Source: Spirochaetota bacterium (GTDB lineage: Bacteria > Spirochaetota > Spirochaetia > Treponematales > UBA12059). From it: 64,000 nucleotides of DNA. The stretch is taken from the NCBI GenBank assembly GCA_026398615.1, contig JAPLSN010000016.1, positions 1-64,000 on the forward strand, read 5' to 3'. The translations under genes and the position numbers were made by a program. Shown one piece after another: positions 1 through 64,000 of this stretch (position 1 is the first letter of the stretch; each line of letters opens with the position of its first letter). The notes below the pieces were generated by a model. That model did not search any database and was not told where the DNA came from. It worked only from the letters and a program-made list of their open reading frames with translations.

Positions 1-295
1 TACCTGACACCGGACGAAGTCTACGCGAGTAAGTTTCAGAGAAAAGAGAATCAACTATGCTCTGCCGCATAGAAACAAGAGAAAGGAGAATCCACCTTAT
101 TTTCTTTACGAATTTGTCTTGACAGATGGGCTCACTATAAAATGGGTCGACTGGTTTAATAACCGAAGACTCCTCGAACCGATAGGTAACATTCCCCCTG
201 TAGAGTTTGAGAAGGCATATTATGCTGAGCAAGAAGTCCTGGCCGTAGGAGCTGGACTCAAATAACAAGTACTCCGGAGAACCCGGGGCGGTTCA
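1..295 (+). mobile_element. IS3-family insertion sequence remnant (right end)
   Basis: Only the 3' end of an IS3-family element is present, cut by the window edge and degraded. One frame (1-72) reads YLTPDEVY near its start and then stops. Another frame ending at the TAA at 263-265 reads WVDWFNNRRLLEPIGNIPP and ends in VGAGLK, the classic C-terminus of an IS3 OrfB integrase-type transposase. The two pieces are in different frames, so no intact transposase can be made. They may come from one frameshifted element or from two nested ones. The element ends at about 295 with a typical IS3-type terminal repeat. G+C and codon use are clearly lower than in the following gene. Confidence 0.8.
267..295. 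repeat. Right terminal inverted repeat of the IS3-family remnant
   Basis: The segment contains CTCCGGAGAACCCGGGGCGG and ends in GGTTCA. It lies directly after the transposase stop codon and resembles IS3-family inverted repeats, which often begin TGAACCGC on the opposite strand. The left copy lies outside the window. Confidence 0.6.
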
Positions 296-450
296 ATCTA
301 CGCACACGGCTTCAGTCGATGACGGATGTGCCCTTTCCCTTGATCAAGGAGATCCCGATCCGGAGCTGCCGTCGTGCCTCTCCTTCGTTGCCCAAGCCAC
401 GGTTTCCGCGCTATCATGACCACATTCCCTAACCAGCGAGGTGGACAACC
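296..450. promoter_or_regulatory. glmS upstream region with a candidate promoter
   Basis: This gap separates the IS end from the glmS start. A candidate sigma-70 promoter has TTGCCC at 388-393 and TATCAT at 412-417 with an 18-bp spacer. A GAGGTGG ribosome site lies just before the ATG at 451. I see no glmS-ribozyme-like signature. Nothing else is recognisable between 296 and 387. Confidence 0.4.
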
Positions 451-2907
451 ATGTGCGGCGTCGTATCCATAGTCTACAGGGACGAGAACAGCAATATCGG
501 ACGGGAGGCCGCTGCCCTCCTCAAGCGGCTCGAGTACCGTGGCTACGATTCCACGGGCGCGTCCTTCATCGACCGCGACCGCAACATCGCGCTGGTCAAG
601 AAGGTCGGGTCCCCGACGAAGGTCGTGAAGGAGCTCGGCATCGAGGGCTTTTCCGGCGTCCGCTTCATCGGGCAGGTGCGATGGGCCACCTACGGCGCGG
701 TGACCGACGCCAACAGCCAGCCGCACCACGTGAAATGCGCCATCGAGATGGTGGGCGCCCACAACGGCAACATCTCGAATACGGACACCCTCAGGAAGGA
801 ACTGGCGGCTGCGGGCCACCGCGTGGTCTCCGACAACGACGGCGAGATCGTCGTGCACCTCGTGGAAGACCAGTACGCCGCGGACAGGCGCGCCCCGCTC
901 GCCGCTATCACGGAGATGAACAGGGCGTGGGCGGCGAGCGGCCTGTCAGGGCGGCCCGCCGACGATACACTGCTCCTCGTGCACGCCGTCCGCAGGGCCG
1001 ATTCCCGCGCGGAAGGGTCCTACGCGGCATGCGTGGCCGACCCGGCGGGGTCGGGCGTCGTGGCCGTGAAGTCCGGCTCCAGCCTCTACGCCGGCGTGGG
1101 GAGCGACGGCGCCGGATCCTTCGTCGTGGTGTCGAGCGACCTTACCTCCGTGCTGTCGAAGACGCGTTATCTGATCCCCCTCGCGGAAGGCGAGGGGCTG
1201 TGGTTCGGCCACGAGAACTGGCTCGTCTTCACGCTTTCCGGCGAGACGGTTTTCTCGAAGCCCCGCCTGAAGCGTTCGCGGCTCAACGTGCTCGACACGG
1301 CGCTCGACCCGCGCTGGGCGTACTACATGGAGCAGGAGATCCGCTCCAGTCCCGCCAACATCGACGAGATCATCCGCTACTATTTCCGCGACCCCGCCGC
1401 CGCGGACATCGAAACGGCGTTCGAGGAGCGCAAGGACATCGCGTCCGAAACCGCCGACCGCGTCAGCGCGCTCTCCGGGACGGCTGACCCCGCTGCGCTC
1501 GCTTCCGGCTTCCGGGAGCTGCTTGCCGATCCCGCCTACCGGGAGCTCGCATCCCGCCTGCCGCGGCCGAAGCCCGGCGCCGCGCCCTTCGTTTCCGACG
1601 AACGCCGCCTTCTCGACGAGCTGGCGGCAGCCATGCCCGAGAGGGCGGCGGACCTCGCGATGGCTGATTCGCTCTTCGTCTGGAAGAAGCGCAGGTCGAT
1701 CCTGCGCTACCTCGTCCGCCTCGTCGACGCCATCCGCGAGGCGGGCAAGGCCGGAGGGCGCGTCTACCTGCTCGCTTCGGGCACTTCGTACCACGCGGCC
1801 CTCGCGGGGGCATGCTTCTTCGACCACCTGGCTGGCGTGCCGGTCTATCCCTGCAACCCGGGCGCGTTCAGGAGCATGTACCTGGATTGCCTCGGGTCCG
1901 GGGACCTCATCGTCGGCATCACGCAGTCGGGCGAAACCAAGGACCTCGTGGACGTGTTCCTCGAGGCGCGGGAGCGGAGGAAGGACGTCGGGCGGATCGC
2001 CCTCGTGAACAACGAGAACAGCCGCATCCCCCAGGAGCTCTGCGATTTCTACCTTCCGATCCTCTGCGGCCCGGAGATCGCGGTGGCGGCGACGAAGAGC
2101 TTCATGAACCAGCTCGTGATCCTGTACATCCTCGCCGCGAGCTTCAGCCTGCCGGAGCGGGCCATCGTCGCGAAGCTCGAGAAGGCCAGGAGCCTGATCT
2201 CCGAGGCGCTGAAGACTTCGGCGCCGGCCATCGACGAAGCCGCCGCGAGGCTCTGCATGAAACCGAGCATGCACATCCTCGGCACGGGTCTCATCGGGCT
2301 CGCGCGCGAAGGCGCCCTGAAGGTGCGCGAAGTCGTCCTAAACCACACCGAGGGCTACGACGCCGCGGAGTTCAAGCACGGACCCAATACAATCCTGGGG
2401 AAGAACACCGTGTTCGGCGCCGATGACCTTGGCAGGCTGCTCGATTCCTACAACGCCCTCCTGGCCACGGACCCGGGGGCCGCGGGCGGGAAGGGACGCG
2501 ACATCCTGGCGCGGCGGCCGGAACTCCTCGAATCCGTGTTCGGCGACTACCCGCTCGTTTTCGTCTGCCCACCGGACGAACGGGACGTGCGCATCACGAT
2601 CAGCCAGATCCACACGCACAAGATCCGCGGCGCCGACGTGATCCTCTTCGCGGAGCGCAACCCCGAGCTCGCCCTGGCGGTCGAGGGCAAGCCGGAGGGC
2701 GTCGCGCGGTACTGGTCGAAGTACGTGGAGCTGCCCGCGTCCGGGGACCGGGACCTCTTCGTGTTCCCCGCGGCGGCGGCGCTCCAGTATTTCGCCTTCC
2801 GCATGTCCGTCCTGAAGAAGGCCGAACTGGACTCGCTCGGCGTGGCCGACCACGGCGTGCATCCCGACGCGCCGAAGAACGTCTCCAAGTCCATCACGGT
2901 GGACTGA
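451..2907 (+). CDS. glmS: Glutamine--fructose-6-phosphate aminotransferase, extended form
   Basis: Makes glucosamine-6-phosphate from fructose-6-phosphate and glutamine, the entry step to UDP-GlcNAc and peptidoglycan. The N-terminal Ntn glutaminase has its nucleophile as Cys2 (MCG), RWATYG at 77-82 and HNG at 104-106. Two SIS sugar-isomerase domains follow: the first has SGTSYHA near 443 and the TQSGETKD loop, the second has LGTGLIGLAREGALK. The C-terminus, NVSKSITVD, matches the family ending. At 818 residues it is about 200 longer than the usual 600-odd. The extra length lies between the YMEQEI linker (292-297) and the first SIS domain, and inside the C-terminal region. The usual RWATHG is RWATYG. 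A GAGGTGG ribosome site supports the start. Family assignment is secure; the role of the insertions is unknown. Confidence 0.93.
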   Translation: MCGVVSIVYRDENSNIGREAAALLKRLEYRGYDSTGASFIDRDRNIALVKKVGSPTKVVKELGIEGFSGVRFIGQVRWATYGAVTDANSQPHHVKCAIEMVGAHNGNISNTDTLRKELAAAGHRVVSDNDGEIVVHLVEDQYAADRRAPLAAITEMNRAWAASGLSGRPADDTLLLVHAVRRADSRAEGSYAACVADPAGSGVVAVKSGSSLYAGVGSDGAGSFVVVSSDLTSVLSKTRYLIPLAEGEGLWFGHENWLVFTLSGETVFSKPRLKRSRLNVLDTALDPRWAYYMEQEIRSSPANIDEIIRYYFRDPAAADIETAFEERKDIASETADRVSALSGTADPAALASGFRELLADPAYRELASRLPRPKPGAAPFVSDERRLLDELAAAMPERAADLAMADSLFVWKKRRSILRYLVRLVDAIREAGKAGGRVYLLASGTSYHAALAGACFFDHLAGVPVYPCNPGAFRSMYLDCLGSGDLIVGITQSGETKDLVDVFLEARERRKDVGRIALVNNENSRIPQELCDFYLPILCGPEIAVAATKSFMNQLVILYILAASFSLPERAIVAKLEKARSLISEALKTSAPAIDEAAARLCMKPSMHILGTGLIGLAREGALKVREVVLNHTEGYDAAEFKHGPNTILGKNTVFGADDLGRLLDSYNALLATDPGAAGGKGRDILARRPELLESVFGDYPLVFVCPPDERDVRITISQIHTHKIRGADVILFAERNPELALAVEGKPEGVARYWSKYVELPASGDRDLFVFPAAAALQYFAFRMSVLKKAELDSLGVADHGVHPDAPKNVSKSITVD

Positions 2908-2927
2908 CGAACCGTCGGCGTTTTCCG

Positions 2928-2955
2928 TTGACCACCGGGCGGCCGGGGATATAAT
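2928..2955 (+). promoter_or_regulatory. Candidate sigma-70 promoter of the cNMP/GGDEF pair
   Basis: TTGACC (2928-2933), a 16-bp spacer and a perfect TATAAT (2950-2955) lie 18 bp before the ATG at 2974, giving a leader of about a dozen bases. Confidence 0.6.
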
Positions 2956-2973
2956 GGACCTACGGAAACGACG

Positions 2974-4008
2974 ATGCCGCGATCGAACCAGACGGAAGAA
3001 CCGCCCGTGGACCCCGGGCTGGTCGCCCTGCTCAGGGGCGCAGAGCTACTCTCGGGCCTGCTCGACGACGACCTGTCCTATGTCGCGAGCCGGGCGGAAT
3101 CGCTGTCGTTCGCGCGCGGCGAGGCCGTCTTTTCGCCCGGGGAACGCGCCCGGCGCTTTTTCATCGTGAAGTCGGGGGAAGTCCTCGTCTACCGCGCCGG
3201 GGAGGGCGGGCGCGTGGACGAGATGGCCCGCTACCTGTCGGGCGACGTGATCGGCGACTTCGACTTCGCCCGCGGGGCCGTCCTGGACGCGTCCGCCACG
3301 GCCGTCGAGGACTCCGAGCTCGTCGTCTTCCCCGGAAGCGGATACAGCCTCGACGCGCTCGCCCTCGAGCGCCCCGACGCCACCGCCCGCCTCCTTCTGC
3401 GCTCGCTGGCCATGATCGCCTCCAGGACCAGGTCCACCGAACGGCTCATCTCGGAGAACGCGCCCTGGGTGCGGGAGCTCCGGAGGCGCGTGTACACCGA
3501 TCCCGGCACCGGGCTCTGGTCGGCGGCGTTTCTCGACGAGGCAATTCCCGCCTCGCTCGCGGAGCCGTCCGCCATCGTCATGATGAAACCGGATCGGTTC
3601 AAGGAGCTCGTCGACGCCCACGGGCACGCGGCCGGCGACGCGGCGATGTCGCGCATCGCGGCCATGCTCGAGCGGGAGGCGCGGACCCTGCGGCGGGGTT
3701 GGGCCCTGCGGCTGCGGAGCAACGAGACCGCGATCGTCGTCCCGGCCTGCGCGGAAACCGAGGCCGTGGAGATAGCGCGCCGTGTCGCCAGGGCAATCCA
3801 GGCGCTGGACATATCGGACGCCATCGGGGGCGAGACCTTCCGTTTCACGTCGAGCGTCTCCGTGGGCGTCTGGCCGGACGACTGTCCCGACTGGCGCAGG
3901 CTCGTCGAGCATGCATACGGCGTCCTCATGCGGGCGTGGCGGGACGGCGGTTCCCGCATCTACCGGGCGCGTTCCGCGGACCGCGAGTCCCGGGGAGCCG
4001 TGCCATGA
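2974..4008 (+). CDS. cNMP-binding protein with degenerate GGDEF domain (first of pair)
   Basis: 344 residues. The N-terminal 25-140 is a cyclic-nucleotide-binding-type beta-roll (GEAVFSPGERARRFFIVKSG, then GDVIGDF). A GGDEF-fold domain follows from about 165: TDPGTGLW, a DRFKELVDAHGHAAGD segment and FRFTSSVSVGVW. The signature loop reads RSNET where GGDEF is expected, so diguanylate cyclase activity is very unlikely. No inhibitory RxxD can be assigned. It may act as a ligand sensor or partner for the next gene, which has the same domain order. The two are coupled by an ATGA overlap. No transmembrane segment is seen, so a cytoplasmic location is inferred. Confidence 0.8.
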   Translation: MPRSNQTEEPPVDPGLVALLRGAELLSGLLDDDLSYVASRAESLSFARGEAVFSPGERARRFFIVKSGEVLVYRAGEGGRVDEMARYLSGDVIGDFDFARGAVLDASATAVEDSELVVFPGSGYSLDALALERPDATARLLLRSLAMIASRTRSTERLISENAPWVRELRRRVYTDPGTGLWSAAFLDEAIPASLAEPSAIVMMKPDRFKELVDAHGHAAGDAAMSRIAAMLEREARTLRRGWALRLRSNETAIVVPACAETEAVEIARRVARAIQALDISDAIGGETFRFTSSVSVGVWPDDCPDWRRLVEHAYGVLMRAWRDGGSRIYRARSADRESRGAVP

Positions 4009-4988
4009 ACCCCGTCGTCGATTTCATCTCAGGAATACCGCTGTTCGGGGGGATGAGCGGGCTCGAGCTCAACGCGGTCTCCGCCTTCCTGGAACCCCGC
4101 CGCTGCAAGGCGGGCGAGACGATATTCCGCGAGGGCGATCCCGGCGGCGAGCTCCTCGTCGTGAAGACCGGCCGCGTCGCGTCCAGCGCGGCCGGCTCCG
4201 ACGGATCGGTCCGGGATCTCGGAGGCTACGGGCCGGGTCAGTTCTTCGGCGAGATCGCCATGGTCGAAGGAGTCCCGCATCCCGCGACCTGCCGGGCTGA
4301 CGGGGACTGCGAACTCTACGTGCTGGAGGGAATCGACTTTTTCCGCCTGGTATGGGAGCACCCGATGATCGGCGTGAAGCTCCTCTCCAACATGGCGCGG
4401 GCCATGGTCGCCGCCCTGGACCGCAGCTCGGTATTCCTCGACGACCTCGTGCGCTGGGGCGAAACGGCGCGCCGGCGCGCGATCACCGACGGACTGTCGG
4501 GGCTCTTCAACCGCCGCTTCCTCGATGAGGCCGTCGCGATCCGCCTCGCGCGCGGGGACTCCGCCTCGAGGCCCTGCTCGGTGTTCATGCTCGACATCGA
4601 CCGCTTCCGCGAGGTGAACACGGCGTTCGGCGAATCGGCCGGCGACGCCGTCATCTCCACGGTCGGCGCGTCCATCGTGGCGGCCCTTCGCGAAGGAGAC
4701 ATAGCCGCGAGGTTTTCGGGAGTCGAGTTCGGGTTCCTCCTGCCCATCGGCGGCATCTTCGAGGCTTCCGCCGTGGCCGAGCGTGTCCGGCAGGTCGTGG
4801 CCGAGCTGTTCCTGGAATTCCGCGCGGGCCGCGGATCGAAACCGTCGCGGGTGACGGTCACCGCCTCGATCGGGGTCGCCGCCTGGCCGGTACACGGCAC
4901 TACGGCAGCGGAACTCTTTGCGTCGGCGGACCGGGCGCTCTACCGGGCGAAAGCCGACGGGCGGAACCGGGTGAGCGCGGCTGAGTAG
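4005..4988 (+). CDS. cNMP-binding protein with degenerate GGDEF domain (second of pair)
   Basis: 327 residues, with its ATG overlapping the previous TGA. The N-terminus (10-125) is a cNMP-binding beta-roll (GETIFREGDPGGELLVVKTG, GPGQFFGEIAMVEG). The C-terminal GGDEF-type domain begins at TDGLSGLFNRRFLDE and has MLDIDRFREVNTAFGESAGD, which keeps the metal-site Asp. The signature is SGVEF in place of GGDEF, so the third-position acidic residue is Val and catalysis is doubtful. The closing SADRALYRAKADGRNRV is canonical. It is better preserved than its upstream partner, and the pair probably arose by duplication. Possible roles are a c-di-GMP or GTP-binding effector or a heterodimeric sensor. 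Substrate and ligand are not known. Confidence 0.82.
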   Translation: MNPVVDFISGIPLFGGMSGLELNAVSAFLEPRRCKAGETIFREGDPGGELLVVKTGRVASSAAGSDGSVRDLGGYGPGQFFGEIAMVEGVPHPATCRADGDCELYVLEGIDFFRLVWEHPMIGVKLLSNMARAMVAALDRSSVFLDDLVRWGETARRRAITDGLSGLFNRRFLDEAVAIRLARGDSASRPCSVFMLDIDRFREVNTAFGESAGDAVISTVGASIVAALREGDIAARFSGVEFGFLLPIGGIFEASAVAERVRQVVAELFLEFRAGRGSKPSRVTVTASIGVAAWPVHGTTAAELFASADRALYRAKADGRNRVSAAE

Positions 4989-4994
4989 GCGTGC

Positions 4995-5648
4995 ATGGCG
5001 ACAAGCTACGAGGAAATCACGTCGATCCTGGACCGGAACGGCATCAAGTGGGCGGACGACGCGAAGCTCGGCGTCGTGAGGACCGGCAGCTCCACGCAGA
5101 AATACGTGGACGGCGACGGTGACCTGAACGTCCAGATCGCCATCCAGGTCCTGGAGGACGGCGAGTACGTCAAGTTCTTCGTGTTCAACGGCTACAGGGT
5201 GCCGCCGGGGACGGCGGAGGCGGCCGCCTTCCGGGCTTTCCTCGAAGTGCAGTGGAAGACCAATCTTGTCCGCTTCGAGTACGACGCGACCGACGGGGAG
5301 GTCCGCCCGTCCGTCGAGCTGCCCCTGGAGGATTCACCCATCACGGAACGGCAGGTGCTCCGCTGCCTGGGCGGGCTCGTGCGGGTGATGGACGACTGGC
5401 ACGAGTTCGTCGCGGCGGCGCTGGGACCCGGCGGCGTGCCTGCGGCGAAGGCGCCCAGGCAGGCTGCCGCGGCCGGCGAGGAGACGCCGCAGGCCGTCGC
5501 GGAACCTGTCGCCCAGTGGACGGCGGGCCAGCCGGGCACCGCCGCCGAACGGGCCCGCGCCATGCTCGCCGCCATGACGGGCGAGCAGATCGACGAGCTC
5601 ATCATGATGCTCATGAGGCTGAAAGCGAAGGAGGAGGGGGAAGCCTGA
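4995..5648 (+). CDS. YbjN-like (chaperone-fold) protein
   Basis: 217 residues. The first 140 resemble the YbjN family, which shares the type III secretion chaperone fold: TSYEEITSILDRNGIKW, then a strand-rich segment and a final helix with RCLGGLVRVMDDWHEFV. A low-complexity Ala/Pro linker (about 145-185) joins a short C-terminal helix, EQIDELIMMLMRLKAKEEG, that could mediate protein contacts. It follows the GGDEF-type gene by 6 bp, so it is probably in the same operon and may be a small adaptor for it. The ribosome site is weak. Function is not known. Confidence 0.6.
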   Translation: MATSYEEITSILDRNGIKWADDAKLGVVRTGSSTQKYVDGDGDLNVQIAIQVLEDGEYVKFFVFNGYRVPPGTAEAAAFRAFLEVQWKTNLVRFEYDATDGEVRPSVELPLEDSPITERQVLRCLGGLVRVMDDWHEFVAAALGPGGVPAAKAPRQAAAAGEETPQAVAEPVAQWTAGQPGTAAERARAMLAAMTGEQIDELIMMLMRLKAKEEGEA

Positions 5649-5673
5649 GGGTCGATCGCCTCCGCTATGAATA

Positions 5674-5710
5674 AGGCCGCCCGCGCGAACGCGGGCGGCC
5701 TCAGTTTGCC
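5674..5710. terminator. Bidirectional hairpin terminator
   Basis: A 12-bp perfect GC stem (AGGCCGCCCGCG, 5674-5685, pairing with 5690-5701) closes a CGAA loop between converging genes. Only short, weak T runs follow on either side. The position suits both the gene ending at 5648 and the 5'-nucleotidase ending at 5723. Confidence 0.7.
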
Positions 5711-5722
5711 GGAAGCGGAGGA

Positions 5723-7324
5723 TCACTGCTTCGTGACGATGCCATCGACGGACGGCACCTTGATGGTTCCGGCCTTCTTGGCTTCCTCGATGAGCATCTC
5801 GCGGATGGGTTCGAAGGTCTCGACGACCTTCTTTGCGTTGGGCTTCACCATCGTGTACTTGTCGCCGCCGCCGAACTGGAAGTCGTTCATCGCGCAGCTG
5901 TACATCTTGGCGTCGTCGACCGGGGTTCCGTCGTCGAGGACGAGGGAGACGATCTTGGTGGCGTCGGCGATGGCCGGGTTGTAGACGACCTTCAGGCCGG
6001 AGAACTGGCCGTTGCCGAAGTCCTTGGAATCGAGGCCGTGGGCGACGATCTGCTTGAGGACGGCGCCGGAGACTTCGAAGGTGATGGTGTAGTTGTCGAA
6101 GGGCATGAGCTCCCAGAAATCTCCGACCGTGACCACGCCGGCCGGGAACCCCTTGCGAAGGCCGCCGCCGTTCTGGAAGGCGACCTGGACGTTGTAGCGG
6201 GAGCGCATGGCGTCGCAGGTCCACTTGCCCATCGGGGTGACGTTGGCGGTGTTGGAATGCGCGAGGTCGCCGCCCGAGATGTCCGCCACCTTGTTCTTGA
6301 GCTCGGTGCCGTACTTGGCGGTGTAGTCGTCGAGGATCTTCTTGGCGTCAGGGTTCTCGGCGATCTTGTCCTTTACCTTGAAGTACTCGTCGACGGAAGG
6401 GGTGATCTTGAAGCTGCCGTCGTCGGCGAAGGCGATGAAGAGCTTGCCGAAGGTGCGGCCGTTGTAGTACCCCTGCACGACGGGGACACCGTAGAGCATG
6501 CCCGCGACCGTGTTGTGGCTATGGCCGGTGACCACGGCGTCGATGCCGTCGACGCGGCAGAGCATCTCGAGCTCGTTGAGCTCGGCCATGCCGGTCGCGG
6601 TCCCGGCGTCCTTGCCGGCGGCGGAGGGGATGTGGGTCAGTGCGATGATGACCTCGGGCTTCACGGTCTTCTCGAGTTCGGCGACCCAGATGGTGGCGGC
6701 TTCGACCGGGCTCTTGAAGTCCAGCGCATCGATGTATTCCTGCTTGGTCTTGGTGAGGGTTTCCTGCGTGGCGAGGCCGATGAACGCGACCGTGTGGCCG
6801 CCGACCTTCACGACCTGGTAGGGCTTGGCCCAGAGGACGGGCTTGCCTGAGGCCTTGTCGTAGAGGTTCGCGGCCAGGAAAGGGAAGCCGCCGTCTGCGG
6901 TCCACTGGTCGAAGTATGTCGGACCCCAGTCGAACTCGTGGTTGCCCACGGCGCTGGCAGCCAGGCCGATCAGCTTGTAGAATTCGTTGACGACCTTGCC
7001 CTTGGTGATGGCGGGAAGCGCCGATCCCTGGTAATTGTCGCCCGCGGACACGACGATCGTGTTCGGGTCGGCCTTGCGGGCGTCGAGGATGTAGGTGGCC
7101 ATCTTGGCGATGCCGGGGCTCTTGCCCTTCGGTTCCTCGGCGAGCGTGCCATGGAAATCGTTGAAAGAGAGGATGGTGACGTTCTTGGCGTTGCCGTCCG
7201 CGAGAACTTCGACGACGGCCTGGTCGACCGAGCCGTATATCGGGTAGTCGACGGGTTTGGGAGCCGTGGCGCAGCCGAACAACAGCGACGACACGAGAAG
7301 CAACGCGATCACTATGCGTTTCAT
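5723..7324 (-). CDS. Lipoprotein 5'-nucleotidase / UshA-type phosphoesterase
   Basis: 533 residues. It hydrolyses nucleotides or similar phosphoesters outside the cytoplasm, probably for purine and phosphate scavenging. A lipoprotein signal ends in LLFGC near residue 17. The calcineurin-type metallophosphatase domain shows LSFNDFHG, SAGDNYQGS, GNHEFDWG, LTHIP and VTGHSHN. The C-terminal 5'-nucleotidase domain shows FQNGGGLRKG, GDFWELMPFDN and NDFQFGGGDKY. The start at 7324 has an AGGAGG site and follows a good promoter; an upstream in-frame ATG at 7381 would spoil the signal peptide. It is monocistronic between the terminator and divergent acetate kinase. Confidence 0.92.
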   Translation of the reverse strand: MKRIVIALLLVSSLLFGCATAPKPVDYPIYGSVDQAVVEVLADGNAKNVTILSFNDFHGTLAEEPKGKSPGIAKMATYILDARKADPNTIVVSAGDNYQGSALPAITKGKVVNEFYKLIGLAASAVGNHEFDWGPTYFDQWTADGGFPFLAANLYDKASGKPVLWAKPYQVVKVGGHTVAFIGLATQETLTKTKQEYIDALDFKSPVEAATIWVAELEKTVKPEVIIALTHIPSAAGKDAGTATGMAELNELEMLCRVDGIDAVVTGHSHNTVAGMLYGVPVVQGYYNGRTFGKLFIAFADDGSFKITPSVDEYFKVKDKIAENPDAKKILDDYTAKYGTELKNKVADISGGDLAHSNTANVTPMGKWTCDAMRSRYNVQVAFQNGGGLRKGFPAGVVTVGDFWELMPFDNYTITFEVSGAVLKQIVAHGLDSKDFGNGQFSGLKVVYNPAIADATKIVSLVLDDGTPVDDAKMYSCAMNDFQFGGGDKYTMVKPNAKKVVETFEPIREMLIEEAKKAGTIKVPSVDGIVTKQ

Positions 7325-7352
7325 GGATGCCTCCTGATCTGGTGTGACGGTC

Positions 7353-7381
7353 AGTATAGACCCATCGTCCCGGGTGGGCAA
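7353..7381 (-). promoter_or_regulatory. Candidate promoter of the 5'-nucleotidase gene
   Basis: On the minus strand, TTGCCC (7376-7381) and TATACT (7353-7358) are separated by 17 bp, about 28 bp before the start codon. Confidence 0.55.
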
Positions 7382-7472
7382 GGTTTTTTGGGGTGATTAA
7401 CCGAGGGGACCGGCCGGACCCGTTCGGGCGATCCGGGAACGCGGCTTCGGGAGGGCCCGTGAGCTCTTTTTG

Positions 7473-7501
7473 TTGTGAATTCCCCGATTCGGTGGTAATA
7501 T
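7473..7501 (+). promoter_or_regulatory. Candidate promoter of ackA
   Basis: TTGTGA (7473-7478), a 17-bp spacer and TATAAT-like TAATAT (7496-7501) precede the ackA start at 7530. An AAAGGAG ribosome site lies in between. Confidence 0.5.
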
Positions 7502-7529
7502 GGATAAAACTTGGACGAAAGGAGACCTC

Positions 7530-8867
7530 ATGGTCATTCTCACCCTCAATTGCGGAAGCTCTTCCGTCAAATATCAGGTTTACGACTGGGCCGCCAAGAA
7601 TGTCATGGCTACGGGCATCGTCGAACGCGTCACGCTCGGAGGCTCGGTCATCACCCACAAGCCCACCGGCAAGGCCGAGTACGTCGAGGACCACGAATGT
7701 CCCACGCATACCGTGGCCATCGATCTTATCCTGCGGACGCTGACCAATCCCGAGTACGGCGTCATCGAGGACATGGGCATGATCAAGGTCGTCGGGCACC
7801 GGATGGTCCACGGCGGCATGAAGTTCGCCCGCTCGTCCCTCATCGACAAGGAATTCCTCGACACCTTCCGCTCGCTCATCGACCTGGCCCCGCTCCACAA
7901 CCCCCCCAATCTCATGGGCGTCGAGGCCGCGCAAGCGGTGCTCCCGAACGTGCCCCAGTGCGCGATCATGGACACGGCCTGGCACCAGACCATGCCCGAG
8001 GCCAGTTTCCTCTATGCCATCCCCTACGATTGGTACCGGACCCACAACGTCCGCCGCTACGGCTTCCACGGCACGAGCTTCCTCTACAACGCCAAGCGCG
8101 CCTCCGTCCTCCTGGGGAAGGATCCTTTCGAGACGAACCTCATCATCGCCCACGTCGGCAACGGCTCGTCCATCAACGCAGTCAAGAACGGCCGCTCCTT
8201 CGACACCTCCATGGGCATGACCCCTCTCGAGGGGCTCGTGATGGGAACCCGCTCCGGCGACATCGACCCCGGCATCATCTTCCACATGATGCGCTCCGCC
8301 GGGTTCTCGGCGGCGGACGTCGAAAAGAAGCTCAACAAGGAATCGGGCGTGCTCGGCATCACCGAGAAGTGGGCCGACCGGCGCGACATCGCGAACGCGG
8401 TGAATCAGGGGAGCCATATCGCCCAGGTGGCCCAGGAGATCGAAGGATACCGGATAAAGAAATACATCGGCGCCTACTGTGCCGCCCTCGGACGGGTCGA
8501 CGCGATCGTCTTCACCGCCGGCGTCGGCGAGATGGATCCCGACATCCGCAGGCTCGCCTGCTCCGGGCTCGAGGGACTCGGCATCGTCATCGACCCGGAG
8601 AAGAACAAGCTGGCCAAGTGCCGCAACGCCGAGCTCGAGATCACGGGCAAGGGATCCAGGATCAGGATCCTCGTGATCCCGACGGACGAGGAACTCGTCA
8701 TGACCGAGGATTCCTACGCGCTCATGACCGGCAGCTACGACGTGCACACGAATTACCGCTACTACTTCCAGGATCCCTCGTACGTCAACAAGGTCCGCGA
8801 AACCGGGCTCGCGCTCGACCTGGCCAAGAAGCCCTGGCTCAAGGATCTCATCGTAAAAGCACCGTGA
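7530..8867 (+). CDS. ackA: Acetate kinase
   Basis: 445 residues. It converts acetyl phosphate and ADP to acetate and ATP, the energy-yielding end of acetate fermentation. Signature blocks are [10 protein letters not shown] at the N-terminus, [46 protein letters not shown] and [16 protein letters not shown]-terminal tail of about 45 residues ([19 protein letters not shown] onward) makes it longer than the usual 400. The start at 7530 is preferred over an upstream ATG at 7500 because of the AAAGGAG site. No phosphate acetyltransferase gene is seen nearby. It converges on the immunophilin genes with only 7 bp between them. Confidence 0.95.
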
Positions 8868-8874
8868 CCCGGAT

Positions 8875-9879
8875 TCAGCGGAAATCGGTCAGGACTATCG
8901 TGAAGACGAGGGGGGAGTTCGGCGGAATGACGCCGGGTACGCCGCGGGCTCCATAGGCCAGCATCGGGGGGATGACGACGAGGCGCCGTTCGCCCTTGCG
9001 CATCGCCTTCACCGCCGTTTCGAAGCCCGGGATCACGCTCCGGGAATCCAGCCCGAATTCGAGCGGCGCGCCGTCCGATCGGTCCACGAGCCGGCCGCTC
9101 GGCAGCCGGAGCTCGTACTCGACGGCGACCATCGAGCCCGGAGACGGGGTCGGCCCCGTTCCTTCCCCGAGGACGACCGAACGGAGCCCCGATCCGATGT
9201 CCGCGAGTTCCGGGTACTGAAGCTCGATGCGATCCATGGCGCGCCTGGCCGCGGTGGCGCGCAGGCCGTTCCATGCCGTCCGGTCCGTGCGGAACGCCCG
9301 GGCCGCTTCGCCGACCCGGATGATGTCGACGGATACGATAGCGTCGCCGGGCCGGATCGACTCCGCGACATCCTGTCCGGAAACGACGCGGCCGAACACC
9401 GAGTGCAGGTCGTCGAGCCAGGGCGCCGGCCCCAGGGTGATGAAGAACTGGCTGCCGTTGGTTTCGGGTCCGGAATTCGCCATCGAGAGCATGCCCGGGC
9501 CGTCGTGGCGCAGGGAAGGATCGAATTCGTCGGCGAACCTGAAGCCCGGACCGCCCGAACCGTCGCCCGCGGGGTCGCCCCCCTGGATCACGAAGCCCGG
9601 TTCCACGCGGTGGAATGTGAGTCCGTCGTAGAAGCGCCCCCCGCGCGATGACGGGATCGAGCCCTCGGCGAGGCCCGCGAAATTGCAGACGGTCAGCGGG
9701 GCTTTCCCGTACTCGAGCCTTGCGACGATGTCGCCCCGCTCCGTGCGTATCCTCGCGTAGAGACCGTCGGGAAGGGTTCCCGCGGCGTCGCGGCCGGGTT
9801 CGCCCGCCTGCGCGGACGCGCCGAAAACGGCAGATGCGAGCAGGAGGGCGGCGAGAAGGGGCTTGAAAGCGGTTTTCAT
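8875..9879 (-). CDS. Exported cyclophilin-FKBP fusion immunophilin (downstream copy)
   Basis: 334 residues with a signal peptide (about 1-25, ending ASAQAG). The cyclophilin-type PPIase domain (40-200) has [36 protein letters not shown] and VFGRVVSG. An FKBP-type domain fills 235-334, with [36 protein letters not shown] and [11 protein letters not shown]. Dual-family immunophilins of this order are known from Treponema. Both domains should isomerise prolyl bonds, here during folding of exported proteins. It is 4 bp downstream of a paralogue with identical layout, so the two form an operon and a tandem duplication. Confidence 0.9.
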
Positions 9880-9883
9880 CGGC

Positions 9884-10924
9884 TCACTTCACCGACGTGA
9901 GCTTCATCTCGAAGACGAGGAAAGCGTTGCCGGGGATCACGCCGGGCATCCCCACCGGGCCGTACGCGAGTTCGGGCGGGATCGCCACCACGCGTTTTTC
10001 GCCGAGGCGCATCTCCTGGATCGCCAGGTCCCACCCGGGGATCACCTGTCCCGTGCCGAGTTCGAATTCGAATGGCTTGCCGTTGAGGTCGGAGCGGTCG
10101 AATATCCGACCGTCCGTGAGCATGCCCTTGTACTCGACCGTCACCAGCGCGCCCTTCGTCGGTCTAGCGCCCGAACCCGCTTCGAGTATCCTGAAACGCA
10201 GGCCAAGCCGGCCGTCGACGAGGCCGGGCCAGCGGGCGTTGATCTTTTCCGCCTCGAACGTGCGCGCGGCGGCGGCCCGATCGCGCGCTTTCCCGAGCGC
10301 GGCATCCATCAGCGAGTTCCAGGAGGCCTGGTCGGCCTTGTAGGCAGCGGCGGCCGCGCCGACGCGCTGGATGGTCACCTTTTCCATGACGTCGCCCTGC
10401 CTGATGGCGTTCACGGTGTCCTGCCCGGAGACGACGCGGCCGAAGATCGTGTGCTTGCCGTCGAGCCAGGGCGTTTCCTTGTGCGTGATGAAGAACTGGC
10501 TCCCGTTCGTGTTTTCCCCCGCGTTGGCCATGGAGACCACGCCGGGGCCGTCGTGGCGCAGGCCGGGGTCGAATTCGTCCGGGAAATCGTAGCCGGGGCC
10601 GCCCGAGCCGTTCGCGAGGGGATCGCCGCCCTGGATCATGAAATCCTTGATGACGCGGTGGAAGGTCAGGCCGTCGTAGAAAGGCTTGCCCTTGGCAGCG
10701 TCGAGGGTGCCCTCGGCAAGCCCGACGAAATTGCACACGGTCAGCGGCGCCTTGTCCGCCTCCAGCCTGACGACGATCTCGCCGCGCGGGGTCGCTATCC
10801 TGGCGTAGATGCCGTCGGGGAGCGCGGTTTCGGCGGCCTTGGTCTGGCGGCACGAAGCGAAAAGGGCGAAGGCGCAGAGCGCGAGAGCGGCCGCGCCGCG
10901 CCGGGCCGGTGCAGGAATGGTCAT
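9884..10924 (-). CDS. Lipoprotein cyclophilin-FKBP fusion immunophilin (upstream copy)
   Basis: 346 residues. A signal peptide ends in ALFASC, a plausible lipobox, so this copy is probably lipid-anchored whereas its neighbour appears soluble. The cyclophilin domain (35-200) has [40 protein letters not shown] and [10 protein letters not shown]. The FKBP domain (about 240-346) has [37 protein letters not shown] and PPELAYG. Both sets of catalytic-pocket residues look complete. A GGAGGG site precedes the ATG. Two fused, differently exported copies in one operon suggest specialised envelope folding. Confidence 0.9.
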
Positions 10925-10951
10925 GGTCCCTCCGGGAATATCCGAATCGGC

Positions 10952-10980
10952 AATTTATCCGTGAATGACGAAAATAGCAA
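10952..10980 (-). promoter_or_regulatory. Candidate promoter of the immunophilin operon
   Basis: On the minus strand, TTGCTA (10975-10980) and TAAATT (10952-10957) have a 17-bp spacer, 28 bp before the start at 10924. Confidence 0.5.
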
Positions 10981-11118
10981 AAATCGGCTGGAGTGCATAG
11001 CGGGCAAGCGCGAAACGCGATCCTTCCCGCCTGGTTTCGGGGACATGCTATACTCGGAAGCGGTCCCCGGCCCGGATCCGGGGAGCCGCCCGGGACGGCG
11101 GCGAATGGAGGCCTGAGG

Positions 11119-11610
11119 ATGACGGAATCGCCCTATCTTCGCCCCAGCTGGGACGAGTATTTCATGGAAGTCAGCCGGGCCATCGCCAAGCGCGCGACCT
11201 GCGACCGCGGCCGTTCGGGCTGCGTCATCGCGCGGGACAACCAGATCCTGGCGACCGGGTACGTCGGCGCGCCCGCCGGGCTCCCGCATTGCGACGAAGC
11301 GGGGCACAAGATGAAAAGACTCGTCCACGAGGACGGCACGGAGACCCAGCACTGCGTCCGGACCGTCCATGCCGAGCAGAACGCGATCTGCCAGGCGGCC
11401 AAGCGGGGGGTCACGATCGACGGCGCGACGCTCTACTGCCGGATGACGCCCTGCCGTACCTGCGCCATGATGATCATCAACTGCGGGGTCGTGCGCGTGG
11501 TCAGCGAGCGCAAGTACCACGATGGAGCCGAGAGCGAGGCGATGTTCGCCGCCGCCGGCGTGAAGCTCGAGTACGTGGAGGAATCCGTCGAATCGTACGA
11601 GCGCCAATAG
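11119..11610 (+). CDS. Deoxycytidylate (dCMP) deaminase, ComEB-like
   Basis: 163 residues. It deaminates dCMP to dUMP for thymidylate synthesis. The zinc-dependent cytidine-deaminase fold shows HAE (84-86, with Glu86 the proton shuttle) and PCRTC (111-115, zinc cysteines). RGRSGCVIARD and GYVGAPAGLPHCDE are typical of dCMP deaminases rather than tRNA or cytidine deaminases, and the zinc-binding HCDE/HCV insertion (58-79) fits ComEB-type enzymes. A GGAGG site 8 bp before the ATG supports this start. TATACT at 11049-11054 may be the -10 box, with no clear -35. It is divergent from the immunophilin operon. Confidence 0.93.
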   Translation: MTESPYLRPSWDEYFMEVSRAIAKRATCDRGRSGCVIARDNQILATGYVGAPAGLPHCDEAGHKMKRLVHEDGTETQHCVRTVHAEQNAICQAAKRGVTIDGATLYCRMTPCRTCAMMIINCGVVRVVSERKYHDGAESEAMFAAAGVKLEYVEESVESYERQ

Positions 11611-11626
11611 CAGGATTTTGCCATGG

Positions 11627-11824
11627 AGACGGTTACCCCGAAGGGCACGAGGGGAGGGCCGCGAAGGGCACGAAGTGGGGAGAGGGATTTCAGGAAAGGA
11701 TGGTTTCACTCTCATCCCCAATCCTGAATCCTCCGCGCCTCGACGTTTCCATGTGCGCGAATTCCTGCCCTCGCTTCCTTCGTGTCCTTCTTTTCCCTTC
11801 GGGACCTTCGTGGTTCGCGTTTTC
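11627..11824. repeat. Long imperfect inverted repeat of the GAAGG-CACGAAG type
   Basis: Left arm 11636-11675 (GAAGGGCACGAAG among others) pairs imperfectly with right arm 11776-11820 (CTTCGTGTCCTTC and CCTTCGTGG). No gene is convincing in this 270-bp gap. Similar CACGGAG/CACGAAG hairpins lie at 46675-47000 and 49597-49753, so this is a dispersed intergenic family. It may form a structured RNA and act as a terminator for the deaminase gene. Confidence 0.6.
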
Positions 11825-11881
11825 CCGGCCACCCCCGCCCCTTGCCCATCGGCCTCCGTTCCTTTACCTTTAATCGTGGGT

Positions 11882-12742
11882 ATGCGTATTCTCTACATAG
11901 GCGAGATCGTCGGCAGGGCCGGCGTCTTCGCCCTGAAAAAGATGCTTCCGGCGATCAAGCGCGACTATCGCGTCGATTTCACCATCGGGTGCGCCGACGG
12001 GGTCACGGGCGGCGCGGGCGTCGGGAAGGCCCACTCGGTCTACCTCCGCAAGGTCGGCCTGGAAGTCGCCACGACGGGCGACTGCGCCTTCTACAAGAAG
12101 GACATCGTCGAGCAGTTCCCGAAGGCGCCGTGGATGCTCAGGCCCGCGAATTATCCGCAGGGCGTACCCGGGCGCGGTTTCAGGGTCTTTGCCGTTCCGC
12201 CTCCCCAGGGGCAGAAGGCGGGGAGCGGCGCCGTGGCGGTGATCCAGCTCCTGGGCCAGTCCGGATTCACGAGGGTCCACCTGGCAAACCCGTTCCTGGC
12301 GCTCCAGGACATCATCGAACGGGTCAGGCGCGACCTGCGCGATCTCGGGCGGAAGGCCGTGGTCCTGGATTTCCACGCGGCCACGACGGCGGAGAAGCGG
12401 ACGATGTTCGCCTACGCCGACGGGCTCGTGAGCGCCGTGATCGGTTCGCACTGCAGGACCCTCACCGCCGACGCGGCAGTGTCCGCCAAGGGGACCGCTT
12501 CCATCACCGATGCCGGCCGGACCGGCAGCCTCATGTCGGTCGGAGGGATGGACGCGGCGGCGAGGATACGCGAGTACCTGACGGGCGTACCCGAATGGGC
12601 TCGCGACGCCGTGGAAGGTATCGAGTTGCAGGGGTGTCTCGTCGAGACCGATGACGACGGCCACGCCGTTTCCATCGAGACGATCCGGAAGCGCTGCGAG
12701 GAGGTGTTCCATGATCGAACGGGGAATAGTAACGAAGCGTGA
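11882..12742 (+). CDS. YmdB/TIGR00282-like metallophosphoesterase fold protein, ligands degenerate
   Basis: 286 residues. The overall pattern follows the YmdB family of di-metal phosphodiesterases: MRILYIGEIVGRAG at the start, VVLDFHAATTAEK and VIGSHCRTLTAD. In YmdB the metals are held by Asp8, Glu39, Asn40, Asn67, His68, His150, His175 and His177. Here the equivalents appear to be Glu8, Ala38, Asp39, Asp67, Cys68, His165, His190 and Arg192, so only two histidines are conserved. Catalysis by the known mechanism is doubtful. The next gene starts inside its 3' end. The ribosome site is poor and a GTG at 11876 is an alternative start. Confidence 0.7.
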   Translation: MRILYIGEIVGRAGVFALKKMLPAIKRDYRVDFTIGCADGVTGGAGVGKAHSVYLRKVGLEVATTGDCAFYKKDIVEQFPKAPWMLRPANYPQGVPGRGFRVFAVPPPQGQKAGSGAVAVIQLLGQSGFTRVHLANPFLALQDIIERVRRDLRDLGRKAVVLDFHAATTAEKRTMFAYADGLVSAVIGSHCRTLTADAAVSAKGTASITDAGRTGSLMSVGGMDAAARIREYLTGVPEWARDAVEGIELQGCLVETDDDGHAVSIETIRKRCEEVFHDRTGNSNEA

Positions 12743-13160
12743 CGGCCGCGATGTGACGGTGCGGCTCCAGGTGACCGAGGGCTGCGAAGCCTGCGCTTCC
12801 AGCGGGGCCTGCTCCTCGGGCAAGAACGAAGTCGAAGTGTGGGACCGGGACGGCATCGAGCCCGCGGTCGGGGAAACCGTGGATGTCCAGGTCACGACCC
12901 GGCAGCAGCTCGCGGGCGCCCTCCTTCTGGTCGTGGTGCCGCTCGCGCTGTTCGCCGCGGGGTACGGGACCGCCAGGACCCTGCTCCCGGGGTCGGGAGA
13001 GTGGCCCGCCATACTCGGCGGGCTCACCGGCATCATCGTCGGTATTTTCGCGGGCGCCCTCTTCGACCGCCGCCGCAAGCGCGAGTCGATGCCCTTCGTC
13101 CTCAGGAAGGTAGTCGCCGTCGACGGAACGGGCGCCGGAGAGGAGTACGTTTCGCCCTGA
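12711..13160 (+). CDS. RseC/MucC-like membrane protein (SoxR-reducing family)
   Basis: 149 residues. An N-terminal cytoplasmic domain carries a cysteine cluster, Cys25, Cys28 and Cys34 (GCEACASSGAC), as in RseC. Two membrane helices lie at about 65-85 and 98-118 and a basic cytoplasmic tail RRRKRES follows. RseC proteins modulate sigma-E or act with Rnf in reducing SoxR; in spirochaetes the role is not established. The ATG at 12711 has a strong GAGGAGG site. The gene overlaps the YmdB-like gene by 32 bp, so it is probably translated from the same message. Confidence 0.8.
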   Translation: MIERGIVTKRDGRDVTVRLQVTEGCEACASSGACSSGKNEVEVWDRDGIEPAVGETVDVQVTTRQQLAGALLLVVVPLALFAAGYGTARTLLPGSGEWPAILGGLTGIIVGIFAGALFDRRRKRESMPFVLRKVVAVDGTGAGEEYVSP

Positions 13161-13180
13161 TGCCCCGGAAGCCCGGGGGA

Positions 13181-13735
13181 TCACTCCCTGAGGAGCACGA
13201 CCCTGGCCACCTCGTCCGCCGCGTCCTTACCGACGAGGCAGCGCGCGACGGCGATGGCGAATTCCCCCGCGCACCCGGCCGCTCTCGATGTGATCAGGTT
13301 CCCGTCGACCACCACGCGTTCGGCGCTGAAAGTTCCCGTCTTCACCTGGGATTCCAGTCCGGGGAAACAGGTGAAGCGTTTCCCGTCGAGGAGCCCGCAT
13401 GCCTGGCCCAGGACCACGGCGGGCGCCGCGCAGATGGCAGCGATCAGCTTGCCGGCCCTGAAATGCCGGATGATCAGAGCTTTTGCAGCCGGGTCGGCGG
13501 CGATGTTCGCGCTGCCCTTGCCCCCGCCCGGGATGACGATGCAATCGAAGTCGCCGTCGAGTTCGTCGACGACCGTGTCCGCGGTCATCATGACGCCGCG
13601 CGCTCCGGCGATGTCGCGCTCACCGACTCCGGCCACCGTCACCTCGACGCCTGCACGCCTGAGATAGTCGATCGGCGTGACCGCCTCGACTTCCTCGCAC
13701 CCGTTCGCGACCAGCACGCACGCGGTTTTCGCCAT
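13181..13735 (-). CDS. DJ-1/PfpI family protein
   Basis: 184 residues. A complete DJ-1-type Rossmann-like domain has VLVANGCEEVEAVTPIDYLRRAG at the start, IVIPGGGKGSANI near 66-78 and the nucleophile-elbow cysteine in AICAAPA (Cys102). Glu15 matches the glutamate that pairs with that cysteine in DJ-1. Length fits ThiJ/YajL-type members; proposed roles are protein-thiol protection or glyoxal-adduct repair. The start at 13735 follows a GAGGGGAAAG purine run. The LUD gene ends 17 bp upstream, so the two are likely co-transcribed. Confidence 0.88.
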   Translation of the reverse strand: MAKTACVLVANGCEEVEAVTPIDYLRRAGVEVTVAGVGERDIAGARGVMMTADTVVDELDGDFDCIVIPGGGKGSANIAADPAAKALIIRHFRAGKLIAAICAAPAVVLGQACGLLDGKRFTCFPGLESQVKTGTFSAERVVVDGNLITSRAAGCAGEFAIAVARCLVGKDAADEVARVVLLRE

Positions 13736-13751
13736 GGCTTTCTTTCCCCTC

Positions 13752-14393
13752 TCAGAAGCCGAGGGACTCACCGACGACGATCACGGTGAAATCCGACATG
13801 GACGGCCGTCTGCGGAGTATCTGGTAGATCCTGCAGATGCGCGTGTCGCCTTCGCAGTCCTGGCAGACGCCGCTCTTCACGCAGGGGTTCGTCTTCTCGA
13901 GCCGCTTGTTGTTCATCGGACTTGCGTACAGTTCGATCCTGGCGAAGGCGTCGTCGAGGTCGGCGGTCACCTTGTTGGTTCCGACGACCACCACGGTCTT
14001 GGACGGTCCGTAGGAGAGCGCGGCGACGCGGTTGCCGTTCCCGTCCACGTTGACGATGTCCCCCTCGAGCGTGACCGCGTTCGATCCGGACACGAAGAGG
14101 TCGCAGGTGAGCTGGCGGCGCAGGATGTCCCTGCGCTGGTCGGCGGAAATTCCGGGAGCGTTGTGGTCGAGGAGAACGGCTCCCGCCGCCTTCATCCGCT
14201 CCTTCACGCCCAGGCCCGAGACCGTCATGGATCCGCCGAACCCGACCGTCATGCCCGAGCGCACGAAGGACATGACCTTTTCGGCGGCCGCGTCCGCGTC
14301 CGCGACGAACACCGCGTCGAAACCGTTCTTCTTCAGGGCTTTCACGACTCCCTCGCCCAGCGCGGCAGCGTGCCACGATTCCACTGGATTCAT
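13752..14393 (-). CDS. LUD-domain protein (LutC/YkgG-like)
   Basis: 213 residues. The LUD fold is marked by GFGGSMTVSGLG, an ALSYGPSKTVVVVGTNKV segment and the NGNRVAALSYGP strand. A cysteine-rich C-terminus (NPCVKSGVCQDCEGDTRIC) could bind metal. Stand-alone LUD proteins of this DUF162 type are common, and a link to lactate utilisation holds only for those next to lutAB, which are absent here. A GGGAGGT site precedes the ATG at 14393. An in-frame extension upstream has atypical composition and was not used. Confidence 0.8.
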   Translation of the reverse strand: MNPVESWHAAALGEGVVKALKKNGFDAVFVADADAAAEKVMSFVRSGMTVGFGGSMTVSGLGVKERMKAAGAVLLDHNAPGISADQRRDILRRQLTCDLFVSGSNAVTLEGDIVNVDGNGNRVAALSYGPSKTVVVVGTNKVTADLDDAFARIELYASPMNNKRLEKTNPCVKSGVCQDCEGDTRICRIYQILRRRPSMSDFTVIVVGESLGF

Positions 14394-14531
14394 GCCCGAC
14401 CTCCCGTTGCGCCGCGCCCGCGGTCGCCGTCCTCGAATTATCGTGCCCGGCTGCGTCGCCGGCCAGATCAAGTTACCCCATTTCCGTGGCGGCCTCAAGC
14501 GCAATCGCGGGAACAGCCTCCGGAGCTCCGT

Positions 14532-16127
14532 TCAGTCCGCATCGTCGGCGGGGCCGCGCCCGTAGAGCGCCGACATCGCCCCGAATTTCATCGCGAGTTC
14601 TTCGGTAAAATCGCCCGAACGCATCCGCCAGGTCCAGTTTCCGCCGATGGTGGACGGCGTGTTCATCCGGCTTGACGAGCCGAGGCCGAGAATGTCCTGC
14701 ATGGGGATGACGGCGAGGTTGGCTGGCGATTTCAGCGCTTCCCGGACGAGCGCCCGGGTCAGGCGGGGAATGTCCGGTTCCGCGCTTTCGCTCCAGCCTT
14801 CGCGTTCGCCCAAACCGACGTACTCGGCGAGGAAAGCCAGTTCCTCCACGGTCGCCCGCCCGAGCCAGCCCGCTGTGGTGTCGTTGTCGTGCGTGCCGGT
14901 GTACACGACGCAGTTCCTCGGATAGTTGTGCGGCAGGAAACCGTTCCACGGGTCGAGCCCGCTGTCCGATTCCGAGGAATCGAAGCCGAACTGGAGGATT
15001 TTCATGCCGGGGAGCCCGAAGTCGTCGCGCAACGCGCGGACTTCGGGGGTGATGAGCCCGAGGTCTTCGGCGATCACCGGCAGGTCGTCGCCGAGGGCGG
15101 CCCGTACGGCTTCGAACAGCGCGCGTCCGGGGGCCTTGCGCCAGACCCCCTCGCGCGCCGTCTTTTCGCCGTTGGGGACGGCCCAGTAGGCTTCGAAGCC
15201 GCGGAAATGGTCGATGCGAACCGCGTCGTAGAGCGCAAGGGCGGCGCGGATCCGTTCCACCCACCACGAGAAACCCTGGCGAACGTGCGCGTCCCAGTCG
15301 TAGAGCGGGTTGCCCCAGAGCTGGCCGTCCTCGGAAAAATAGTCCGGCGGCACTCCTGCCACCTCGATCGGGGTTCCCCGGGCGTCCAGGGCGAAGAGCC
15401 CCCGGTTGGCCCATACGTCGGCCGAATCACCGGCCACGAATATGGGAATGTCGCCGATGATGCGGACGCTCCGGGCGTTCGCGTAGTCCCTCAGGGCATG
15501 CCACTGCTCGTGGAACAGGAACTGGAGCACCTTGCGCCTTCGAGAGTCGCGGCGGTACCTGTCACGGGCTTCCGCCATGGCCGCGCTTTCGCGGAGCGCG
15601 AGTTCAGGCGGCCAGTAATTGCACCATGTTGCGCCGGAAACGCCCTCGGTTTCGGCGCGGGCGTCGAAGCAGGCCTTGGCGGCCATGAAGAGGGCGTAGT
15701 CCTCGAGCCAGGCATTCTGCCCGATGACGAAGCGGTCGAAAGCCGCCCTCCGCCCGGGTGTCGCCCGTTCGATGAACGCTTCGGCGGCCTTGGCCAGGAT
15801 CGCCGTCTTGGCCGGAATCAGGGCGCCGTACTCCACCGGACCCTCGCGGCGGCGGAGCGAGTCGGCGTCCGCGGGAGCGAGGAGATTCTCCCGGACGAGG
15901 GCATCGGTCGATATGAGGAGCTCGTTCCCCGCGAAGGACGAAAAAGCCGCATAGGGGGAATCACCGTAGCCCGTGGGACCCAGGGGAAGCACCTGCCAGG
16001 ACCCGATCCCCGCCCGCGCGAGGAGATCGACGAAGGCCCTCGCCTCGTCGCCGATTTCGCCAATCCCGAACGGGCCGGGGAGGGATGATACATGAAGCAA
16101 GATTCCTGTCGAACGCGCGACGTGCAT
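14532..16127 (-). CDS. malQ: 4-alpha-glucanotransferase (amylomaltase)
   Basis: 531 residues, the usual length for GH77. It transfers alpha-1,4-glucan segments during maltodextrin or glycogen use. It begins STGILLHVSSLPGPFGIGEIG, with PLGPTGYGDSPY following. The catalytic nucleophile lies in AVRIDHFRGFEAYWAVP, the acid/base Glu in VIAEDLGLITPEV and the third Asp in YTGTHDNDT. No mal or glg gene is adjacent, so it stands alone. The start codon follows CGGAG, and an unusually good promoter overlapping a palindrome lies upstream, suggesting control by a LacI-type sugar repressor. Confidence 0.95.
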   Translation of the reverse strand: MHVARSTGILLHVSSLPGPFGIGEIGDEARAFVDLLARAGIGSWQVLPLGPTGYGDSPYAAFSSFAGNELLISTDALVRENLLAPADADSLRRREGPVEYGALIPAKTAILAKAAEAFIERATPGRRAAFDRFVIGQNAWLEDYALFMAAKACFDARAETEGVSGATWCNYWPPELALRESAAMAEARDRYRRDSRRRKVLQFLFHEQWHALRDYANARSVRIIGDIPIFVAGDSADVWANRGLFALDARGTPIEVAGVPPDYFSEDGQLWGNPLYDWDAHVRQGFSWWVERIRAALALYDAVRIDHFRGFEAYWAVPNGEKTAREGVWRKAPGRALFEAVRAALGDDLPVIAEDLGLITPEVRALRDDFGLPGMKILQFGFDSSESDSGLDPWNGFLPHNYPRNCVVYTGTHDNDTTAGWLGRATVEELAFLAEYVGLGEREGWSESAEPDIPRLTRALVREALKSPANLAVIPMQDILGLGSSSRMNTPSTIGGNWTWRMRSGDFTEELAMKFGAMSALYGRGPADDAD

Positions 16128-16186
16128 GGAAACTCCGAAACGGACGATGGGTCGTCGAACCCTTCGCTCCAGGGTATATACATCAG

Positions 16187-16215
16187 GATATAAACCGGTT
16201 TAGTATACTTGTCAA
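16187..16215 (-). promoter_or_regulatory. malQ promoter with palindromic operator in the spacer
   Basis: On the minus strand a consensus TTGACA (16210-16215) and TATATC (16187-16192) have a 17-bp spacer. A perfect 12-bp palindrome, TAAACCGGTTTA (16191-16202), covers the end of the -10 box and the adjoining spacer. The central CG/CCGG palindrome with A/T arms resembles LacI/MalR-family operators, so repression by a sugar-responsive regulator is inferred. The site also lies 70 bp before the divergent MATE gene. Confidence 0.65.
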
Positions 16216-16271
16216 ACGGATTGCTGCCAAAATGGTCGATCCGTACGCGCCGCATCGAAGGGAAGACAGCC

Positions 16272-17675
16272 ATGGATTTTTCCGGGTCCGGACGCACGAC
16301 ACTGTTCGGGCCGCCCTCGTTCTACCGCGAAGCGCTGGCACTGGCCGTCCCGGTCGTGCTCCAGCAGCTCATCATGAACCTCGTGTCCCTCGTGGACAAC
16401 TTCATGGTGGCGGGTTTGGGCGACGCCAAGATGGCCGCCATCAACGTGGCCAACCAGATCAACTTCGTGTATTTCATCGCTTCCTTCACCCTCTGCGCGG
16501 CCGGCGGCATCTACCTGTCCCAGTTCAACGGCTCAGGCGATCCCGCCGGAATGAAACAGGCATTCCGGTTCAAGCTCATCTTTTCCCTGGCCCTGGCGGC
16601 GGTCCACCTTGCGCTCTGCAACCTGGTGCCAGACCGGCTCATCGGGATCATGACCGCGGGCAACGCCGCCTCGGCGGAGATCATCCGCGAGGGTTCGGTC
16701 TACCTTCGCCTCGTGTCGGCCTGCTGGGTGCCTTTCGCGGTTTCCTCGTCCATCGGGACGGCCTTCCGCGAGATCGGCCGCACGAAGCCGCCGCTGGCTT
16801 TCTCCGCCGTCGCGGCCCTCGTCAACACTTTCCTCAACTGGGTGCTCATCTACGGGAACCTGGGCGCTCCAAGGCTGGAAGTCGCGGGGGCGGCGTATGC
16901 GACGATCATCGCGCGCCTCGTCGAGGCAGCGGCCTTCCTCGTCTTCGCCCGCGCCGCCAGGCCCGATTTCTGGATATCGCCGCGCACCCTGTTCAGGATA
17001 GAACCCAAGGTTTTCGGCGGGATCATTTCCAAGTCCTGGCTCATGCTTCTCTCGGAGACCACCTGGGTGATGACGGAAACCGTCCTTACCGCGCTCTACA
17101 ACGGTCGCGGGGGCGCCGAGACCGTCTCGGGGATGTCCGCCGCCTGGGCGATCGCCAACGTGTTCTTCCTGGTATTCGCCGGCATCCATACCAGCGTCGG
17201 CGTGATCGTGGGCTCGGCTCTCGGCGCGGACCGGCTCGACGAGGCGCGCCACAAGGCGAGGTGGCTCCAGTCCGGCGGCATGATAGCCGGCTTCTTCGCC
17301 GCGGCGGCGCAGGCCGCGTCGGCCTTCCTCGTGCTGCCCCTCGTGTTCGGCAACCTCAGCGTCGAAGCGAAGCTCATCGCCACGGCGATGATCCTGACGG
17401 TGTCCGCGTACATGCCGCTGTGGACCCTGCTCAACGCCCAGTTCGCGGTGGCCCGCTCCGGCGGAGACGCCGCGATGGGCGCCATCATCGACATCGGCGT
17501 CAATCTCGCGCTCTTCGTGCCCGGCATCTTCGTGCTGGCGAAATACACGACCCTGGGGCCCGTGGCCATGTTCGCGATCATCAAGGCGACCGATGTCCTG
17601 AAGGCGTGGATAGCCTGGTCCTGGCTCAGGCGGGAACACTGGGTGAAAAACCTCACGAAGGCGGAGGCGGGGTGA
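16272..17675 (+). CDS. MATE-family efflux transporter
   Basis: 467 residues with about twelve hydrophobic segments in two halves. The first half carries the typical PVVLQQLIMNLVSLVDNFMV run, followed by AAINVANQINF. The second half has AWAIANVFFLVFAGIHTSVGVIVGSALGA. MATE proteins export drugs or metabolites in exchange for H+ or Na+; the substrate cannot be told. ATG 16272 is preferred because of the GAAGGGA site; an in-frame TTG at 16209 overlaps the divergent malQ promoter. It is divergent from malQ, and the palindrome between them could affect both. Confidence 0.9.
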   Translation: MDFSGSGRTTLFGPPSFYREALALAVPVVLQQLIMNLVSLVDNFMVAGLGDAKMAAINVANQINFVYFIASFTLCAAGGIYLSQFNGSGDPAGMKQAFRFKLIFSLALAAVHLALCNLVPDRLIGIMTAGNAASAEIIREGSVYLRLVSACWVPFAVSSSIGTAFREIGRTKPPLAFSAVAALVNTFLNWVLIYGNLGAPRLEVAGAAYATIIARLVEAAAFLVFARAARPDFWISPRTLFRIEPKVFGGIISKSWLMLLSETTWVMTETVLTALYNGRGGAETVSGMSAAWAIANVFFLVFAGIHTSVGVIVGSALGADRLDEARHKARWLQSGGMIAGFFAAAAQAASAFLVLPLVFGNLSVEAKLIATAMILTVSAYMPLWTLLNAQFAVARSGGDAAMGAIIDIGVNLALFVPGIFVLAKYTTLGPVAMFAIIKATDVLKAWIAWSWLRREHWVKNLTKAEAG

Positions 17676-17716
17676 GGTCCTGACGGCGAAATGGCGGTTT
17701 TGTCGGGGAATCGACC

Positions 17717-17746
17717 TTGAACCCGCACGGGCGCCGGCGATATAGT
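17717..17746 (+). promoter_or_regulatory. Candidate promoter giving a leaderless helicase mRNA
   Basis: TTGAAC (17717-17722), an 18-bp spacer and TATAGT (17741-17746) end only 6 bp before the ATG at 17753. No ribosome site is visible, so transcription would begin at or next to the start codon. Confidence 0.5.
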
Positions 17747-17752
17747 CGTCAC

Positions 17753-20700
17753 ATGCCCAAAAAACATGTTTTCGGAACGACGGTCTGGGGCGCCTATTTC
17801 ATCTCGGCCATGGAACGCATGGCCGATTCGGGCCGCCTCGATCGCGGACGCAGCTACGCGGGAAACGGAAAAGTGAGAAAACTGGCCATCAAGGACGGCC
17901 TGGCCACCGCCCGCGTGGCCGGCAACTACCAGCCCTACTACGATGTCTCGATACGTTTCCATGCCCTGTCGAACGTCGAGCGCGACAGGGTATTCGCCCT
18001 CGTCGAATCCGATCCCATGCTGCTTGGACGTATCGCGTCGGGCGAATTGCCCGAAAGGCTCCTGCAGGGTCTGAAAAAACAAGGCGTCGAACTTCTCCCC
18101 AGAACGTGGTCCGACATGAAGCGTTCCTGCGACTGCCCGGATTGCGGCGACCCCTGCAAGCACCAGGCCGCCGTGTATTACGTGATCGCGCAGGAAATAG
18201 ACCGCGATCCTTCGGCCTTGTTCCGGCTTCGCGGCGTGGACCTGGAAGCGAAATACCGCGCGCCGCGGCCGGAGGAAGCCGCGACGGGACGGGGCTCGGC
18301 ATCCCCGAAGGCGGGGGCAAAAACGCGCGGGGGAAAGGACCCGGAAAACGGCATCCCGGAACCCGTCGGCATCCGCTGGGTCAAATCATGGCCCGAAGCC
18401 GATGGCGGGGGGATTGAAGAGGTCGAAATCGCCTCGTACGGGAAGGTCATCCCGCGCCTCCTTCCGCCCGGTCCGCCCCTTGCGTCGGTGGACCTCGTCA
18501 CGTCGCTGACGGGCTTCTATCACGAACTCGCGGCGCGCTGGGACATTCCTTTCCGGAGTACCGCCGCAAGCCCGCGCGACGACGAAACGGGCGACGCGAA
18601 GGCGCGCGCCTTCGCGCGGCGGGAATACCGCGTTCAACTCGACGGGTACAAACTCTCCGTGATCGACGAGGCCGGCCGGGCTACGACCCCGCTCGCGGCG
18701 GCGCGGTCATTCCTCGCGCTTCCGCCCGTCGGGGGCTCGCCCTCTTTCAGCTTCCTGTCGTCGTTCTTCAGGACCATGCGTTCGATCGCGGCCGCCGGTG
18801 CCCTGTTTCCCGACGTGCGCGCTTCCGGCAATCGCTTCGAGTGCGTGTGGAAACCCGCCCGTTTCGGCTCCGACGTCGCGGCGGCGCTAGAAGGACTCGC
18901 CCGCGTCGCGGTGGAACCCGGGCGATCCGGGGCGTTTTCCGCCCGCCTGCCGGATAGGGCCTCGTTCGTCGGGATCATGGCCTGCGCCTTCCTGACCGAG
19001 TACGTCCGCGCGCTCGGATTCGCGAGCCAGGCTTCGGCCGCAAGCCCGGTCTGGCTGGCCCTGTTCCACGGCGAGACGATCGACGCTTCCGCGCCCGCCA
19101 TCCGGTCGCTTCCGCGCGCCCTCCATTCGCGCTTCGCGGTTTTCGAGCTGGCGGCTTCCCGCACCGAACTGGAACTCTCGGTACGCCCATCCAGGGCGGC
19201 CCAAGCGGACTATGCGTTGAGCGCCTTCGTTCGTGGCGCCGACGGCGCATGGACCCCGCTTGCGAAAGCGTTCGGAACAGGTGGCGCCGACGCCTATCTT
19301 TTCCCCGCCCTGCTTTCCAATTTCGTTCCCGGCCTTTCGCAGCTCGGCAAGCGGCAAAGCGTCGCGCTGCCGGAAAAGGATCTCGCATCGCTGGTCGTCG
19401 ACGCCGCGCCGCTGCTTGTGCGCCTGGGCGTTTCCGTCGTTTTTCCCCGGGAACTCACACGGCTCGCTTCGCCCCGCGCCGTCCTCGTACCCGGGAAGGT
19501 TTCGCGCGCGCGTTCGCTTGCGCCATCGCTGGGGGCGGCGGCCACCCTCTCGTTCGACTGGAAGGTGAGCCTCGGCGAAGGTGAACTCGTGGACCCGGGC
19601 GAATTCGCGCGCATGCTCGCGAAGGGCGTGTCCCTCGCGCGTTTCCGTTCGGGGTTCGTGCGCCTCGACGCCGCCGAAGCGGCGGCAATCCTTGAAAAGA
19701 TCGCCCGCGTCCCGAAACCCGGCGCCCTCGACGCCATCCGGGAACAGCTCGCGAACGGCGAACCCGACGCTTCCGGCGAACGTAGCATCGCCAATGCGTT
19801 CGCGAACCTGCTTTCGACGGCGCGGAAACCGGGGAAGGAGCAACCTCGCGCGATCGAGCCGCCGGCGGGCCTGAAGGCGAAATTGCGGCCTTACCAGGAA
19901 CGGGGATACCGCTGGCTGCGCGAAAACCTGGGCTCGGGTTTCGGCTGCGTCCTCGCCGACGACATGGGCCTGGGCAAGACCGTGCAGGCCATCGCCCTTG
20001 CGCTTTCGCTCAAGGAATCGGGCGCGTTGGCGCACGGCGCGCTGGTCATTGCGCCCGCGACGCTGCTGACCAACTGGGAACGCGAGCTTGCCAGGTTCGC
20101 CCCGGGTCTGTCGGTGGCCTTGTACTATGGCTTGGGGAGGAAAGCCGCGGCAGTCGACGTCACGCTCACCACCTACGAGACCTTCCATCGCGACGAAAAA
20201 AAGCTGCTTGGATCGCGGGGCGAAAAGGCCTGGGATCTCGTCGTTCTCGACGAAGCCCACATTGTGAAGAACCCCGAGGCCAAGCGGAGCAAGGCGGTCA
20301 AGAGGATCCCCTCGCTCATGAGGATCGCGCTTTCCGGAACGCCCGTCGAGAACAACCTCGCCGAACTCTGGAGCATCTTCGATTTCGCCATTCCGGGCTA
20401 CCTTGGCTCGCTCGCCGACTTCACGCGGGACTACAGGGTGCCCATCGAGACGCGTTCGTCGAAAGAGGACGCGGCGCGCCTGCGAAGGATTTGCTCGCCC
20501 TTCCTGCTCAGGCGGCTCAAAACCGACAAGACCGTCATCGCGGACCTGCCCGACAAGATAACTGTCGATGAATACGCGACCCTTTCGCCCGAACAGGCCG
20601 CGCTCTACGAAGCCGCGGTCCGCGAAGGCCTAGACAGGATTTCAGGGGCGGGGGGAATCGCGCGGAGGGGCATGGTCCTCGCGCTCATCACGGCGCTCAA

Positions 20701-21280
20701 GCAGATCGGGAACCACCCGCGAAACTGGGACAAGGAGAGTCCCGATTCCGCCGAACTCTCCGGCAAGGCGCGCTTGCTCGTCGCGTTGCTCGAACCGGCC
20801 CTCGAGTCCGGCGAGAAAGTCCTCGTATTCAGCCAGTATGTCGAAATGCTGGACATACTCGCGGCCATCGTCGAAGACAACCTCGGCATGGTCCCGCGCC
20901 GCCTGCAGGGCGGCATGTCCAAAGCCAGGCGCGACGCGGAAGTGGACGCGTTCCAGGCCGAGGCCGGTCCCGGCGTGTTCCTCCTGAGCCTCAGGGCGGG
21001 AGGAGTCGGTCTCAACCTGACCGCGGCGTCCCGCGTCGTGCACTACGATCTCTGGTTCAATCCCGCGGTCGAAAACCAGGCCACGGACCGCGCGTTCCGC
21101 ATCGGCCAGACGAAAAACGTTTTCGTGCACCGCCTGATCACGAGGGGCACGCTCGAGGAACGCATCAACGAAACCCTGCAGTCAAAAAAAGCGCTCGCCG
21201 AGCTGACCGTGGGGTCGGGCGAGACCTGGATATCGGAACTCGGCGACGGTGAGTTGCGCGAACTCGTGGAATTGCGCTGA
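17753..21280 (+). CDS. SWIM zinc-finger SNF2-family helicase
   Basis: 1175 residues, an ATP-dependent DNA or RNA polymerase remodeller of the RapA/SNF2 type. A SWIM zinc finger lies near 125-140 (CDCPDC then CKH). A long middle region, probably an SNF2-associated bacterial domain, fills about 200-700. The motor follows: DDMGLGKT (near 735-742), DEAH (near 832), SGTPVENNLAELWSIFDF, VFSQYVEML, LRAGGVGLNLTAA and QATDRAFRIGQT (near 1110). All seven helicase motifs are visible. It is monocistronic and converges on the Crp/Fnr gene. It is chromosomal in base composition and not part of the defence island. Confidence 0.93.
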   Translation: MPKKHVFGTTVWGAYFISAMERMADSGRLDRGRSYAGNGKVRKLAIKDGLATARVAGNYQPYYDVSIRFHALSNVERDRVFALVESDPMLLGRIASGELPERLLQGLKKQGVELLPRTWSDMKRSCDCPDCGDPCKHQAAVYYVIAQEIDRDPSALFRLRGVDLEAKYRAPRPEEAATGRGSASPKAGAKTRGGKDPENGIPEPVGIRWVKSWPEADGGGIEEVEIASYGKVIPRLLPPGPPLASVDLVTSLTGFYHELAARWDIPFRSTAASPRDDETGDAKARAFARREYRVQLDGYKLSVIDEAGRATTPLAAARSFLALPPVGGSPSFSFLSSFFRTMRSIAAAGALFPDVRASGNRFECVWKPARFGSDVAAALEGLARVAVEPGRSGAFSARLPDRASFVGIMACAFLTEYVRALGFASQASAASPVWLALFHGETIDASAPAIRSLPRALHSRFAVFELAASRTELELSVRPSRAAQADYALSAFVRGADGAWTPLAKAFGTGGADAYLFPALLSNFVPGLSQLGKRQSVALPEKDLASLVVDAAPLLVRLGVSVVFPRELTRLASPRAVLVPGKVSRARSLAPSLGAAATLSFDWKVSLGEGELVDPGEFARMLAKGVSLARFRSGFVRLDAAEAAAILEKIARVPKPGALDAIREQLANGEPDASGERSIANAFANLLSTARKPGKEQPRAIEPPAGLKAKLRPYQERGYRWLRENLGSGFGCVLADDMGLGKTVQAIALALSLKESGALAHGALVIAPATLLTNWERELARFAPGLSVALYYGLGRKAAAVDVTLTTYETFHRDEKKLLGSRGEKAWDLVVLDEAHIVKNPEAKRSKAVKRIPSLMRIALSGTPVENNLAELWSIFDFAIPGYLGSLADFTRDYRVPIETRSSKEDAARLRRICSPFLLRRLKTDKTVIADLPDKITVDEYATLSPEQAALYEAAVREGLDRISGAGGIARRGMVLALITALKQIGNHPRNWDKESPDSAELSGKARLLVALLEPALESGEKVLVFSQYVEMLDILAAIVEDNLGMVPRRLQGGMSKARRDAEVDAFQAEAGPGVFLLSLRAGGVGLNLTAASRVVHYDLWFNPAVENQATDRAFRIGQTKNVFVHRLITRGTLEERINETLQSKKALAELTVGSGETWISELGDGELRELVELR

Positions 21281-21335
21281 CAGGGATGCCGAAGACACGT
21301 GCAGCCGGTCGAAGTCCATCATGGCGAGCCCCCGT

Positions 21336-21971
21336 TCACGGAGTTTTTCCTTCGAGTCCATTCCTGTCCAGTATTTCCACCAAGCCGCGTCCCACCCGTA
21401 TGAGGCCTTCTTCCTGCATGCGCCCCAGGTTGCGGTTCACCGTCTCCCTCGTGGCTCCGATGGATTCGGCGAGCTCCTCCTGGGTGCAAGTCACACGCGA
21501 GCTTCCCGGGGCGGCCAACGACGCGAGGTGCCTGGCGAGGCGATCCTGGGGGCGTGAAAGTTCCACGCGCGAATAGAGGGCATATTGCCTTCGCGCGAGC
21601 TCCCCCAGGAACCAGCGCTCCATTCCGGGAAGGCCGAGGAGCCGATCGAAGCCCGTTTTCGCGTAAGCCAGGAGGCGGCACGGTTCCGCGGCGACCGCGT
21701 CGCAGGCGCAGGGACCCGACAGTATGAGTTCCGCCGTGCCGAGCCAATCCCCCGGCCCGAAGAGTCCGAGGTCGAGGGTGCTTTCGTCGGCGCGGTACAT
21801 GATCGTGCGGACGGCTCCCGCAATGGTGATGCAACAGTAACTTGATGTGTCTCCCTGGTACCAGAGCGCCTTGTCCGTCCGGACCGATCGCTCTTCGCCC
21901 GCGGCCAGGGCACGCCTGAGCATGGGCTCGTCAAGACCCGAGAAGGGCGCGAAATCCCTGGCCGATTCCAC
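21336..21971 (-). CDS. Crp/Fnr-family transcription regulator
   Basis: 211 residues from a GTG start. A cNMP-binding-type beta-roll (15-120) has LWYQGDTSSYCCITIAGAVR and GPGDWLGTAELILSG. A winged helix-turn-helix follows, CTQEELAESIGATRETVNRNLGRMQEEGLI. The usual cAMP phosphate-binding RxSxxx is not evident, so the effector is open. Cysteines occur, but no Fnr N-terminal iron-sulphur cluster. The GTG has a GGGAG site and sits 2 bp after the permuted FliM-like gene, so the two are one operon. A 5-4-5 palindrome upstream of that operon (23245-23258) could be its own binding site. Confidence 0.88.
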   Translation of the reverse strand: MESARDFAPFSGLDEPMLRRALAAGEERSVRTDKALWYQGDTSSYCCITIAGAVRTIMYRADESTLDLGLFGPGDWLGTAELILSGPCACDAVAAEPCRLLAYAKTGFDRLLGLPGMERWFLGELARRQYALYSRVELSRPQDRLARHLASLAAPGSSRVTCTQEELAESIGATRETVNRNLGRMQEEGLIRVGRGLVEILDRNGLEGKTP

Positions 21972-21973
21972 GT

Positions 21974-23167
21974 TCAGCTCCCGAGGATCGAAAGATAGGG
22001 TTCGACCGTGAGGAAGGGATAGATGAGCCCTACCGAAGGCTTTTCTCCCTCGCGCGAGAGCAGGACCACGATGACCATCTCGTTGTCGGGATAGGCGATG
22101 GCGGCATCGGTCGCGTTTGAGGGCACCATGCGGAAATCCGCATGGTTCTTCCAGCCGGTGGACAGGCACGAAAGGAAGGTTCGCCGTTCCGGCGCCTGCG
22201 CGAAAACGGCTTTGGAAGCCGAGCTGGCGGAGAAAAGAACGAAGAGCGGCGATCTGCGCCCCAGGATGCCGAGCTCGGAGTTGATTCGCTCGACCATGGC
22301 GCGCGTTTCGGCGGACATGGGCTTGGGGCAATGTTCGTCCTCGTAGACCGGGCGTGCCGGGCTCGCTTCGTCCTGGACGGTTTCCCTTTTCTGGCTTGCG
22401 CGTTCGGCCGTAAAGCCGGGGACAAGGCCGTCCTCGCGGAACGCGTCAATGGCTTCGCGGAAGGTACACTGGTCGACGACCGAGCAGGTGAGGCCTTGAA
22501 GACCCGTCGAGGGGTCGGGGAACCTGGCTCCGAGATTGCGCGCGCACAGTACATGGATGGCCGAAAAACGGCGTAGCTGGTCGCGGGAGAATCTGTCGGG
22601 TCTGCAGAAGTCGTAGGGTTTCGCGGTGCGACTCGTTTCGGCATCCCCGATATTGCCGGTCGCCCGTGGGGCTTGCACGGCCGGGAACGAGCGGATCACC
22701 TTCGTCACGCGCAAACCCATGGCTTCCTCGACCACGACGACCTGCCCGCGGGCCATGGGTATGCCCGCCACGAGGAGCTCGGCATTCTCCTCCCCGGCGG
22801 ACGATACCCCGAGGTTGATGATGGAGTTGCGGCCCAGGCCCCTGCACGCGGCGAGGTCGAACGGGATCGATGCCAGGCTTACGGATACCGGCACGAGCTC
22901 GCCCAGTTCGTCCATGCGTTTGGGGGAAAGGTCGAACACCGACCTGAAATCCGAATCGGTGATTCGCGCTCCCAGGATCAATTCCTCGTCGAAAACGACG
23001 ATCTCGCACATGCCCAGGGGCAGGTTGTTGAAGAGCACGAGGCTGGGGTAACCCGCCTCGCGTTCGGTGACGACGATGTCGCCGGGTTTGAGCGTCGCGA
23101 GCTCGTACGAACTCAAGGCGGTCTCTCCGATGCTGACCGAGAGCGTTCCGTTCCATTCACTAGCCAT
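21974..23167 (-). CDS. FliM-like protein with permuted domain order (two SpoA domains first)
   Basis: 397 residues. Residues 5-72 and 85-157 each look like a SpoA (FliN/FliM C-terminal) domain: both contain a PGDIV or SIINLG-type strand and end in a VVVxxEExxxxRIT/RVTKV pattern. A linker follows, then 186-397 resembles the FliM middle domain: PYDFCRPDRFSRDQLRRFSAIHVLCARNLG is the FliM signature, and the protein ends PFLTVEPYLSIL. Normal FliM has the middle domain first and one SpoA last, so this is a reversed order with an extra SpoA. No other flagellar gene is nearby. It may be a switch-complex modifier or a non-flagellar CheC/SpoA protein. AAGGAGG precedes the ATG. Confidence 0.7.
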   Translation of the reverse strand: MASEWNGTLSVSIGETALSSYELATLKPGDIVVTEREAGYPSLVLFNNLPLGMCEIVVFDEELILGARITDSDFRSVFDLSPKRMDELGELVPVSVSLASIPFDLAACRGLGRNSIINLGVSSAGEENAELLVAGIPMARGQVVVVEEAMGLRVTKVIRSFPAVQAPRATGNIGDAETSRTAKPYDFCRPDRFSRDQLRRFSAIHVLCARNLGARFPDPSTGLQGLTCSVVDQCTFREAIDAFREDGLVPGFTAERASQKRETVQDEASPARPVYEDEHCPKPMSAETRAMVERINSELGILGRRSPLFVLFSASSASKAVFAQAPERRTFLSCLSTGWKNHADFRMVPSNATDAAIAYPDNEMVIVVLLSREGEKPSVGLIYPFLTVEPYLSILGS

Positions 23168-23244
23168 GTTGGCCTCCTTGGGCACCGTGGTGCCTGGCCT
23201 GGAGCTTATGGCCGAGATTACACCCCGTTCAATGAAAGGCGCCC

Positions 23245-23258
23245 GTGACGGACGTCAC
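23245..23258. promoter_or_regulatory. Candidate Crp/Fnr-type operator
   Basis: A perfect inverted repeat, GTGAC-GGAC-GTCAC, lies about 80 bp before the FliM-like gene that is co-transcribed with a Crp/Fnr regulator. The 5-4-5 geometry matches Fnr/Dnr-class sites. A possible promoter on the minus strand (TTGAAC then ATAAGC at 17 bp) lies just downstream of it. Autoregulation is an inference. Confidence 0.4.
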
Positions 23259-23408
23259 ACAAGGCTTTTTTTCATGGCTTTTACCTTGACTCATCCCTTT
23301 CGACGGATGCAGGAACTGCTGTCGTGATGTGCTTTCGCCGATGGATGATCCACCCCCCCCCTCGTCAAAAGAGCCACGGCGCATGAAGCAGCGGTATTTG
23401 TCACCGGA

Positions 23409-24209
23409 TTATCTTATCATCGAAAACCCGAAGTAGCGCTCGAGCAGCGCGTACACGGCCGGGTACTCAGAGGCGAGGACCGCCGGCAGCTCGAAGAAGT
23501 ACTCGCACGCGACGGCGAAAAATTCCCCCGGATCTTCAGCGGCGTATTCGTCGATCCTCGGCCGGGAGCGGCGCCCGCGTCCGTGGCCTCTTGCGCGCTT
23601 CCCGGGCTGGTCCAGTTTATCGCGCAAGTCGTCGAATGCCTCCCCGAACGACCGGCTCCATTCCGCGCGGGTGATCGTCCGCGGCAGTGGCGGCGAGCCG
23701 TCGACGGCGCCGTCGAGGGCGTCGAGCTTATGGGCCGCCTCGTGGATGACGACGTTGTACCCGTCGCACCAGCCCGAGGCTTCGACGTCCCGGTACGACA
23801 GCACCACGGGCCCGAGGCTGGTGACCTCACCCGCCAGGTCGTCCTCGTATTCCTCGTACGTGTCGCCCGAGACCCGCCGGGACTGCGTGACGCGGTACCC
23901 GTCGCGGACCACGATGATCGTGTGCCAGCGCCTGAACGCGTCGAGGCCGATCGAGAGCACGGGAAGGCAGGCTTGCGCCGCGATCGAAAGCCGCTTGCGT
24001 TCGTCCAGTTCCACGTCGGGTGCGGGCGCAAAGTCCTTTTCGGCGAGGAAGGCTGCCGAGAGGAAACGCAGGCGCGAGCGTTCGCCTTCGTCGAGCGGGC
24101 GGAAGATCGGGTGTTCGCCCATCGCCCAGTCCCAGGCTGCATCAGGGACCGGGTGCGCTTCCGCGGCCCTGGCGCGGCGGCGTTCCCGCATGCCCGACAG
24201 GAAACCCAC
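23409..24209 (-). CDS. mtfA: MtfA-like zinc metallopeptidase (M90)
   Basis: 266 residues. MtfA in enteric bacteria is a zinc peptidase that binds the glucose repressor Mlc/DgsA. The zinc motif HEAAH lies at 156-160 and is followed by KLDALDGAVDGSPPLP, the family signature. A third ligand is probably the Glu in GEFFAVACEYFFE. The N-terminal RRRARAAEAHPVPDAAWDWA and FLAEKDF blocks also fit. There is a lysine/arginine-rich insertion, KRARGHGRGRRSRPR. It begins 5 bp after glnN, so they are likely co-transcribed. No Mlc homologue is present here, so its target is unknown. Confidence 0.9.
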   Translation of the reverse strand: MGFLSGMRERRRARAAEAHPVPDAAWDWAMGEHPIFRPLDEGERSRLRFLSAAFLAEKDFAPAPDVELDERKRLSIAAQACLPVLSIGLDAFRRWHTIIVVRDGYRVTQSRRVSGDTYEEYEDDLAGEVTSLGPVVLSYRDVEASGWCDGYNVVIHEAAHKLDALDGAVDGSPPLPRTITRAEWSRSFGEAFDDLRDKLDQPGKRARGHGRGRRSRPRIDEYAAEDPGEFFAVACEYFFELPAVLASEYPAVYALLERYFGFSMIR

Positions 24210-24214
24210 GCCGG

Positions 24215-26335
24215 TCAGATCCGGTACATGAGCTCGGTATACCCGGGGAAGGGCCAGAGTTCGCGGGGGATGACGCGTTCGAGCGCGTCGGCGGCGGCGC
24301 GGAGTTCGGCCATCGACGGCACGAGGACGTCATGTACCTGCCGGGCCTGTACCTGGGGTTCTTCCTCGGCCCGGCTGCGGACGGTCGAGACGCGGCGCTC
24401 GAGGTCGTCGGCGTGGGCCGCCATCCGGTCGAGGCCGGATCCGACCGTCACGAGAAGGTCGCTGATCGTCGGGTTCGCGCTCCCGGCGCGGGTGAGGGAC
24501 TCGGCGGTGCGCGCCAGGCGGCCGAGGGTTTCGGTCGCTGCGGGGGCGATCCACCTGTGCGCCATCTCGATCATGATCTGGGCTTCGATGACCAGCTTCT
24601 TCACGTAACGCTCGAGTTCGATCTGGTGCACGGCCCCGAGTTCCGCCGCGCTCATTACGCCGCGGCGGCCGAGCATGGACACCGCTTCCGGGGAGACGAG
24701 CTCGGGCAGGGCTTCGGGCGTCGTGCGGAGGTTCGAAAGTCCCCGCTGCGCCGCTTCGCGCAGCCATTCCTCGGAATAGCCGTTGCCGTTGAACACGACG
24801 CGCCGGTGTTCCCGCCACGACGCGGCAACGAGCGCCACGGCGTCGGCCAACGGGTCTTTCGAAGCCTCCAGCCGGTCCGCGAAGTCCGAGAGCGCGTCGG
24901 CCACCGCGGCGTTCAGTATCGCGACGGGCGTGGAGACTGATTCGCTCGAAGACGGCATGCGGAATTCGAACTTGTCGCCCGTGAAGGCGAATGGACTCGT
25001 GCGGTTCCGGTCGGAAAGGTCGCGCGGCAGCTTCGCGAAGGTGGAGGCGCCCATCTCGAGCTCCCCGCAGCCGTCCGTACCCGATACGCGGCCGGAGCAG
25101 AGCCGCTCGAAGATGTCGGTGAGCTGGTCGCCGAGGTAGACGGACACGATGGCCGGGGGCGCCTCGTTGGCTCCGAGGCGCAGGTCGTTGCCGGCGCTCG
25201 CGACGGTGGCCCGCAGGAGGGGCGCCCAGCGGTCTACCGCCTCGATGACCGCGGCCGTGAAGACGAGGAAGCGGAGGTTGGAGAAGGGGTCGGCCCCCGG
25301 CTCGAACAGGTTGGCGCCATCAGCGGCGAGCGACCAGTTGACGTGCTTCCCGGAGCCGTTCACGCCGGCAAAGGGTTTTTCGTGGAGCAGGGCGACGAGG
25401 TCATGGCGCTCGGCCACCTTGCGCAGGGTCTCCATGACCAGCTGGTTGGCGTCGGCGGCGGTATTGGCGCTCGAGTAGACCGAGGCGATCTCGAACTGGT
25501 TGGGCGCCACCTCCTTGTGCTGGGTCTTGGCCGGGACGCCGAGTTTCCAGAGTTCGTGGTTGAGTTCGCGCATGAAGCCGGCGGCCCGGTCCGGGATCTG
25601 GCCGTAGTAGTGGTCCTCGAGCTCCTGGCCCTTGGGGGCGGATGCGCCGAAGAGGGTGCGCCCGCAGAGCATCAGGTCGAGCCGCTCCCCGAAGAGCTCC
25701 TTTTCCACGAGGAAGTACTCCTGCTCGGCGCCGACGCAGGAGACCACGCGCCGGGAACCGGTGTCGCCCAACGCGCCAAGCACCCGCGCGGCTTCCCTGC
25801 CGACGGCCTCCATGGAACGGAGCAGCGGGAGCTTCTTGTCGAGCGCATCGCCGTTGTACGAGACGAATGCCGTGGGGATGTAGAGCGTGACGCCCGAGCC
25901 GTCGTCCTTGAGGAATGCGGGGCTCGTGACGTCCCACGCGGTGTAGCCGCGCGCCTCGAAAGTGGCGCGAAGGCCCCCGGAGGGGAAGCTCGATGCGTCG
26001 GATTCGCCCTTGACGAGTTCCCGCCCGGAGAACTCCATGAGGACCGTCCCGTCGCTGTTGGGGCTGATGAAGGAATCATGCTTTTCCGCAGTGCGGCCGG
26101 TGAGGGGCTGGAACCAGTGCGTGAAGTGGGTGGCGCCGCGCTCGATGGCCCAGTCCTTCATGGCGTCGGCCACCACCTCGGCGGCCTGGAGCGACAGTTC
26201 CCGCACGCCGGTCTGTGCCGCCTTCAGTTCCTGGTAAACCGTCTTCGGAAGCCTTTCGCGCATGACGCGGTCGTCGAAGCGGTTCTCCCCGTACATCCGC
26301 GCGAGCGGAACCGAATAATCATGATCCTTTTTCAT
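24215..26335 (-). CDS. glnN: Glutamine synthetase type III
   Basis: 706 residues, as expected for GSIII rather than the 450-residue GSI. It makes glutamine from glutamate, ammonia and ATP. Diagnostic blocks are THFTHWFQPLTGRTAEKHDSF, MEFSGRELVKGESDASSFPSGGL, GAEQEYFLVE, KTQHKEVAPNQFEIA, PFAGVNGSGKHVNWSL and LGANEAPPAI. GSIII lacks the adenylylation site of GSI. A GGGAGG site precedes the ATG, and an 18-bp inverted repeat sits 23 bp upstream. Co-transcription with the downstream mtfA is likely; glutamine from this enzyme would also feed GlmS. Confidence 0.95.
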   Translation of the reverse strand: MKKDHDYSVPLARMYGENRFDDRVMRERLPKTVYQELKAAQTGVRELSLQAAEVVADAMKDWAIERGATHFTHWFQPLTGRTAEKHDSFISPNSDGTVLMEFSGRELVKGESDASSFPSGGLRATFEARGYTAWDVTSPAFLKDDGSGVTLYIPTAFVSYNGDALDKKLPLLRSMEAVGREAARVLGALGDTGSRRVVSCVGAEQEYFLVEKELFGERLDLMLCGRTLFGASAPKGQELEDHYYGQIPDRAAGFMRELNHELWKLGVPAKTQHKEVAPNQFEIASVYSSANTAADANQLVMETLRKVAERHDLVALLHEKPFAGVNGSGKHVNWSLAADGANLFEPGADPFSNLRFLVFTAAVIEAVDRWAPLLRATVASAGNDLRLGANEAPPAIVSVYLGDQLTDIFERLCSGRVSGTDGCGELEMGASTFAKLPRDLSDRNRTSPFAFTGDKFEFRMPSSSESVSTPVAILNAAVADALSDFADRLEASKDPLADAVALVAASWREHRRVVFNGNGYSEEWLREAAQRGLSNLRTTPEALPELVSPEAVSMLGRRGVMSAAELGAVHQIELERYVKKLVIEAQIMIEMAHRWIAPAATETLGRLARTAESLTRAGSANPTISDLLVTVGSGLDRMAAHADDLERRVSTVRSRAEEEPQVQARQVHDVLVPSMAELRAAADALERVIPRELWPFPGYTELMYRI

Positions 26336-26357
26336 CGCCGCCTCCCCGGTATCCCTG

Positions 26358-26375
26358 CAGGCCGATGTCGGCCTG
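26358..26375. promoter_or_regulatory. Perfect inverted repeat before glnN
   Basis: CAGGCCGA-TG-TCGGCCTG is an 8-bp perfect inverted repeat in the 57-bp gap between the DUF2156 gene and glnN. With no T run after it, an operator for glnN is as likely as a hairpin ending the upstream transcript. Confidence 0.35.
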
Positions 26376-26392
26376 TCGCCCGTCAGCCCGGG

Positions 26393-27271
26393 CTATCCCC
26401 GCTTCCGCAGGGCTCGATATTTCTTCACGAATCCATAGGGCCGGTAGGTCATCTTGGCCTGCCGCAAGCCCTCGTCGCCCAGGTCCTGCTCGCGGTTCAC
26501 GGTCTTGAAGTAGGCCGGGAGTCCCTGCGCGAAAGCCTGGTTGATGAACTGGTAGATTCCCTTGTAGCCGTCCACCGCCTTTTCGAAGTGGACGGCGAAC
26601 ATCCTCGCCTTCGCGATCGGCTCACCGAGCGCGTAGCCGACCGGCTTGCCGTCGACGTAATAGACGCAGCCCCGCATGCCCAGCGTCTCCAGGTTTTCGA
26701 GCCCCTCGATGGCGGCCTTCGTGTCCCCGTCGATGCCCTTGGCTTCGCGCCACGCCAGGGCCACACCGATCGCATCGGCGACGTTGGCCTTCGTGATGCG
26801 CCGCTGCTCGTAGGTGTAGGAATTGAGGAATGCGTTGACGAGGTTCCGCTTCTTGTGGTAGTCGCGGCCGGCAAGCTCGGCCAGGTCCCTGCGGCAGTAG
26901 AGGTAGTCGAAGTTGTCGCGGTCCTCCACCACTTCGAACCCCTGCTGCTCAAGTTCGATCTGGTGCTTCGCCACCTGGGATTCCGAGAGGTTCTTGTGGT
27001 AGGCGTGGGTCCTGTGGAGGTCTTCCAGGTGGTCGGCGTCCGGCACACCGCAGGGCGTCAGGAAAAAGCGCTCGCCCTTCTTGATCCCGGACATGACCAG
27101 GGTCTGGCCGGGAATACGCGCGATCTTGTAATCGTAGGTTTCCCTGAACAGGTAGAGGCCGGTAAAGGTGAACTCCGAAATGCCGTCCGTGAGCAGGTTG
27201 AGCGACGGGTAGAGCTCGTCCCGCATGTCCAGCGAGATGGGGGTGAAATCGGGGTAGTCTTGGATGGGCAT
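26393..27271 (-). CDS. DUF2156 / phosphatidylglycerol lysyltransferase-type domain protein
   Basis: 292 residues. The GNAT-like fold of the DUF2156 family (the catalytic half of MprF-type aminoacyl-phosphatidylglycerol synthases) is suggested by FTGLYLFRETYDYKIARIPG, FDYLYCRRDLAELAGRDYHKKRNLVNAF, KPVGYALGEPI and YKGIYQFINQAFAQ, and the ending GLRQAKMTYRPYGFVKKYRAL. There is no membrane flippase part, so it is a soluble acyl/aminoacyl transferase of unknown substrate. The promoter boxes sit 6 bp before the ATG and no ribosome site is present, so the message is probably leaderless. It is the last chromosomal gene before the defence island. Confidence 0.82.
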   Translation of the reverse strand: MPIQDYPDFTPISLDMRDELYPSLNLLTDGISEFTFTGLYLFRETYDYKIARIPGQTLVMSGIKKGERFFLTPCGVPDADHLEDLHRTHAYHKNLSESQVAKHQIELEQQGFEVVEDRDNFDYLYCRRDLAELAGRDYHKKRNLVNAFLNSYTYEQRRITKANVADAIGVALAWREAKGIDGDTKAAIEGLENLETLGMRGCVYYVDGKPVGYALGEPIAKARMFAVHFEKAVDGYKGIYQFINQAFAQGLPAYFKTVNREQDLGDEGLRQAKMTYRPYGFVKKYRALRKRG

Positions 27272-27277
27272 GGGGCA

Positions 27278-27306
27278 ATAGTGGCGAAAATCGGCCCGTG
27301 AGGCAA
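27278..27306 (-). promoter_or_regulatory. Candidate promoter giving a leaderless DUF2156 mRNA
   Basis: On the minus strand, TTGCCT (27301-27306) and CACTAT (27278-27283) have a 17-bp spacer. The -10 box ends 6 bp before the ATG, so the transcript would start at the start codon. Confidence 0.45.
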
Positions 27307-27488
27307 GGAGCAGGCGGGGAAAACCGCAATGTGGGTGAGGAAGGCGATCAGGTGAGCGGCGGGAGGGCGTTCCATGATCGGCGACGGTCGATGCATGAGC
27401 ATGCCCGATCTGTGGCGCAATCCGTATTGATGCATCCAAAAACATGAATCCCGGAAGGGTGATTGTCCTTTTCCAGAATGTGTCGATG

Positions 27489-27537
27489 CTTACTGATCCT
27501 TGCTGAAGTAAGGAAACATGAATCATCCATTCTTCGC
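27489..27537 (+). repeat. Dispersed 49-bp repeat, copy 1
   Basis: This segment matches the reverse complement of 61954-62002 at 44 of 49 positions by hand alignment. Its first 36 bases (CTTACTGATCC to CATGAATC) match at 33 positions. It contains an internal near-palindrome, CCTTGCTGAAGTAAGG. A partial AAACATGAATC also occurs at 27440-27450. Both copies are intergenic. Confidence 0.7.
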
Positions 27538-27623
27538 AGGTTCCAGCAAGTATATGTTCGCAGAAATGAAACTGCTATGCATAATAAATCCTGATGCCAT
27601 AGTCAATAAGACCTTATCTCCGA

Positions 27624-27652
27624 TTGACAAATGATAATTCATATCCCATGAT
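27624..27652 (+). promoter_or_regulatory. Candidate promoter of the DUF499 operon
   Basis: A consensus TTGACA (27624-27629), a 17-bp spacer and CATGAT (27647-27652) precede the ATG at 27702 within the AT-rich stretch. Confidence 0.5.
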
Positions 27653-27701
27653 CGTGGTAAGCAATCAAGAAGTCTTGCTGCTTTGAAATTCGGGGGACCA
27701 A

Positions 27702-30700
27702 ATGTCGCAACCGCTGTCATCAGCCTGCCAACCGCGCGCCTCGGTATTCAAACAGGATCGTCGGGCTACCGTCCTGAACCTCGACAACTTCCTGAATGGA
27801 ACTATCGAGGGCAAGGAGTTCTTCCAGGAGAACTACCTGACCAACGGCATGGAAACCCTCATCGACAGGTCCTTCCGCCATCTTGCGGATGGCGCCACCG
27901 GCAATTCCATCTTCCATCTCTCCCAGTCCATGGGCGGCGGCAAGACCCATAGCATGATGGCTCTCGGACTCCTCGCGCGTGACCCCGGCCTTCGGAGTTC
28001 GGTATTGGGTGACAAGAATCCGGCGCCTAAACTCGGCAAGGTCCATGTTCTTGGCTTCAATGGCCGTCAATCCGACGTACCCCTGGGCATCTGGGGGAGC
28101 ATCGCCGAACAACTGGGAAAGAAAGACCAATTCAAGGTGTATTACACGCCCCTGTCGGCGCCCGGTCCGGAGGCATGGCGAACCTTGCTTGGCTCGGAAC
28201 CCGTCATCATTCTTCTCGATGAGCTTCCACCGTACATGGAGAATGCGCGGTCAGTGTCCGTCGGCAATTCCGATCTTTCGGTCGTCACCACGACCGCCCT
28301 CGCCAACCTCATGGTGGCCGCGTCGGACATGCCGAACGCCATCGTCGTGCTGAGCGACCTTGCCGGCAACGCCTATCAGGACGGCGGCAACCTGATCAAC
28401 AATGCATTGGCAAACCTCAAGAACGAAGCCAAGCGGATCGCCCTTCCCATCACACCGGTCAATCCCCAGGGCGACGAGCTTTTCCACATCCTCCGCTGCC
28501 GCCTCTTTGAGTCGCTCCCCGCGGAATCGGTCCGCAAGGACGTTGCCGACAGGTATCGTGCCAGTCACGCCGAATCTGTCCAAATGGGGTTGACCTCGAG
28601 TTCTTCCGATGGCCTGTTCCAGAATGTCCTGGACGCCTATCCCTTCCATCCCGCCTGGCGCGAACTCCTCGGCCGCTTCAGGGAAAACGAAGGTTTCCAG
28701 CAGACCCGCGGCGTGATCCGTCTCATGCAGATGGTCGTATCCAATCTCTGGAATACCAGGCGCGCCGACGGTCTTGAGCTGATCCATCCCTATGACATCG
28801 ACCTAGGCGACAACGAGCTGGCTTCCGAGATCCGGTCGATCAACCAGAGCCTGTCGGAAGCGGTTGCCCACGACATCAGCCATGAGGGTACGGCGGAAGT
28901 CGAAATCCTCGACAGGAAGAATGGCTCAAACGATGCCAGCGAAGCCGCCAAGCTTCTCCTTCTCGCCTCCCTTTCCGCCACCGCGGGTGCCGTCAACGGC
29001 CTCAGGGATTTCGAGGTCTATGACTTCCTGCAGCGGCCCGGCAGGGATCTCTCGGCACTCAAGACGAAGGTGCTCGACGAACTCGATATCCGGGCCTGGT
29101 ATCTCCACCGTTCTCAGGACGGACGCCTTTTTTTCAAGAATCAGCAGAACCTCGCCGCGCGTCTTCGCAGCACGGCCGAGGGCCTCCACAACGAGTCCGT
29201 CGCCAAGGAACTCAGGCGCTTCCTCAAGGAGCGCTTTGAACCCGTGCTCAAGGACCTCTACCAGAAGGCGGAACTCCTGCCCGCCCTCGACGAAGTCCTG
29301 GTCGAACAGGATCGCGTCTGCCTCATCCTGTCCGAGCCCTCGGGGGCTTTCGAGGGCCTCGCTCTGGCCAAGGAGTGGCAGGATTGGTGGGCTCAACAGA
29401 CCTTCAAGAATCGCGTCATGTTCCTCACCGGTTCAAAGCTGGTCATGGGCAACGTCAAGGACGCCGCCCGCCAGTACCGCGCCCTCCAGAGCATCGAGGA
29501 GGAACTTCACGCCGAGAACACGCAGCCGAATGATCCCCAATGGAAGGCCCTGGATACCCTCAAGGACAGGATCCTCTTCCAGTTCACCTCCGCGCTGACC
29601 CAAGCCTTCGATACCCTCGTGTACCCGAGCATCAACAACGCGCTCAGGCAGACTTCCATCATTCTCGAATTCAAGGGCAATACCTGGCGTGGCGAGGAAG
29701 TCCTCCGCAAGACCCTCGTCGATGCCCAGAAGTTCACTGCCGATGTCACCGCGGATGTCTTCCGTCAGAGATGCGAGCAGCGTCTGTTCGTCTCGAACCC
29801 GAGCCAATGGGCCGAGGTGAAGCGCCTGGCCGCCACCAATACGCTCTGGCAATTCCATAGGCCCGATGCGCTTGATACCTTGAAGGCAGAGGCGATCAGA
29901 AAAGACTACTGGCGGGAGGAAGGCAGCTACGTCCGCAAGGGCCCCTTCGCCAAAGCTGAAACCAGCGTAAAGCCCCTCTTCCTTTCGCGGGATGACCATG
30001 GAGTCAGCTGGCTCAAGATCGAGGCCCTCCACGGGGATCGCGTCCATTATGAGGGCGGCACGAATATACCTACCGAGGCCAGTTCGAAGGTGGGCGATTT
30101 CCAGCGTTTCCAGGCCAAGGCTCTTCGGTACAACTTCATCTGCGTCGATTCCCGCGGGGAGCATCCGACGGGAGCCCCGGTCGAGTGGGTCGGCGAACCG
30201 GATCTCAAGTACGCTTTTGATCCCGCTACCCGCAAGGTAACGCTTCGCAGTCTGCCCGCCGGCCAGATCTCCTACAGCACCGATGGCCGGTCGCCTGAAT
30301 ACGGCGGCAGCTATGACGCGCCTTTCGTTCCGCCCGAAGGCTGCACCGTTGTCCTCGCCGTCGCCGAGGTCGAGGGCATCAAGTCCAAGCAGCTCAAGGT
30401 TTCCATTCCCAAGAGCGATAACGGTGGTCTCTTCGAGATCTATCCCCATGCGGCCTGCCGCTGGTCACGACGCCACAAGCTGGATGACTCGGGCGCGACC
30501 TGGAAATTCATCGAGGCCATGGAAAAGCATATCGTCACGGCTTTCGACATCATCATCAAGGCGGAGAACAGCTCGGGCGACCAGGCCCTCGAGTATCTTG
30601 GAAGCCGCCCTTCCGGCTATGACGCCGGCCAGCTCCGGCAGCTTTGCGACGCGCTCCAGGACCTCGCCGGCGCGGGTACCGTGCGCCTTGAATGCGCCCG

Positions 30701-30800
30701 CTCCCATTTTCCTTCGGGCCAGGCCCTCCTTGACTGGCTTAAGGAAGCGGGAGTGACAGCCATCCCCGAAGAAGTTGACCAGGATGGCATCGATGGCTAG
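27702..30800 (+). CDS. Anti-phage DUF499 ATPase (Hma-type system)
   Basis: 1032 residues, a predicted AAA+-type ATPase of COG1483/DUF499. Walker A is MGGGKTHS near 77 and Walker B is IILLDELPP near 168-175. The family occurs beside DUF1156 methylases and helicases in defence islands. Near 850-900 there is a short beta-sandwich-like stretch (GQISYSTDGRSPEYGG then PPEGCTVVLAVAEVEG) resembling the CHB_HEX_C-type domain of carbohydrate enzymes, an unusual appendage. A GGGGGA site precedes the ATG. It overlaps the DUF3780 gene by 17 bp and is the first gene of the island. Its role is probably energy-dependent DNA sensing or motor function; this is inferred. Confidence 0.9.
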   Translation: MSQPLSSACQPRASVFKQDRRATVLNLDNFLNGTIEGKEFFQENYLTNGMETLIDRSFRHLADGATGNSIFHLSQSMGGGKTHSMMALGLLARDPGLRSSVLGDKNPAPKLGKVHVLGFNGRQSDVPLGIWGSIAEQLGKKDQFKVYYTPLSAPGPEAWRTLLGSEPVIILLDELPPYMENARSVSVGNSDLSVVTTTALANLMVAASDMPNAIVVLSDLAGNAYQDGGNLINNALANLKNEAKRIALPITPVNPQGDELFHILRCRLFESLPAESVRKDVADRYRASHAESVQMGLTSSSSDGLFQNVLDAYPFHPAWRELLGRFRENEGFQQTRGVIRLMQMVVSNLWNTRRADGLELIHPYDIDLGDNELASEIRSINQSLSEAVAHDISHEGTAEVEILDRKNGSNDASEAAKLLLLASLSATAGAVNGLRDFEVYDFLQRPGRDLSALKTKVLDELDIRAWYLHRSQDGRLFFKNQQNLAARLRSTAEGLHNESVAKELRRFLKERFEPVLKDLYQKAELLPALDEVLVEQDRVCLILSEPSGAFEGLALAKEWQDWWAQQTFKNRVMFLTGSKLVMGNVKDAARQYRALQSIEEELHAENTQPNDPQWKALDTLKDRILFQFTSALTQAFDTLVYPSINNALRQTSIILEFKGNTWRGEEVLRKTLVDAQKFTADVTADVFRQRCEQRLFVSNPSQWAEVKRLAATNTLWQFHRPDALDTLKAEAIRKDYWREEGSYVRKGPFAKAETSVKPLFLSRDDHGVSWLKIEALHGDRVHYEGGTNIPTEASSKVGDFQRFQAKALRYNFICVDSRGEHPTGAPVEWVGEPDLKYAFDPATRKVTLRSLPAGQISYSTDGRSPEYGGSYDAPFVPPEGCTVVLAVAEVEGIKSKQLKVSIPKSDNGGLFEIYPHAACRWSRRHKLDDSGATWKFIEAMEKHIVTAFDIIIKAENSSGDQALEYLGSRPSGYDAGQLRQLCDALQDLAGAGTVRLECARSHFPSGQALLDWLKEAGVTAIPEEVDQDGIDG

Positions 30801-31410
30801 AGCAAGTGCCAAAGCCGATAGCCGCCTTTGCCTTGGCCTCGGATTCTTTCCCGAGGAGGCGCGGCATGGCTTCCTCCTTGACCTTCCAGCCGGCAAGGAC
30901 GACACGGCCGGAGTAAAGCTTTCCGAGCACCGGGTCTGGAATCTCGCGGATGGCACGATCGACGTAGGCGTTGTCGGCCCCGCCGACCCAGGGCTTCGCG
31001 CCGTCGTGGAACGCTTCCGCTGGGACGAAATCGGCCCGGTCTTTTGGGAAGAGGCCGGTCAACGACTGAGGAACGCCGGAATCGCCGTGCCCCGCATGCC
31101 CAAGAAAGGCCGTATCCCCATCCACGCCTCGCTCGGCAAGGAGCTCTGCGTCCTCCTCTGGGCCATCGAGGATGCCGATTCTGCGCTCATCCCGGAAGCT
31201 GTCCGCAATTGGGAAGGACTTGCCCCCGAGGAACGCTGGTGGCTCTATACCATGACCGCGGCAGCCACAGGGCAGGCCCAGCAACGGGGCATCGGCTGGC
31301 GCAAGGCGCTGCGCTTCGCCCTGACGGAGAATCCCCTGGTCAAAGGCGAAGGGCTCCCGCCCAAGGCCCGCAAGGAAATGCTGAGATCGAGCCAGATGAA
31401 TCTTTTTTGA
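30784..31410 (+). CDS. DUF3780 anti-phage-associated protein
   Basis: 208 residues. It matches the DUF3780 family found between DUF499 and DUF1156 genes: GLGFFPEEARHGFLLDLP, VERFRWDEIGPVFWEEAGQRLR, GKELCVLLWAIEDAD and PEERWWLYTMTAAATGQ. No catalytic motif is visible, and biochemical function is unknown. The ATG at 30784 lies within the DUF499 coding end, so translation is coupled; ATG 30793 and TTG 30775 are alternatives. It ends by sharing a base with a following ATG. Confidence 0.85.
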   Translation: MASMARASAKADSRLCLGLGFFPEEARHGFLLDLPAGKDDTAGVKLSEHRVWNLADGTIDVGVVGPADPGLRAVVERFRWDEIGPVFWEEAGQRLRNAGIAVPRMPKKGRIPIHASLGKELCVLLWAIEDADSALIPEAVRNWEGLAPEERWWLYTMTAAATGQAQQRGIGWRKALRFALTENPLVKGEGLPPKARKEMLRSSQMNLF

Positions 31411-31424
31411 TGCGTGGAGAGAGC

Positions 31425-31835
31425 ATGGCGAACGTGGAAAAGTGGCTGCCGCTGTACAATGAGAAGGGGCGAGTCGAGTTTCTGGAAGACGAGACTTTTA
31501 CCACGCGGGTATGGCTGCCTCCCGAGGGTGCAGCTACCCCGCAAGCTACCCCGCAAGCCACCCTGCAAGCTACCCCGCAAGTTACCCCGCAAGCTACCGA
31601 GCAAGCCACCGAGCAAGCCACCGAGCAAGCCGAGCGTGAGGCAAAGTTGCTCGAGTTTTGTTCTATTCCTCGTAGCCGCGAAGAAATGCAGGCATTCCTC
31701 GGGCTTGCGGACCGCGAGCACTTCCGGAGCGCCATCCTCATGCCACTCCTTGAACAAGGCCTGCTTGCCCCGACCATCCCCGACAAACCGAACAGTCCCA
31801 ATCAACGCTACATACGGGTCGCAGGAGGCAAATGA
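31425..31835 (+). CDS. Small winged-helix protein with PQAT/EQAT repeats
   Basis: 136 residues. The N-terminal 30 residues (VEKWLPLYNEKGRVEFLEDE, then FTTRVWLP) resemble the tail of an AlbA_2/RecG-like regulator. A linker of four-residue repeats PQAT, LQAT and EQAT follows. The C-terminus, SREEMQAFLGLADREHFRSA to PDKPNSPNQRYI, is the winged-helix domain that usually ends Fic or AlbA_2/ATPase-type regulators. The large catalytic part is absent, so it is either a deletion remnant or a stand-alone DNA-binding adaptor. A GGAGAG site favours ATG 31425; ATG 31410 overlaps the DUF3780 stop. It may regulate the island. Confidence 0.65.
   Translation: MANVEKWLPLYNEKGRVEFLEDETFTTRVWLPPEGAATPQATPQATLQATPQVTPQATEQATEQATEQAEREAKLLEFCSIPRSREEMQAFLGLADREHFRSAILMPLLEQGLLAPTIPDKPNSPNQRYIRVAGGK
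31530..31635 (+). repeat. 12-bp tandem coding repeat (ACC-CCG/GAG-CAA-GCN)
   Basis: Eight to nine imperfect 12-bp units encode the PQAT/EQAT linker. Unit changes keep the frame, so slippage would only change linker length. The first units carry CCG (Pro) and the last three carry GAG (Glu). Confidence 0.85.
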
Positions 31836-31913
31836 TGAGAAGCGCTGTTCCGTCAATGCCGCTTGATGAAATGCGCCGCCCTGGACATACTCGATCCAAC
31901 AAGACCCCTCGCG

Positions 31914-31951
31914 CCTCTGCTCGCATGCGCACCCAGAGGGGTTCTTTTTTT
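31914..31951 (+). terminator. Rho-independent terminator inside the island
   Basis: A stem (ACCCCTC 31914-31920 with GAGGGGT 31936-31942) is followed by TC and seven T residues. It lies between the small winged-helix gene and the DUF1156 methylase, and would separate the two halves of the system transcriptionally or act as an attenuator. Confidence 0.65.
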
Positions 31952-31983
31952 ACAACAAGCACCAAGTTCCAAGGACCCATCCC

Positions 31984-34788
31984 ATGACCGATGGCCCCAC
32001 CTTTATCGAGACACAATTTCCCATCGCCAGACTCTCAGCGGAGTCATATAAGGAGCGCAAGGCGAATAACGGGCAGACGCTTACACGTCTAGGCAAATGG
32101 TGGGGGCGCAAGCCGCTGATTCTGGTGCGGGCTTCCATCCTGGGCATGCTCATGCCCGCCTCCAGCAACCCGAAGAAAGACCGCGAGATCTACCTGAAGA
32201 TTCTCACCATGGACGATGCGGGTACCTGGGATCGCTGCAAGCCTGCCGTGCAGCGCAAAACCACGCGTGCCGCCTTTGATCGCTTGCCCTATGCCGAGCG
32301 CATCGCCGAATGCGAACGCCCCGAAAATGTCGCGGGCCCCTCGGCGGCGGCGTGGGCGGAGATCAACGCCCACCTGGACACCAGGGCGGAGTCCTTGCCC
32401 GAGCTGGTCGAGCAACTCGGAAAGCAGCAGTTCGGCCACACGCCCCGCGTGGGCGACAGCTTTTGCGGCGGCGGTTCCATTCCCTTTGAAGCCGCCCGCA
32501 TCGGCTGCGAAGCCTTTGGCTCCGACCTCAATCCCGTGGCGGGCCTGCTCACGTGGGCCAGTTTGAATCTGCTCGGCGGTGGCAAAGCGGTGCAGGAAGA
32601 AGTGATGCGCGTGCAGGCGGAGGCCCTCGCCGCTGCCGACCGACAAGTCACCGCGTGGGGCATCGAACACAACGAGCGAGGCGAACGCGCCGATGCCTAT
32701 CTTTACTGCGTGGAAGTGAAACCCGAGGGCTGCGACTATTATATCCCGCTGGCCCCCAGTTGGTTGATCGGAGAGAAATCCAAAGTGGTCGCCCGGTGGC
32801 AGCGGGTATCCGGTTCAGACCGTCTGCAGCCGGACATTGCGGTGGTCAACGATGCCGAACTGAAACTCTATAAGGAGAAGAAGGGGGCGACGGTGGGCGA
32901 CAGCCGGGCCATCGATCCCTTTGATGCCAGCCGCTCCTGGTCGGTGGAATCCCTGCGCGGCCCGGAGGGACTGCGCCGCTGGAGCAATGACGATGTGGTG
33001 CCGCGCCCCGGCGATGTGTTTCAGGAACGGCTCTACTGCATCCGCTGGATCAATGCCCAGGGTGAACGCCGCTACGCCGCCCCCGATGACGCCGACCTGG
33101 CGCGGGAAACCAAGGTGCTGGCCCTGTTGCGCGAACGCTTTGCCCAGTGGCAAGGCGAGGGTTTTATTCCATCCAAGGCGATTCCTGAGGGCGGTGACGA
33201 AACCGCGCGCCTGTATCGCGAGCGCGGCTGGACCCACTGGCATCATTTGTTTACGCCGAGGCAGTTGTTGATTCTTGGCGTTTTTGCTGAAGCGTCGTTT
33301 CAGTTTGCGAAGAATCTGGATGCCCGTGTTGCGTGCCTATTAGGTCTTGGGAGAGTTGCGAACTTTGGCTCGAGGCTTTGTCGATGGCAAGCCGGGTTAG
33401 TCCACGACAAAGGAGTGGACGTTTTTAGCAATCAAGCTCTGAACACGCTTTTCAACTTCTGTTGTCGCCCGCTTGAGCCGTTGCGAGAGAGCTGGGTCGT
33501 GTTAGAGCGACTGCGCGACAAGCTTCCGAATTCGGGCACAGTTATGGTCATTGACGCCCGTGACATCAGTGAGACCTGCGACTTCTGGATCACCGACCCA
33601 CCTTACGCCGACGCGGTCAACTACCACGAACTCGGCGACTTTTTCCTCGCGTGGTATGACAAGCAGCTGACGGATGCCTTCCCCGAATGGATCCCCGATG
33701 CCCGCGCCGAACTGGCGGTGCGCGGCGATGGCGACGACTTCCGCCGTTCCATGGTGGAGATCTACCAGAACCTCACCCGGCACATGCCCGACAACGGCCT
33801 TCAGCTCGTCATGTTCACTCACCAGGACCCGTCTGTCTGGGCTGACCTCGGCATGATCCTCTGGGCCGCGGGGCTCAAGGTCAGCGCGGCCTGGACCATT
33901 GCCACGGAGACTCCCGCAGGAGGCATCAAGAAAGGCAACTACGTCCAGGGCACGGTCCTGCTCGTTCTACGCAAGCGCATCGACGCTGGCAACGCCTTCC
34001 TCGACGAGCTCTATCCGCTTGTGGAAGATGAGGTAAAACAGCAGATAGACTCGATGCGTTCCCTCGACGACGCTTCAGATCCAAACTTCGGCGACACTGA
34101 CTACCAGCTTGCCGCGTATGCGGCCGCCCTCCGCATCCTGACCCAATACCAGAGCATCGATGGCCAGGATGTGAGCTATGAGCTCTTCCGCGCCAAGCCG
34201 GGGAAGGGCAAGGGACGCGCAAAGGCTGGTTCAGCAATGCCCGAAAAGTCCCGCTTTGAACAGGTCATCGACCGCGCCATTTCCATTGCCTGTGACTACC
34301 TCGTTCCGAAAGGCCTCGAGGAAGCATGGATGCGCCTTGGTCCCGATGAGCGCCTCTATCTCCGTTCCCTTGACGTGGAAGGCCGTGGTGAACGCCGGCA
34401 GGGCGTTTACCAGGAGCTTGCCCGTGGTTTCGGGGTCCGTGAAGTCAAACCCATTCTCGCCTCGACGACGGCCAACCAGACGCGTATCAAGACCGCTTCG
34501 GAGTTCGGGAACCGTGACCTCGGCCCACTTGGCGCCGAAGGCTTTGGCGGCACCGTTCTCAGGCAGCTTCTCTTTGCGCTCCATGCCTCCCGCGAGGAGG
34601 AGAATCCCACCAGCGGGCTCCGCTATCTCAAGGACGAGCTTGTCGATTACTGGCAACATCGGCAAAGGCTCATCGTTATCCTCGATTGGCTTTCTCCTCT
34701 CGCTCGCGTGGCAGGCATGGAGGACTGGAAAGCGGATGGCGAATATGCTCGTCTCCTGGCGGGATTGCTGAGGGGGGACCATGGGTGA
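31984..34788 (+). CDS. DUF1156 DNA methyltransferase (Hma-type system)
   Basis: 934 residues, an adenine-specific DNA methylase of COG1743. The N-terminal DUF1156 block reads FIETQFPIARLSAESYKERK and LGKWWGRKPLILVRA. The SAM-binding motif I is GDSFCGGGSIPFEAARIGCEAFGSD near 156, and the catalytic motif IV is DPPYADAVNYHEL near 537. It would mark host DNA in a defence system. G+C is uneven: about 68% to 33240, near 50% for 33240-33570, then 67% and finally 50-58%, with changed codon use. This suggests recombination, perhaps at the specificity region. The ribosome site is weak and a terminator lies 33 bp upstream. Confidence 0.92.
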   Translation: MTDGPTFIETQFPIARLSAESYKERKANNGQTLTRLGKWWGRKPLILVRASILGMLMPASSNPKKDREIYLKILTMDDAGTWDRCKPAVQRKTTRAAFDRLPYAERIAECERPENVAGPSAAAWAEINAHLDTRAESLPELVEQLGKQQFGHTPRVGDSFCGGGSIPFEAARIGCEAFGSDLNPVAGLLTWASLNLLGGGKAVQEEVMRVQAEALAAADRQVTAWGIEHNERGERADAYLYCVEVKPEGCDYYIPLAPSWLIGEKSKVVARWQRVSGSDRLQPDIAVVNDAELKLYKEKKGATVGDSRAIDPFDASRSWSVESLRGPEGLRRWSNDDVVPRPGDVFQERLYCIRWINAQGERRYAAPDDADLARETKVLALLRERFAQWQGEGFIPSKAIPEGGDETARLYRERGWTHWHHLFTPRQLLILGVFAEASFQFAKNLDARVACLLGLGRVANFGSRLCRWQAGLVHDKGVDVFSNQALNTLFNFCCRPLEPLRESWVVLERLRDKLPNSGTVMVIDARDISETCDFWITDPPYADAVNYHELGDFFLAWYDKQLTDAFPEWIPDARAELAVRGDGDDFRRSMVEIYQNLTRHMPDNGLQLVMFTHQDPSVWADLGMILWAAGLKVSAAWTIATETPAGGIKKGNYVQGTVLLVLRKRIDAGNAFLDELYPLVEDEVKQQIDSMRSLDDASDPNFGDTDYQLAAYAAALRILTQYQSIDGQDVSYELFRAKPGKGKGRAKAGSAMPEKSRFEQVIDRAISIACDYLVPKGLEEAWMRLGPDERLYLRSLDVEGRGERRQGVYQELARGFGVREVKPILASTTANQTRIKTASEFGNRDLGPLGAEGFGGTVLRQLLFALHASREEENPTSGLRYLKDELVDYWQHRQRLIVILDWLSPLARVAGMEDWKADGEYARLLAGLLRGDHG

Positions 34789-34902
34789 TATTTCTTTCCG
34801 CTCGGAAAAGGCAAATGAGCACCGTTTTATATTGTCTTCAAATATATACAGTAAAATGATATAGTGATTTCTATGATAAATCATGCCAGGAGGTCGTAGC
34901 AA
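34789..34902 (+). promoter_or_regulatory. AT-rich promoter region before fic, with a start-site palindrome
   Basis: G+C falls to about 36%. Candidate boxes are TTGTCT (34832-34837) with AATGAT (34855-34860) at 17 bp, or TATAGT at 34860-34865. A 6-bp inverted repeat, TGATTT (34865-34870) and AAATCA (34878-34883), covers the likely start site and could be an operator. An AGGAGGT site at about 34890 serves the next gene. Confidence 0.5.
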
Positions 34903-36069
34903 ATGATCAAACCCTTGCCCCTACGCTTGCTCGAACCCTCTTTCAAGGATCCTCTTACGGATCTTATCCTGGAATTGGACCACCAGAGGATCTTTGTCTT
35001 GGGAGGATCGACCCCGCCAACACTATTCTTTCAGCTCAAGGAACTCTTTCATATTCTCGAAACCCTCGGTTCGGCGCGCATAGAAGGCAACCGGACAACC
35101 ATAGCGGAACTCGTCGAGCGTAAACTGGACAATCCTGCCGAGGATGAAAAACCCCATGAGATACGCAACATCGATACGGCCCTTATCTTCATCGAGGAAA
35201 CCTGGAGCCGTGACCCAGAGAACTTCCGCATCGACCATAGGCTCATCCGCGAGTTGCACAGGCTGACGACAAGCGGTCTTTCCGTGGGAGCGGAAGGGGA
35301 CGCCACCCCCGGTTGCTACCGCGCCGGGCAGGTCAGGATTGCCCGGTCCGCTCACCAGCCTCCCGATGCCGCCGACGTCTTCCCTTTCATGGACGAACTG
35401 CTCAACTACCTTAACAATCCCGATCCACCTAAGTACGACCTCCTCAAGATCGCCTTGGCGCATCACAGCTTCACGTGGATTCACCCCTTCTCCAACGGCA
35501 ATGGAAGGACCGTCCGCCTCTTCACCTATGCCCTTCTCTTGAAGACCGGTTTCCGTGTTGGCGGTCCGCGGCCTGCCACGCGTCTCCTCAATCCGACCGC
35601 GATCTTCTGTTCGGATCGTGACAAGTATTACGATATGCTCTCACGTGCGGATACCGGTACCGACGAGGGCCTCTTATCGTGGTGCTCCTATGTGCTTTCG
35701 GGATTGAAGGTCGAGCTCGACAAGGTCGCCAGGCTCCTCGACTACGACTGGCTCAAGAAGAATATCCTTGTGCCGGCCATCGTGGAACTGCACCGGAAGA
35801 ACGGGCTCTCCAGCCATGAGCGGACCGTGCTCCTTCTCACGCTCGACAAGGTCGTCATCAGGAATCAGGATATCCGGCCTTCCCTCAATTCCATCAGCAT
35901 GGTCCAGGCCTCAAGAATCCTCGCTGAACTTCGCAAGCGTCGGCTTCTGGTGCCTGCCTCGGGGGCCGAGCGAAGCTATGAACTCGGCATCTCGCAGAGT
36001 CCTCTTCTTCGCACCGTCCTTCGCCAGCTTGACCGGCAGGGATTCCTCCCGCTCAAAGGCGAGATATGA
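34903..36069 (+). CDS. Fic-family AMPylation-type protein embedded in the defence island
   Basis: 388 residues. Fic enzymes transfer AMP or other nucleotides to protein hydroxyls. The active loop HPFSNGNGR near 193-201 keeps the catalytic His and phosphate-binding residues, followed by TVR. An inhibitory helix motif, SARIEGN, at about 56-62 matches the (S/T)xxxE(G/N) autoinhibition pattern, so it would be held inactive until triggered. The C-terminal 270-388 looks like winged-helix DNA-binding. It has its own promoter region and its ATGA stop overlaps the helicase start, so it is translated with the helicase. Being inside the system suggests a toxin or abortive-infection effector, which is an inference. 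Confidence 0.93.
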   Translation: MIKPLPLRLLEPSFKDPLTDLILELDHQRIFVLGGSTPPTLFFQLKELFHILETLGSARIEGNRTTIAELVERKLDNPAEDEKPHEIRNIDTALIFIEETWSRDPENFRIDHRLIRELHRLTTSGLSVGAEGDATPGCYRAGQVRIARSAHQPPDAADVFPFMDELLNYLNNPDPPKYDLLKIALAHHSFTWIHPFSNGNGRTVRLFTYALLLKTGFRVGGPRPATRLLNPTAIFCSDRDKYYDMLSRADTGTDEGLLSWCSYVLSGLKVELDKVARLLDYDWLKKNILVPAIVELHRKNGLSSHERTVLLLTLDKVVIRNQDIRPSLNSISMVQASRILAELRKRRLLVPASGAERSYELGISQSPLLRTVLRQLDRQGFLPLKGEI

Positions 36070-38849
36070 TCGCGCGCCACTCTTCACGGAGAAGCCCGCT
36101 TGACGCGGAGGTCCTCAAGGCGAGATTGGCCGGGGCCTCGTCCTACGACCGTATCGCTGGCTACTTCCGGTCGAGCCTCTTCGAGATTGCGGGTGAGGAG
36201 CTGGACGCCATATCAGGACCGATCCGCATCATCTGCAATTCCGATCTGGACGCGCGCGACGTGCTCACCGCCCAGGCCGCTCAAGCGGCACTTCGTTCAA
36301 GCTGGTGCCGTGGTGAACCCGAAAACTTGCCCCCGGCCGCCCAGGGCCGCATCCAGGCTCTCTACCGCTTCCTCTCGACGAAGCGCATGCAAGTAAAGGT
36401 CCTTCCTGATGATGTCTTCGGGCTCATCCACGGCAAGGCTGGCCTGATCCGCTATCCCGATGGTCGGGCAATGACTTTCCTTGGTAGCGTCAACGAGAGT
36501 GCCACGGCCTGGAAACTGAACTATGAACTCCTCTGGGAAGACGATAGCCCCGAGGCAATCGCCTGGGTCGCCGAGGAGTTTGAAAGCCTCTGGCACGACA
36601 CCCACGCCGTCGACCTTGCCTGTTGCCCCTTCGTGGAAGTGGATCTCAAGCGCTTGGCCAAGCGCACGGTCATCGCCGTAGGCGACTGGCGGGGCGCGCC
36701 GGAACCATCGTCGGTGGCCGTTGAAAGTCCCGTCTATCGCAGGGAACAGGGCCTCTGGCCCCACCAGAAATACTTCATACGCCTTGCCATCGAACGCCAC
36801 CGCCGGGCATCCGCCCGCCTTGTCCTCGCCGACCAGGTCGGTCTCGGAAAAACCGTCCAGCTTGCCATGGCGGCCCTCCTCATGGCCCTTGAGGGCCCGG
36901 GGCCAATCCTCATTCTCGCCCCCAAGGCCCTCCTCAAGCAGTGGCAGGTCGAGATGGTCGACCTCCTCAGGATGCCTTCCGCCCGATGGACAGGCAGCGC
37001 CTGGGTCGATGAAAACGGCATCGAGTATCCATCCGATGGCATCGCGGGTCTCGCTTCCTGCCCGCGTCGACTTGGCCTCGTTTCCCAGGGCCTGATCACC
37101 CGCGGCCGGAAGGATGTATGGGACAGCCTCCTTTCCCGCGAGTATCTCTGCGTCATCGTCGATGAAGCCCACCGTGCCCGCCGTCGCAACATCCCCAAGG
37201 TCGATGCGAGCGCTGACGAGGTCAACGAGAAGGCCGAACCCAACAAGCTGATGGAGTTCCTTCAGAAGATCTCCCCCGGAACCAGGTCGATGCTTCTGGC
37301 AACGGCCACGCCTGTCCAGCTGCACCCCGTCGAGGCCTGGGATCTCCTGGGCATCCTTGGCCTTGGTCATTCATCTGTCCTTGGGGACTGTCGCCTTCGT
37401 TTCGGTCCATGGTGGCGCCCGGCCGAATGCCTGGAAGTCGCAACCGGCTCCAAGCCGCTCCCGGAGCATCCCGGAGATGCCTGGAATTACCTTCGGGATC
37501 CTGTCATCACCGAGGACGAAGACGAGTGCAACGTCATTCGCGACATCCGCGACCGTTTCAGGATGAAGGCCGATGATTGGACGCTTAAGCCCGAAGACTA
37601 CGAACGTATCCCGATAGCTTTGCGACGAAACAAGATCGAAGGTTCCTGGCTCGCTTCCTATCCGGCCAGGCACAATCCCCTTCTGCGCGGAATCGTTCGC
37701 CGCACCCGGCAGTACCTCGAGGAAACGATCAATCCAGTCACCAAGCAGTCCTTCCTCCCCAAGGTGGCGGTGGTGTTGTATGGAGAAAGCACCGCCGCCG
37801 CGCTCGGCCTTGGGCCATACCTTTCCGATGCCTATGTGGAGGCAGAAAAATTCAGCCGACTTCTCGCCAAGCGCGTACAGTCGGCGGGCTTCTTCAAGAC
37901 GCTCCTCCTCCGACGCCTTGGCAGCTCCCTGGAAGCCGGCAAAGGCACCATCACCCGCCTTCTGGCACGCGCTGAAATCACCGACACCGATGATACCGAG
38001 GATGATGAAGAGCTCTTTGATTCAGACACCCAAGTGACTTCCTTCGAGGACTTCACCGGGGAGGAAGTCGAATCCCTCCATAGATGCCTGGCCCTGCTCG
38101 AATCAAGCGGTGAAGAGGATCCCAAGCTTGCGGAGGTCTACCGCTACCTCTTCGAAGGCTCCAGTGAACACCAGCGTGCGACCGGTCCCTGGCTTGACAG
38201 GGGGTGCATTCTATTCTCCCAGTACTACGATACCGCTTTCTGGATCGGCCAGAAACTCGCCGGGCATCCGCTCGCCGGTTCGCAAACAATCGGCCTGTAT
38301 GCCGGCTCGGGACGCTCCCTTATCTGGGAGAACGGCAGAGCTCGCCGCGCCGACCGTGACGAGATCAAGGCCATGGTTGCCCAAGGTCGCATCAAGATCC
38401 TTCTCGGAACCGATGCCGCCTCGGAAGGCCTGAACCTCCAGCGCCTCGGCAGCCTTGTCCACATCGACTTACCCTGGAATCCCACCCGCCTGGAGCAGCG
38501 CAAGGGCCGCATCCAGCGCATCGGCCAGCGTTACCCGGAGGTATGGATAGCCAACCTCCGTTATCGCGATTCGGTGGAAGATCGCGTCCACGTACTCCTC
38601 TCCCAGCGACTTGCCGCCATTCACGGCCTCTTCGGACAGATCCCCGACACCCTGGAGGACGTCTGGATCGCCATGGCCATGGGTGACCAGGAAGACGCCG
38701 CCCGACGCATCGATCGGGCCACAGCCCTTAAAGCCAATCCATTTGATGCAAAGTACGGCATTGTGGTCGACGAGGATTGGGACAGCAACCCTCGGGTCAT
38801 TGATCCGATTGAGACGGCGGAGGTATTGAGAAAGGGGTGGCTTTGTTGA
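36066..38849 (+). CDS. PLD-SNF2 helicase (Hma-type system)
   Basis: 927 residues. The N-terminus (15-200) is a phospholipase-D-like nuclease fold: HGKAGLIRYPDGRAMTFLGSVNES near 121 has the H-K and the later S/N of one HKD motif, so activity would need dimerisation. An SNF2/DEAD-type motor follows: QVGLGKTVQ near 255, DEAH near 365, a TATPVQLHP block, SEGLNLQRL and QRIGQRYPE near 815. Such helicases form the motor of DUF1156/DUF499 systems, likely tracking or cutting foreign DNA. The start overlaps the fic stop as ATGA. It ends the intact gene set of the island. Confidence 0.93.
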   Translation: MIARHSSRRSPLDAEVLKARLAGASSYDRIAGYFRSSLFEIAGEELDAISGPIRIICNSDLDARDVLTAQAAQAALRSSWCRGEPENLPPAAQGRIQALYRFLSTKRMQVKVLPDDVFGLIHGKAGLIRYPDGRAMTFLGSVNESATAWKLNYELLWEDDSPEAIAWVAEEFESLWHDTHAVDLACCPFVEVDLKRLAKRTVIAVGDWRGAPEPSSVAVESPVYRREQGLWPHQKYFIRLAIERHRRASARLVLADQVGLGKTVQLAMAALLMALEGPGPILILAPKALLKQWQVEMVDLLRMPSARWTGSAWVDENGIEYPSDGIAGLASCPRRLGLVSQGLITRGRKDVWDSLLSREYLCVIVDEAHRARRRNIPKVDASADEVNEKAEPNKLMEFLQKISPGTRSMLLATATPVQLHPVEAWDLLGILGLGHSSVLGDCRLRFGPWWRPAECLEVATGSKPLPEHPGDAWNYLRDPVITEDEDECNVIRDIRDRFRMKADDWTLKPEDYERIPIALRRNKIEGSWLASYPARHNPLLRGIVRRTRQYLEETINPVTKQSFLPKVAVVLYGESTAAALGLGPYLSDAYVEAEKFSRLLAKRVQSAGFFKTLLLRRLGSSLEAGKGTITRLLARAEITDTDDTEDDEELFDSDTQVTSFEDFTGEEVESLHRCLALLESSGEEDPKLAEVYRYLFEGSSEHQRATGPWLDRGCILFSQYYDTAFWIGQKLAGHPLAGSQTIGLYAGSGRSLIWENGRARRADRDEIKAMVAQGRIKILLGTDAASEGLNLQRLGSLVHIDLPWNPTRLEQRKGRIQRIGQRYPEVWIANLRYRDSVEDRVHVLLSQRLAAIHGLFGQIPDTLEDVWIAMAMGDQEDAARRIDRATALKANPFDAKYGIVVDEDWDSNPRVIDPIETAEVLRKGWLC

Positions 38850-38973
38850 TACACTGGGATGTTATTCTTCAAGCTCATTTCAATCTTTCCATCATGATGC
38901 AGAGGCGACGCCATGAAGGCTGTTGTCGACCTCCTCCGCAAGAAAGAAAGCACTGCCCGCCTTGTTGCCCTTT
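38850..38973 (+). other. Right edge of the defence island
   Basis: This 124-bp gap runs from the helicase stop to the malic enzyme stop on the other strand. It is AT-richer at 38850-38900 and contains the beginning of a truncated reading frame at 38911. The base composition switches to chromosomal exactly at the malic enzyme end. No terminator or attachment site is clear. Confidence 0.5.
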
Positions 38974-39051
38974 CTACTTGTCCCGGATTTGCCCGATGGC
39001 CCAATCGAGGGCTTCCTGAACCATGGAGGCTGGCGGCTGCCGGATGAACCC
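38911..39051 (+). pseudogene. Truncated 5' end of an unknown island gene
   Basis: A GAGG site precedes an ATG that opens with MKAVVDLLRKKESTARLVAL and then runs antisense through the malic enzyme 3' end to a TGA at about 39049. The first 20 residues look like a genuine helical protein start and share the island's codon use; the rest reads as shadow. I infer a gene that was cut off when the island's right boundary formed. The family is not recognisable. Confidence 0.35.
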
Positions 39052-40455
39052 GGCATCCTCGAGCGAGCGGAACATGGCCCGGGACGCTTCGATGTCGGCG
39101 AGCGCGCGCGCGTACACGTCGCCGCGGGGAAGGGGATTCCGCGCCACGCCCTCCGCTGCGGCCTGCTCGGCCACGTCCGCCGCCTCCGTGGCGAAGACCC
39201 CGGTTTCTTCCATGGATGGCATGATGCTGTCGGGCGAGATGCCGCGGCGTTTCGCGAAATCGGCCAGGGAATGCGCGCAGCGTATGGCCATGCCGTCGGT
39301 GATCCCCCTGGCGCGCACGAGGAGGGCGCCCTTGAGGATGCCCGGGAAGCAGACCGAGTTGTTCACCTGGTTCGGGAAGTCCCCGCGGCCCGTGGCCACG
39401 ATGAAGGCGCCTTCCTCCTTCGCGGCATACGGCCATATCTCCGGCACCGGGTTGGCGCAGGCGAAGACGATGGCCCTGTCCGCCATGGAGCGGACCCAGG
39501 GGCGCTTGATGACGTCCGGTCCAGGGGCGGAGAGCGCGATGACGACGTCCGCGCCCTTCATGGCTTCTTCCGGCGTCTCCAGCCTTCCCGGGTTGGTCGA
39601 GGCGGCCAGTTCCCACTGGCGGTATGCGGACGCGTCGGATTCCAGGTCCCTTCTTCCGGCATGGAGGCCGCCGTGCAGGTCGAAGAGCGCGATCTTCCCC
39701 GGATCGCCGCCGCCCGCCATGATGAGGCGCGCGATCGTCGTGTTGGCCGCGCCCGCCCCGAAAAGAACGATGCGGACGTCGGGAAGCCTCTTGCCCGCCA
39801 GTTCCAGGGCGTTGAGGAGCCCTGCCAGCGTGACGCAGGCGGTGCCCTGGGCGTCGTCGTGCCAGACGGGTATGTCGCAGGAATCGCGCAGCTCGTCGAG
39901 GACCCTGAAGCAGTTGGGTTGGCTGATGTCCTCGAGGTTGACGGCTCCGAATGAATGCTGGACCATGCGCACGAAGTCCACGATCCGTCCCGGGTCGTGG
40001 ATGCCGTCCCGGCCGCGGGAATCCATGCAGAGCGGCACGGCGTCCACGCCGCCGAGGTATTTCATGAGGTAGGCCTTGCCTTCCATGACGCCCATGCCGC
40101 CGGGGGGCGAGCAGTCCCCGTCGCCGAGCACCCTGGTGGAATCGCTCACGATGGCCACGGTGTTCCCGCGGCCGGACAGGCTGAAAGATTCGTCCTCGCC
40201 CGTGCCGAAGGAATCCCGGATGGCCGTGGAGACGGAGGACACGCCCGGGGTGTACCATACCCCCAGCCACGACGGGTGGGGCAGGCCGCAGCGCGGGGCC
40301 GTCTGGAGCTTCCCCCCGTAGAAACGGTGGGCGAGCAGGGCGAGGCGCTTGTAGAAGAGGGTCTGCGCCCTCGCGACGGCATCCCCGTCGAAGGAAGCGG
40401 GAAAGGAAGCCCTGATCTTTTGCGCGGAAATGTCGATGCTTTCGTTGAGGGACAT
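38974..40455 (-). CDS. Malic enzyme (NAD(P)-dependent, short form)
   Basis: 493 residues. It oxidatively decarboxylates malate to pyruvate. N-terminal PGVSSVSTAIRDS and SDSTRVLGDGD match the small bacterial malic enzymes. VWHDDAQGTACVTLAGLLNAL holds the substrate/metal site, IVLFGAGAANTTIARL the nucleotide-binding GxGxxN-type loop, and FACANPVPEIWP, TGRGDFPNQVNNSVCFPGIL the conserved C-terminal blocks. The Rossmann strand gives no clear NAD or NADP preference. A GGAG site precedes the ATG, and the gene is divergent from zwf with overlapping upstream regions, so pyruvate and NADPH supply may be coordinated. Confidence 0.93.
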   Translation of the reverse strand: MSLNESIDISAQKIRASFPASFDGDAVARAQTLFYKRLALLAHRFYGGKLQTAPRCGLPHPSWLGVWYTPGVSSVSTAIRDSFGTGEDESFSLSGRGNTVAIVSDSTRVLGDGDCSPPGGMGVMEGKAYLMKYLGGVDAVPLCMDSRGRDGIHDPGRIVDFVRMVQHSFGAVNLEDISQPNCFRVLDELRDSCDIPVWHDDAQGTACVTLAGLLNALELAGKRLPDVRIVLFGAGAANTTIARLIMAGGGDPGKIALFDLHGGLHAGRRDLESDASAYRQWELAASTNPGRLETPEEAMKGADVVIALSAPGPDVIKRPWVRSMADRAIVFACANPVPEIWPYAAKEEGAFIVATGRGDFPNQVNNSVCFPGILKGALLVRARGITDGMAIRCAHSLADFAKRRGISPDSIMPSMEETGVFATEAADVAEQAAAEGVARNPLPRGDVYARALADIEASRAMFRSLEDAGFIRQPPASMVQEALDWAIGQIRDK

Positions 40456-40540
40456 GACGTTCTCCGTGTATAGTGGTGCTGACGCATCCTACCATAGGCT
40501 ATCAGGGGCGGCGCTGTACAGGACCGTCCGCGCGAGGATC

Positions 40541-42145
40541 ATGATCGACGGGAATCCAGACGACAACGAGAAGAACGAACCCGACCGCGCGACCGTCATG
40601 GTCATCTTCGGCGCCACAGGCGACCTGACGCGGCGCAAGCTCGTGCCCGCGCTGTACAACCTGTTCGTCGACGGACGCCTCCACGAACGGCTGTCCGTGG
40701 TCGCCTTCGCGCGCAAGCCCTTCGATGACGGATCCTACCGCGATTCGCTGCGCGACGATTGCGTGCGCTACATGGCCGAAAGGTCCGGGGAGCGTCCCTT
40801 CTCGGCCGCGGCGTGGGACCGCTTCGCGTCCCGGATTTCATATTTCCGGGGCGATTTCGGCGATCCGGGCGTCTATGGGCGCCTTGCGTCCGAGTGGCTC
40901 GGGAACCGGGAAGCGAACCTGCTCTTCTACCTCGCCTGCGCCCCCGACGCCTTCGCGGAAGTCGCCGCCGGTGTGGCCGCCGCCGGTTTCGGCACCGCGG
41001 GCCTTTCCTTCGACCCGAACCGCCCCTGGCGCCGCCTCGTCGCCGAAAAGCCTTTCGGGTACGACCTCGCGGCGGCCCGGTCCCTCAACCGCGCCCTCAT
41101 GGCGGCCTTCGACGAGGAAGACATCTTCAGGGTCGACCATTACCTCGGCAAGGAAGCCGTCCAGAACCTCCTCTATTTCCGCTTTTCGAACTCCATATTC
41201 GAACCCCTCTGGAACCGGCGCTACGTCGAGCGGGTGGAGATCCGCGTCCTCGAAACCCTTGGCATCGGCGGTCGGGGCGGCTACTACGACCGGGCGGGCG
41301 CCGCCCGGGACATGATCCAGAACCACCTGCTCCAGGTGATGTGCCTGATGGCCATGGAACCCCCGGCGAGCCTGTCGCCGCGGGACATCCGCGAACAAAA
41401 GGTCCGCGTCCTCCGCTCGGTGCCCATGTACGGCCCGGAGGAATGCCGCAGGCGGAGCGTCCGCGGCCAGTACGTCGGCGGGATCTCCGCCAACGGGGAA
41501 CCCATCCTCGCCTACCGCGACGAAGCCCGGGTCGAACGGGGATCGCCGACGGAAACCTTCGCGGCCGTCAGGCTCGGGATCGACAACTGGCGTTGGGCCG
41601 GCGTTCCCTTCCTGCTCGTCACCGGCAAGGCGCTCCGCGAACGCCGCGCCGAGATCGTCGTCCACTTCCGCCAGCCCGTCGACCCGCCCTTCGCCGGCAT
41701 CCTCGGGGATCCGGCGAGCGCCAACGAACTCGTCGTCAACATCCGGCCGGAATCCGGCATCGCGATCAGCTTCAACGCCAAGGATGGCGGATCGGCTTCC
41801 GTCGTGCGCGAGGAATTCCGCTTCGCCGTGAAACCGCGCGGGGACCGCATTCCCTGCGACGACCGCATTCCCTGCGGGGACCGCATTCCCTGCGGCGACC
41901 GCATACCCGAAGCCTACGAACGCCTCATCTTGGATGCCGTCGAGGGCGATCCTACCCTCTTCATCCGTTTCGACGAGGTGGAGGAATCCTGGCGGGTGGC
42001 CGACGCCGTGATCCGATCCTGGGACGACCCGGGCGTACCGCTCGTCCCCTATCCGGCCGGCTCCGACGGGCCCGGGCTCGCGAAGCTTCGCGATGACCCG
42101 GCCTTCGACGCCGCGCGCGCGGAGTCCGCGCCGCGTGCGGGTTGA
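40541..42145 (+). CDS. zwf: Glucose-6-phosphate 1-dehydrogenase
   Basis: 534 residues. It oxidises glucose-6-phosphate to 6-phosphogluconolactone with NADP+, starting the oxidative pentose phosphate pathway. IFGATGDLTRRKLVPALYNL is the nucleotide-binding loop and RVDHYLGKEAVQNLLYFRF contains the catalytic site (DHYLGK). The C-terminal AYERLILDAVEGDPTLFIR is also standard. Just before it lies an unusual insertion of four hexapeptide repeats, DRIPCD, DRIPCG, DRIPCG and DRIPEA (435-458). ATG 40541 has a GAGG site; in-frame upstream starts would overlap the divergent malic enzyme. It is followed by pgl after 6 bp. Confidence 0.95.
   Translation: MIDGNPDDNEKNEPDRATVMVIFGATGDLTRRKLVPALYNLFVDGRLHERLSVVAFARKPFDDGSYRDSLRDDCVRYMAERSGERPFSAAAWDRFASRISYFRGDFGDPGVYGRLASEWLGNREANLLFYLACAPDAFAEVAAGVAAAGFGTAGLSFDPNRPWRRLVAEKPFGYDLAAARSLNRALMAAFDEEDIFRVDHYLGKEAVQNLLYFRFSNSIFEPLWNRRYVERVEIRVLETLGIGGRGGYYDRAGAARDMIQNHLLQVMCLMAMEPPASLSPRDIREQKVRVLRSVPMYGPEECRRRSVRGQYVGGISANGEPILAYRDEARVERGSPTETFAAVRLGIDNWRWAGVPFLLVTGKALRERRAEIVVHFRQPVDPPFAGILGDPASANELVVNIRPESGIAISFNAKDGGSASVVREEFRFAVKPRGDRIPCDDRIPCGDRIPCGDRIPEAYERLILDAVEGDPTLFIRFDEVEESWRVADAVIRSWDDPGVPLVPYPAGSDGPGLAKLRDDPAFDAARAESAPRAG
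41843..41914 (+). repeat. 18-bp tandem repeat within zwf
   Basis: Four in-frame units of GACCGCATTCCCTGCGGN encode DRIPC(D/G). The first three are almost identical and the fourth diverges after GACCGCATACCC. Slippage would change the protein length without a frameshift. Confidence 0.9.
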
Positions 42146-42151
42146 GCTTCA

Positions 42152-42832
42152 GTGATTGTCGCCAGGTTCCCGTCGCGCTCTTCGTGGATCGCGGCGGCGG
42201 TCGATGATTTCGTCGAAGCCATCCGTGGCTTCGAACCGTCGTCGTCCCCGACCGGGCGCTTCGAAATTTGCGCCGCTGGCGGAACGACCCCCGGCGGGGT
42301 ATATCAAGCCATCGCCGCACTCCCTTTGAACGTGCCCGTCCGCCTGCGTCCCGGCGATGAACGCTGGCTGCCCGCGGGATCGCCCGATCGCAACGGCGTC
42401 ATGCTCCGTAGGGCTTTCTCCGGGCATGCGTGGGAGATCGAGCCGGAATTCGGCGAATGGCCGTCATTCGTTCCAGGGAGTTCTCCGGAACGAGCCGCCT
42501 CGGAGTATGGGGAGCGCCTGCTCGGGGAATTCCTGGGTTTTCCCCGTTTCGACTACTGCTGGCTCGGGCTCGGGGCGGACGGCCATACCGCATCGCTCTT
42601 TCCGGGGCTTGATGCCGGCGAGGGCAGGGTGGCCGTCGCCGGAGCATCGCCCCTTGCCCCGTGCGGGCGCTTGTCGTTTTCGGCCCCGGTGTTCCGGGCC
42701 GCTCGCCGCGTCGTGTTCCTCGTCGCGGGGCCGGCCAAGCTGGATGCACTCGACCGGCTCGAATCCGGGGATCCTTCCATTCCCGCGACCCGGGCCGCTC
42801 CTGCGGACACGCTGGTCCTCTATTCGCCCTGA
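42152..42832 (+). CDS. pgl: 6-phosphogluconolactonase
   Basis: 226 residues from a GTG start. It hydrolyses 6-phosphogluconolactone, the product of the zwf enzyme immediately upstream (6 bp gap). The family motifs AAGGTTPGGVYQAI, GDERWLP and GLGADGHTASLFPG are all present, as in SolA/DevB-type enzymes. The ribosome site is weak, as expected for translational coupling. No 6-phosphogluconate dehydrogenase gene follows. Length and motif spacing are normal. Confidence 0.93.
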   Translation: MIVARFPSRSSWIAAAVDDFVEAIRGFEPSSSPTGRFEICAAGGTTPGGVYQAIAALPLNVPVRLRPGDERWLPAGSPDRNGVMLRRAFSGHAWEIEPEFGEWPSFVPGSSPERAASEYGERLLGEFLGFPRFDYCWLGLGADGHTASLFPGLDAGEGRVAVAGASPLAPCGRLSFSAPVFRAARRVVFLVAGPAKLDALDRLESGDPSIPATRAAPADTLVLYSP

Positions 42833-42909
42833 ATCGGGCGGTATGGGGTCGGGGCGCCGTCCCTTTTCCCGGTATTCGCCGAATATGATGTTGCTACGAG
42901 AAAAAACAC

Positions 42910-42938
42910 TTGATGCATCCGAATTTCCCGTCTACAAT
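42910..42938 (+). promoter_or_regulatory. Candidate promoter of the TAXI TRAP operon
   Basis: TTGATG (42910-42915), a 17-bp spacer and TACAAT (42933-42938) precede the binding-protein start at 42998 with about 50 bp of leader. The intergenic stretch before it is A-rich. Confidence 0.6.
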
Positions 42939-42997
42939 CAAAAAAGCTCGATCCGGCCTTTAATACCCGGATCCCATCTTACCCAGGAGGCAAGTTA

Positions 42998-43936
42998 ATG
43001 AAGAAGCTTTTCGCGTTCGTCATCATTGCGACGATCGCCTTCGCGGTCGTCTTCGCGGCCCCGGTGTTCATCAATCTGGCGACCGGCGGCGCAGCCGGAA
43101 CCTACTTCCCGCTCGGCGGAGCCATGGCCGAGATCTGGAACACCAACATCAAGAACATGAACGCCACCGCCCAGACCTCGGGCGCGTCGGCTGCCAACAT
43201 CAACCTGCTCCGCGACAAGAACGCTGACGTCATCATCGTCCAGAACGACGTGGCTTTCTACGCCATCAACGGCGTCGAGCTTTTCAAGGAGAAGTATCCC
43301 ATGCTGCTCGGCATGGCCTGCCTCTACAACGAAACCTGCCAGCTCGTCTCGATCGAAGGCACGGGCGTGAAGACGCTCGCCGATCTGAAGGGCAAGCGTA
43401 TCGCGGTCGGCGCCGCCGGTTCCGGCGTGGAAGCCAACGCCCGCCAGATCATGGAGATGGCCGGCATCACCTATGCCGACATCAAGGTCCAGTACCTCAA
43501 CTTTGCGGATGCCGTGAACAACCTCAAGGACGGCAACATCGACGCCGCCTTCCTCACCGCCGGCCACCCGACCGCCGCCGTCCAGGACCTCGCGGTTTCC
43601 AAGAAGCTCGTCGTCCTGTCCATCCCCAAGGACATTGCCGGCAAGCTCCAGCAGAAGTACCCGTTCTATGCCCCGGTCGTCATCCCGGCGAACACCTACC
43701 CGGGCCAGACCTCCGACGTCCAGACCCTCGCCGTGAAGGCCATGCTCGCCTGCTCCAAGGACCTCCCCACCGACACCGTCTACCAGATGCTCAAGACGAT
43801 GTATGCCAACGGCGCCAAGCTCAAGGCCACCCACAAGGTCGGCGAGCAGATCATCCCCGCCAACGGCAAGTCCGGCATGTCCCTCAAGCTTCATCCCGGT
43901 GCCGAGAAGTATTTCAAGGAAGCGGGCGTCAAGTAA
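42998..43936 (+). CDS. TAXI-family TRAP transporter solute-binding protein
   Basis: 312 residues with a signal peptide (about 1-20). It captures a substrate outside the membrane for the fused permease at 44633. The family features are LATGGAAGTYFPLGGAMAEIWN, TSGASAANINLLRDKNADVIIVQNDVAF, KGKRIAVGAAGSGVEANARQI, NLKDGNIDAAFLTAGHPTAAVQ and FYAPVVIPANTYPGQ. TAXI proteins often bind glutamate or related dicarboxylates; the ligand here cannot be told. A strong AGGAGG site and a terminator straight after suggest that binding protein is made in excess over the permease. Confidence 0.93.
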   Translation: MKKLFAFVIIATIAFAVVFAAPVFINLATGGAAGTYFPLGGAMAEIWNTNIKNMNATAQTSGASAANINLLRDKNADVIIVQNDVAFYAINGVELFKEKYPMLLGMACLYNETCQLVSIEGTGVKTLADLKGKRIAVGAAGSGVEANARQIMEMAGITYADIKVQYLNFADAVNNLKDGNIDAAFLTAGHPTAAVQDLAVSKKLVVLSIPKDIAGKLQQKYPFYAPVVIPANTYPGQTSDVQTLAVKAMLACSKDLPTDTVYQMLKTMYANGAKLKATHKVGEQIIPANGKSGMSLKLHPGAEKYFKEAGVK

Positions 43937-43956
43937 ACGCCGAATGCACCTGACTG

Positions 43957-43989
43957 CGGGCGTCGGGGGATCGCCGACGCCCGTTTTTT
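43957..43989 (+). terminator. Strong Rho-independent terminator after the binding protein
   Basis: A 10-bp perfect stem (CGGGCGTCGG 43957-43966 with 43974-43983) is followed by six T residues. It lies immediately before the DUF1850 start codon, so it probably reduces expression of the permease half of the operon. Confidence 0.85.
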
Positions 43990-44514
43990 ATGGATACGAA
44001 AACCGTTCGCGACGTGACGCGCTTTGTTTTCATGAGGCTGCCGGCGGTTCTCGGCCTCGTCGCCGTCGTGTTCGTGTTTCGGTTGGCGGATATCGGGTTC
44101 GTTCCCGCCATCGTCCTTTCGGATGCGTACGGCTTGCCGCGCGCGATCCTGCCCCTGCCGGACGGCGTGTTTACCCATGTTTTTACGCATTCCGTCCACC
44201 TGAGCCGCGTGGATGAATCCTTTCGCGTGGGGAACGACACGAGGCTCAGGCTTTTTGAAACCAGATTCGACAACTATGGTGTCGGCATTCCGACGGACGA
44301 AGGCGAAGGCTTCCGCGAGGAAGGCGGGCGTTTTGTGCTGGATATCTCGAGAACTTTCGATCGGCTGCCGGTCAGGGTTTCCCACCTGCCCGGAGACGGC
44401 GTGGTCGTGGGTGGCAGCCAGCGTGATTTCACCGAATGGTTCGCTTCGGGAGATCTCGTCGTGATCAGCGCCATTCTCCTTCCGAATGCGATCGCGGCGT
44501 CGGATCATCCATAG
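43990..44514 (+). CDS. DUF1850 protein of the TAXI TRAP operon
   Basis: 174 residues. An N-terminal hydrophobic segment (about 15-35) anchors it, and the rest has the DUF1850 pattern: THSVHLSRVDESFRV, then LRLFETRFDNYGVGIP. DUF1850 genes regularly sit between TAXI binding proteins and fused permeases, but their role is unknown. The ATG directly follows the terminator T run and has no ribosome site; ATG 44030 is an alternative that keeps the hydrophobic segment. Expression by read-through is likely. Confidence 0.75.
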   Translation: MDTKTVRDVTRFVFMRLPAVLGLVAVVFVFRLADIGFVPAIVLSDAYGLPRAILPLPDGVFTHVFTHSVHLSRVDESFRVGNDTRLRLFETRFDNYGVGIPTDEGEGFREEGGRFVLDISRTFDRLPVRVSHLPGDGVVVGGSQRDFTEWFASGDLVVISAILLPNAIAASDHP

Positions 44515-44632
44515 AAATCCCGGTACACCGCGGAGCCGACCGGCGTCGCGGAACGACCGAAGGAATACAGACCAGGAGAAAGCACCGCTTGGCGGTCCTC
44601 TCCGGTTACCCGTCCCACGGAGGTAGTCGCCC

Positions 44633-46660
44633 ATGAGCGATCCCAAGAACACGGCTGTCTCCCCGGCCCCCGAACCGGTCGAGGAGAAGATCAACGCAGA
44701 CGAGATACTCAAGAAATTCGACAGGGAGTCGGACAAGCGCACACTGACCGGCTTTATCGGAAAGGTCGTCACGGCCATCGCCATCGTGTTTACCTGTTTC
44801 CAGGTCTATACGGCGGTGTTCGGCATGCTCGATGCCACGATCCAGCGCTCGGTCCACCTTTCCTTCGGGCTCTGCCTCATCTACCTCCTGTACCCGATGC
44901 AGAAAAAGTGGTCCCGGACGAGTATCAATCCGATCGACTTCGTCATGGCGATCGTGGGCGCCGCGATTCCAATGTACATCGTCGTGAACTACCAGGCGCT
45001 TCTCCAGGGGCCGCTCGCCGGTTCCATGGATCCCTTCAATACGGCAGTCGGCGTGGTCGGCATCCTGATCGTGCTCGAAGGCGCCCGGCGCTGCGTCGGA
45101 ATGCCCATCGTGATCATCGCATCGGTTTTCATCCTGTATGCGCTCTTCGGTCGCTTCATGCCGGGCTTCCTCATCCACCGCGGCGTGAATCCGGCCGACC
45201 TCATCCAGCATCTTTTCTTTACTACCGAGGGCGTGTTCGGCATCCCGCTCGGCGCGTCGGCCACCTTCATCTTCGTGTTCATCCTTTTCGGCGCCTTCCT
45301 CGAAAAGACCGGACTCGGACAGTTCTTCATTGATATCTCCAACGCCATTGCCGGATGGGCGTCCGGTGGTCCAGCCAAAGTAGCGGTCATTGCAAGCGCT
45401 CTCGAAGGAACGGTGTCCGGTTCCTCCGTCGCGAATGTCGTGGGTTCAGGTTCCTTCACCATCCCCATGATGAAAAAACTCGGTTACAACGCCGATTTTG
45501 CGGGCGCCGTGGAGGCTGCCGCTTCCACGGGTGGCCAAATCATGCCACCTATCATGGGAGCCGCGGCTTTTCTCATGGCCGAACGGACGGGTATTCCCTA
45601 TTCACGGATAATCGCGGCTGCCGCTATACCCGCCCTCCTCTACTTTTTCGGCGTTTTTGCCGGGGTTCACTTCGAAGCCAAGAAAAGCGGACTCAGGGGA
45701 ATGAGCCGCTCCGAGCTTCCGAAAATCCTGCCCCTTTTCGCCAAGCGTGGTCTTCTCATCCTGCCGCTCGTCGGAATCATCTGGCTCCTCGTCACCGGTT
45801 TCACGCCCGTGAAAGCCGCAATGATGGCCATCGTCATCTCGGTGTTCTCGTCGATCGTCGTTTCGTTCCTCAACAAGGAAAAGGTCATATCCCTGAAGGA
45901 TATCCTGGACGCCTTTGAGAACGGCGGCAAGGGCGTGCTCGGCGTCCTGGCGGCCACGGCCTGCGCCGGCATCATCATCGGCGTGATCACAAAGACCGGC
46001 CTCGGCCTCAAATTGGGCTCCGGTCTCATCGCCCTGGCCAACAATAACCTGTTCCTGACCCTGGTGTTCACGATGATCACCTCGCTGATCCTGGGAATGG
46101 GCGTGCCGACGACGGCCAACTACATCATAACTTCCGTTGTCGCCGCTCCCGCGGTCATCACCATCCTCGCGATGCGCACGGGGCTCGCGGTCGATGTGGA
46201 ATCAATCGTGCTTCCTGCCAATATGTTCGTTTTTTACTTCGGCATCATCGCCGACATCACGCCGCCCGTGGCGCTCGCGGCTTTCGCCGGCGCGGCCATC
46301 GCCAAAGGCAATCCCATGAGGACGGGCGTCATTGCGACCAAACTGGCAGTCGCGGCCTTCCTGGTGCCGTACATCTTCGTCTACAACCCGCAGATGCTCC
46401 TCTTCGGAGTGGAACCGCTCGGCCTGATACAGATGATCATCACGAGTTGTCTGGGTATGATCGGCGTGTCGGCGGCGATGATCGGCTTTTTCCTGAAACC
46501 CCTGAACCCGATCTTCCGGATCGCGGCCTTCATGGGTGGCATCCTGCTGGTGATCCCGGGTCTGTTGACTGACGGCATCGGGGCGCTCATCCTCGTCGCC
46601 ATTTTCCTGTTCCAGAAGTTCGTCGACAAGCCCGGGAATGGCATCAAGGCGGCGGCGTGA
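44633..46660 (+). CDS. TRAP transporter fused permease (4TM/12TM)
   Basis: 675 residues with many membrane helices. The first 220 residues correspond to the small DctQ-like part, and the rest to the DctM-like large subunit: FGAFLEKTGLGQFFIDISNA, GSSVANVVGSGSFTIPMMKKLGY, AAASTGGQIMPPIMGAAAFLMAE, PTTANYIITSVVAAPA and DITPPVALAAFAGAAIAKG. It imports a substrate using an ion gradient with the TAXI binding protein. CGGAGG before the ATG is a good ribosome site. A terminator follows at 46747. Confidence 0.94.
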   Translation: MSDPKNTAVSPAPEPVEEKINADEILKKFDRESDKRTLTGFIGKVVTAIAIVFTCFQVYTAVFGMLDATIQRSVHLSFGLCLIYLLYPMQKKWSRTSINPIDFVMAIVGAAIPMYIVVNYQALLQGPLAGSMDPFNTAVGVVGILIVLEGARRCVGMPIVIIASVFILYALFGRFMPGFLIHRGVNPADLIQHLFFTTEGVFGIPLGASATFIFVFILFGAFLEKTGLGQFFIDISNAIAGWASGGPAKVAVIASALEGTVSGSSVANVVGSGSFTIPMMKKLGYNADFAGAVEAAASTGGQIMPPIMGAAAFLMAERTGIPYSRIIAAAAIPALLYFFGVFAGVHFEAKKSGLRGMSRSELPKILPLFAKRGLLILPLVGIIWLLVTGFTPVKAAMMAIVISVFSSIVVSFLNKEKVISLKDILDAFENGGKGVLGVLAATACAGIIIGVITKTGLGLKLGSGLIALANNNLFLTLVFTMITSLILGMGVPTTANYIITSVVAAPAVITILAMRTGLAVDVESIVLPANMFVFYFGIIADITPPVALAAFAGAAIAKGNPMRTGVIATKLAVAAFLVPYIFVYNPQMLLFGVEPLGLIQMIITSCLGMIGVSAAMIGFFLKPLNPIFRIAAFMGGILLVIPGLLTDGIGALILVAIFLFQKFVDKPGNGIKAAA

Positions 46661-47016
46661 CTCCGGCGAAAGCATCGACCACGGAGTCACTGAGCGACGC
46701 TTGGCGGCACGGGGAAGAGGCAATAAAAAAGGTACTTTGAGTTCAGGGGGGACGGATGCCGGCGACGGCGATCCGTCCCCCTTTCCTTTTCCCGAATTCC
46801 CTTGTTTCTCCGCTTCCCTGCGCCTCTGCGTGAGATACTCTCCGGAAACGTCTCACGCGGAGCTGCGGAGGGTTTGGAAAGGAGGGAATCCATCTGATTC
46901 CCTCAAATATCCTGTGACCTTCCTGGACCTTCCGATCCCTTCGTGTCCTTTCCCTCCTGCTTTCGTGTTTTTCGTGGTTCACTTCGCGGTTGGCCCTGTT
47001 GCAGTTTTTCCCGGGC
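46661..47016. repeat. Intergenic block of CACGGAG/CACGAAG-type repeats
   Basis: The 397-bp gap between the permease and the phosphatase has no credible gene. It contains imperfect inverted copies of the same family seen at 11627 and 49597: ACCACGGAGTCACTGAG (46677), CGCCTCTGCGTGAGA (46823), CACGCGGAGCTGCGGAGG (46855) and CCTTCGTGTCCTTTCC (46938), then TTTCGTGTTTTTCGTGG. A terminator lies inside at 46747-46790. Confidence 0.55.
46747..46790 (+). terminator. Rho-independent terminator of the TRAP operon
   Basis: An 11-bp perfect stem (GGGGGACGGAT 46747-46757 with 46771-46781) is closed by a 13-base loop and followed by TTTCCTTTT. Confidence 0.75.
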
Positions 47017-47046
47017 TTTACCGGCAGTCTGGCGGGCCGGTATACT
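47017..47046 (+). promoter_or_regulatory. Candidate promoter of the histidine phosphatase gene
   Basis: TTTACC (47017-47022), an 18-bp spacer and TATACT (47041-47046) end 11 bp before the ATG, leaving a leader of only about five bases. Confidence 0.45.
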
Positions 47047-47057
47047 GCCCGCCTGCC

Positions 47058-47747
47058 ATGAACGAACATGACGAAATTTTCGCGGGAGTCGACCGCGACA
47101 CGACGATATACCTCATACGCCACGGGGAGAGCGAGGCCAACGCGAGGAACATCGTGCAGGGGCTCACCGAGTGGCCCCTCAACGACCGGGGGCGCCTGCA
47201 GGCTTCCGCGGCCGGAGCCTGGCTCGCGGGCAAGGGCATCGGCTCATTGCGCTGTTCGCCCCTCGCGCGCGCGAGGGAGACGGCGGACATCGTCTCGCGG
47301 ACGGGAGGCCTGCCCGATCCCGTTCCCGATCCGCTGTTCCGCGAACTCGATACGGGGTGTTTTTCCGGCTTGCCCATCGACGAGTCCCGCGAGCGGTTTC
47401 CCGACATCTATGCCGAATTCGAGTACCTGAGCTGGGACGGGGTTCCTGACGCGGAACATTCGGACGCGCTGTATGAACGCGCCCTGGAGGCTTGGGCGGA
47501 GCTGCTGGGGCTGGCGTCAGGGACGGGAGCGCCCGCGGCGGCGGTATCGCATGGGGGCTTCATCCAGTGGCTCGTCCGTTCCACCTTCGGCTGCCGAAGC
47601 TGGATGCCGCTCCTGCCGACCGGGAACTGCGGCATTTTCACCCTTGTGGTCATGCCGACCCGGCCCGGGAAACCGCCTCATGTCCGCTGGAAGCACGTCA
47701 ACCTGGAGCCCGCGGTAGGCCTTCCCCAGGTCATGCCGATCTTCTGA
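47058..47747 (+). CDS. Histidine phosphatase (phosphoglycerate-mutase-like)
   Basis: 229 residues. The phosphohistidine motif LIRHGES lies at 18-24 and the second active-site His is in VSHGGFIQWL. CSPLARARETADI and FRELDTGCFSGLP complete the fold. It is a 2-phosphoglycerate-independent-type branched family of phosphatases; the substrate may be a sugar phosphate, alpha-ribazole phosphate or another metabolite. The very short leader lacks a ribosome site, so this start depends on the promoter assignment. The gene converges on the pseudouridine synthase with an 11-bp gap. Confidence 0.88.
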   Translation: MNEHDEIFAGVDRDTTIYLIRHGESEANARNIVQGLTEWPLNDRGRLQASAAGAWLAGKGIGSLRCSPLARARETADIVSRTGGLPDPVPDPLFRELDTGCFSGLPIDESRERFPDIYAEFEYLSWDGVPDAEHSDALYERALEAWAELLGLASGTGAPAAAVSHGGFIQWLVRSTFGCRSWMPLLPTGNCGIFTLVVMPTRPGKPPHVRWKHVNLEPAVGLPQVMPIF

Positions 47748-47758
47748 AGAGGGGGCAT

Positions 47759-48532
47759 TCAGTTCAGCGACGGTTCCTGCTGCGGACCGGCGGTTTCGCG
47801 GTGGGCGGCGAGCGTGGCGAGGACGGCTTCGTCGGGCGTGAACTCGGGGCCGAAGACGGACCAGAGCGGCTCGCTGTGCGGGGGGCGGGCCACCACGGAG
47901 ATCATTTCCCGCTTGTAGGGATGGGGGAAAGCCAGCTTCCACGCGTGCAGCATGATGAGTCCGTTCCGGGTGGACCGACGGGCGCCGTACTTGAGGTCCC
48001 CGCGTATGGGGCATCCGATCGAGGCGAGCTGGGCGCGGATCTGGTGGGTGCGGCCGGTCAGGAGTTCCACTTCGAGGAGGAAATACCGGGCCGATTCGCC
48101 GAGCTTGCGGTAGGACAGGGCGCAGACCTCGGCCGGCCACGGAGGGCCGGAAATCCCGATGACCGGCTTCAGGTGCGTCCTGTTCCGCAGGTGGTCCCTC
48201 GTGAAGCGGTGGACGAGGACGCCTTCGCCGGCCTCGGGCATGCGTTCGACGCAGGCGAGGTAGGTTTTGGCCACTTCCCGGTCGCGGAAGGACGAACAGA
48301 GAATCGCCGTGGTGCGCCTGTTCTTCGAGAAGAGCACGACGCCGCTCGCGCGACGGTCGATTCTGTGGACGGGTTCCAGGTAATGGAGTTTTTCGCCCGC
48401 TTCGGTGGCCAGCCCTTTCATGATGAACGCGCCGAGCGGTTCATCTCCCGAGTCGTCGGCTATTACCGGCACGGCGGACAATTTGTTCGCTACCAGGACG
48501 CAGTCGTCTTCGTAGAGGACGTGGTGGATCAT
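47759..48532 (-). CDS. RluA-family RNA pseudouridine synthase
   Basis: 257 residues. It isomerises uridine to pseudouridine in rRNA or tRNA. The catalytic Asp59 lies in HRIDRRASGVVLFSK, and the other family motifs KTYLACVE and LLTGRTHQIRAQLASIGCPIRGDLKYG are present. No S4 domain precedes the catalytic domain, as in RluA, TruC and related enzymes. Which RNA site is modified cannot be told. TATGAT at 48547-48552 (minus strand) may be the -10 box of a short-leader transcript. Confidence 0.92.
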   Translation of the reverse strand: MIHHVLYEDDCVLVANKLSAVPVIADDSGDEPLGAFIMKGLATEAGEKLHYLEPVHRIDRRASGVVLFSKNRRTTAILCSSFRDREVAKTYLACVERMPEAGEGVLVHRFTRDHLRNRTHLKPVIGISGPPWPAEVCALSYRKLGESARYFLLEVELLTGRTHQIRAQLASIGCPIRGDLKYGARRSTRNGLIMLHAWKLAFPHPYKREMISVVARPPHSEPLWSVFGPEFTPDEAVLATLAAHRETAGPQQEPSLN

Positions 48533-48606
48533 GCGGCGGGCACTCTATCATACCATGCGCGATCGATGTAAGAGGCTGCCCACGGCGTCTTGAGACCCGG
48601 GTTTCC

Positions 48607-49500
48607 TCAGGCTTTCAGCGTTGTTTCGACCGCATCGTGCATCTCGTCCAGGCGTTTCATGATCCCGTCGACCACCGCCTGCTTGAGATCCTCGCCGAAA
48701 TGGTGCCGTTTCTTGATGGAATCGCGGAATTCGGCGCAGTCGACGACGGGACTCGCTTCCATGACGACGCGGTCCCGCGTGACGAGGTCTTCGTGCATCT
48801 CCCCCTCGGGGTTGATGCGCAGGATGTTGCCGTTGATGGAAACGAAGACCATCTTGTCGAACCCCTTGAGGTAGGAATCGATCTCCCGTACGCCGCGTCT
48901 GGTGGAAGGGTCCCAGGGCCTGTAGCGCGTGCCCGCCGGGAAGACCAGCACCAGGTCGCCAGCCTTCTTGCGCTCCGCAAGGGCTTTCATCGCCGCGCGG
49001 TTGATTGTCATTGCCCGCGCGATTTCCGCGTGGGCTTCCTTCTTGTCGCCTGAGTCCTTTTCCACGCTTTCGAGGGACCTGCTCGGGTAAATGATGATTC
49101 GCGTGTAGGCTCCGGTCAGGACTGTGACGATGGGGTTCGTTTCGCTCAGCTTGATGCCCGCGATGGCCGTGACGGCGTCGGCGAGAGCGCAACCTTGCGG
49201 TCCGTGCTGGTGGAGGAGGTAGATGAAGACCGGAAGGTCCATGTTGCTGTAGTGTTCCAGGAGGAGGAGGCAGGAAGCTCCGGCCTTGCCGGCTTCGTAC
49301 AGGGCCTTCAGATTCTCGAAGCCCCTGAGCATGCTGCCGGGCAGGAGTTGATCCACGACCATCGTTTCGAGGTAGGTGACGATCATCGGGTTGCCGCGCT
49401 GGAAGACGTTTTCCTCGGTGACGGTCATCGCCGGGGCGCCTGAGGACTTGGTCATGATCTCGGAGATGAGCGCGCGATATTTTTGGCTGAACGGTTCCAT
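48607..49500 (-). CDS. Glycerolipid acyltransferase (PlsC-like)
   Basis: 297 residues. The acyltransferase motif I HYSNMD (83-88) has the HxxxxD catalytic pair, and FPAGTRYRP near 198-206 replaces the usual FPEGTR. RIIIYPSRSLESVEKD and the SINGNILRINPEGEMHEDLV segment are consistent with glycerolipid acyltransferases. The length and lack of clear membrane helices resemble proteins of the GPAT/DHAPAT-like group in spirochaetes. It probably acylates glycerol-phosphate or a lysolipid at the membrane surface. AAGGAG precedes the ATG. Confidence 0.82.
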   Translation of the reverse strand: MEPFSQKYRALISEIMTKSSGAPAMTVTEENVFQRGNPMIVTYLETMVVDQLLPGSMLRGFENLKALYEAGKAGASCLLLLEHYSNMDLPVFIYLLHQHGPQGCALADAVTAIAGIKLSETNPIVTVLTGAYTRIIIYPSRSLESVEKDSGDKKEAHAEIARAMTINRAAMKALAERKKAGDLVLVFPAGTRYRPWDPSTRRGVREIDSYLKGFDKMVFVSINGNILRINPEGEMHEDLVTRDRVVMEASPVVDCAEFRDSIKKRHHFGEDLKQAVVDGIMKRLDEMHDAVETTLKA

Positions 49501-49596
49501 TGCGGTACGCTCCTTGCTCGAAGACGGTCAACTATAGCGGCCGTTTTTTCACCGTGTCAACCTTGATACCGTCCTGGAGAGTCACCGGGAAATTTC

Positions 49597-49753
49597 ACCA
49601 CGGAGGCACGGGGACACGGAGGGAAGAGGACGGAAGGGGCAAGAGGGGTTCAGGTATTTGAAGCGACGAGCCTGCGACCTGCATTCCCGCCAATTTTCTC
49701 TTCCGCGTTTCAACGCTTCCTTGCTCTTCTCCGTGCCGCCGTGCCTCCGTGGT
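49597..49753. repeat. Inverted repeat with CACGGAG arms
   Basis: The 15-bp arm ACCACGGAGGCACGG (49597-49611) is repeated exactly as its reverse complement at 49739-49753. Degenerate extensions (GACACGGAGGGAAGAG, CTCTTCTCCGTGCC) continue inward. It fills most of the 275-bp gap between two minus-strand genes, and would form a long hairpin in RNA. Confidence 0.85.
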
Positions 49754-49775
49754 CCTGCTCCCTCTAGCCGGCGTC

Positions 49776-50966
49776 TCAGTCGGGGAGGGCGATGCCGAGC
49801 CATCCTTTGGGATCCGAAACCGACTGGGCAATCTGGCCGATGTCCACCTTGGCCGTCGTTTCCGCGACGAGCCATTGGCGCCCGGCGAAGGGGAAGCGCG
49901 CGCCGGCTCCTTCCGCGTCGATGGCGGCCATGGCGTGGGCATATGCTTCCGATACCATCACGATGGCGTCCACGCCGTCGTGCTTGAGGAGGATGGCCAT
50001 GAGGAGGGAGCGGCTGTCGCAATCCCCGCGGCGCTCGAAAGCCGTGGACAGCGGGTTCACGAAATCCGAGCCCTCGGGGTCGCGTGCGTAGGTGAAGCCC
50101 TGCGTCCATGAGAGTACGGACCTGGCGCGGTCGACGGGGGATGGCATGCTTCCCGCCGGGGTTTTTGTCATCGATGCCCTGGCCACTTCCAGCGCGAGGT
50201 AGTCGAGGCGGTGGAAGCTGTCGCGGTACACCATGCGGAAAAAGCGGCTCCAGGCGAGGGCAGCGAGGTCTTCGGCGCCGGCATAGGCCGTGAGCACGCG
50301 GAATTCGCGCTCCACGAGGAACTGGGACGCTTCCGCCTCCGCCGGGTCGTAGGGTACGGAGAGCTGAACGCCGCCGAAATCCAAGAATGTCGGCTTCCTC
50401 CGCGCGGGATCCCAAGGGGTGTCGAACTGGCTCACGGGACCGGGGTAAAGCCGCGCTTCGGCGTCGATCGAAAAGGCGTCGATGCAGGACAGGATGAAGT
50501 CCTGGTACTCCTCGAACTCGGAGGCGGGAACGTAGGCCAGGAGGAGGAAGTCCCGTTCGGGTGCACCTTCCGGGTTTTTCTGCAGGCCGTCCACGAAGAG
50601 GGCATAGCCTTCTTCGGCGCTGCCGCCGAGATCGAAGCTCAGGTCGGCGAGGACTGCCTTTCGCCGCTGGTAGGTGAATTCCTCCGAGTCCGCCTCCGCG
50701 CCGAGCTTGCGGGCGATTTCCGCCATCCCCGCCGCGGCGGAGGCGTACCTGGCGCCGTCATAGAGGATCACCTGGAATTTTATGACTTCGTTCGGGTCGG
50801 TGAAGCTGAAATTGTTCTTCCCGTCTCCGCCGGTAAACTGGAAACCCTCGGGCATGTCGATGTAGAAGCCGGAATCGGAATAGAGTTCCTCCGCCGCGGC
50901 GAAGGCCGGTACGAATGCCAGTATGAGTGCGGCCAACGCCGCGGGACGCAGGGCTTTCATGCGCAT
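49776..50966 (-). CDS. Exported transglutaminase-like protein
   Basis: 396 residues with a signal peptide (LAALILAFVPAFAAAEE). The C-terminal third has a transglutaminase-type catalytic set: Cys in ERRGDCDSRSLLMAILLK, His in SEAYAHAMAAI and Asp in ETTAKVDIGQIAQ. The N-terminal part (GFYIDMPEGFQFTGGDGKNN, then FSFTDP) resembles small exported beta-rich domains of PsbP/MOG1 type. A peptidase or crosslinking role in the periplasm is plausible but not shown. The ATG at 50966 follows GGAGATC; an ATG at 50978 is an alternative. Confidence 0.72.
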   Translation of the reverse strand: MRMKALRPAALAALILAFVPAFAAAEELYSDSGFYIDMPEGFQFTGGDGKNNFSFTDPNEVIKFQVILYDGARYASAAAGMAEIARKLGAEADSEEFTYQRRKAVLADLSFDLGGSAEEGYALFVDGLQKNPEGAPERDFLLLAYVPASEFEEYQDFILSCIDAFSIDAEARLYPGPVSQFDTPWDPARRKPTFLDFGGVQLSVPYDPAEAEASQFLVEREFRVLTAYAGAEDLAALAWSRFFRMVYRDSFHRLDYLALEVARASMTKTPAGSMPSPVDRARSVLSWTQGFTYARDPEGSDFVNPLSTAFERRGDCDSRSLLMAILLKHDGVDAIVMVSEAYAHAMAAIDAEGAGARFPFAGRQWLVAETTAKVDIGQIAQSVSDPKGWLGIALPD

Positions 50967-51124
50967 CGTGATCTCCATGGTCGCGCGGACGCGATTCGCG
51001 GGCGGCCGGAAGGCCGGCCTGGAGCCATTCCGGGTCGGTCTTCCGGCGGGACTCCCCGATGGTGATATCGGCCGAAACGGGGTTCCGGTGAAGACGGTAT
51101 CGTGATTCGGTGGGGAAAACGGGA

Positions 51125-51541
51125 TCAGGCACTTCCCGCGGGCCGGCGCCTGATCCCGGTACCGTGTTTGCGCACGCTTCGGGCGCCGGGCACGCAGCGC
51201 GGGGACGAGGCCTGGAGCCTCCCGTCCGCGATCTCCAGGGCCAAACTCCGGAATCGATCCCAGGAAGGCATATCGTCGAACCTCGCCATGACCTCGCGGC
51301 GGGCGCCGCTCTGGACCGTGAGCATGGTTTCGCCGAGGATGTCGGTTTCCAGGTTGATGGCCATGACCGGGGTCGCTGAAGCGTCGAAGAAGAAAAGCCT
51401 GAAATGGTACGGGTTGTTGTGGCTGCGGGCGGTGTCAGGCACGGCTATGGCTTCAACCCTGTACCCGCCGCGGTCGAAACGCTCCAGGCGGATGCCCGAG
51501 TAGAGGTGCTTGATCCAGGTGAGGTCACTGAGCGCATCCAT
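51125..51541 (-). CDS. Conserved hypothetical protein
   Basis: 138 residues. No family is recognised. It begins MDALSDLTWIKHLYSG and has a mixed strand/helix pattern with SHNNPYHFRLFFFDASA and NLETDILGETMLTVQ. The C-terminal 30 residues are rich in Arg, Gly and Ser and are probably disordered. There is no signal peptide. A good GAGGAGG ribosome site makes it a genuine gene. It follows the NorD-like gene by 67 bp on the same strand, so it may belong to that operon. Confidence 0.6.
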   Translation of the reverse strand: MDALSDLTWIKHLYSGIRLERFDRGGYRVEAIAVPDTARSHNNPYHFRLFFFDASATPVMAINLETDILGETMLTVQSGARREVMARFDDMPSWDRFRSLALEIADGRLQASSPRCVPGARSVRKHGTGIRRRPAGSA

Positions 51542-51608
51542 GGCCGGCCTCCTCGTTCCGCACCTTCAAATATAGCGAATTCCCCGCCGCTCGTGTCGGA
51601 GGGCGCCC

Positions 51609-54600
51609 TCAGCGGGTGATTTTCCGGAAAAGTTCGACGAGGCGGGAGGGCAGGGCCGACACGTCGTTCAGGTACACGAGGCTGTTCCCGAAGATCTTCG
51701 ACAGCCTGTCGACGGTGCTTTCGTCGAGGGTGATGCAGATCATCCGGATGCCCGCGTCGAGCGCTTCCTCGAACGCGCGCGCGAGGTCGGCGTAGGCATA
51801 ATCCTCGGAGGGCCCTTCGATCCTGGAAACCCGGATCGGGGTTTCCGAGACCATCGTGACGCCGTCCTCGTTGAAGGTGGTGGATGTTTCCCCCTTGTCG
51901 ACGATCCGGTCCACATAGAAGGGCATCCCGTCGGTGATGAAGAAGAGGAGCTTGACCCTGGCCTCGACCGGCCCGAGCTTCCGGGCGACGAGGTGCCTGA
52001 GTCCCGGCGCTATCCTGGAGAAGCCGCGGTCCGACGGCCTGAACGCTGACAGTTTCGAGGCGACCGACGCCTCCGCCGGGTTTTCTTCCATGTCCTTGAT
52101 CACGTGGAAGACATTCGCCCTGGCGCCCATGTCGAAGAGCGCGTAGATGCCGAAGCGGTCGTCCAGGCTCCGCATCGCCTCGGAGAGGAGGAATGCGGCG
52201 GACGCTTCGTGCGCGAACACGCTGCGTTCGCCGATGGTCCTTCGGGTCGAGGGGGACATGTCGAGCGCGAGCGCGCACGCGACGTCGCGGACCTTTCTCG
52301 ATCGCTGGATGTAGAAATCGTCCTCCATGGATCCGCCTGCCCGGAAATCCAGCAGGGCGTCGAAACAACGGTCGAAGTCGATATCGTCGCCGTCGTCCAT
52401 CCCCGTGCGGGGCAGGTCGAGGCTTTCCTTGAGCGCCTGGAAGGCCTTGCGGACGGAGGCCGCCCGCCCCCGTTCGCGTTTCGCCAGGTCGTCGGGCGCC
52501 TGGGAGTCGTCCGCGGACGAGCCGTCCGTCCCCGAGTCCAGCTCGACGAGCAGGCACTTGTCGCGGATGTAGGCCAGCTCGGCGTGATCCCATTCGTCGT
52601 ACCGGAAGATGGCCCGGTTTTCCGCGAGCCCTTCAAGTTTCGCGGCTTCCGGCCCGCCATGCTCGCCGCAGGCCCGGCGGAAGGATTCCCTCGTCTCGGC
52701 CTCGTCCCGGTTTGCCGGTCCGCCCCCCTCGACGAAGGCTCCGCCCGAGCCGGCGCTCTCTATCTCGAACTGGAGCGGGCAGTTGCGCCCCTGGCCCGAT
52801 GCGTCGAGCGACGAGAAGGACACGGAAAGGACGTCGGTCGATTCGCGGAGCGCGTTGAAGGCGCGCGGGAAGCGGCGCGAAAGGTCGTCGAGGTACGTCC
52901 TGAGGACCGAGCCCGCGACCATGGCCGAGTGGTAGATGTCCGCGGCGGCGGGAGCGAAGGAGTCGAGCGGCGCCATCATCTGGCCGAGGGCGTCGGAATC
53001 GGCGTCGGAGAGTTCGCCCTTGAGCTTTCCGAACCAGAGCCGTTCGATGAGGGCCTGGAGGGTCCGGGTTTCCGGCTCGAAGTCCTCGAGGACGCGCAGC
53101 GAATCGAAATCGATCCCGTCGACCTCCGCCTTTTCCTTCGCATAACCGGGATACTTCGAGTAGAGCAGCAGGTTCACCCGGTAGTCTTCCACGATGTTGA
53201 GGACGTCCCGGAAGAGCGTGGGAAAGGGCGTCAGGAAGCCGAGCCGCACCTGGTCCGGGAAGTCCGCGAAGCCGCGGTTGACCGCCGCTTTCACCCGGTA
53301 CCCGAGCGCGGCGAGCGCGGCCTCGACCTGTTTCGCGTAACGCGCCAGCAGTTTCCGGTTCCGCTCGCCCGAGCCGGGGAAGAGCCGTTCGAAAACCGCG
53401 GCCGTCGCGGAGCAGCGCACGGGATCCTGGAGAAAGCTGCCGAACTCGATATGGGCGGACTCGTGGGCGGCGCCGTGACGGAGCATGAGCAGGTTCCTGC
53501 GGGCGTCGTCGACGTAATTGACGTGGGGCGGCACCCAGATCGCCTTGCCGTCGGTGAAGAATCGGTGCTCGAGCCTGGACTCCCCTGCGGGAGTACGCCC
53601 GCGCCCGCCGCCAGAGCCCGCGTCGACGACGGGCGGGGCTTCGTCGCGGTACGTCCTCAGGGCGACGGGTTTTCCGGTGAGCGCCTGGACGAAATACGTG
53701 AAGCGTTCCCGGACATCCTCGAATTCCACGCCGGAGTCCAGGGAGGACCACACCTTCCTGCCGTGCTCGGATTTCCTGTCGAAGTACTGCCTGGCGGCCT
53801 GCGAACCGGCTCCGGCGGTCCTGACCACGCGCGCGCCCTCGTCCACCCACGCGCTCAGGTCGAGCGAGGGGTGGCGGACGACGGCGTCGAAGATCTTGGC
53901 GACGATCCCCTTGTCCGCGGAGCGGGCGTACCGGAGAAAGCCCTTCACGAGCCTGAAAACCCGCCCGAAGGTTTCGGTCTTCCCCGGGTGGAACATGGCC
54001 GCGCAGGTTTCGATCAGCGAGAGGAGGGACTTGAGCATCTCCCTCGTGTACCGTTCGTCCACCTGGAAATCCGCCAGCGCCAGCGAAGCTTCGCGGGGTC
54101 CGAATCCGTTTTTCACCCAGGTTCGCGAGAGCATGGAGAATGTTTCCCACGCTTCGAGGCCGCGGGTGCTTTCGAGGGAGAGCGCGAGGCCGAGGAAGAG
54201 GGACAGGTCGTCGGCCGAGCCCGGGACGAGGCCTGCGCGGAATTCCGCCATGGTCTTCGCAAAGGATTCACCGGAGGGGTTGCCCGGTCTGGCGGCGCAG
54301 AAGGACACGATGCAGCGGTCGAAAAGTTCGCACGCGCCGCGGACGCCGCCCAGGACCGCGTCGATGGAATTCCAGAGGGCGCGCCAGTCGATCCTGGAAC
54401 CGTCGTAGGGAGAAGTCGTCGCGCCGGCTGTGGACGGGAGGCGGTCGTTCTCCAGGGGCAGGACCGCGATGCGCGCCGCCTGGAACCGTGACCTGGCGCC
54501 TTCCGCGGCGGGTTCGTACGCGCCGGCGACGAGCCTGGCCTTGCGTTGGAACGCGTTCGACCCGCCGGTCAGCTCCAGCGGTCGTTCGGCCGCCGCCCTG

Positions 54601-54863
54601 GCTTCCCGCGAGGCGAGCGTGACGAGGGCGGCACAGGCCGGGGTCCCGAGGAAGCCCGAGAATTCCGTTTCCCAGACCGCCGCCCGACCCGGGTCGAAGA
54701 ACGGCGCGGCGCCCCGGAGCAGGGCCTCCTGGAGCGCCCGGTCGCCCCCCGAAGCCCGGAACGCGGCGGAAAAGATGCCGTAGACGCGGTCCCGTCCCAG
54801 CGCAGGTTCCAGGACCGACGCGAACGAGAGGAGGGAGCGTTCTATCGCGTCCGTGCCGTTCAT
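51609..54863 (-). CDS. NorD/CbbO-like VWA-domain protein
   Basis: 1084 residues. The C-terminal von Willebrand A domain has a complete MIDAS: DMSPS near 868, with ITDGMP near 975. Near 464 an HESAH (HExxH) motif sits in LMLRHGAAHESAHIEFGSF, as in NorD/CbbO relatives. Such proteins pair with NorQ/CbbQ AAA+ ATPases to activate or insert metal cofactors in target enzymes. The ATG overlaps the norQ-like TGA as ATGA, so the two are a unit. It is longer than the usual 600-800 residues, the extra part being N-terminal helical. The target enzyme is not encoded nearby. Confidence 0.85.
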   Translation of the reverse strand: MNGTDAIERSLLSFASVLEPALGRDRVYGIFSAAFRASGGDRALQEALLRGAAPFFDPGRAAVWETEFSGFLGTPACAALVTLASREARAAAERPLELTGGSNAFQRKARLVAGAYEPAAEGARSRFQAARIAVLPLENDRLPSTAGATTSPYDGSRIDWRALWNSIDAVLGGVRGACELFDRCIVSFCAARPGNPSGESFAKTMAEFRAGLVPGSADDLSLFLGLALSLESTRGLEAWETFSMLSRTWVKNGFGPREASLALADFQVDERYTREMLKSLLSLIETCAAMFHPGKTETFGRVFRLVKGFLRYARSADKGIVAKIFDAVVRHPSLDLSAWVDEGARVVRTAGAGSQAARQYFDRKSEHGRKVWSSLDSGVEFEDVRERFTYFVQALTGKPVALRTYRDEAPPVVDAGSGGGRGRTPAGESRLEHRFFTDGKAIWVPPHVNYVDDARRNLLMLRHGAAHESAHIEFGSFLQDPVRCSATAAVFERLFPGSGERNRKLLARYAKQVEAALAALGYRVKAAVNRGFADFPDQVRLGFLTPFPTLFRDVLNIVEDYRVNLLLYSKYPGYAKEKAEVDGIDFDSLRVLEDFEPETRTLQALIERLWFGKLKGELSDADSDALGQMMAPLDSFAPAAADIYHSAMVAGSVLRTYLDDLSRRFPRAFNALRESTDVLSVSFSSLDASGQGRNCPLQFEIESAGSGGAFVEGGGPANRDEAETRESFRRACGEHGGPEAAKLEGLAENRAIFRYDEWDHAELAYIRDKCLLVELDSGTDGSSADDSQAPDDLAKRERGRAASVRKAFQALKESLDLPRTGMDDGDDIDFDRCFDALLDFRAGGSMEDDFYIQRSRKVRDVACALALDMSPSTRRTIGERSVFAHEASAAFLLSEAMRSLDDRFGIYALFDMGARANVFHVIKDMEENPAEASVASKLSAFRPSDRGFSRIAPGLRHLVARKLGPVEARVKLLFFITDGMPFYVDRIVDKGETSTTFNEDGVTMVSETPIRVSRIEGPSEDYAYADLARAFEEALDAGIRMICITLDESTVDRLSKIFGNSLVYLNDVSALPSRLVELFRKITR

Positions 54864-55777
54864 CACATCAGGTCGAAGCCCTTGCAGACGTCGATGAGGG
54901 AGAGCCGCATCTGCTCGTCGTCCGTGATCGGCGAGACGAGGCTGGACAGCACCGCGTCCTCCTTCGGGACTCCCTCCGCGACGAGGGACGCCGCGTAGAC
55001 GAGGAGGCGGGTCGACACGCCCTCCGTGAGCCCCTGCGACTTGAGCCCGCGTATCTTCCGCCCCGCCGCGACGAGGGACCGCGCCAGGCCTTCCTGGCAA
55101 CCGCTCTCGTGGCGTACCACCTCGATCTCCACGTTCTCGGGCGGGTAGTCGAAGTCGATCGCGACGAAGCGCTGCTTGGTCGACGGTTTCAGGTCCTTGA
55201 GCGCTGACTGGTACCCGGGGTTGTACGAGACGATGAGCATGAACGAGGGCGGCGGCGTCACCGTCGTGCCCTTCTTGACCAGGGGGAGGATGCGGCGGTA
55301 ATCGGTAAGGGAGTGGATGAGCACCGTCACGTCCTTGCGGGCCTCGACGATCTCGTCCAGGTAGCAGATGCCGCCGTAGCGCGCGGCCTTGGTGAGCGGG
55401 CCGTCGATCCAGCGCACGCCCTGGTCCATCGTGAGAAAAAAGCGGCCGACGAGGTCGTTCGCGGTGAGGTCCTCGTGGCAGGGGACGGTGACGAGGAAGC
55501 TCTTCTTCTTCGCGAAATCGACCGTCTCCGCGCGCACGACGCCCGCCGTGCGGTCCGCCTGGATCCGGGTAAGCACCTTGTTGAGCTTGAAGGCCATTGC
55601 CTCCACGAAGCGCGTCTTGCCGCAGCCCGTGGGTCCTTTCAGGAGAAGCGGCAGCTTCCGCTTGTACGCCGCGGCGAAGAGCCTGGCTTCGTTCCCTACC
55701 GGGATATAGTAGGGTTCCTCGAGGATGTCGGTTTCCTCGATCGCGGTTTCGTTCTCCTTCAGCAACAGGTCGTCCAT
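54863..55777 (-). CDS. NorQ/CbbQ-like MoxR-type AAA+ ATPase
   Basis: 304 residues. Walker A is GPTGCGKT (48-55) and Walker B is GGICYLDEI near 142. A sensor-1 Asn is in VSYNPGYQSALKDLKPSTKQRFVAIDFDYPP, the CbbQ/NirQ/NorQ signature. A small insertion, RIQADRTAGVVRAETVDFAK, lies after Walker A. With the VWA partner it would form a hexamer that remodels a metalloenzyme. Neither RuBisCO nor NO reductase genes are seen. A good promoter and a GGGAG site lie upstream, divergent from the DHH-like gene. Confidence 0.9.
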   Translation of the reverse strand: MDDLLLKENETAIEETDILEEPYYIPVGNEARLFAAAYKRKLPLLLKGPTGCGKTRFVEAMAFKLNKVLTRIQADRTAGVVRAETVDFAKKKSFLVTVPCHEDLTANDLVGRFFLTMDQGVRWIDGPLTKAARYGGICYLDEIVEARKDVTVLIHSLTDYRRILPLVKKGTTVTPPPSFMLIVSYNPGYQSALKDLKPSTKQRFVAIDFDYPPENVEIEVVRHESGCQEGLARSLVAAGRKIRGLKSQGLTEGVSTRLLVYAASLVAEGVPKEDAVLSSLVSPITDDEQMRLSLIDVCKGFDLM

Positions 55778-55800
55778 CGTCGGTCTCCCGTGTGGCGGGA

Positions 55801-55830
55801 ATGATACGGCGGATTCGCCCGGGCGATCAA
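55801..55830 (-). promoter_or_regulatory. Candidate promoter of the norQ-norD-like operon
   Basis: On the minus strand, TTGATC (55825-55830) and TATCAT (55801-55806) have an 18-bp spacer. The divergent gene has a perfect TATAAT at 55864-55869, so the two promoters lie back to back within 70 bp. Confidence 0.55.
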
Positions 55831-55863
55831 TACGCTTCGCACGTGCGACCCCGCTTCATGGTA

Positions 55864-55869
55864 TATAAT
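55864..55869 (+). promoter_or_regulatory. Candidate -10 box of the DHH-like gene
   Basis: A perfect TATAAT 18 bp before the ATG at 55888, with no clear -35 element. Confidence 0.4.
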
Positions 55870-55887
55870 GGCGGCAGGGAGTCGACC

Positions 55888-58242
55888 ATGCCTCGTTACG
55901 AATATGTGGAATTCGGCCGGCAGCTGCGCGCCGCCGAGCCGGGAAAGCTCTACCTCGACGTCGGGAACGACCTCGCGCCCGGAGTCGTCGACCACCACCA
56001 CAGGGACGACGCGACCAGCGCCGCCGAGCTCGTCGTCCGCAGGCCGGGGTTGGTGACGGGATGGATTCCCCCGGGCGCCGATGACTGGACCATCGTGGTC
56101 CATCGCTACCCCGACCTCGATTGCGCCTGCGCGGCGTACTTTGCGGAAAAGCTCGTCCGGGAGGGCCGACTGCCCGAAGGAGCCGACCGGATCGCCGAGT
56201 ACGTGACCGGCGTGGACCAGGGCCGTTTCGGGGAGATCGACGCCGACCATCCCGGCATCTACGAAACCTTCGCCGTGCTCGTCGATGCCCTGGAGCTTCC
56301 GATGCCCGAAAGGTGGGACGAAACCATGCGGATCGGACGCAGGATCCTGGACTTCGCCCTTTCGAAGGCCCGGAATTTCGGGTCGGCCGGGCTTCCCGGG
56401 AACCTGTTCGATGACGCGCCGGAGGAATTCCGCGCCGCGCGGGACCAGCTCAGGGAAGACCGGGCCGCCTACCTGGCGGACGTGACCGACCTCGACAAAT
56501 TCCGGATCATGACCGCCCGACTGCCCCGCGAGCGCTCGGGATCGGTCGAGGAGACCGACGGCGTGGTCTGGACGGCTCCGAGCCCCAAATTCTTTAAGCT
56601 CTGGGCGCGCACCGACCTCGCGCGCTCATCCAGGGGCAGGGGTTTCCGCTTCCTCTACGTGGTCTGGCCGGGCGGCTGCGATGGCCGCGACAGGCACGTC
56701 CTGAGCGTCGATCCATATTCCGGCTGCGACCTGCGGGGTCTCGGCGCCGCCCTCAACCGGCTGGAAGCCGCGGCGCGCGCGCGGATGGGCGTGGTCATCG
56801 ACGGTCCGCCCCGCGACGGATACGATATCGCCGATCCTTGGTACGACGGCCGCGGGCACGATTATACCATCGTCGACGCCCCGTCGCGGGGGACGGAACT
56901 CGAACCCGAGGAAATCGAGAATGTCCTCGCATCGTTCAACGAGCTCGAAGCCTTCAGCCGGACCTCGTGCTCGAGGGTCGTCATCGACCTGCTGTACCGG
57001 CTGGACGCCCCGGAGCCTTCCGGTGCCGCACGGCGTCCCGCCTCCCGCCGCCGCGCGCCAAAGGCCGACACGACAGCCCTTCCCGACGCTCGCTGGACGA
57101 AGCCGGCTTCGACGGCGGGTTATGACTTCAGCGAACCCTTCCGGATCGCCCTGGAGTCCGCCGCCTCCGATTCATCCAGATCGCCGGCCAGGGCCTTGCG
57201 GACGGAAGCCCTGCCCGAGTCGCCTGAGGAAGGGTTCCGTCTCGTCGCCCTGGAAGCCGTCTTTCCGCGATGGGCACAGCCCCTCGTTCTCGTGCGCCTG
57301 GAATCGTGCCCGCGGGACGGGGGTCGGGGCCGCGGCGTTCCCGCGATGGACGCCCGCTCGGTGTTCGCGCTCCGCCACGACCTCGAGACGGGCGAGGCCG
57401 ACGCCGTCGCCTGCGCGGTCTTGGGAGCCTTTCCCGAATGGCCGGCGGAAGGGAGGGTGTCGCTCGTGGATTCGTCGTGGCTCGTGGAATTCGCCGATTC
57501 GCGCGTGTCCAGGATCGGCGATTACTTCGACGCCCTGTGCTCCGCCTTCGTCGCGGGCGACGCCGAACCGACGGCGGCGGTCGCTGCCGTCGGTTTCGAT
57601 CCCCTCTCGGGCGTAGAGAGGATCGGCAGGCGTTGCGTGATCGCGGTGCAGAGCGACCTGAAAGCCCTTCTGTACGAGTCACGCGACCCGGAGACACCCG
57701 CGGCCGCGGTGCGGCGGATGCGCGATGCCTGGCTCGGCGCGGGCAGGGAGGCGATGCGGGAAGCCAGGCTCAGGAAGCAGCTTCTGGACGCCGCGCAAGC
57801 CCGGCTCGCGGCGGTGGCGGCAGCGGGACACGGGCCGGCCAGGACTTCGAGGGAGCTGGGAACCCTCCAGGACATTCTCGTCGCGTACCGGGCGGACCGC
57901 TACTTTACGGAGGTGTCGGACGACCCGAACGTCGCGGGCATCTGGAAGCTCGCGACCTCCTGCCTGGACCTGGACGCCGCGCTCGAACGGCTTTCGGATT
58001 CGGTGTCGGCCCTGAAGGACCACACGGACACGCGGCGGCGGGCGTACATCGAACGTTTCATCTACGCGGCCACGATCCTCTTCCTGCCGGCCACCCTGTT
58101 CACCGACTATGTCGGCGCCATCCTTTTCGACAGATTCCCCTTTGCCTCACAGGCCGTCGCCATCGTGCTGTCCGGCTACGCGGTCCTGGGCTTCGCGGTT
58201 CTCGGGTTCTTCCTCGTCGACCGGCGCCGCGGGAAACGCTGA
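55888..58242 (+). CDS. DHH-like protein with C-terminal membrane helices
   Basis: 784 residues. The N-terminus reads LDVGNDLAPGVVDHHHRDDATSAAELV, a DHH motif (35-37) with the typical ATS-AAELV helix, and then HRYPDLDCACAAYF (72-85), which resembles motif I of DHH phosphoesterases. In known DHH enzymes motif I comes first, so the order looks permuted. The middle (about 400-600) is not recognised. The C-terminus, RAYIERFIYAATILFLP and AVAIVLSGYAVLGFAVLGFFLV, has two membrane helices ending in basic residues, recalling CorA-type anchors but without GMN. It is divergent from the norQ-norD pair. Nuclease or nucleotide phosphodiesterase activity is only a hypothesis. Confidence 0.65.
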   Translation: MPRYEYVEFGRQLRAAEPGKLYLDVGNDLAPGVVDHHHRDDATSAAELVVRRPGLVTGWIPPGADDWTIVVHRYPDLDCACAAYFAEKLVREGRLPEGADRIAEYVTGVDQGRFGEIDADHPGIYETFAVLVDALELPMPERWDETMRIGRRILDFALSKARNFGSAGLPGNLFDDAPEEFRAARDQLREDRAAYLADVTDLDKFRIMTARLPRERSGSVEETDGVVWTAPSPKFFKLWARTDLARSSRGRGFRFLYVVWPGGCDGRDRHVLSVDPYSGCDLRGLGAALNRLEAAARARMGVVIDGPPRDGYDIADPWYDGRGHDYTIVDAPSRGTELEPEEIENVLASFNELEAFSRTSCSRVVIDLLYRLDAPEPSGAARRPASRRRAPKADTTALPDARWTKPASTAGYDFSEPFRIALESAASDSSRSPARALRTEALPESPEEGFRLVALEAVFPRWAQPLVLVRLESCPRDGGRGRGVPAMDARSVFALRHDLETGEADAVACAVLGAFPEWPAEGRVSLVDSSWLVEFADSRVSRIGDYFDALCSAFVAGDAEPTAAVAAVGFDPLSGVERIGRRCVIAVQSDLKALLYESRDPETPAAAVRRMRDAWLGAGREAMREARLRKQLLDAAQARLAAVAAAGHGPARTSRELGTLQDILVAYRADRYFTEVSDDPNVAGIWKLATSCLDLDAALERLSDSVSALKDHTDTRRRAYIERFIYAATILFLPATLFTDYVGAILFDRFPFASQAVAIVLSGYAVLGFAVLGFFLVDRRRGKR

Positions 58243-58346
58243 CGGGGCGCATCCGGCCGTCTTCGCTTGACCCGGTTCCTCGCCCCGTTGCACAATCGGA
58301 AGGCTGGATCGTCATCGCTTCGCGTTCTCGCGGAAATGGAAGTCTC

Positions 58347-60446
58347 GTGAAATCCCTTCTCCCCCGGAGTTTTTGTACCGCCCTGATATCGTTCCTTGTT
58401 TTCGTCCCTACCGCGGCAACCACGGCCCAAACGCGGACCCAGGTCCTGGCCGGGTATGCGGCCGGCCTCTATCGCATCGTGGACTCCGGGGAAGCCATCG
58501 CGTTATGGAACGGGGGCGAAGTGCGGAAGATCGTCCGCGGCGCCGACGGCTGGTATATCCTTTCATCCGCGGGGATCTTCCACAGCGGCGACCTGGTCAA
58601 CTTCGCGTCGCGGACCGCCGGCTTGCCCGTGAAGACGATCAAGCGTTGGGAAAACGGGGGGAAATCCTTCGTCAGGGAACCCGCGGACCTCAAGGATCTC
58701 GAACTGGACCCGGAGGTCGCGGGCCTCGTGACCGCCCGCACGAATGACGAAGCCTTCGTATCCCGCGATGGCGGCAGGACCTGGACGTCCTACGGCAATC
58801 CCGGAGGCACGGCGGGCATGAAAGCCGTCTGCGTCGTTTCGTCGCCCGCCCCCCTCCTGTTCGCGTCGCACCCGATACGGGGAGTCTTTTCCAAGCCCCT
58901 CGGTTCGCCGAAGGCCGCGTGGACGCTCGTGTCCGGCTTCGCGCTCCAGCCCACCATGACGAGCCCGGACGAAGTGGCGGACATCGTTGCGCGATCCGGC
59001 TCAGGCGGCATCGAGGTCTGGGCTTCGAACTCGTTCCTGCCCAGGATCTACCGCTACGATACGAAAACGGGAGTATTCTCGATGACCTGGGCCGGAAACG
59101 AGGATTTCGCCAGCATCGAATCGCTCTGCCCTTCGCAAGACGGGCTCCTCTACGTCACGGACGGGGATATCCGGCGCCGCGACCTCGCGTCCGGGAAGAC
59201 GGAACGCGACGAGCGGGCATGGAAGTTCTCGGCGGCCGCGACCGCGACGGGGGCGAGGGAAGGTCTCGGCCGCCTGGGCGCGCTCCTGGTTTCCGGGGGC
59301 GATCCGTCGTCGGACATCACGCTCTCCGAGCTCTGGCTCCTCGAGCCGGGGAAGCCCCGAACGGGCGCCAATCCCCGCGCCCGGGAAGCCTTCGGCCGTT
59401 CCGGGATCTACCTCCGCACCGACCTGGCGCTCAAGAGCGCCAGCTGGGCTGGCTACGGCGACCTGCTCCGCTCGCGTGCGCTCGACATGGTCGTGCTTGA
59501 CGTCAAGGACGACGCCGGGCGGCTCCGGTTCGAACCCCGCGATCCCTGGCTCAAGTCCATCGCGCGGGTCGCCTCCCCGATCGACCTCGACGCATTCCTG
59601 GCCGAGATGCAGAAACGGGGCATCGCGACCGTCGCCCGCATCGTCGTCTTCAAGGACAGGACGATGTACGAGCGCAAGGGCGGGGCCTATGCCGTGTGGG
59701 ATTCCCGGGAGAAGACCGCCTGGCGGGGCTGGCTGGGGACGGCCGCCGGCGGCGGCGAAATCCCGGAGGAAGGCCGGAAGTACATGGCCGAATACTGGGT
59801 GGACCCGTACTGCGAGGAGATATGGGAGTACAACGTCGCCGTGGCCAACGAGGCGATAGCCCGGGGCTTCGACGAGATCCAGTTCGACTACCTGCGCTTT
59901 CCCACCGACGGGGAAAATCTCGCCGACGCAACCTGCCGCTGGCGCGATCCCGGGATGGACAAGGAGAGCGCCCTCATGTCCTTCCTTGGCTACGCGCGCG
60001 AGAACGTGAACGCCCCCATCGGCATCGACATCTACGGCGCGAACGGCTGGTACCGGTCCGGCGTCAGGACGGGGCAGGACGTCGAGCTCCTGTCCCGCTA
60101 CGTCGACGTGATCTGCCCGATGTTCTACCCCTCCCACTTCGAGCAGGGTTTCATGGCCCAGCCGCCGGAAGCCGAACGTCCCTACAGGATATACTGGCTC
60201 GGGACCCTTCGGACGGAGGTCATCGCCAGGGGGCGCGTCGTCGTCCGTCCCTATGTCCAGGCCTTTTTCCTGAAAGGCGCTTCCTACGACGAAGCGCATT
60301 ACGGCCTGGCCTATGTCGCGCGGGAAGCCGCCGGGGTGCGGGACGCGGGAAACCCCGGACTCACCTACTGGAACAATTCCGGGCGCTACGGGGATATCCC
60401 GAAACCGGAGCTCGGCGAAGGGCCTCGGGCTTCCCCCCGGTTCTGA
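58347..60446 (+). CDS. Exported DUF4015 putative glycoside hydrolase
   Basis: 699 residues from a GTG start with a GGAAG site. A signal peptide (LISFLVFVPTAATTAQ) leads into a beta-propeller-like N-terminal half: RIVDSGEAIALW, SRDGGRTWTSYGNPGG (an Asp-box). The C-terminal half from about 370 is the DUF4015 TIM-barrel: GIYLRTDLALKSA, VVLDVKDDAGRLRFEP, GFDEIQFDYLRFPTDG, DVICPMFYPSHF. These are putative glycosyl hydrolases whose acidic residues in DEIQFDYLRFP are likely catalytic. The substrate is unknown; the propeller could bind carbohydrate. Upstream in-frame sequence belongs to a shadow of the previous gene. Confidence 0.83.
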   Translation: MKSLLPRSFCTALISFLVFVPTAATTAQTRTQVLAGYAAGLYRIVDSGEAIALWNGGEVRKIVRGADGWYILSSAGIFHSGDLVNFASRTAGLPVKTIKRWENGGKSFVREPADLKDLELDPEVAGLVTARTNDEAFVSRDGGRTWTSYGNPGGTAGMKAVCVVSSPAPLLFASHPIRGVFSKPLGSPKAAWTLVSGFALQPTMTSPDEVADIVARSGSGGIEVWASNSFLPRIYRYDTKTGVFSMTWAGNEDFASIESLCPSQDGLLYVTDGDIRRRDLASGKTERDERAWKFSAAATATGAREGLGRLGALLVSGGDPSSDITLSELWLLEPGKPRTGANPRAREAFGRSGIYLRTDLALKSASWAGYGDLLRSRALDMVVLDVKDDAGRLRFEPRDPWLKSIARVASPIDLDAFLAEMQKRGIATVARIVVFKDRTMYERKGGAYAVWDSREKTAWRGWLGTAAGGGEIPEEGRKYMAEYWVDPYCEEIWEYNVAVANEAIARGFDEIQFDYLRFPTDGENLADATCRWRDPGMDKESALMSFLGYARENVNAPIGIDIYGANGWYRSGVRTGQDVELLSRYVDVICPMFYPSHFEQGFMAQPPEAERPYRIYWLGTLRTEVIARGRVVVRPYVQAFFLKGASYDEAHYGLAYVAREAAGVRDAGNPGLTYWNNSGRYGDIPKPELGEGPRASPRF

Positions 60447-60532
60447 ACCGCGGGCCGGGCTCGCGGCCATCTGGAAACGCGCGGGGCTTCGCGTTACACT
60501 GGAACAATGCGGTTTCCTACAGGAGGATGAAC

Positions 60533-61870
60533 ATGAATAGACGCGTCGCGGCGATCGCCGCCGTCGCTTTGCTCGCTGGGGCCGGATTGGCATTCGCCCA
60601 AAGCCCGATAACCGTGTCGACGGCGGATCAGCTCGTCAAGGCCATCGGATCGAACAAGACCATCGTGCTCAAGCCGGGAACCTACACGATCGGCAAGACC
60701 AATACGGTCAAGAACCAGAGCATCCGGTACGAAAAGGTAGACAACGGCTACCAGTTGACCATCGTTGGCGTCAAGAACCTGACGATCCAGGGCGGCGAGG
60801 GCGTCAGCATCGTCAGCGTCTCCTCGTTCGTGTATCCGCTCGCCTTCGAGGACTGCCAGGACATCACCGTCGAGGGACTGACCGCCGGGCACGAGTCCAC
60901 GGAAGGCTGCATGGCCGGCGTCGTCTCCGTCGTCTCGTCGAGCGCCGTGACCCTGAGTTCCTGCGACTTCTACGGATCCGGCAGCATCGGGCTGTACGTC
61001 GAATCCAGCTCCGAGGTCAATGTCGTCGAAACGGCCATCCACGACTGCACGAACGGCGCGGTTTCCATCAGCGGTTCCGGCAGCGTGACCTTCGACACCT
61101 GTAACTTCTACTCGAACCAGGCGTACCCGCTCATCTACGTCAACGAGTCCGACTACATACATTTCAGCGGCTGCGAAATGTCCGGGAACGAGGGCGAATC
61201 CTTCATCGACATCTATGCCGAGGAAGGATTCGAGGATATCTCCCTTTATTCGTGCTACGCCTACCAGAACACCATCGACTCCTTCAGCAGCACCGAGTGG
61301 TACCCGGCTTTCGAGGAAACCTATTTCGAGGAAAACAACTTCGAAGATCCGACCGCCGATAACGGCGATTATTCGGGCGAGGAAGAAGAGACGGGCTACT
61401 ACATCCATTACCCGAGCGGGCTCCAGTTCGCCTTCCCGCCCTACTGGTCGTACAACGAGGACGTGACCGGGAACAACGGCGCCATCTACCTTCCCGGCAC
61501 CGATACCGCCCTGCTCGTCTTCCCCGCGTACAAGCAGCCCCAGGGCGCTTCGGACCTCAAGGCGATGAAGAAAAATCAGGTCGCGATGCTGAAAGCCTAC
61601 GTCGACGCGATGAAGAAGAACGGCAACATGGTCGTCTCCGTCAAGCAGGCCGGCGATTTCTTCGACATCGAGGGAATGCCCGCCGTCGAATACAGGGGAA
61701 CCGCCCAGTACGACAAGAAAAAACTCTTCGTCTGGGCGCGTTTCGTCCAGGCCGGGGACGGGACGGTCTACGCCCTGTCCGCTGCCACCGACGACGAAAC
61801 GGAATTCGGGGAAGGCGCCGACCTCAATGCCGTGATGAACGGCGTGACGCTCGCCCCGATGGGGAAATGA
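60533..61870 (+). CDS. Exported right-handed beta-helix protein (first paralogue)
   Basis: 445 residues with a signal peptide ending LAFAQ. The domain from about 30 to 260 has the repeating short-strand pattern of a parallel beta-helix: DQLVKAIGSNKTIVLKPGTY, LTIQGGEGVSIVSV, ITVEGLTAGHESTEGC, VTLSSCDFYGSGSIGL and SVTFDTCNFYSNQ. An acidic Gly/Asp/Glu-rich linker (ADNGDYSGEEEET) leads to a C-terminal beta domain (FPPYWSYNEDVTG, MKKNQVAMLKAYVDAMKK) of PsbP/serine-hydrolase-inhibitor-like type. It is about 40% alike its downstream neighbour by eye. Carbohydrate binding or surface adhesion is plausible. CAGGAGG precedes ATG 60533. Confidence 0.75.
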   Translation: MNRRVAAIAAVALLAGAGLAFAQSPITVSTADQLVKAIGSNKTIVLKPGTYTIGKTNTVKNQSIRYEKVDNGYQLTIVGVKNLTIQGGEGVSIVSVSSFVYPLAFEDCQDITVEGLTAGHESTEGCMAGVVSVVSSSAVTLSSCDFYGSGSIGLYVESSSEVNVVETAIHDCTNGAVSISGSGSVTFDTCNFYSNQAYPLIYVNESDYIHFSGCEMSGNEGESFIDIYAEEGFEDISLYSCYAYQNTIDSFSSTEWYPAFEETYFEENNFEDPTADNGDYSGEEEETGYYIHYPSGLQFAFPPYWSYNEDVTGNNGAIYLPGTDTALLVFPAYKQPQGASDLKAMKKNQVAMLKAYVDAMKKNGNMVVSVKQAGDFFDIEGMPAVEYRGTAQYDKKKLFVWARFVQAGDGTVYALSAATDDETEFGEGADLNAVMNGVTLAPMGK

Positions 61871-61918
61871 CTTCAGGGTTCCGGGAGCCGCGGTCTTGCT
61901 GATGATTCTGATGGAAAG

Positions 61919-61977
61919 AAAACATGAATCGTCAATAATTGCCCCTCGCGGGAGCGAAAAATGGAAGATTCATGTTT
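61919..61977. repeat. Hairpin with ACATGAATC arms next to dispersed repeat copy 2
   Basis: AAACATGAATC (61920-61930) and its exact reverse complement GATTCATGTTT (61967-61977) flank a 36-base spacer. The right arm is part of the dispersed repeat. Confidence 0.7.
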
Positions 61978-62002
61978 CCTTGCTTCAGTAAGGATCGGTA
62001 AG
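61954..62002 (-). repeat. Dispersed 49-bp repeat, copy 2
   Basis: The reverse complement matches 27489-27537 at 44 of 49 positions by hand. It lies in the gap between two beta-helix paralogues and contains the near-palindrome CCTTGCTTCAGTAAGG. Confidence 0.7.
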
Positions 62003-62024
62003 CCGCTTGCCTGAGCCTTCTGTG

Positions 62025-62064
62025 GACGACCGTCCCGGTCGCGGGGCGGCCGTCTTTCGCTTTT
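62025..62064 (+). terminator. Rho-independent terminator between the beta-helix paralogues
   Basis: A 13-bp stem with two G-U-type pairs (62025-62037 with 62042-62054) closes a GTCG loop and is followed by TTTCGCTTTT. Confidence 0.65.
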
Positions 62065-62111
62065 CCGGGCATTCCCCGCGCACGACGCGTCGGGATCAAG
62101 GAGGGTGAGGG

Positions 62112-63461
62112 ATGAAATTCCGAAGCAGCGCCATGATCGTCGTCCTGGCATCCGCGGGAGCCTGCCTGGCTTTCGCGCAGTCCACGGTGACCGTCTCGAC
62201 AACGGACCAGCTCGTCAGGGCCATCGGCAGCAACAGGACGATCGTCATGAAGGCCGGCACCTACCTCGTCGGCAGGACGGGCGCGCCGGCCAACAAAAAT
62301 GTCCGTTGGGACCAGGTGGGCGAGGCCTGGCAGCTCGTCGTCAACGGGGTCTCCGGCCTCACGATCAAGTCATCCGGCGGGAACGCGAAGATCCTGGGCG
62401 TTTCGCAATTCATCACCGCGATGGCGTTCGAGGATTGTTCGTCAGTCACCCTCTCCGGCCTCACTGCCGGGCACCAGGCGCCGAGCGAGTGCCAGGCGGG
62501 GGTGCTCGGCTTCACGTCCTGCGAAAACGTGACGCTCCAGGGCGTCACCATGACGGGTTCGGGTTCCTTCGGGATCACGCTGCAATCCTGCCAGGACGTG
62601 AACCTGGTCGACTGCGTCGTCACGGACTGCACGTCCGGAGCCGCCGCGTTGAACGATTCCAACCACGTCCGCTTCGCCGATTGCACGATCGAAGGCAACG
62701 CGGCATACCCGCTCTTTTTCATCCAGGACTGCGATTCCGTGCGCTTCGATGAATGCGGGATCTCGGAAAACTCCGGACAGGAATTCGTGAGCGTGAACAC
62801 CATGGCCGGGTTCGAGGGAATCGGGTTCTATGATTGCACGATCAGCTCGAACGCGATCGACGTCTTCACGAATTCGGAAGAGTATCCGGACTTCGAAACT
62901 TCCTCATTCTCCGAAAACCAGTTCGGCGACCCCGCCGAAGGCATGGGTGAAGGCGATTACAGCGGTCCCGAAGGCGACTACAGCGGTCCCGGATACGAGT
63001 ACGGTTTCTATGACCACCCTTCCGGTCTCTGCCTGCTCTTCCCGCCGTGGTGGACATCCGAGGAAAACGAAGGCATCGCGGTGATCTATTCCAACGAGAC
63101 CGACGCGACCATCCTCTTCTTCGCCGTCTATGACCTCCCGAAGAATTACGACGCAAGGAACAAGCGCAAGTATTTCGACGAAGGCCTGAAGACCTACCTG
63201 CTGACCCTGAAGTCCCGCGACGCCACCGTGGCTTCGATCAGGCAGGAAGGGGATTTCGACGAAAACGAGGATTTCATCTCGCTGTCCTACCGCGGGTCGG
63301 GCATGGTCGACAAGAAGAAGAAGGTGTACCTCTTCGTGCGCTTCGTCATGTTCGACGGGCGCATCTACGCGATTTCCGGCTCTTCCGGCGACGAAGGCCT
63401 CGTGGACGAGGGTTCGGAACTCTACCAGGTTCTCGAATCGACCTGTGTCCCGAAAGGCTGA
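62112..63461 (+). CDS. Exported right-handed beta-helix protein (second paralogue)
   Basis: 449 residues with a signal peptide ending LAFAQ, and a strong GGAGGGTGAGG site. It has the same layout as its upstream neighbour: TDQLVRAIGSNRTIVMKAGTYLVG, LTIKSSGGNAKILGVS, VTLSGLTAGHQAPSECQAGV, VRFADCTIEGNAAYPLFF, then a linker with two GDYSGPE-type units and a C-terminal domain with HPSGLCLLFPPWW. The linker is longer and Pro-containing. The duplicated pair probably shares one function at the cell surface, with the terminator and a repeat between them allowing separate expression. Confidence 0.75.
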   Translation: MKFRSSAMIVVLASAGACLAFAQSTVTVSTTDQLVRAIGSNRTIVMKAGTYLVGRTGAPANKNVRWDQVGEAWQLVVNGVSGLTIKSSGGNAKILGVSQFITAMAFEDCSSVTLSGLTAGHQAPSECQAGVLGFTSCENVTLQGVTMTGSGSFGITLQSCQDVNLVDCVVTDCTSGAAALNDSNHVRFADCTIEGNAAYPLFFIQDCDSVRFDECGISENSGQEFVSVNTMAGFEGIGFYDCTISSNAIDVFTNSEEYPDFETSSFSENQFGDPAEGMGEGDYSGPEGDYSGPGYEYGFYDHPSGLCLLFPPWWTSEENEGIAVIYSNETDATILFFAVYDLPKNYDARNKRKYFDEGLKTYLLTLKSRDATVASIRQEGDFDENEDFISLSYRGSGMVDKKKKVYLFVRFVMFDGRIYAISGSSGDEGLVDEGSELYQVLESTCVPKG

Positions 63462-63492
63462 TCAGGAAACGTTGCCGCAGCGGATTCTTCCC

Positions 63493-64000
63493 ATGGTTTC
63501 CCGATATCGGACCATCCGCGCGGGCGCGGCGATCCTCATCCTCGCGCTGGCGGCGATGCCGGCCTCGTGGTCCCAGGAAAACGTCATCCGGGGCGAGTTC
63601 TGGGCAGAGCTCGAACCGGTCGCGGCCGACGGTGCGCCCCGGCCGGTGGACGCCGCGACCGCGTTCTCACGGCTCGTCGAGGAGGCCGCCTTCGTCTACG
63701 CCGGCTTGACCTGGGGGTTTTCCTTCGTATATACGCCGCCCGACGCCGCGCGCCGGGTGGAGGAAGTCTGGGAATTCCAGCCGTTGGGCGCCATCGTCGC
63801 GGGCGACGCGCGCCTGCGCGTGTCGGGGAAGCGGATGGTGGGCACGGCGCTGTACCTGTACGTGGACTTTCTTCCTTCGACCCTTGACGCGCGGAGGATG
63901 GACGGGTGGTCGGGCGCGGACTACCGGAGCGCTCGGGGCTCCGGCGACGCATCGGTATCGGGCGGCGTCGAGGCCCGGCGCGAGGCGTACGGCACGGCCG
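63493..64000 (+). CDS. Partial exported protein, unknown
   Basis: Open from ATG 63493 to the window end, 169 residues so far. A signal peptide (AGAAILILALAAMPASWSQ) leads to a mixed strand/helix region with AFSRLVEEAAFVYAGLTWGFSFVYTPPD and RLRVSGKRMVGTALYLYVDFLP. No family is recognised. It follows the second beta-helix gene by 31 bp on the same strand, so co-transcription is likely. The 3' end is outside the window. Confidence 0.6.
   Translation, partial: MVSRYRTIRAGAAILILALAAMPASWSQENVIRGEFWAELEPVAADGAPRPVDAATAFSRLVEEAAFVYAGLTWGFSFVYTPPDAARRVEEVWEFQPLGAIVAGDARLRVSGKRMVGTALYLYVDFLPSTLDARRMDGWSGADYRSARGSGDASVSGGVEARREAYGTA

Follow-up and report, generated by a model that had tools for sequence, protein, structure and literature searches.

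The phosphodiesterase YmdB acts on 2′,3′-cAMP. Its Fe(II) site, as laid out in the active-site account of PMC10406935, is built from Asp8, Glu39, Asn40, Asn67, His150, His175, His177, His68 and Asp71, with His177 and Asp8 serving as ligands of the second Fe(II) and His68 and Asp71 being the catalytic residues. The lasso-peptide epimerase MslH, which is treated in the same source, has kept one metal and has lost the second site (PMC10406935). RseC belongs to a different family. The E. coli protein has two transmembrane helices and cytoplasmic cysteines which are able to hold an Fe-S cluster (PMC11729352), and RseC is a putative regulator of Rnf that is required for autotrophy in C. ljungdahlii (PMC9124969). 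Both sources present RseC as an Fe-S membrane protein of SoxR-reducing and Rnf systems (PMC11729352, PMC9124969).

The subject of this study is YmdB2, a second YmdB copy of spirochaetes, which belongs to a known family as a variant and represents neither a new fold nor a new system. No description of a second spirochaete YmdB copy as non-canonical was found among the papers listed by searches of an open-licence library. Near-identical active-site swaps that recur across the group, together with a frequent overlap with rseC, suggest on sequence grounds that YmdB2 in many spirochaetes probably serves for binding or regulation and not as a phosphodiesterase.

The window gene and its canonical paralogue

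The window, i.e., the whole stretch of 64,000 nucleotides that was analyzed, contains ymdB2 and rseC (Table 1). A preliminary description had called ymdB2 a YmdB-like gene, which is right with respect to both coordinates and family: the protein matches the Pfam family PF13277 (YmdB-like protein) with 236.9 bits at a cut-off of 27 and over the complete profile (1–253 of 253). Against NCBIfam TIGR00282 it reached 174 bits, which is below the cut-off of 254.15. The four solved sequence relatives (4b2o, 2cv9, 1t70 and 1t71) are all of YmdB type. An AlphaFold model, calculated from an input alignment of 58 sequences, exhibited a pLDDT of 92.1 and a pTM of 0.91, and B. subtilis YmdB (4b2o) was ranked first for this model by Foldseek (TM-scores of 0.84 for the query and 0.90 for the target), i.e., the model has the YmdB fold. 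The window also contains two prolyl isomerase fusion genes on the minus strand, which are apparently a tandem duplicate.

Table 1. Features of the window that are referred to in the text
Feature	Position	Strand	Description
fusion gene 1	8875..9879	−	cyclophilin + FKBP-type prolyl isomerase fusion (PF00160 + PF00254)
fusion gene 2	9884..10924	−	cyclophilin + FKBP-type prolyl isomerase fusion (PF00160 + PF00254)
ymdB2	11882..12742	+	YmdB-family paralogue, 286 aa, start MRILYIGEIVG
ymdB2 key residues			Glu8, Asp39, Gly40, Asp67, Cys68, Tyr71, His165, His190, Arg192, Arg213 (window numbering)
ribosome-binding-like GGAGG	12700..12704	+	spotted by eye within ymdB2, with 6 nt between it and the rseC ATG
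rseC	12711..13160	+	RseC/MucC-family membrane protein, 149 aa; PF04246 72.1 bits, cut-off 24.4

Residues were assigned with a phmmer alignment of the window protein to B. subtilis YmdB (4b2o), which is gapless from residue 1 to about residue 102. According to this alignment, Asp8, Glu39, Asn40, Asn67 and His68 of YmdB correspond to Glu8, Asp39, Gly40, Asp67 and Cys68, while His150 and His175 are kept as His165 and His190 and His177 is replaced by Arg192. Two further replacements, Asp71 by Tyr71 and Met198 by Arg213, were absent from the preliminary description. Altogether six of the eight active-site residues are changed, the change to Asp39 being a conservative one. This bears out the earlier statement that most metal ligands are replaced, and the same pattern recurs in 128 sequences (108 clusters). 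The ligand list given at that time was correct for Glu8, Asp67, Cys68 and Arg192, but it was one residue off for the equivalents of Glu39 and Asn40, which had been named as Ala38 and Asp39 and are Asp39 and Gly40 in the gapless alignment. The gapless register is supported by the 22 of 128 window-type sequences that have Glu at column 39 itself. A shift of the ligands, which had been named as a possible objection, was limited to this 39/40 register, and no displaced set was present in the motif stretches compared.

The first-metal set Glu39/Asn67/His150/His175 reads Asp39/Asp67/His165/His190 in the window protein, so that the acid and both His are kept and Asn has become an acid. For the second-metal set Asp8/Asn40/His177 the protein has Glu8/Gly40/Arg192, which is not the set of a dinuclear site, and for the catalytic pair His68/Asp71 of the phosphodiesterase it has Cys68/Tyr71. 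The pairs of the MslH type, His68/Asp71 and His177/Asp8, are both lacking as well, being Cys68/Tyr71 and Arg192/Glu8. The claim that only His165 and His190 remain is true for these two residues but overstated the loss, as Asp39, Asp67 and Cys68 could help to hold one metal.

The same genome carries a canonical copy, YmdB1 (G000:C33:35105-35857; PF13277 322.6 bits), with all eight active-site residues, and 90 of 257 aligned residues are identical between the two proteins. Among 58 genomes (the genome of the window and relatives), 42 contained both copies, five only YmdB2, two only YmdB1 and nine neither. The co-presence of both copies in these genomes is significant (p = 8.5e-6), with the signal coming wholly from one family (f3). 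YmdB2 is a protein that is widespread in the class and absent from part of one family. Across the phylum, 186 of 296 sampled genomes matched the window-type profile, canonical copies included, and the best 80 of 328 relatives from the scan were spirochaetes by title, except for two that are titled ‘bacterium’ (L106 and L108). A re-search covered 16 genomes, 14 of the same class and two of other classes, with the second match of G324 and of G284 left out. The 12 same-class genomes for which both copies were read each had one YmdB2 and one canonical copy, and the two genomes of other classes (G083 and G072) each had one window-like and one canonical copy. In the phylogenetic tree, the canonical sequences were set apart with a support of 1.0, and two window-like copies from other classes branched in between. 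The dN/dS values of YmdB2 ranged from 0.034 to 0.219 and those of YmdB1 from 0.035 to 0.204, each calculated for the same 12 genome pairs from four lineages.

The earlier idea of a lost canonical site and a reused fold agrees with the wide spread of the paralogue, the canonical copy next to it in the genome, strong purifying selection and a confidently predicted YmdB fold, whereas the binding or regulatory role that had been attached to this idea is still an interpretation. One copy in genome G324 (L210) has an insertion, lacks the swap pattern (EGMDCSGG) and is possibly decaying. Seven genomes of one family (G035, G040, G043, G046, G048, G051 and G057) have kept RseC, with both YmdB copies being absent.

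Active-site replacements across the YmdB2 group

From 229 proteins, the 185 that were left after removal of duplicates and of sequences shorter than 240 aa were aligned together with B. subtilis YmdB. The rows of this alignment were grouped by whether they keep the eight residues DENNHHHH at positions 8, 39, 40, 67, 68, 150, 175 and 177, with the active-site residues taken from the list in PMC10406935. This yielded 58 canonical rows, one of them B. subtilis YmdB, and 128 non-canonical rows, which are referred to as YmdB2. At most three of the eight residues are left in any of these 128 sequences.

The replacements are not random in kind. Position 8 is Glu in 122 of the 128 sequences (Asp 5, Gln 1), position 67 is Glu in 93 and Asp in 34 (Pro 1), and thereby an acid in 127, and position 177 is either Arg (69) or Lys (57), with single cases of Leu and Gly and no His at all. 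A positive residue at position 177 combined with acids at positions 8 and 67 suggests that Arg/Lys replaces the second metal. The second-metal residues themselves are nearly gone: Asp8 is left in five sequences, Asn40 in three and His177 in none, so that one of them is still present in eight sequences and two of the three together in none. Position 40 has mostly become Gly (85) or Ser (34), next to three Asn and six other residues, and position 39 is Asp in 82 sequences, Asn in 22, Glu in 22 and another residue in two. After clustering at 90% identity, Glu8 was present in 103, Asp/Glu67 in 107 and Arg/Lys177 in 106 of 108 YmdB2 clusters. An error in one genome could be ruled out as the source of the swaps, since the same pattern was found in 108 clusters.

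The catalytic His68 is gone from 127 of the 128 sequences, with position 68 being variable (Cys 60, Lys 15, Ala 14, others 39 including one His). Position 71 is Tyr or Phe in 106 of 128 sequences and an acid in none. However, as this position also varies among the 58 canonical rows (Glu 41, Gln 8, Ser 4, Asp 3, other 2), the swap to Tyr/Phe weighs less than the loss of His68. His is found at position 150 in 107 and at position 175 in 88 of the 128 sequences. With chemically similar residues pooled, the columns at positions 8, 67 and 177 ranked among the more conserved ones within YmdB2 (percentiles 7, 7 and 14) and columns 68 and 152 among the least conserved (percentiles 92 and 90). With respect to a possible charge compensation of column 39, a Lys or Arg at position 68 or 150 accompanies Glu39 in 16 of 22, Asp39 in three of 82 and Asn39 in eight of 22 cases, a count which ignores kinship and is not used as evidence here.

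The group is further marked by residues of its own, namely Arg at the position of B. subtilis residue 198 (123 of 128) and Lys57, His51, Gly48 and Thr42 (each in at least 96% of the 128 sequences). Other residues are shared with YmdB. These are Arg87 (125 of 128), Pro88 (122) and Asn90 (128), which form the RP-x-N motif, and Asp182 (128).

The overlapping rseC gene

In the window, rseC starts within ymdB2, with an ATG that precedes the end of the latter by 32 nt. The encoded protein contains three cysteines (C-x2-C-x5-C) and two hydrophobic segments, which start near residues 65 and 99, and thereby combines the PF04246 match, the cysteine motif and the two transmembrane segments of the RseC/MucC family. 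In the set of 58 genomes RseC was found in 45, and in 37 of the 38 genomes with both proteins its gene follows directly after ymdB2 on the same strand, G034 being the exception. A set of 118 YmdB2 loci, 115 of which are distinct, gave a similar picture: an RseC match adjoins ymdB2 in 88 of the 115 distinct loci, 81 of these 88 neighbours exhibit the motif C-x2-C-x(3–6)-C, and the start of rseC overlaps the stop of ymdB2 in 77 of the 83 loci in which the start could be placed. The most common overlap was 32 nt (34 loci). Among the 46 RseC matches listed, none was found beside a listed canonical YmdB copy. Because ymdB2 and rseC overlap, RseC is the best placed candidate partner of YmdB2.

No RseC match was present beside ymdB2 in 27 of the 115 distinct loci, most of which extend 4–9 kb downstream, with a few ending too early for a verdict. 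In three genomes (G063, G175 and G243) RseC is encoded far from ymdB2. The presence of YmdB2 and that of RseC were not associated across the 58 genomes (Fisher p = 0.24; 0.053 without family f3), as nine of the 47 YmdB2 genomes had no PF04246 match and seven genomes had RseC and no YmdB2. The persistence of YmdB2 where RseC was not found is the main weakness of reading it as a partner of RseC. Rnf was useless as a contrast, with a PF02508 match in 55 of the 58 genomes. Two other clusters that occur in YmdB2 loci, each named by eye from one sequence, are an lptB-like ABC ATPase (43 of 118 loci, at a median of about +5.7 kb) and a CTP-synthase-like protein (23 loci).

Two genera of family f7 have small genomes of 0.9–1.9 Mb, and both kinds of YmdB were present in the three genomes that were read. 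We infer from gene order and size that these genomes belong to the Borreliaceae. Their YmdB2 has no adjoining RseC match, and one of the genomes (G128) has no such match anywhere. At one locus (L228), ymdB2 is flanked by a signal-peptidase-II gene and a small ORF on one side and by a gene of the EPSP-synthase family (murA-like) on the other. An ORF of 75 aa directly before ymdB2 (9769–9996 of this locus, plus strand) appears hydrophobic by eye and has no Pfam match; it might be a stand-in for RseC, or unrelated. Upstream of ymdB2, this locus also encodes an LptA-like protein and an ABC ATPase. We take the Borreliaceae-like YmdB2 to be probably BB_0471. In PMC6711536, BB_0471 is listed among hypothetical proteins and carries an indel of one residue between positions 216 and 261. 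The YmdB2 proteins of the two Borreliaceae-like genera exhibit a one-residue difference within this stretch.

Possible functions of YmdB2 and comparison with known systems

Our preferred reading, to which we would give an even chance, is that YmdB2 is an old, selected paralogue which lacks the phosphodiesterase chemistry of YmdB and acts as a cytoplasmic partner of RseC. Here, Arg/Lys at position 177 would sit where YmdB has its second metal, pairing with Glu8 and Asp/Glu67. The pocket that remains would be stable and bind a ligand or, for roughly two thirds of the sequences, possibly one metal at positions 39/67/150/175. As the operon structure suggests, YmdB2 and RseC would be made together by translational coupling, and YmdB2 would work with this Fe-S membrane protein as its partner on the cytoplasmic side. 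Both may act in the RseC-dependent redox control or in the assembly of Rnf-type complexes. A more specific version, in which YmdB2 is a ligand sensor with Arg/Lys in place of the second metal, is co-translated with RseC, sets the redox activity of RseC/Rnf and has an RseC-free role in the Borreliaceae, is put forward only tentatively.

YmdB2 could also be a rebuilt one-metal enzyme, in which the site 39/67/150/175, often together with Cys68, catalyzes a different reaction, as is the case for MslH. An acid at positions 39 and 67 and His at positions 150 and 175 are indeed present in 86 of the 128 YmdB2 sequences (73 of 108 clusters), 57 of which, the window protein included, have Cys68 in addition, and MslH binds its one metal via the equivalents of Glu39, Asn67, His150 and His175, as described in the metal-site part of PMC10406935. 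However, MslH without the equivalents of His68, Asp71, His177 or Asp8 was inactive in the experiments covered there (PMC10406935), YmdB2 loses His68 and His177, and position 68 drifts. Moreover, 42 of the 128 sequences lose part of the metal set and yet the gene is kept, with ENGEARYR, ENSDLSGR, EDGDQHGR and ENFENDGR being recurring types. As the first site is lost in recurring types that still keep the gene, metal catalysis would not be the selected function across the family, and a binding or regulatory protein is therefore favoured. Overall, a one-metal enzyme appears possible but rather unlikely.

A regulatory role might be directed at YmdB1 instead of RseC, with mixed oligomers tuning the phosphodiesterase activity. 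The 42 of 58 genomes with both copies and nine with neither (p = 8.5e-6) are in line with this idea, and so is the finding of one copy of each kind in the 12 same-class genomes that were read. On the other hand, the joint absences all fall into one family and no association was found outside of it. In the eight genomes that carry both copies on one contig, the shortest distance between them is about 10 kb (G031 and G039), and the gene that is conserved next to ymdB2 is rseC. A regulator of YmdB1 is considered unlikely.

It is very improbable that YmdB2 is still an ordinary phosphodiesterase with tolerated ligand changes. One metal or more could be bound by Asp39, Asp67, His165 and His190, and residue 8 is still an acid (Glu8). 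Yet the window protein has other residues in place of His68, Asn40, Asn67 and His177, and position 177 is Arg or Lys in 126 of the 128 sequences, whereas the 58 canonical rows share all eight residues, being grouped by them. Finally, a functionless, decaying duplicate is hardly credible: the altered copy L210 of G324 (insertion and EGMDCSGG) and one stop flagged within the matched span of the window-type copies of G007, G013, G042 and G329 would fit it, but dN/dS values of 0.03–0.22 in four lineages, group-specific conserved residues and wide retention speak against it, and no stop was found within the PF13277 matches of the 58-genome set, G007, G013 and G042 included. The dN/dS values and the intact reading frames likewise argue against a pseudogene.

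The overlap with rseC provides a candidate soluble partner for the membrane protein RseC. YmdB2 proteins clear by a wide margin the threshold of a family that is named for a phosphodiesterase and are easily mistaken for such enzymes, which their sequences speak against. The systematic swap of Asp/Asn/His to Glu/Glu/Arg would be an example from nature in which a charged side chain has taken over from a metal site. The survival of ymdB2 in very reduced spirochaete genomes offers a testable role for one unnamed conserved gene.

With B. subtilis YmdB (4b2o), the window YmdB2 shares the full-length fold, 91 of 269 aligned residues, the RP-x-N motif and both His150 and His175. It differs from this enzyme in the replacement of Asp8, Glu39, Asn40, Asn67, His68, Asp71 and His177 and in falling below the TIGR00282 cut-off. 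The spirochaete YmdB1, which is homologous throughout and occurs alongside YmdB2 in 42 of the 47 YmdB2 genomes (of 58), has, unlike YmdB2, kept all eight active-site residues. The connection to RseC/MucC (PF04246) and the regulation of Rnf/Rsx is given by rseC being the overlapping gene downstream of ymdB2, whereas the abstracts of PMC11729352 and PMC9124969 name no partner of YmdB type. MslH (PDB 8gq9), as far as its structural description goes, resembles YmdB2 in having a YmdB-like core that has lost the second metal site and is put to another use. However, MslH has kept the catalytic His/Asp pairs and carries an extra domain, whereas YmdB2 is of the size of YmdB and is devoid of His68 and His177.

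Follow-up and report, generated by a model that had tools for sequence, protein, structure and literature searches.

Genes and features at the locus

The window analysed here is a stretch of 64,000 nt from a Spirochaetota genome (contig JAPLSN010000016.1), and all positions are counted from its first nucleotide. It holds a gene, here called P0001, in which a DHH-type phosphoesterase module is joined to a CorA-like membrane part. The first-pass annotation of this DNA had placed the gene divergent from a NorQ-NorD pair, which we confirm with a gap of 110 bp. The features are as follows.

51609-54863, minus strand: NorD-like vWA protein, 1084 aa, its start codon overlapping the stop codon of the NorQ-like gene; DxSxS motif
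54863-55777, minus strand: NorQ/CbbQ-like MoxR AAA+ ATPase (AAA_5 6.9e-28, CbbQ_C 2.5e-27)
55778-55887, no strand: divergent intergenic region, 110 bp, between P0001 and the NorQ-like gene
55888-58242, plus strand: P0001, rearranged DHH-DHHA1 / CorA-like protein, 784 aa; ORF with ATG at 55888
55888-56961, plus strand: rearranged DHH-DHHA1 phosphoesterase module, aa 1-358 (AlphaFold model, fold matches, alignment A3)
55954-55968, plus strand: LDVGN, aa 23-27, motif II, D24 invariant (family alignment, transposition test)
55990-56001, plus strand: DHHH, aa 35-38, motif III, D35 and H37 invariant (family alignment)
56101-56121, plus strand: HRYPDLD, aa 72-78, motif I, with H72, P75 and D78 invariant (Pfam, family alignment)
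56212-56223, plus strand: VDQG, aa 109-112, probable motif IV (D110), aligning with the canonical YDTG
56443-56949, plus strand: DHHA1-like subdomain, aa 186-354, matched by C-terminal domains in NrnA structures and by C-Ala of AlaRS
56836-56859, plus strand: PWYDGRGH, aa 317-324, family signature (pattern scan)
56965-57687, plus strand: middle region, aa 360-600, of low confidence in the full-length model
57697-58239, plus strand: CorA-like stalk helices and two transmembrane helices, aa 729-747 and 759-777 (PADLOC profile, model, hydrophobicity)

Inside the intergenic region we found one weak sigma70-like match, on the minus strand at 55830-55801.

Motif order of the DHH module

Proteins of the DHH superfamily carry four motifs, I (HxxxDxD), II (D), III (DHH) and IV (D), which form a two-metal site and follow one another in the canonical order I-II-III-IV. 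The ordinary DHH proteins of the source genome have motif I first and DHH later. In the translated ORF of P0001 the DHH segment (aa 35-37) does come ahead of HRYPDLD (aa 72-78), as had been noted on first inspection. The order was then described as reversed; the motifs are indeed rearranged, but this is no plain reversal, as motifs II and III stand ahead of motif I while motif IV keeps its place.

In an alignment of 22 diverse relatives (A3) the residues D24, D35, H37, H72, P75 and D78 were invariant and D76 and D110 were at least 90% conserved, with the order DVG - DHH - HxxPDxD - VDxG constant across all members. H36 was replaced by A, Q or V in four relatives. The metal-binding residues of all four motifs are present and conserved in the 22 rows, and because they are kept across such diverse relatives the motif order of P0001 is not due to chance. 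The residues D24, D35, H36/H37, H72, D76, D78 and D110 would be expected to cluster as a metal site.

The rearrangement was tested by profile-profile alignment against the canonical DHH proteins of the same genome. In its native order the P0001 profile aligned motif I alone, with a score of 36.9; with aa 1-62 transposed behind aa 106 the score was 58.4, and motifs I, II and III were all aligned. Two controls were run. When the columns of the transposed segment were shuffled 60 times, the scores averaged 35.9 (sd 0.5, maximum 39.2); when sixteen other segments of the same length were used in its place, none scored above 36.6. Against four canonical proteins, one insertion point extended the alignment through VDQG against YDTG (motif IV), the insertion point itself being not sharply resolved (scores of 52-58 for points 94-118). 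By these alignments the motifs run II-III-I-IV, the motif I unit having been transposed; as motif IV aligns in its canonical place the permutation is non-circular, and a strict circular permutation was dropped in favour of transposition. With this order, P0001 would thus be a rearranged variant and not an ordinary member of the DHH superfamily. The open-access literature searched does not describe any permuted DHH family.

The Pfam DHH model (PF01368) matched P0001 weakly and around motif I only (aa 69-106, E 0.044), at 14.5 bits versus a cut-off of 28.1; relatives reached up to 19.8 bits.

Predicted fold of the enzyme part

An AlphaFold2 model of aa 1-375 built on A3 had a pLDDT of 88.9 and a pTM of 0.85. 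The top Foldseek matches were the exopolyphosphatase PPX1 and PggH (probability 1.0), then RecJ-Cdc45, and VIA-align gave Z-scores of 10.3 for PggH (243 residues, 4.3 A), 8.7 for RecJ-Cdc45 and 8.4 for PAP phosphatase. The leading VIA-align rows were DHH-superfamily proteins, Cdc45 among them, and NrnA-type enzymes were also matched. Structure prediction had been proposed in the first-pass annotation as a check for a permuted DHH fold; a DHH fold was predicted, PggH being the best match at a moderate Z for a predicted model. The DHHA1 part was found in aa 186-354, by comparison with NrnA C-terminal domains and C-Ala. These computations place aa 1-358 in the DHH-DHHA1 phosphoesterase superfamily, as a module whose motif segments have been transposed and whose metal-binding positions are all kept.

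P0001 shares all four DHH motifs, a DHHA1-like subdomain and the predicted fold with NrnA-, PggH- and GdpP-type phosphodiesterases, but differs from them in its order II-III-I-IV (theirs is I-II-III-IV), in PWYDGRGH and in its two transmembrane helices. PWYDGRGH is likely the counterpart of the glycine-rich/His motif of DHHA1. The MYG1 exonuclease (PF03690) has a DVGG...DHH string resembling the LDVGN...DHH of P0001, but in canonical motif order. As nearest canonical relative MYG1 was rejected, the profile comparison being no better than chance.

The CorA-like membrane part

Two C-terminal CorA-like membrane helices had been predicted earlier, and both the hydrophobic segments (aa 729-747 and 759-777) and a match to the PADLOC CorA-like profile agree with this. 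For P0001 alone the profile match was weak (aa 655-747, E 0.0085). Nine other family members matched PADLOC CorA-like models here with E from 5.5e-20 to 1e-4, the best being those of Evansella (5.5e-20) and Gracilibacter (9e-19), and the similarity within the family covers stalk and helices (profile 233-440). When the C-terminal profile was compared with the PDB, CorA chains led the list at a marginal E of 0.024. In the full-length model aa 604-783 form long stalk-like helices leading into two transmembrane helices, as in CorA. The GMN motif typical of CorA is absent from the P0001 sequence. The profile and model comparisons show the C-terminus to be a relative of the CorA-like effector found in type III CRISPR systems. 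The position of the middle region (aa 360-600) makes it a candidate for a cytosolic sensor domain of CorA type.

At two loci of relatives, L111 and L112, a separate gene for a CorA-like protein lies next to the DHH gene; the one at L112 is an ORF of 242 aa (E 3.8e-6). At L111 a 514-aa ORF (7162-8706) lies directly upstream of the DHH-CorA gene, and PADLOC CorA models match its N- and C-terminal parts; it is a second CorA-like protein within the operon.

Distribution of the family

Relatives were sought in 85k genomes with an IUPAC DNA pattern made from PWYDGRGH..T (aa 317-328), followed by family profile searches. The pattern occurred at 17 places, 16 of them true in-frame relatives, on contigs labelled as deltaproteobacteria/myxobacteria, KSB1, Acidobacteria, Planctomycetes, Verrucomicrobia, Firmicutes, Sulfurimonas and Cloacimonadota. 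The family spans at least eight phyla and is without a Pfam model, and all active members share the motif order of P0001. Among sampled groups the family profile found members in 39 of 195 genomes of one and 8 of 199 of a second. In a third group they occurred in 9 of 199 genomes (eight besides the centre), where most of them are standalone proteins some 350 aa long. A standalone homologue of 350 aa is also encoded at L188:6832-7869. Some standalone members, in one group, adjoin ABC-transporter genes, and the family may therefore include housekeeping phosphodiesterases. One contig labelled Bifidobacterium breve (L081 / L118) bears a GC-rich member of deltaproteobacterial type, and the label is probably a binning error.

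Closer to the source, a whole-protein search of 39 genomes of its family and order gave no relatives, and the N-terminal half as query against 393 genomes of the phylum gave two matches (L003 and L004), both spurious. The family profile found no convincing second member in 345 genomes of the phylum, with one marginal match to motif I only; hence the gene was probably acquired in the source lineage. No match was obtained with full-length P0001 by tblastn against plasmids, nor in a first contig scan of genomes with the P0001 query, and DHH-H-P-D-x-D DNA patterns in viral contigs fell in out-of-context frames only.

Fusion partners and neighbours of relatives

The rearranged DHH module is fused to TIR domains at L080 (1.2e-9) and L110 (1e-12), to Ser/Thr kinases at L080 and L113, to caspase C14 at L152 and L201, and to nucleotidyl cyclases at L122, L161 and L196. 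The last are class III cyclases (PF00211; L161:2-2101, L196:4656-7919, L122:3750-6566), two of them also with TPRs, and such a fusion could be a pair of synthesis and degradation within one protein. STAND ATPases with TPRs or a NACHT-like domain stand directly upstream of the DHH gene at L115, L117 and L123, and a PADLOC PDC-S11 gene neighbours it at L118.

In myxobacteria the DHH gene is found with caspase, DUF4145-TPR, CsgG-like and cNMP-binding genes. A conserved cluster there (L152:2675-12421, L153, L154, L158, L165) consists of a degenerate DHH-CorA, caspase, DUF4145-TPR, CsgG/LpoB-like and cNMP-binding genes. The caspase-linked versions of myxobacteria and planctomycetes are without motifs II and III, their profile match beginning at position 72-76, and since these motifs are missing they are probably non-catalytic.

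As a phosphodiesterase module is here joined with TIR, caspase, kinase, cyclase and STAND partners, the associations point to conflict or cell-death signalling. Relatives carry suicide or immune domains, and for this reason P0001 probably belongs to a switch for defence or cell death that responds to a nucleotide signal. Neither a signal synthase nor a defence gene was identified next to P0001 itself.

Proposed function

In the type III-B CRISPR system of B. fragilis the DHH protein NrN hydrolyses SAM-AMP, and CorA is the membrane effector that SAM-AMP activates (PMC10600005). In A. butzleri the two are fused, and the nearest fold for NrN is PggH (PMC10600005). P0001 resembles this pair in that a DHH-family phosphodiesterase is joined to, or adjoins, a CorA-like membrane effector; NrN and the P0001 domain both have PggH as their closest fold, and the P0001 C-terminus matches the PADLOC CorA. 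It differs in its rearranged motif order, a comparison that leaves the order of the A. butzleri fusion aside, in the extra TIR, caspase, kinase, cyclase and STAND partners of its family, and in coming from a genome without a detected Cas10. The last rests on one Cas10 palm2 model (PF22335), which had no match in the source genome (99% complete assembly); a type III CRISPR system in this genome was set aside on the same search.

On balance we lean towards P0001 being a nucleotide-gated membrane effector with a built-in phosphodiesterase, similar to NrN-CorA and acting without Cas10. The DHH-DHHA1 part would hydrolyse a nucleotide second messenger or a linear dinucleotide, while the middle domain and stalk would bind the same or a related nucleotide. 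The CorA-like helices, probably oligomeric, would then open or disturb the membrane, and the phosphodiesterase would limit or reset the signal in cis. Because no Cas10 was detected, the source of the signal would differ from that of type III-B CRISPR.

Alternative readings

P0001 could instead be a membrane-anchored housekeeping phosphodiesterase of nanoRNase, pAp or pGpG type, the helices being a mere tether and neither channel nor effector. In favour of this, the fold comes nearest to that of PggH, a pGpG phosphodiesterase, and in one bacterial group active versions that stand alone, with no part in the membrane, are common. We nevertheless find this somewhat unlikely, as the CorA similarity extends over the stalk as well as the helices, CorA is also encoded on its own next to the DHH gene, and the module is otherwise fused to TIR, caspase, kinase and cyclase. 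A little less probable still is that the rearranged module only senses, binding a nucleotide without destroying it and gating the fused effector allosterically. The probably inactive caspase-linked versions would suit such a receptor, as would the loss of the first His of DHH in four relatives, but every metal ligand is kept in P0001 and in most divergent relatives.

The first-pass annotation had suggested a joint function with NorQ-NorD, and P0001 might then belong to a MoxR-vWA machine in which an AAA+/vWA pair remodels a membrane protein. The genes are divergent across 110 bp, NorQ and NorD are translationally coupled, and MoxR-vWA pairs are known in conflict systems (PMC7159879). Such systems have an effector repertoire in common with the P0001 family (TIR, caspase, trypsin-like), and a MoxR-vWA pair adjoins P0001, but the survey names no DHH or CorA component (PMC7159879) and NorQ-NorD is not conserved with the P0001 family. 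A profile search of the flanks of 47 relatives (658 kb) found NorD in 0/47 and, for NorQ, one weak AAA match only, with profiles that recover both the window pair and positive controls. In 27 other genomes of the phylum there are NorD-like proteins to which the one of the window aligns, and no DHH gene adjoins any of the six nearest NorD loci (25-35% identity). The divergent pairing is found here alone, an outcome that the annotation itself had named as speaking against it. As the DHH gene also has no convincing relative in the 345 sampled genomes of the phylum, we hold a NorQ-NorD machine to be very improbable, and the suggestion of a joint function is not supported.

Some further genes were seen in passing. 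Downstream of norD on the minus strand the window has a 138-aa ORF without a Pfam match (51125-51541), as well as a gene that matches the transglutaminase core weakly (49776-50978, E 0.0019). Within about 10 kb of three relatives there are vWA or BatA/DUF58 genes (L111:15180-16058, L117:206-916, L112:1-5512); they form no NorQ/NorD pair and could be there by chance.

That the DHH and HxxPDxD letters are coincidental in a protein unrelated to DHH, as the sub-threshold Pfam score and a PDB sequence search with the domain profile (no significant match) might be taken to say, is hardly conceivable and in effect ruled out by the invariance of the residues across phyla, the transposition test and top fold matches that are uniformly DHH.

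Implications for the DHH superfamily and nucleotide signalling

The DHH-DHHA1 phosphoesterase fold is universal, and standard profiles overlook the permuted version, Pfam scoring motif I alone. With its first beta-alpha unit placed behind motifs II and III, this DHH-DHHA1 module would be a natural non-circular permutation that is undescribed in the literature searched.

Returning to the reading of P0001 as a nucleotide-gated effector, we speculate, tentatively, that its family may form an undescribed, CRISPR-independent network of nucleotide-signalled conflict. In such a network the CorA-like, TIR and caspase effectors would be under the control of STAND sensors and of cyclases or other producers of the signal, and the permuted DHH phosphodiesterase would be the off-switch or receiver common to them. 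The partners of the family suggest that the phosphodiesterase-plus-CorA logic of type III CRISPR may be used more widely, and the family supplies defined proteins for seeking new nucleotide messengers.
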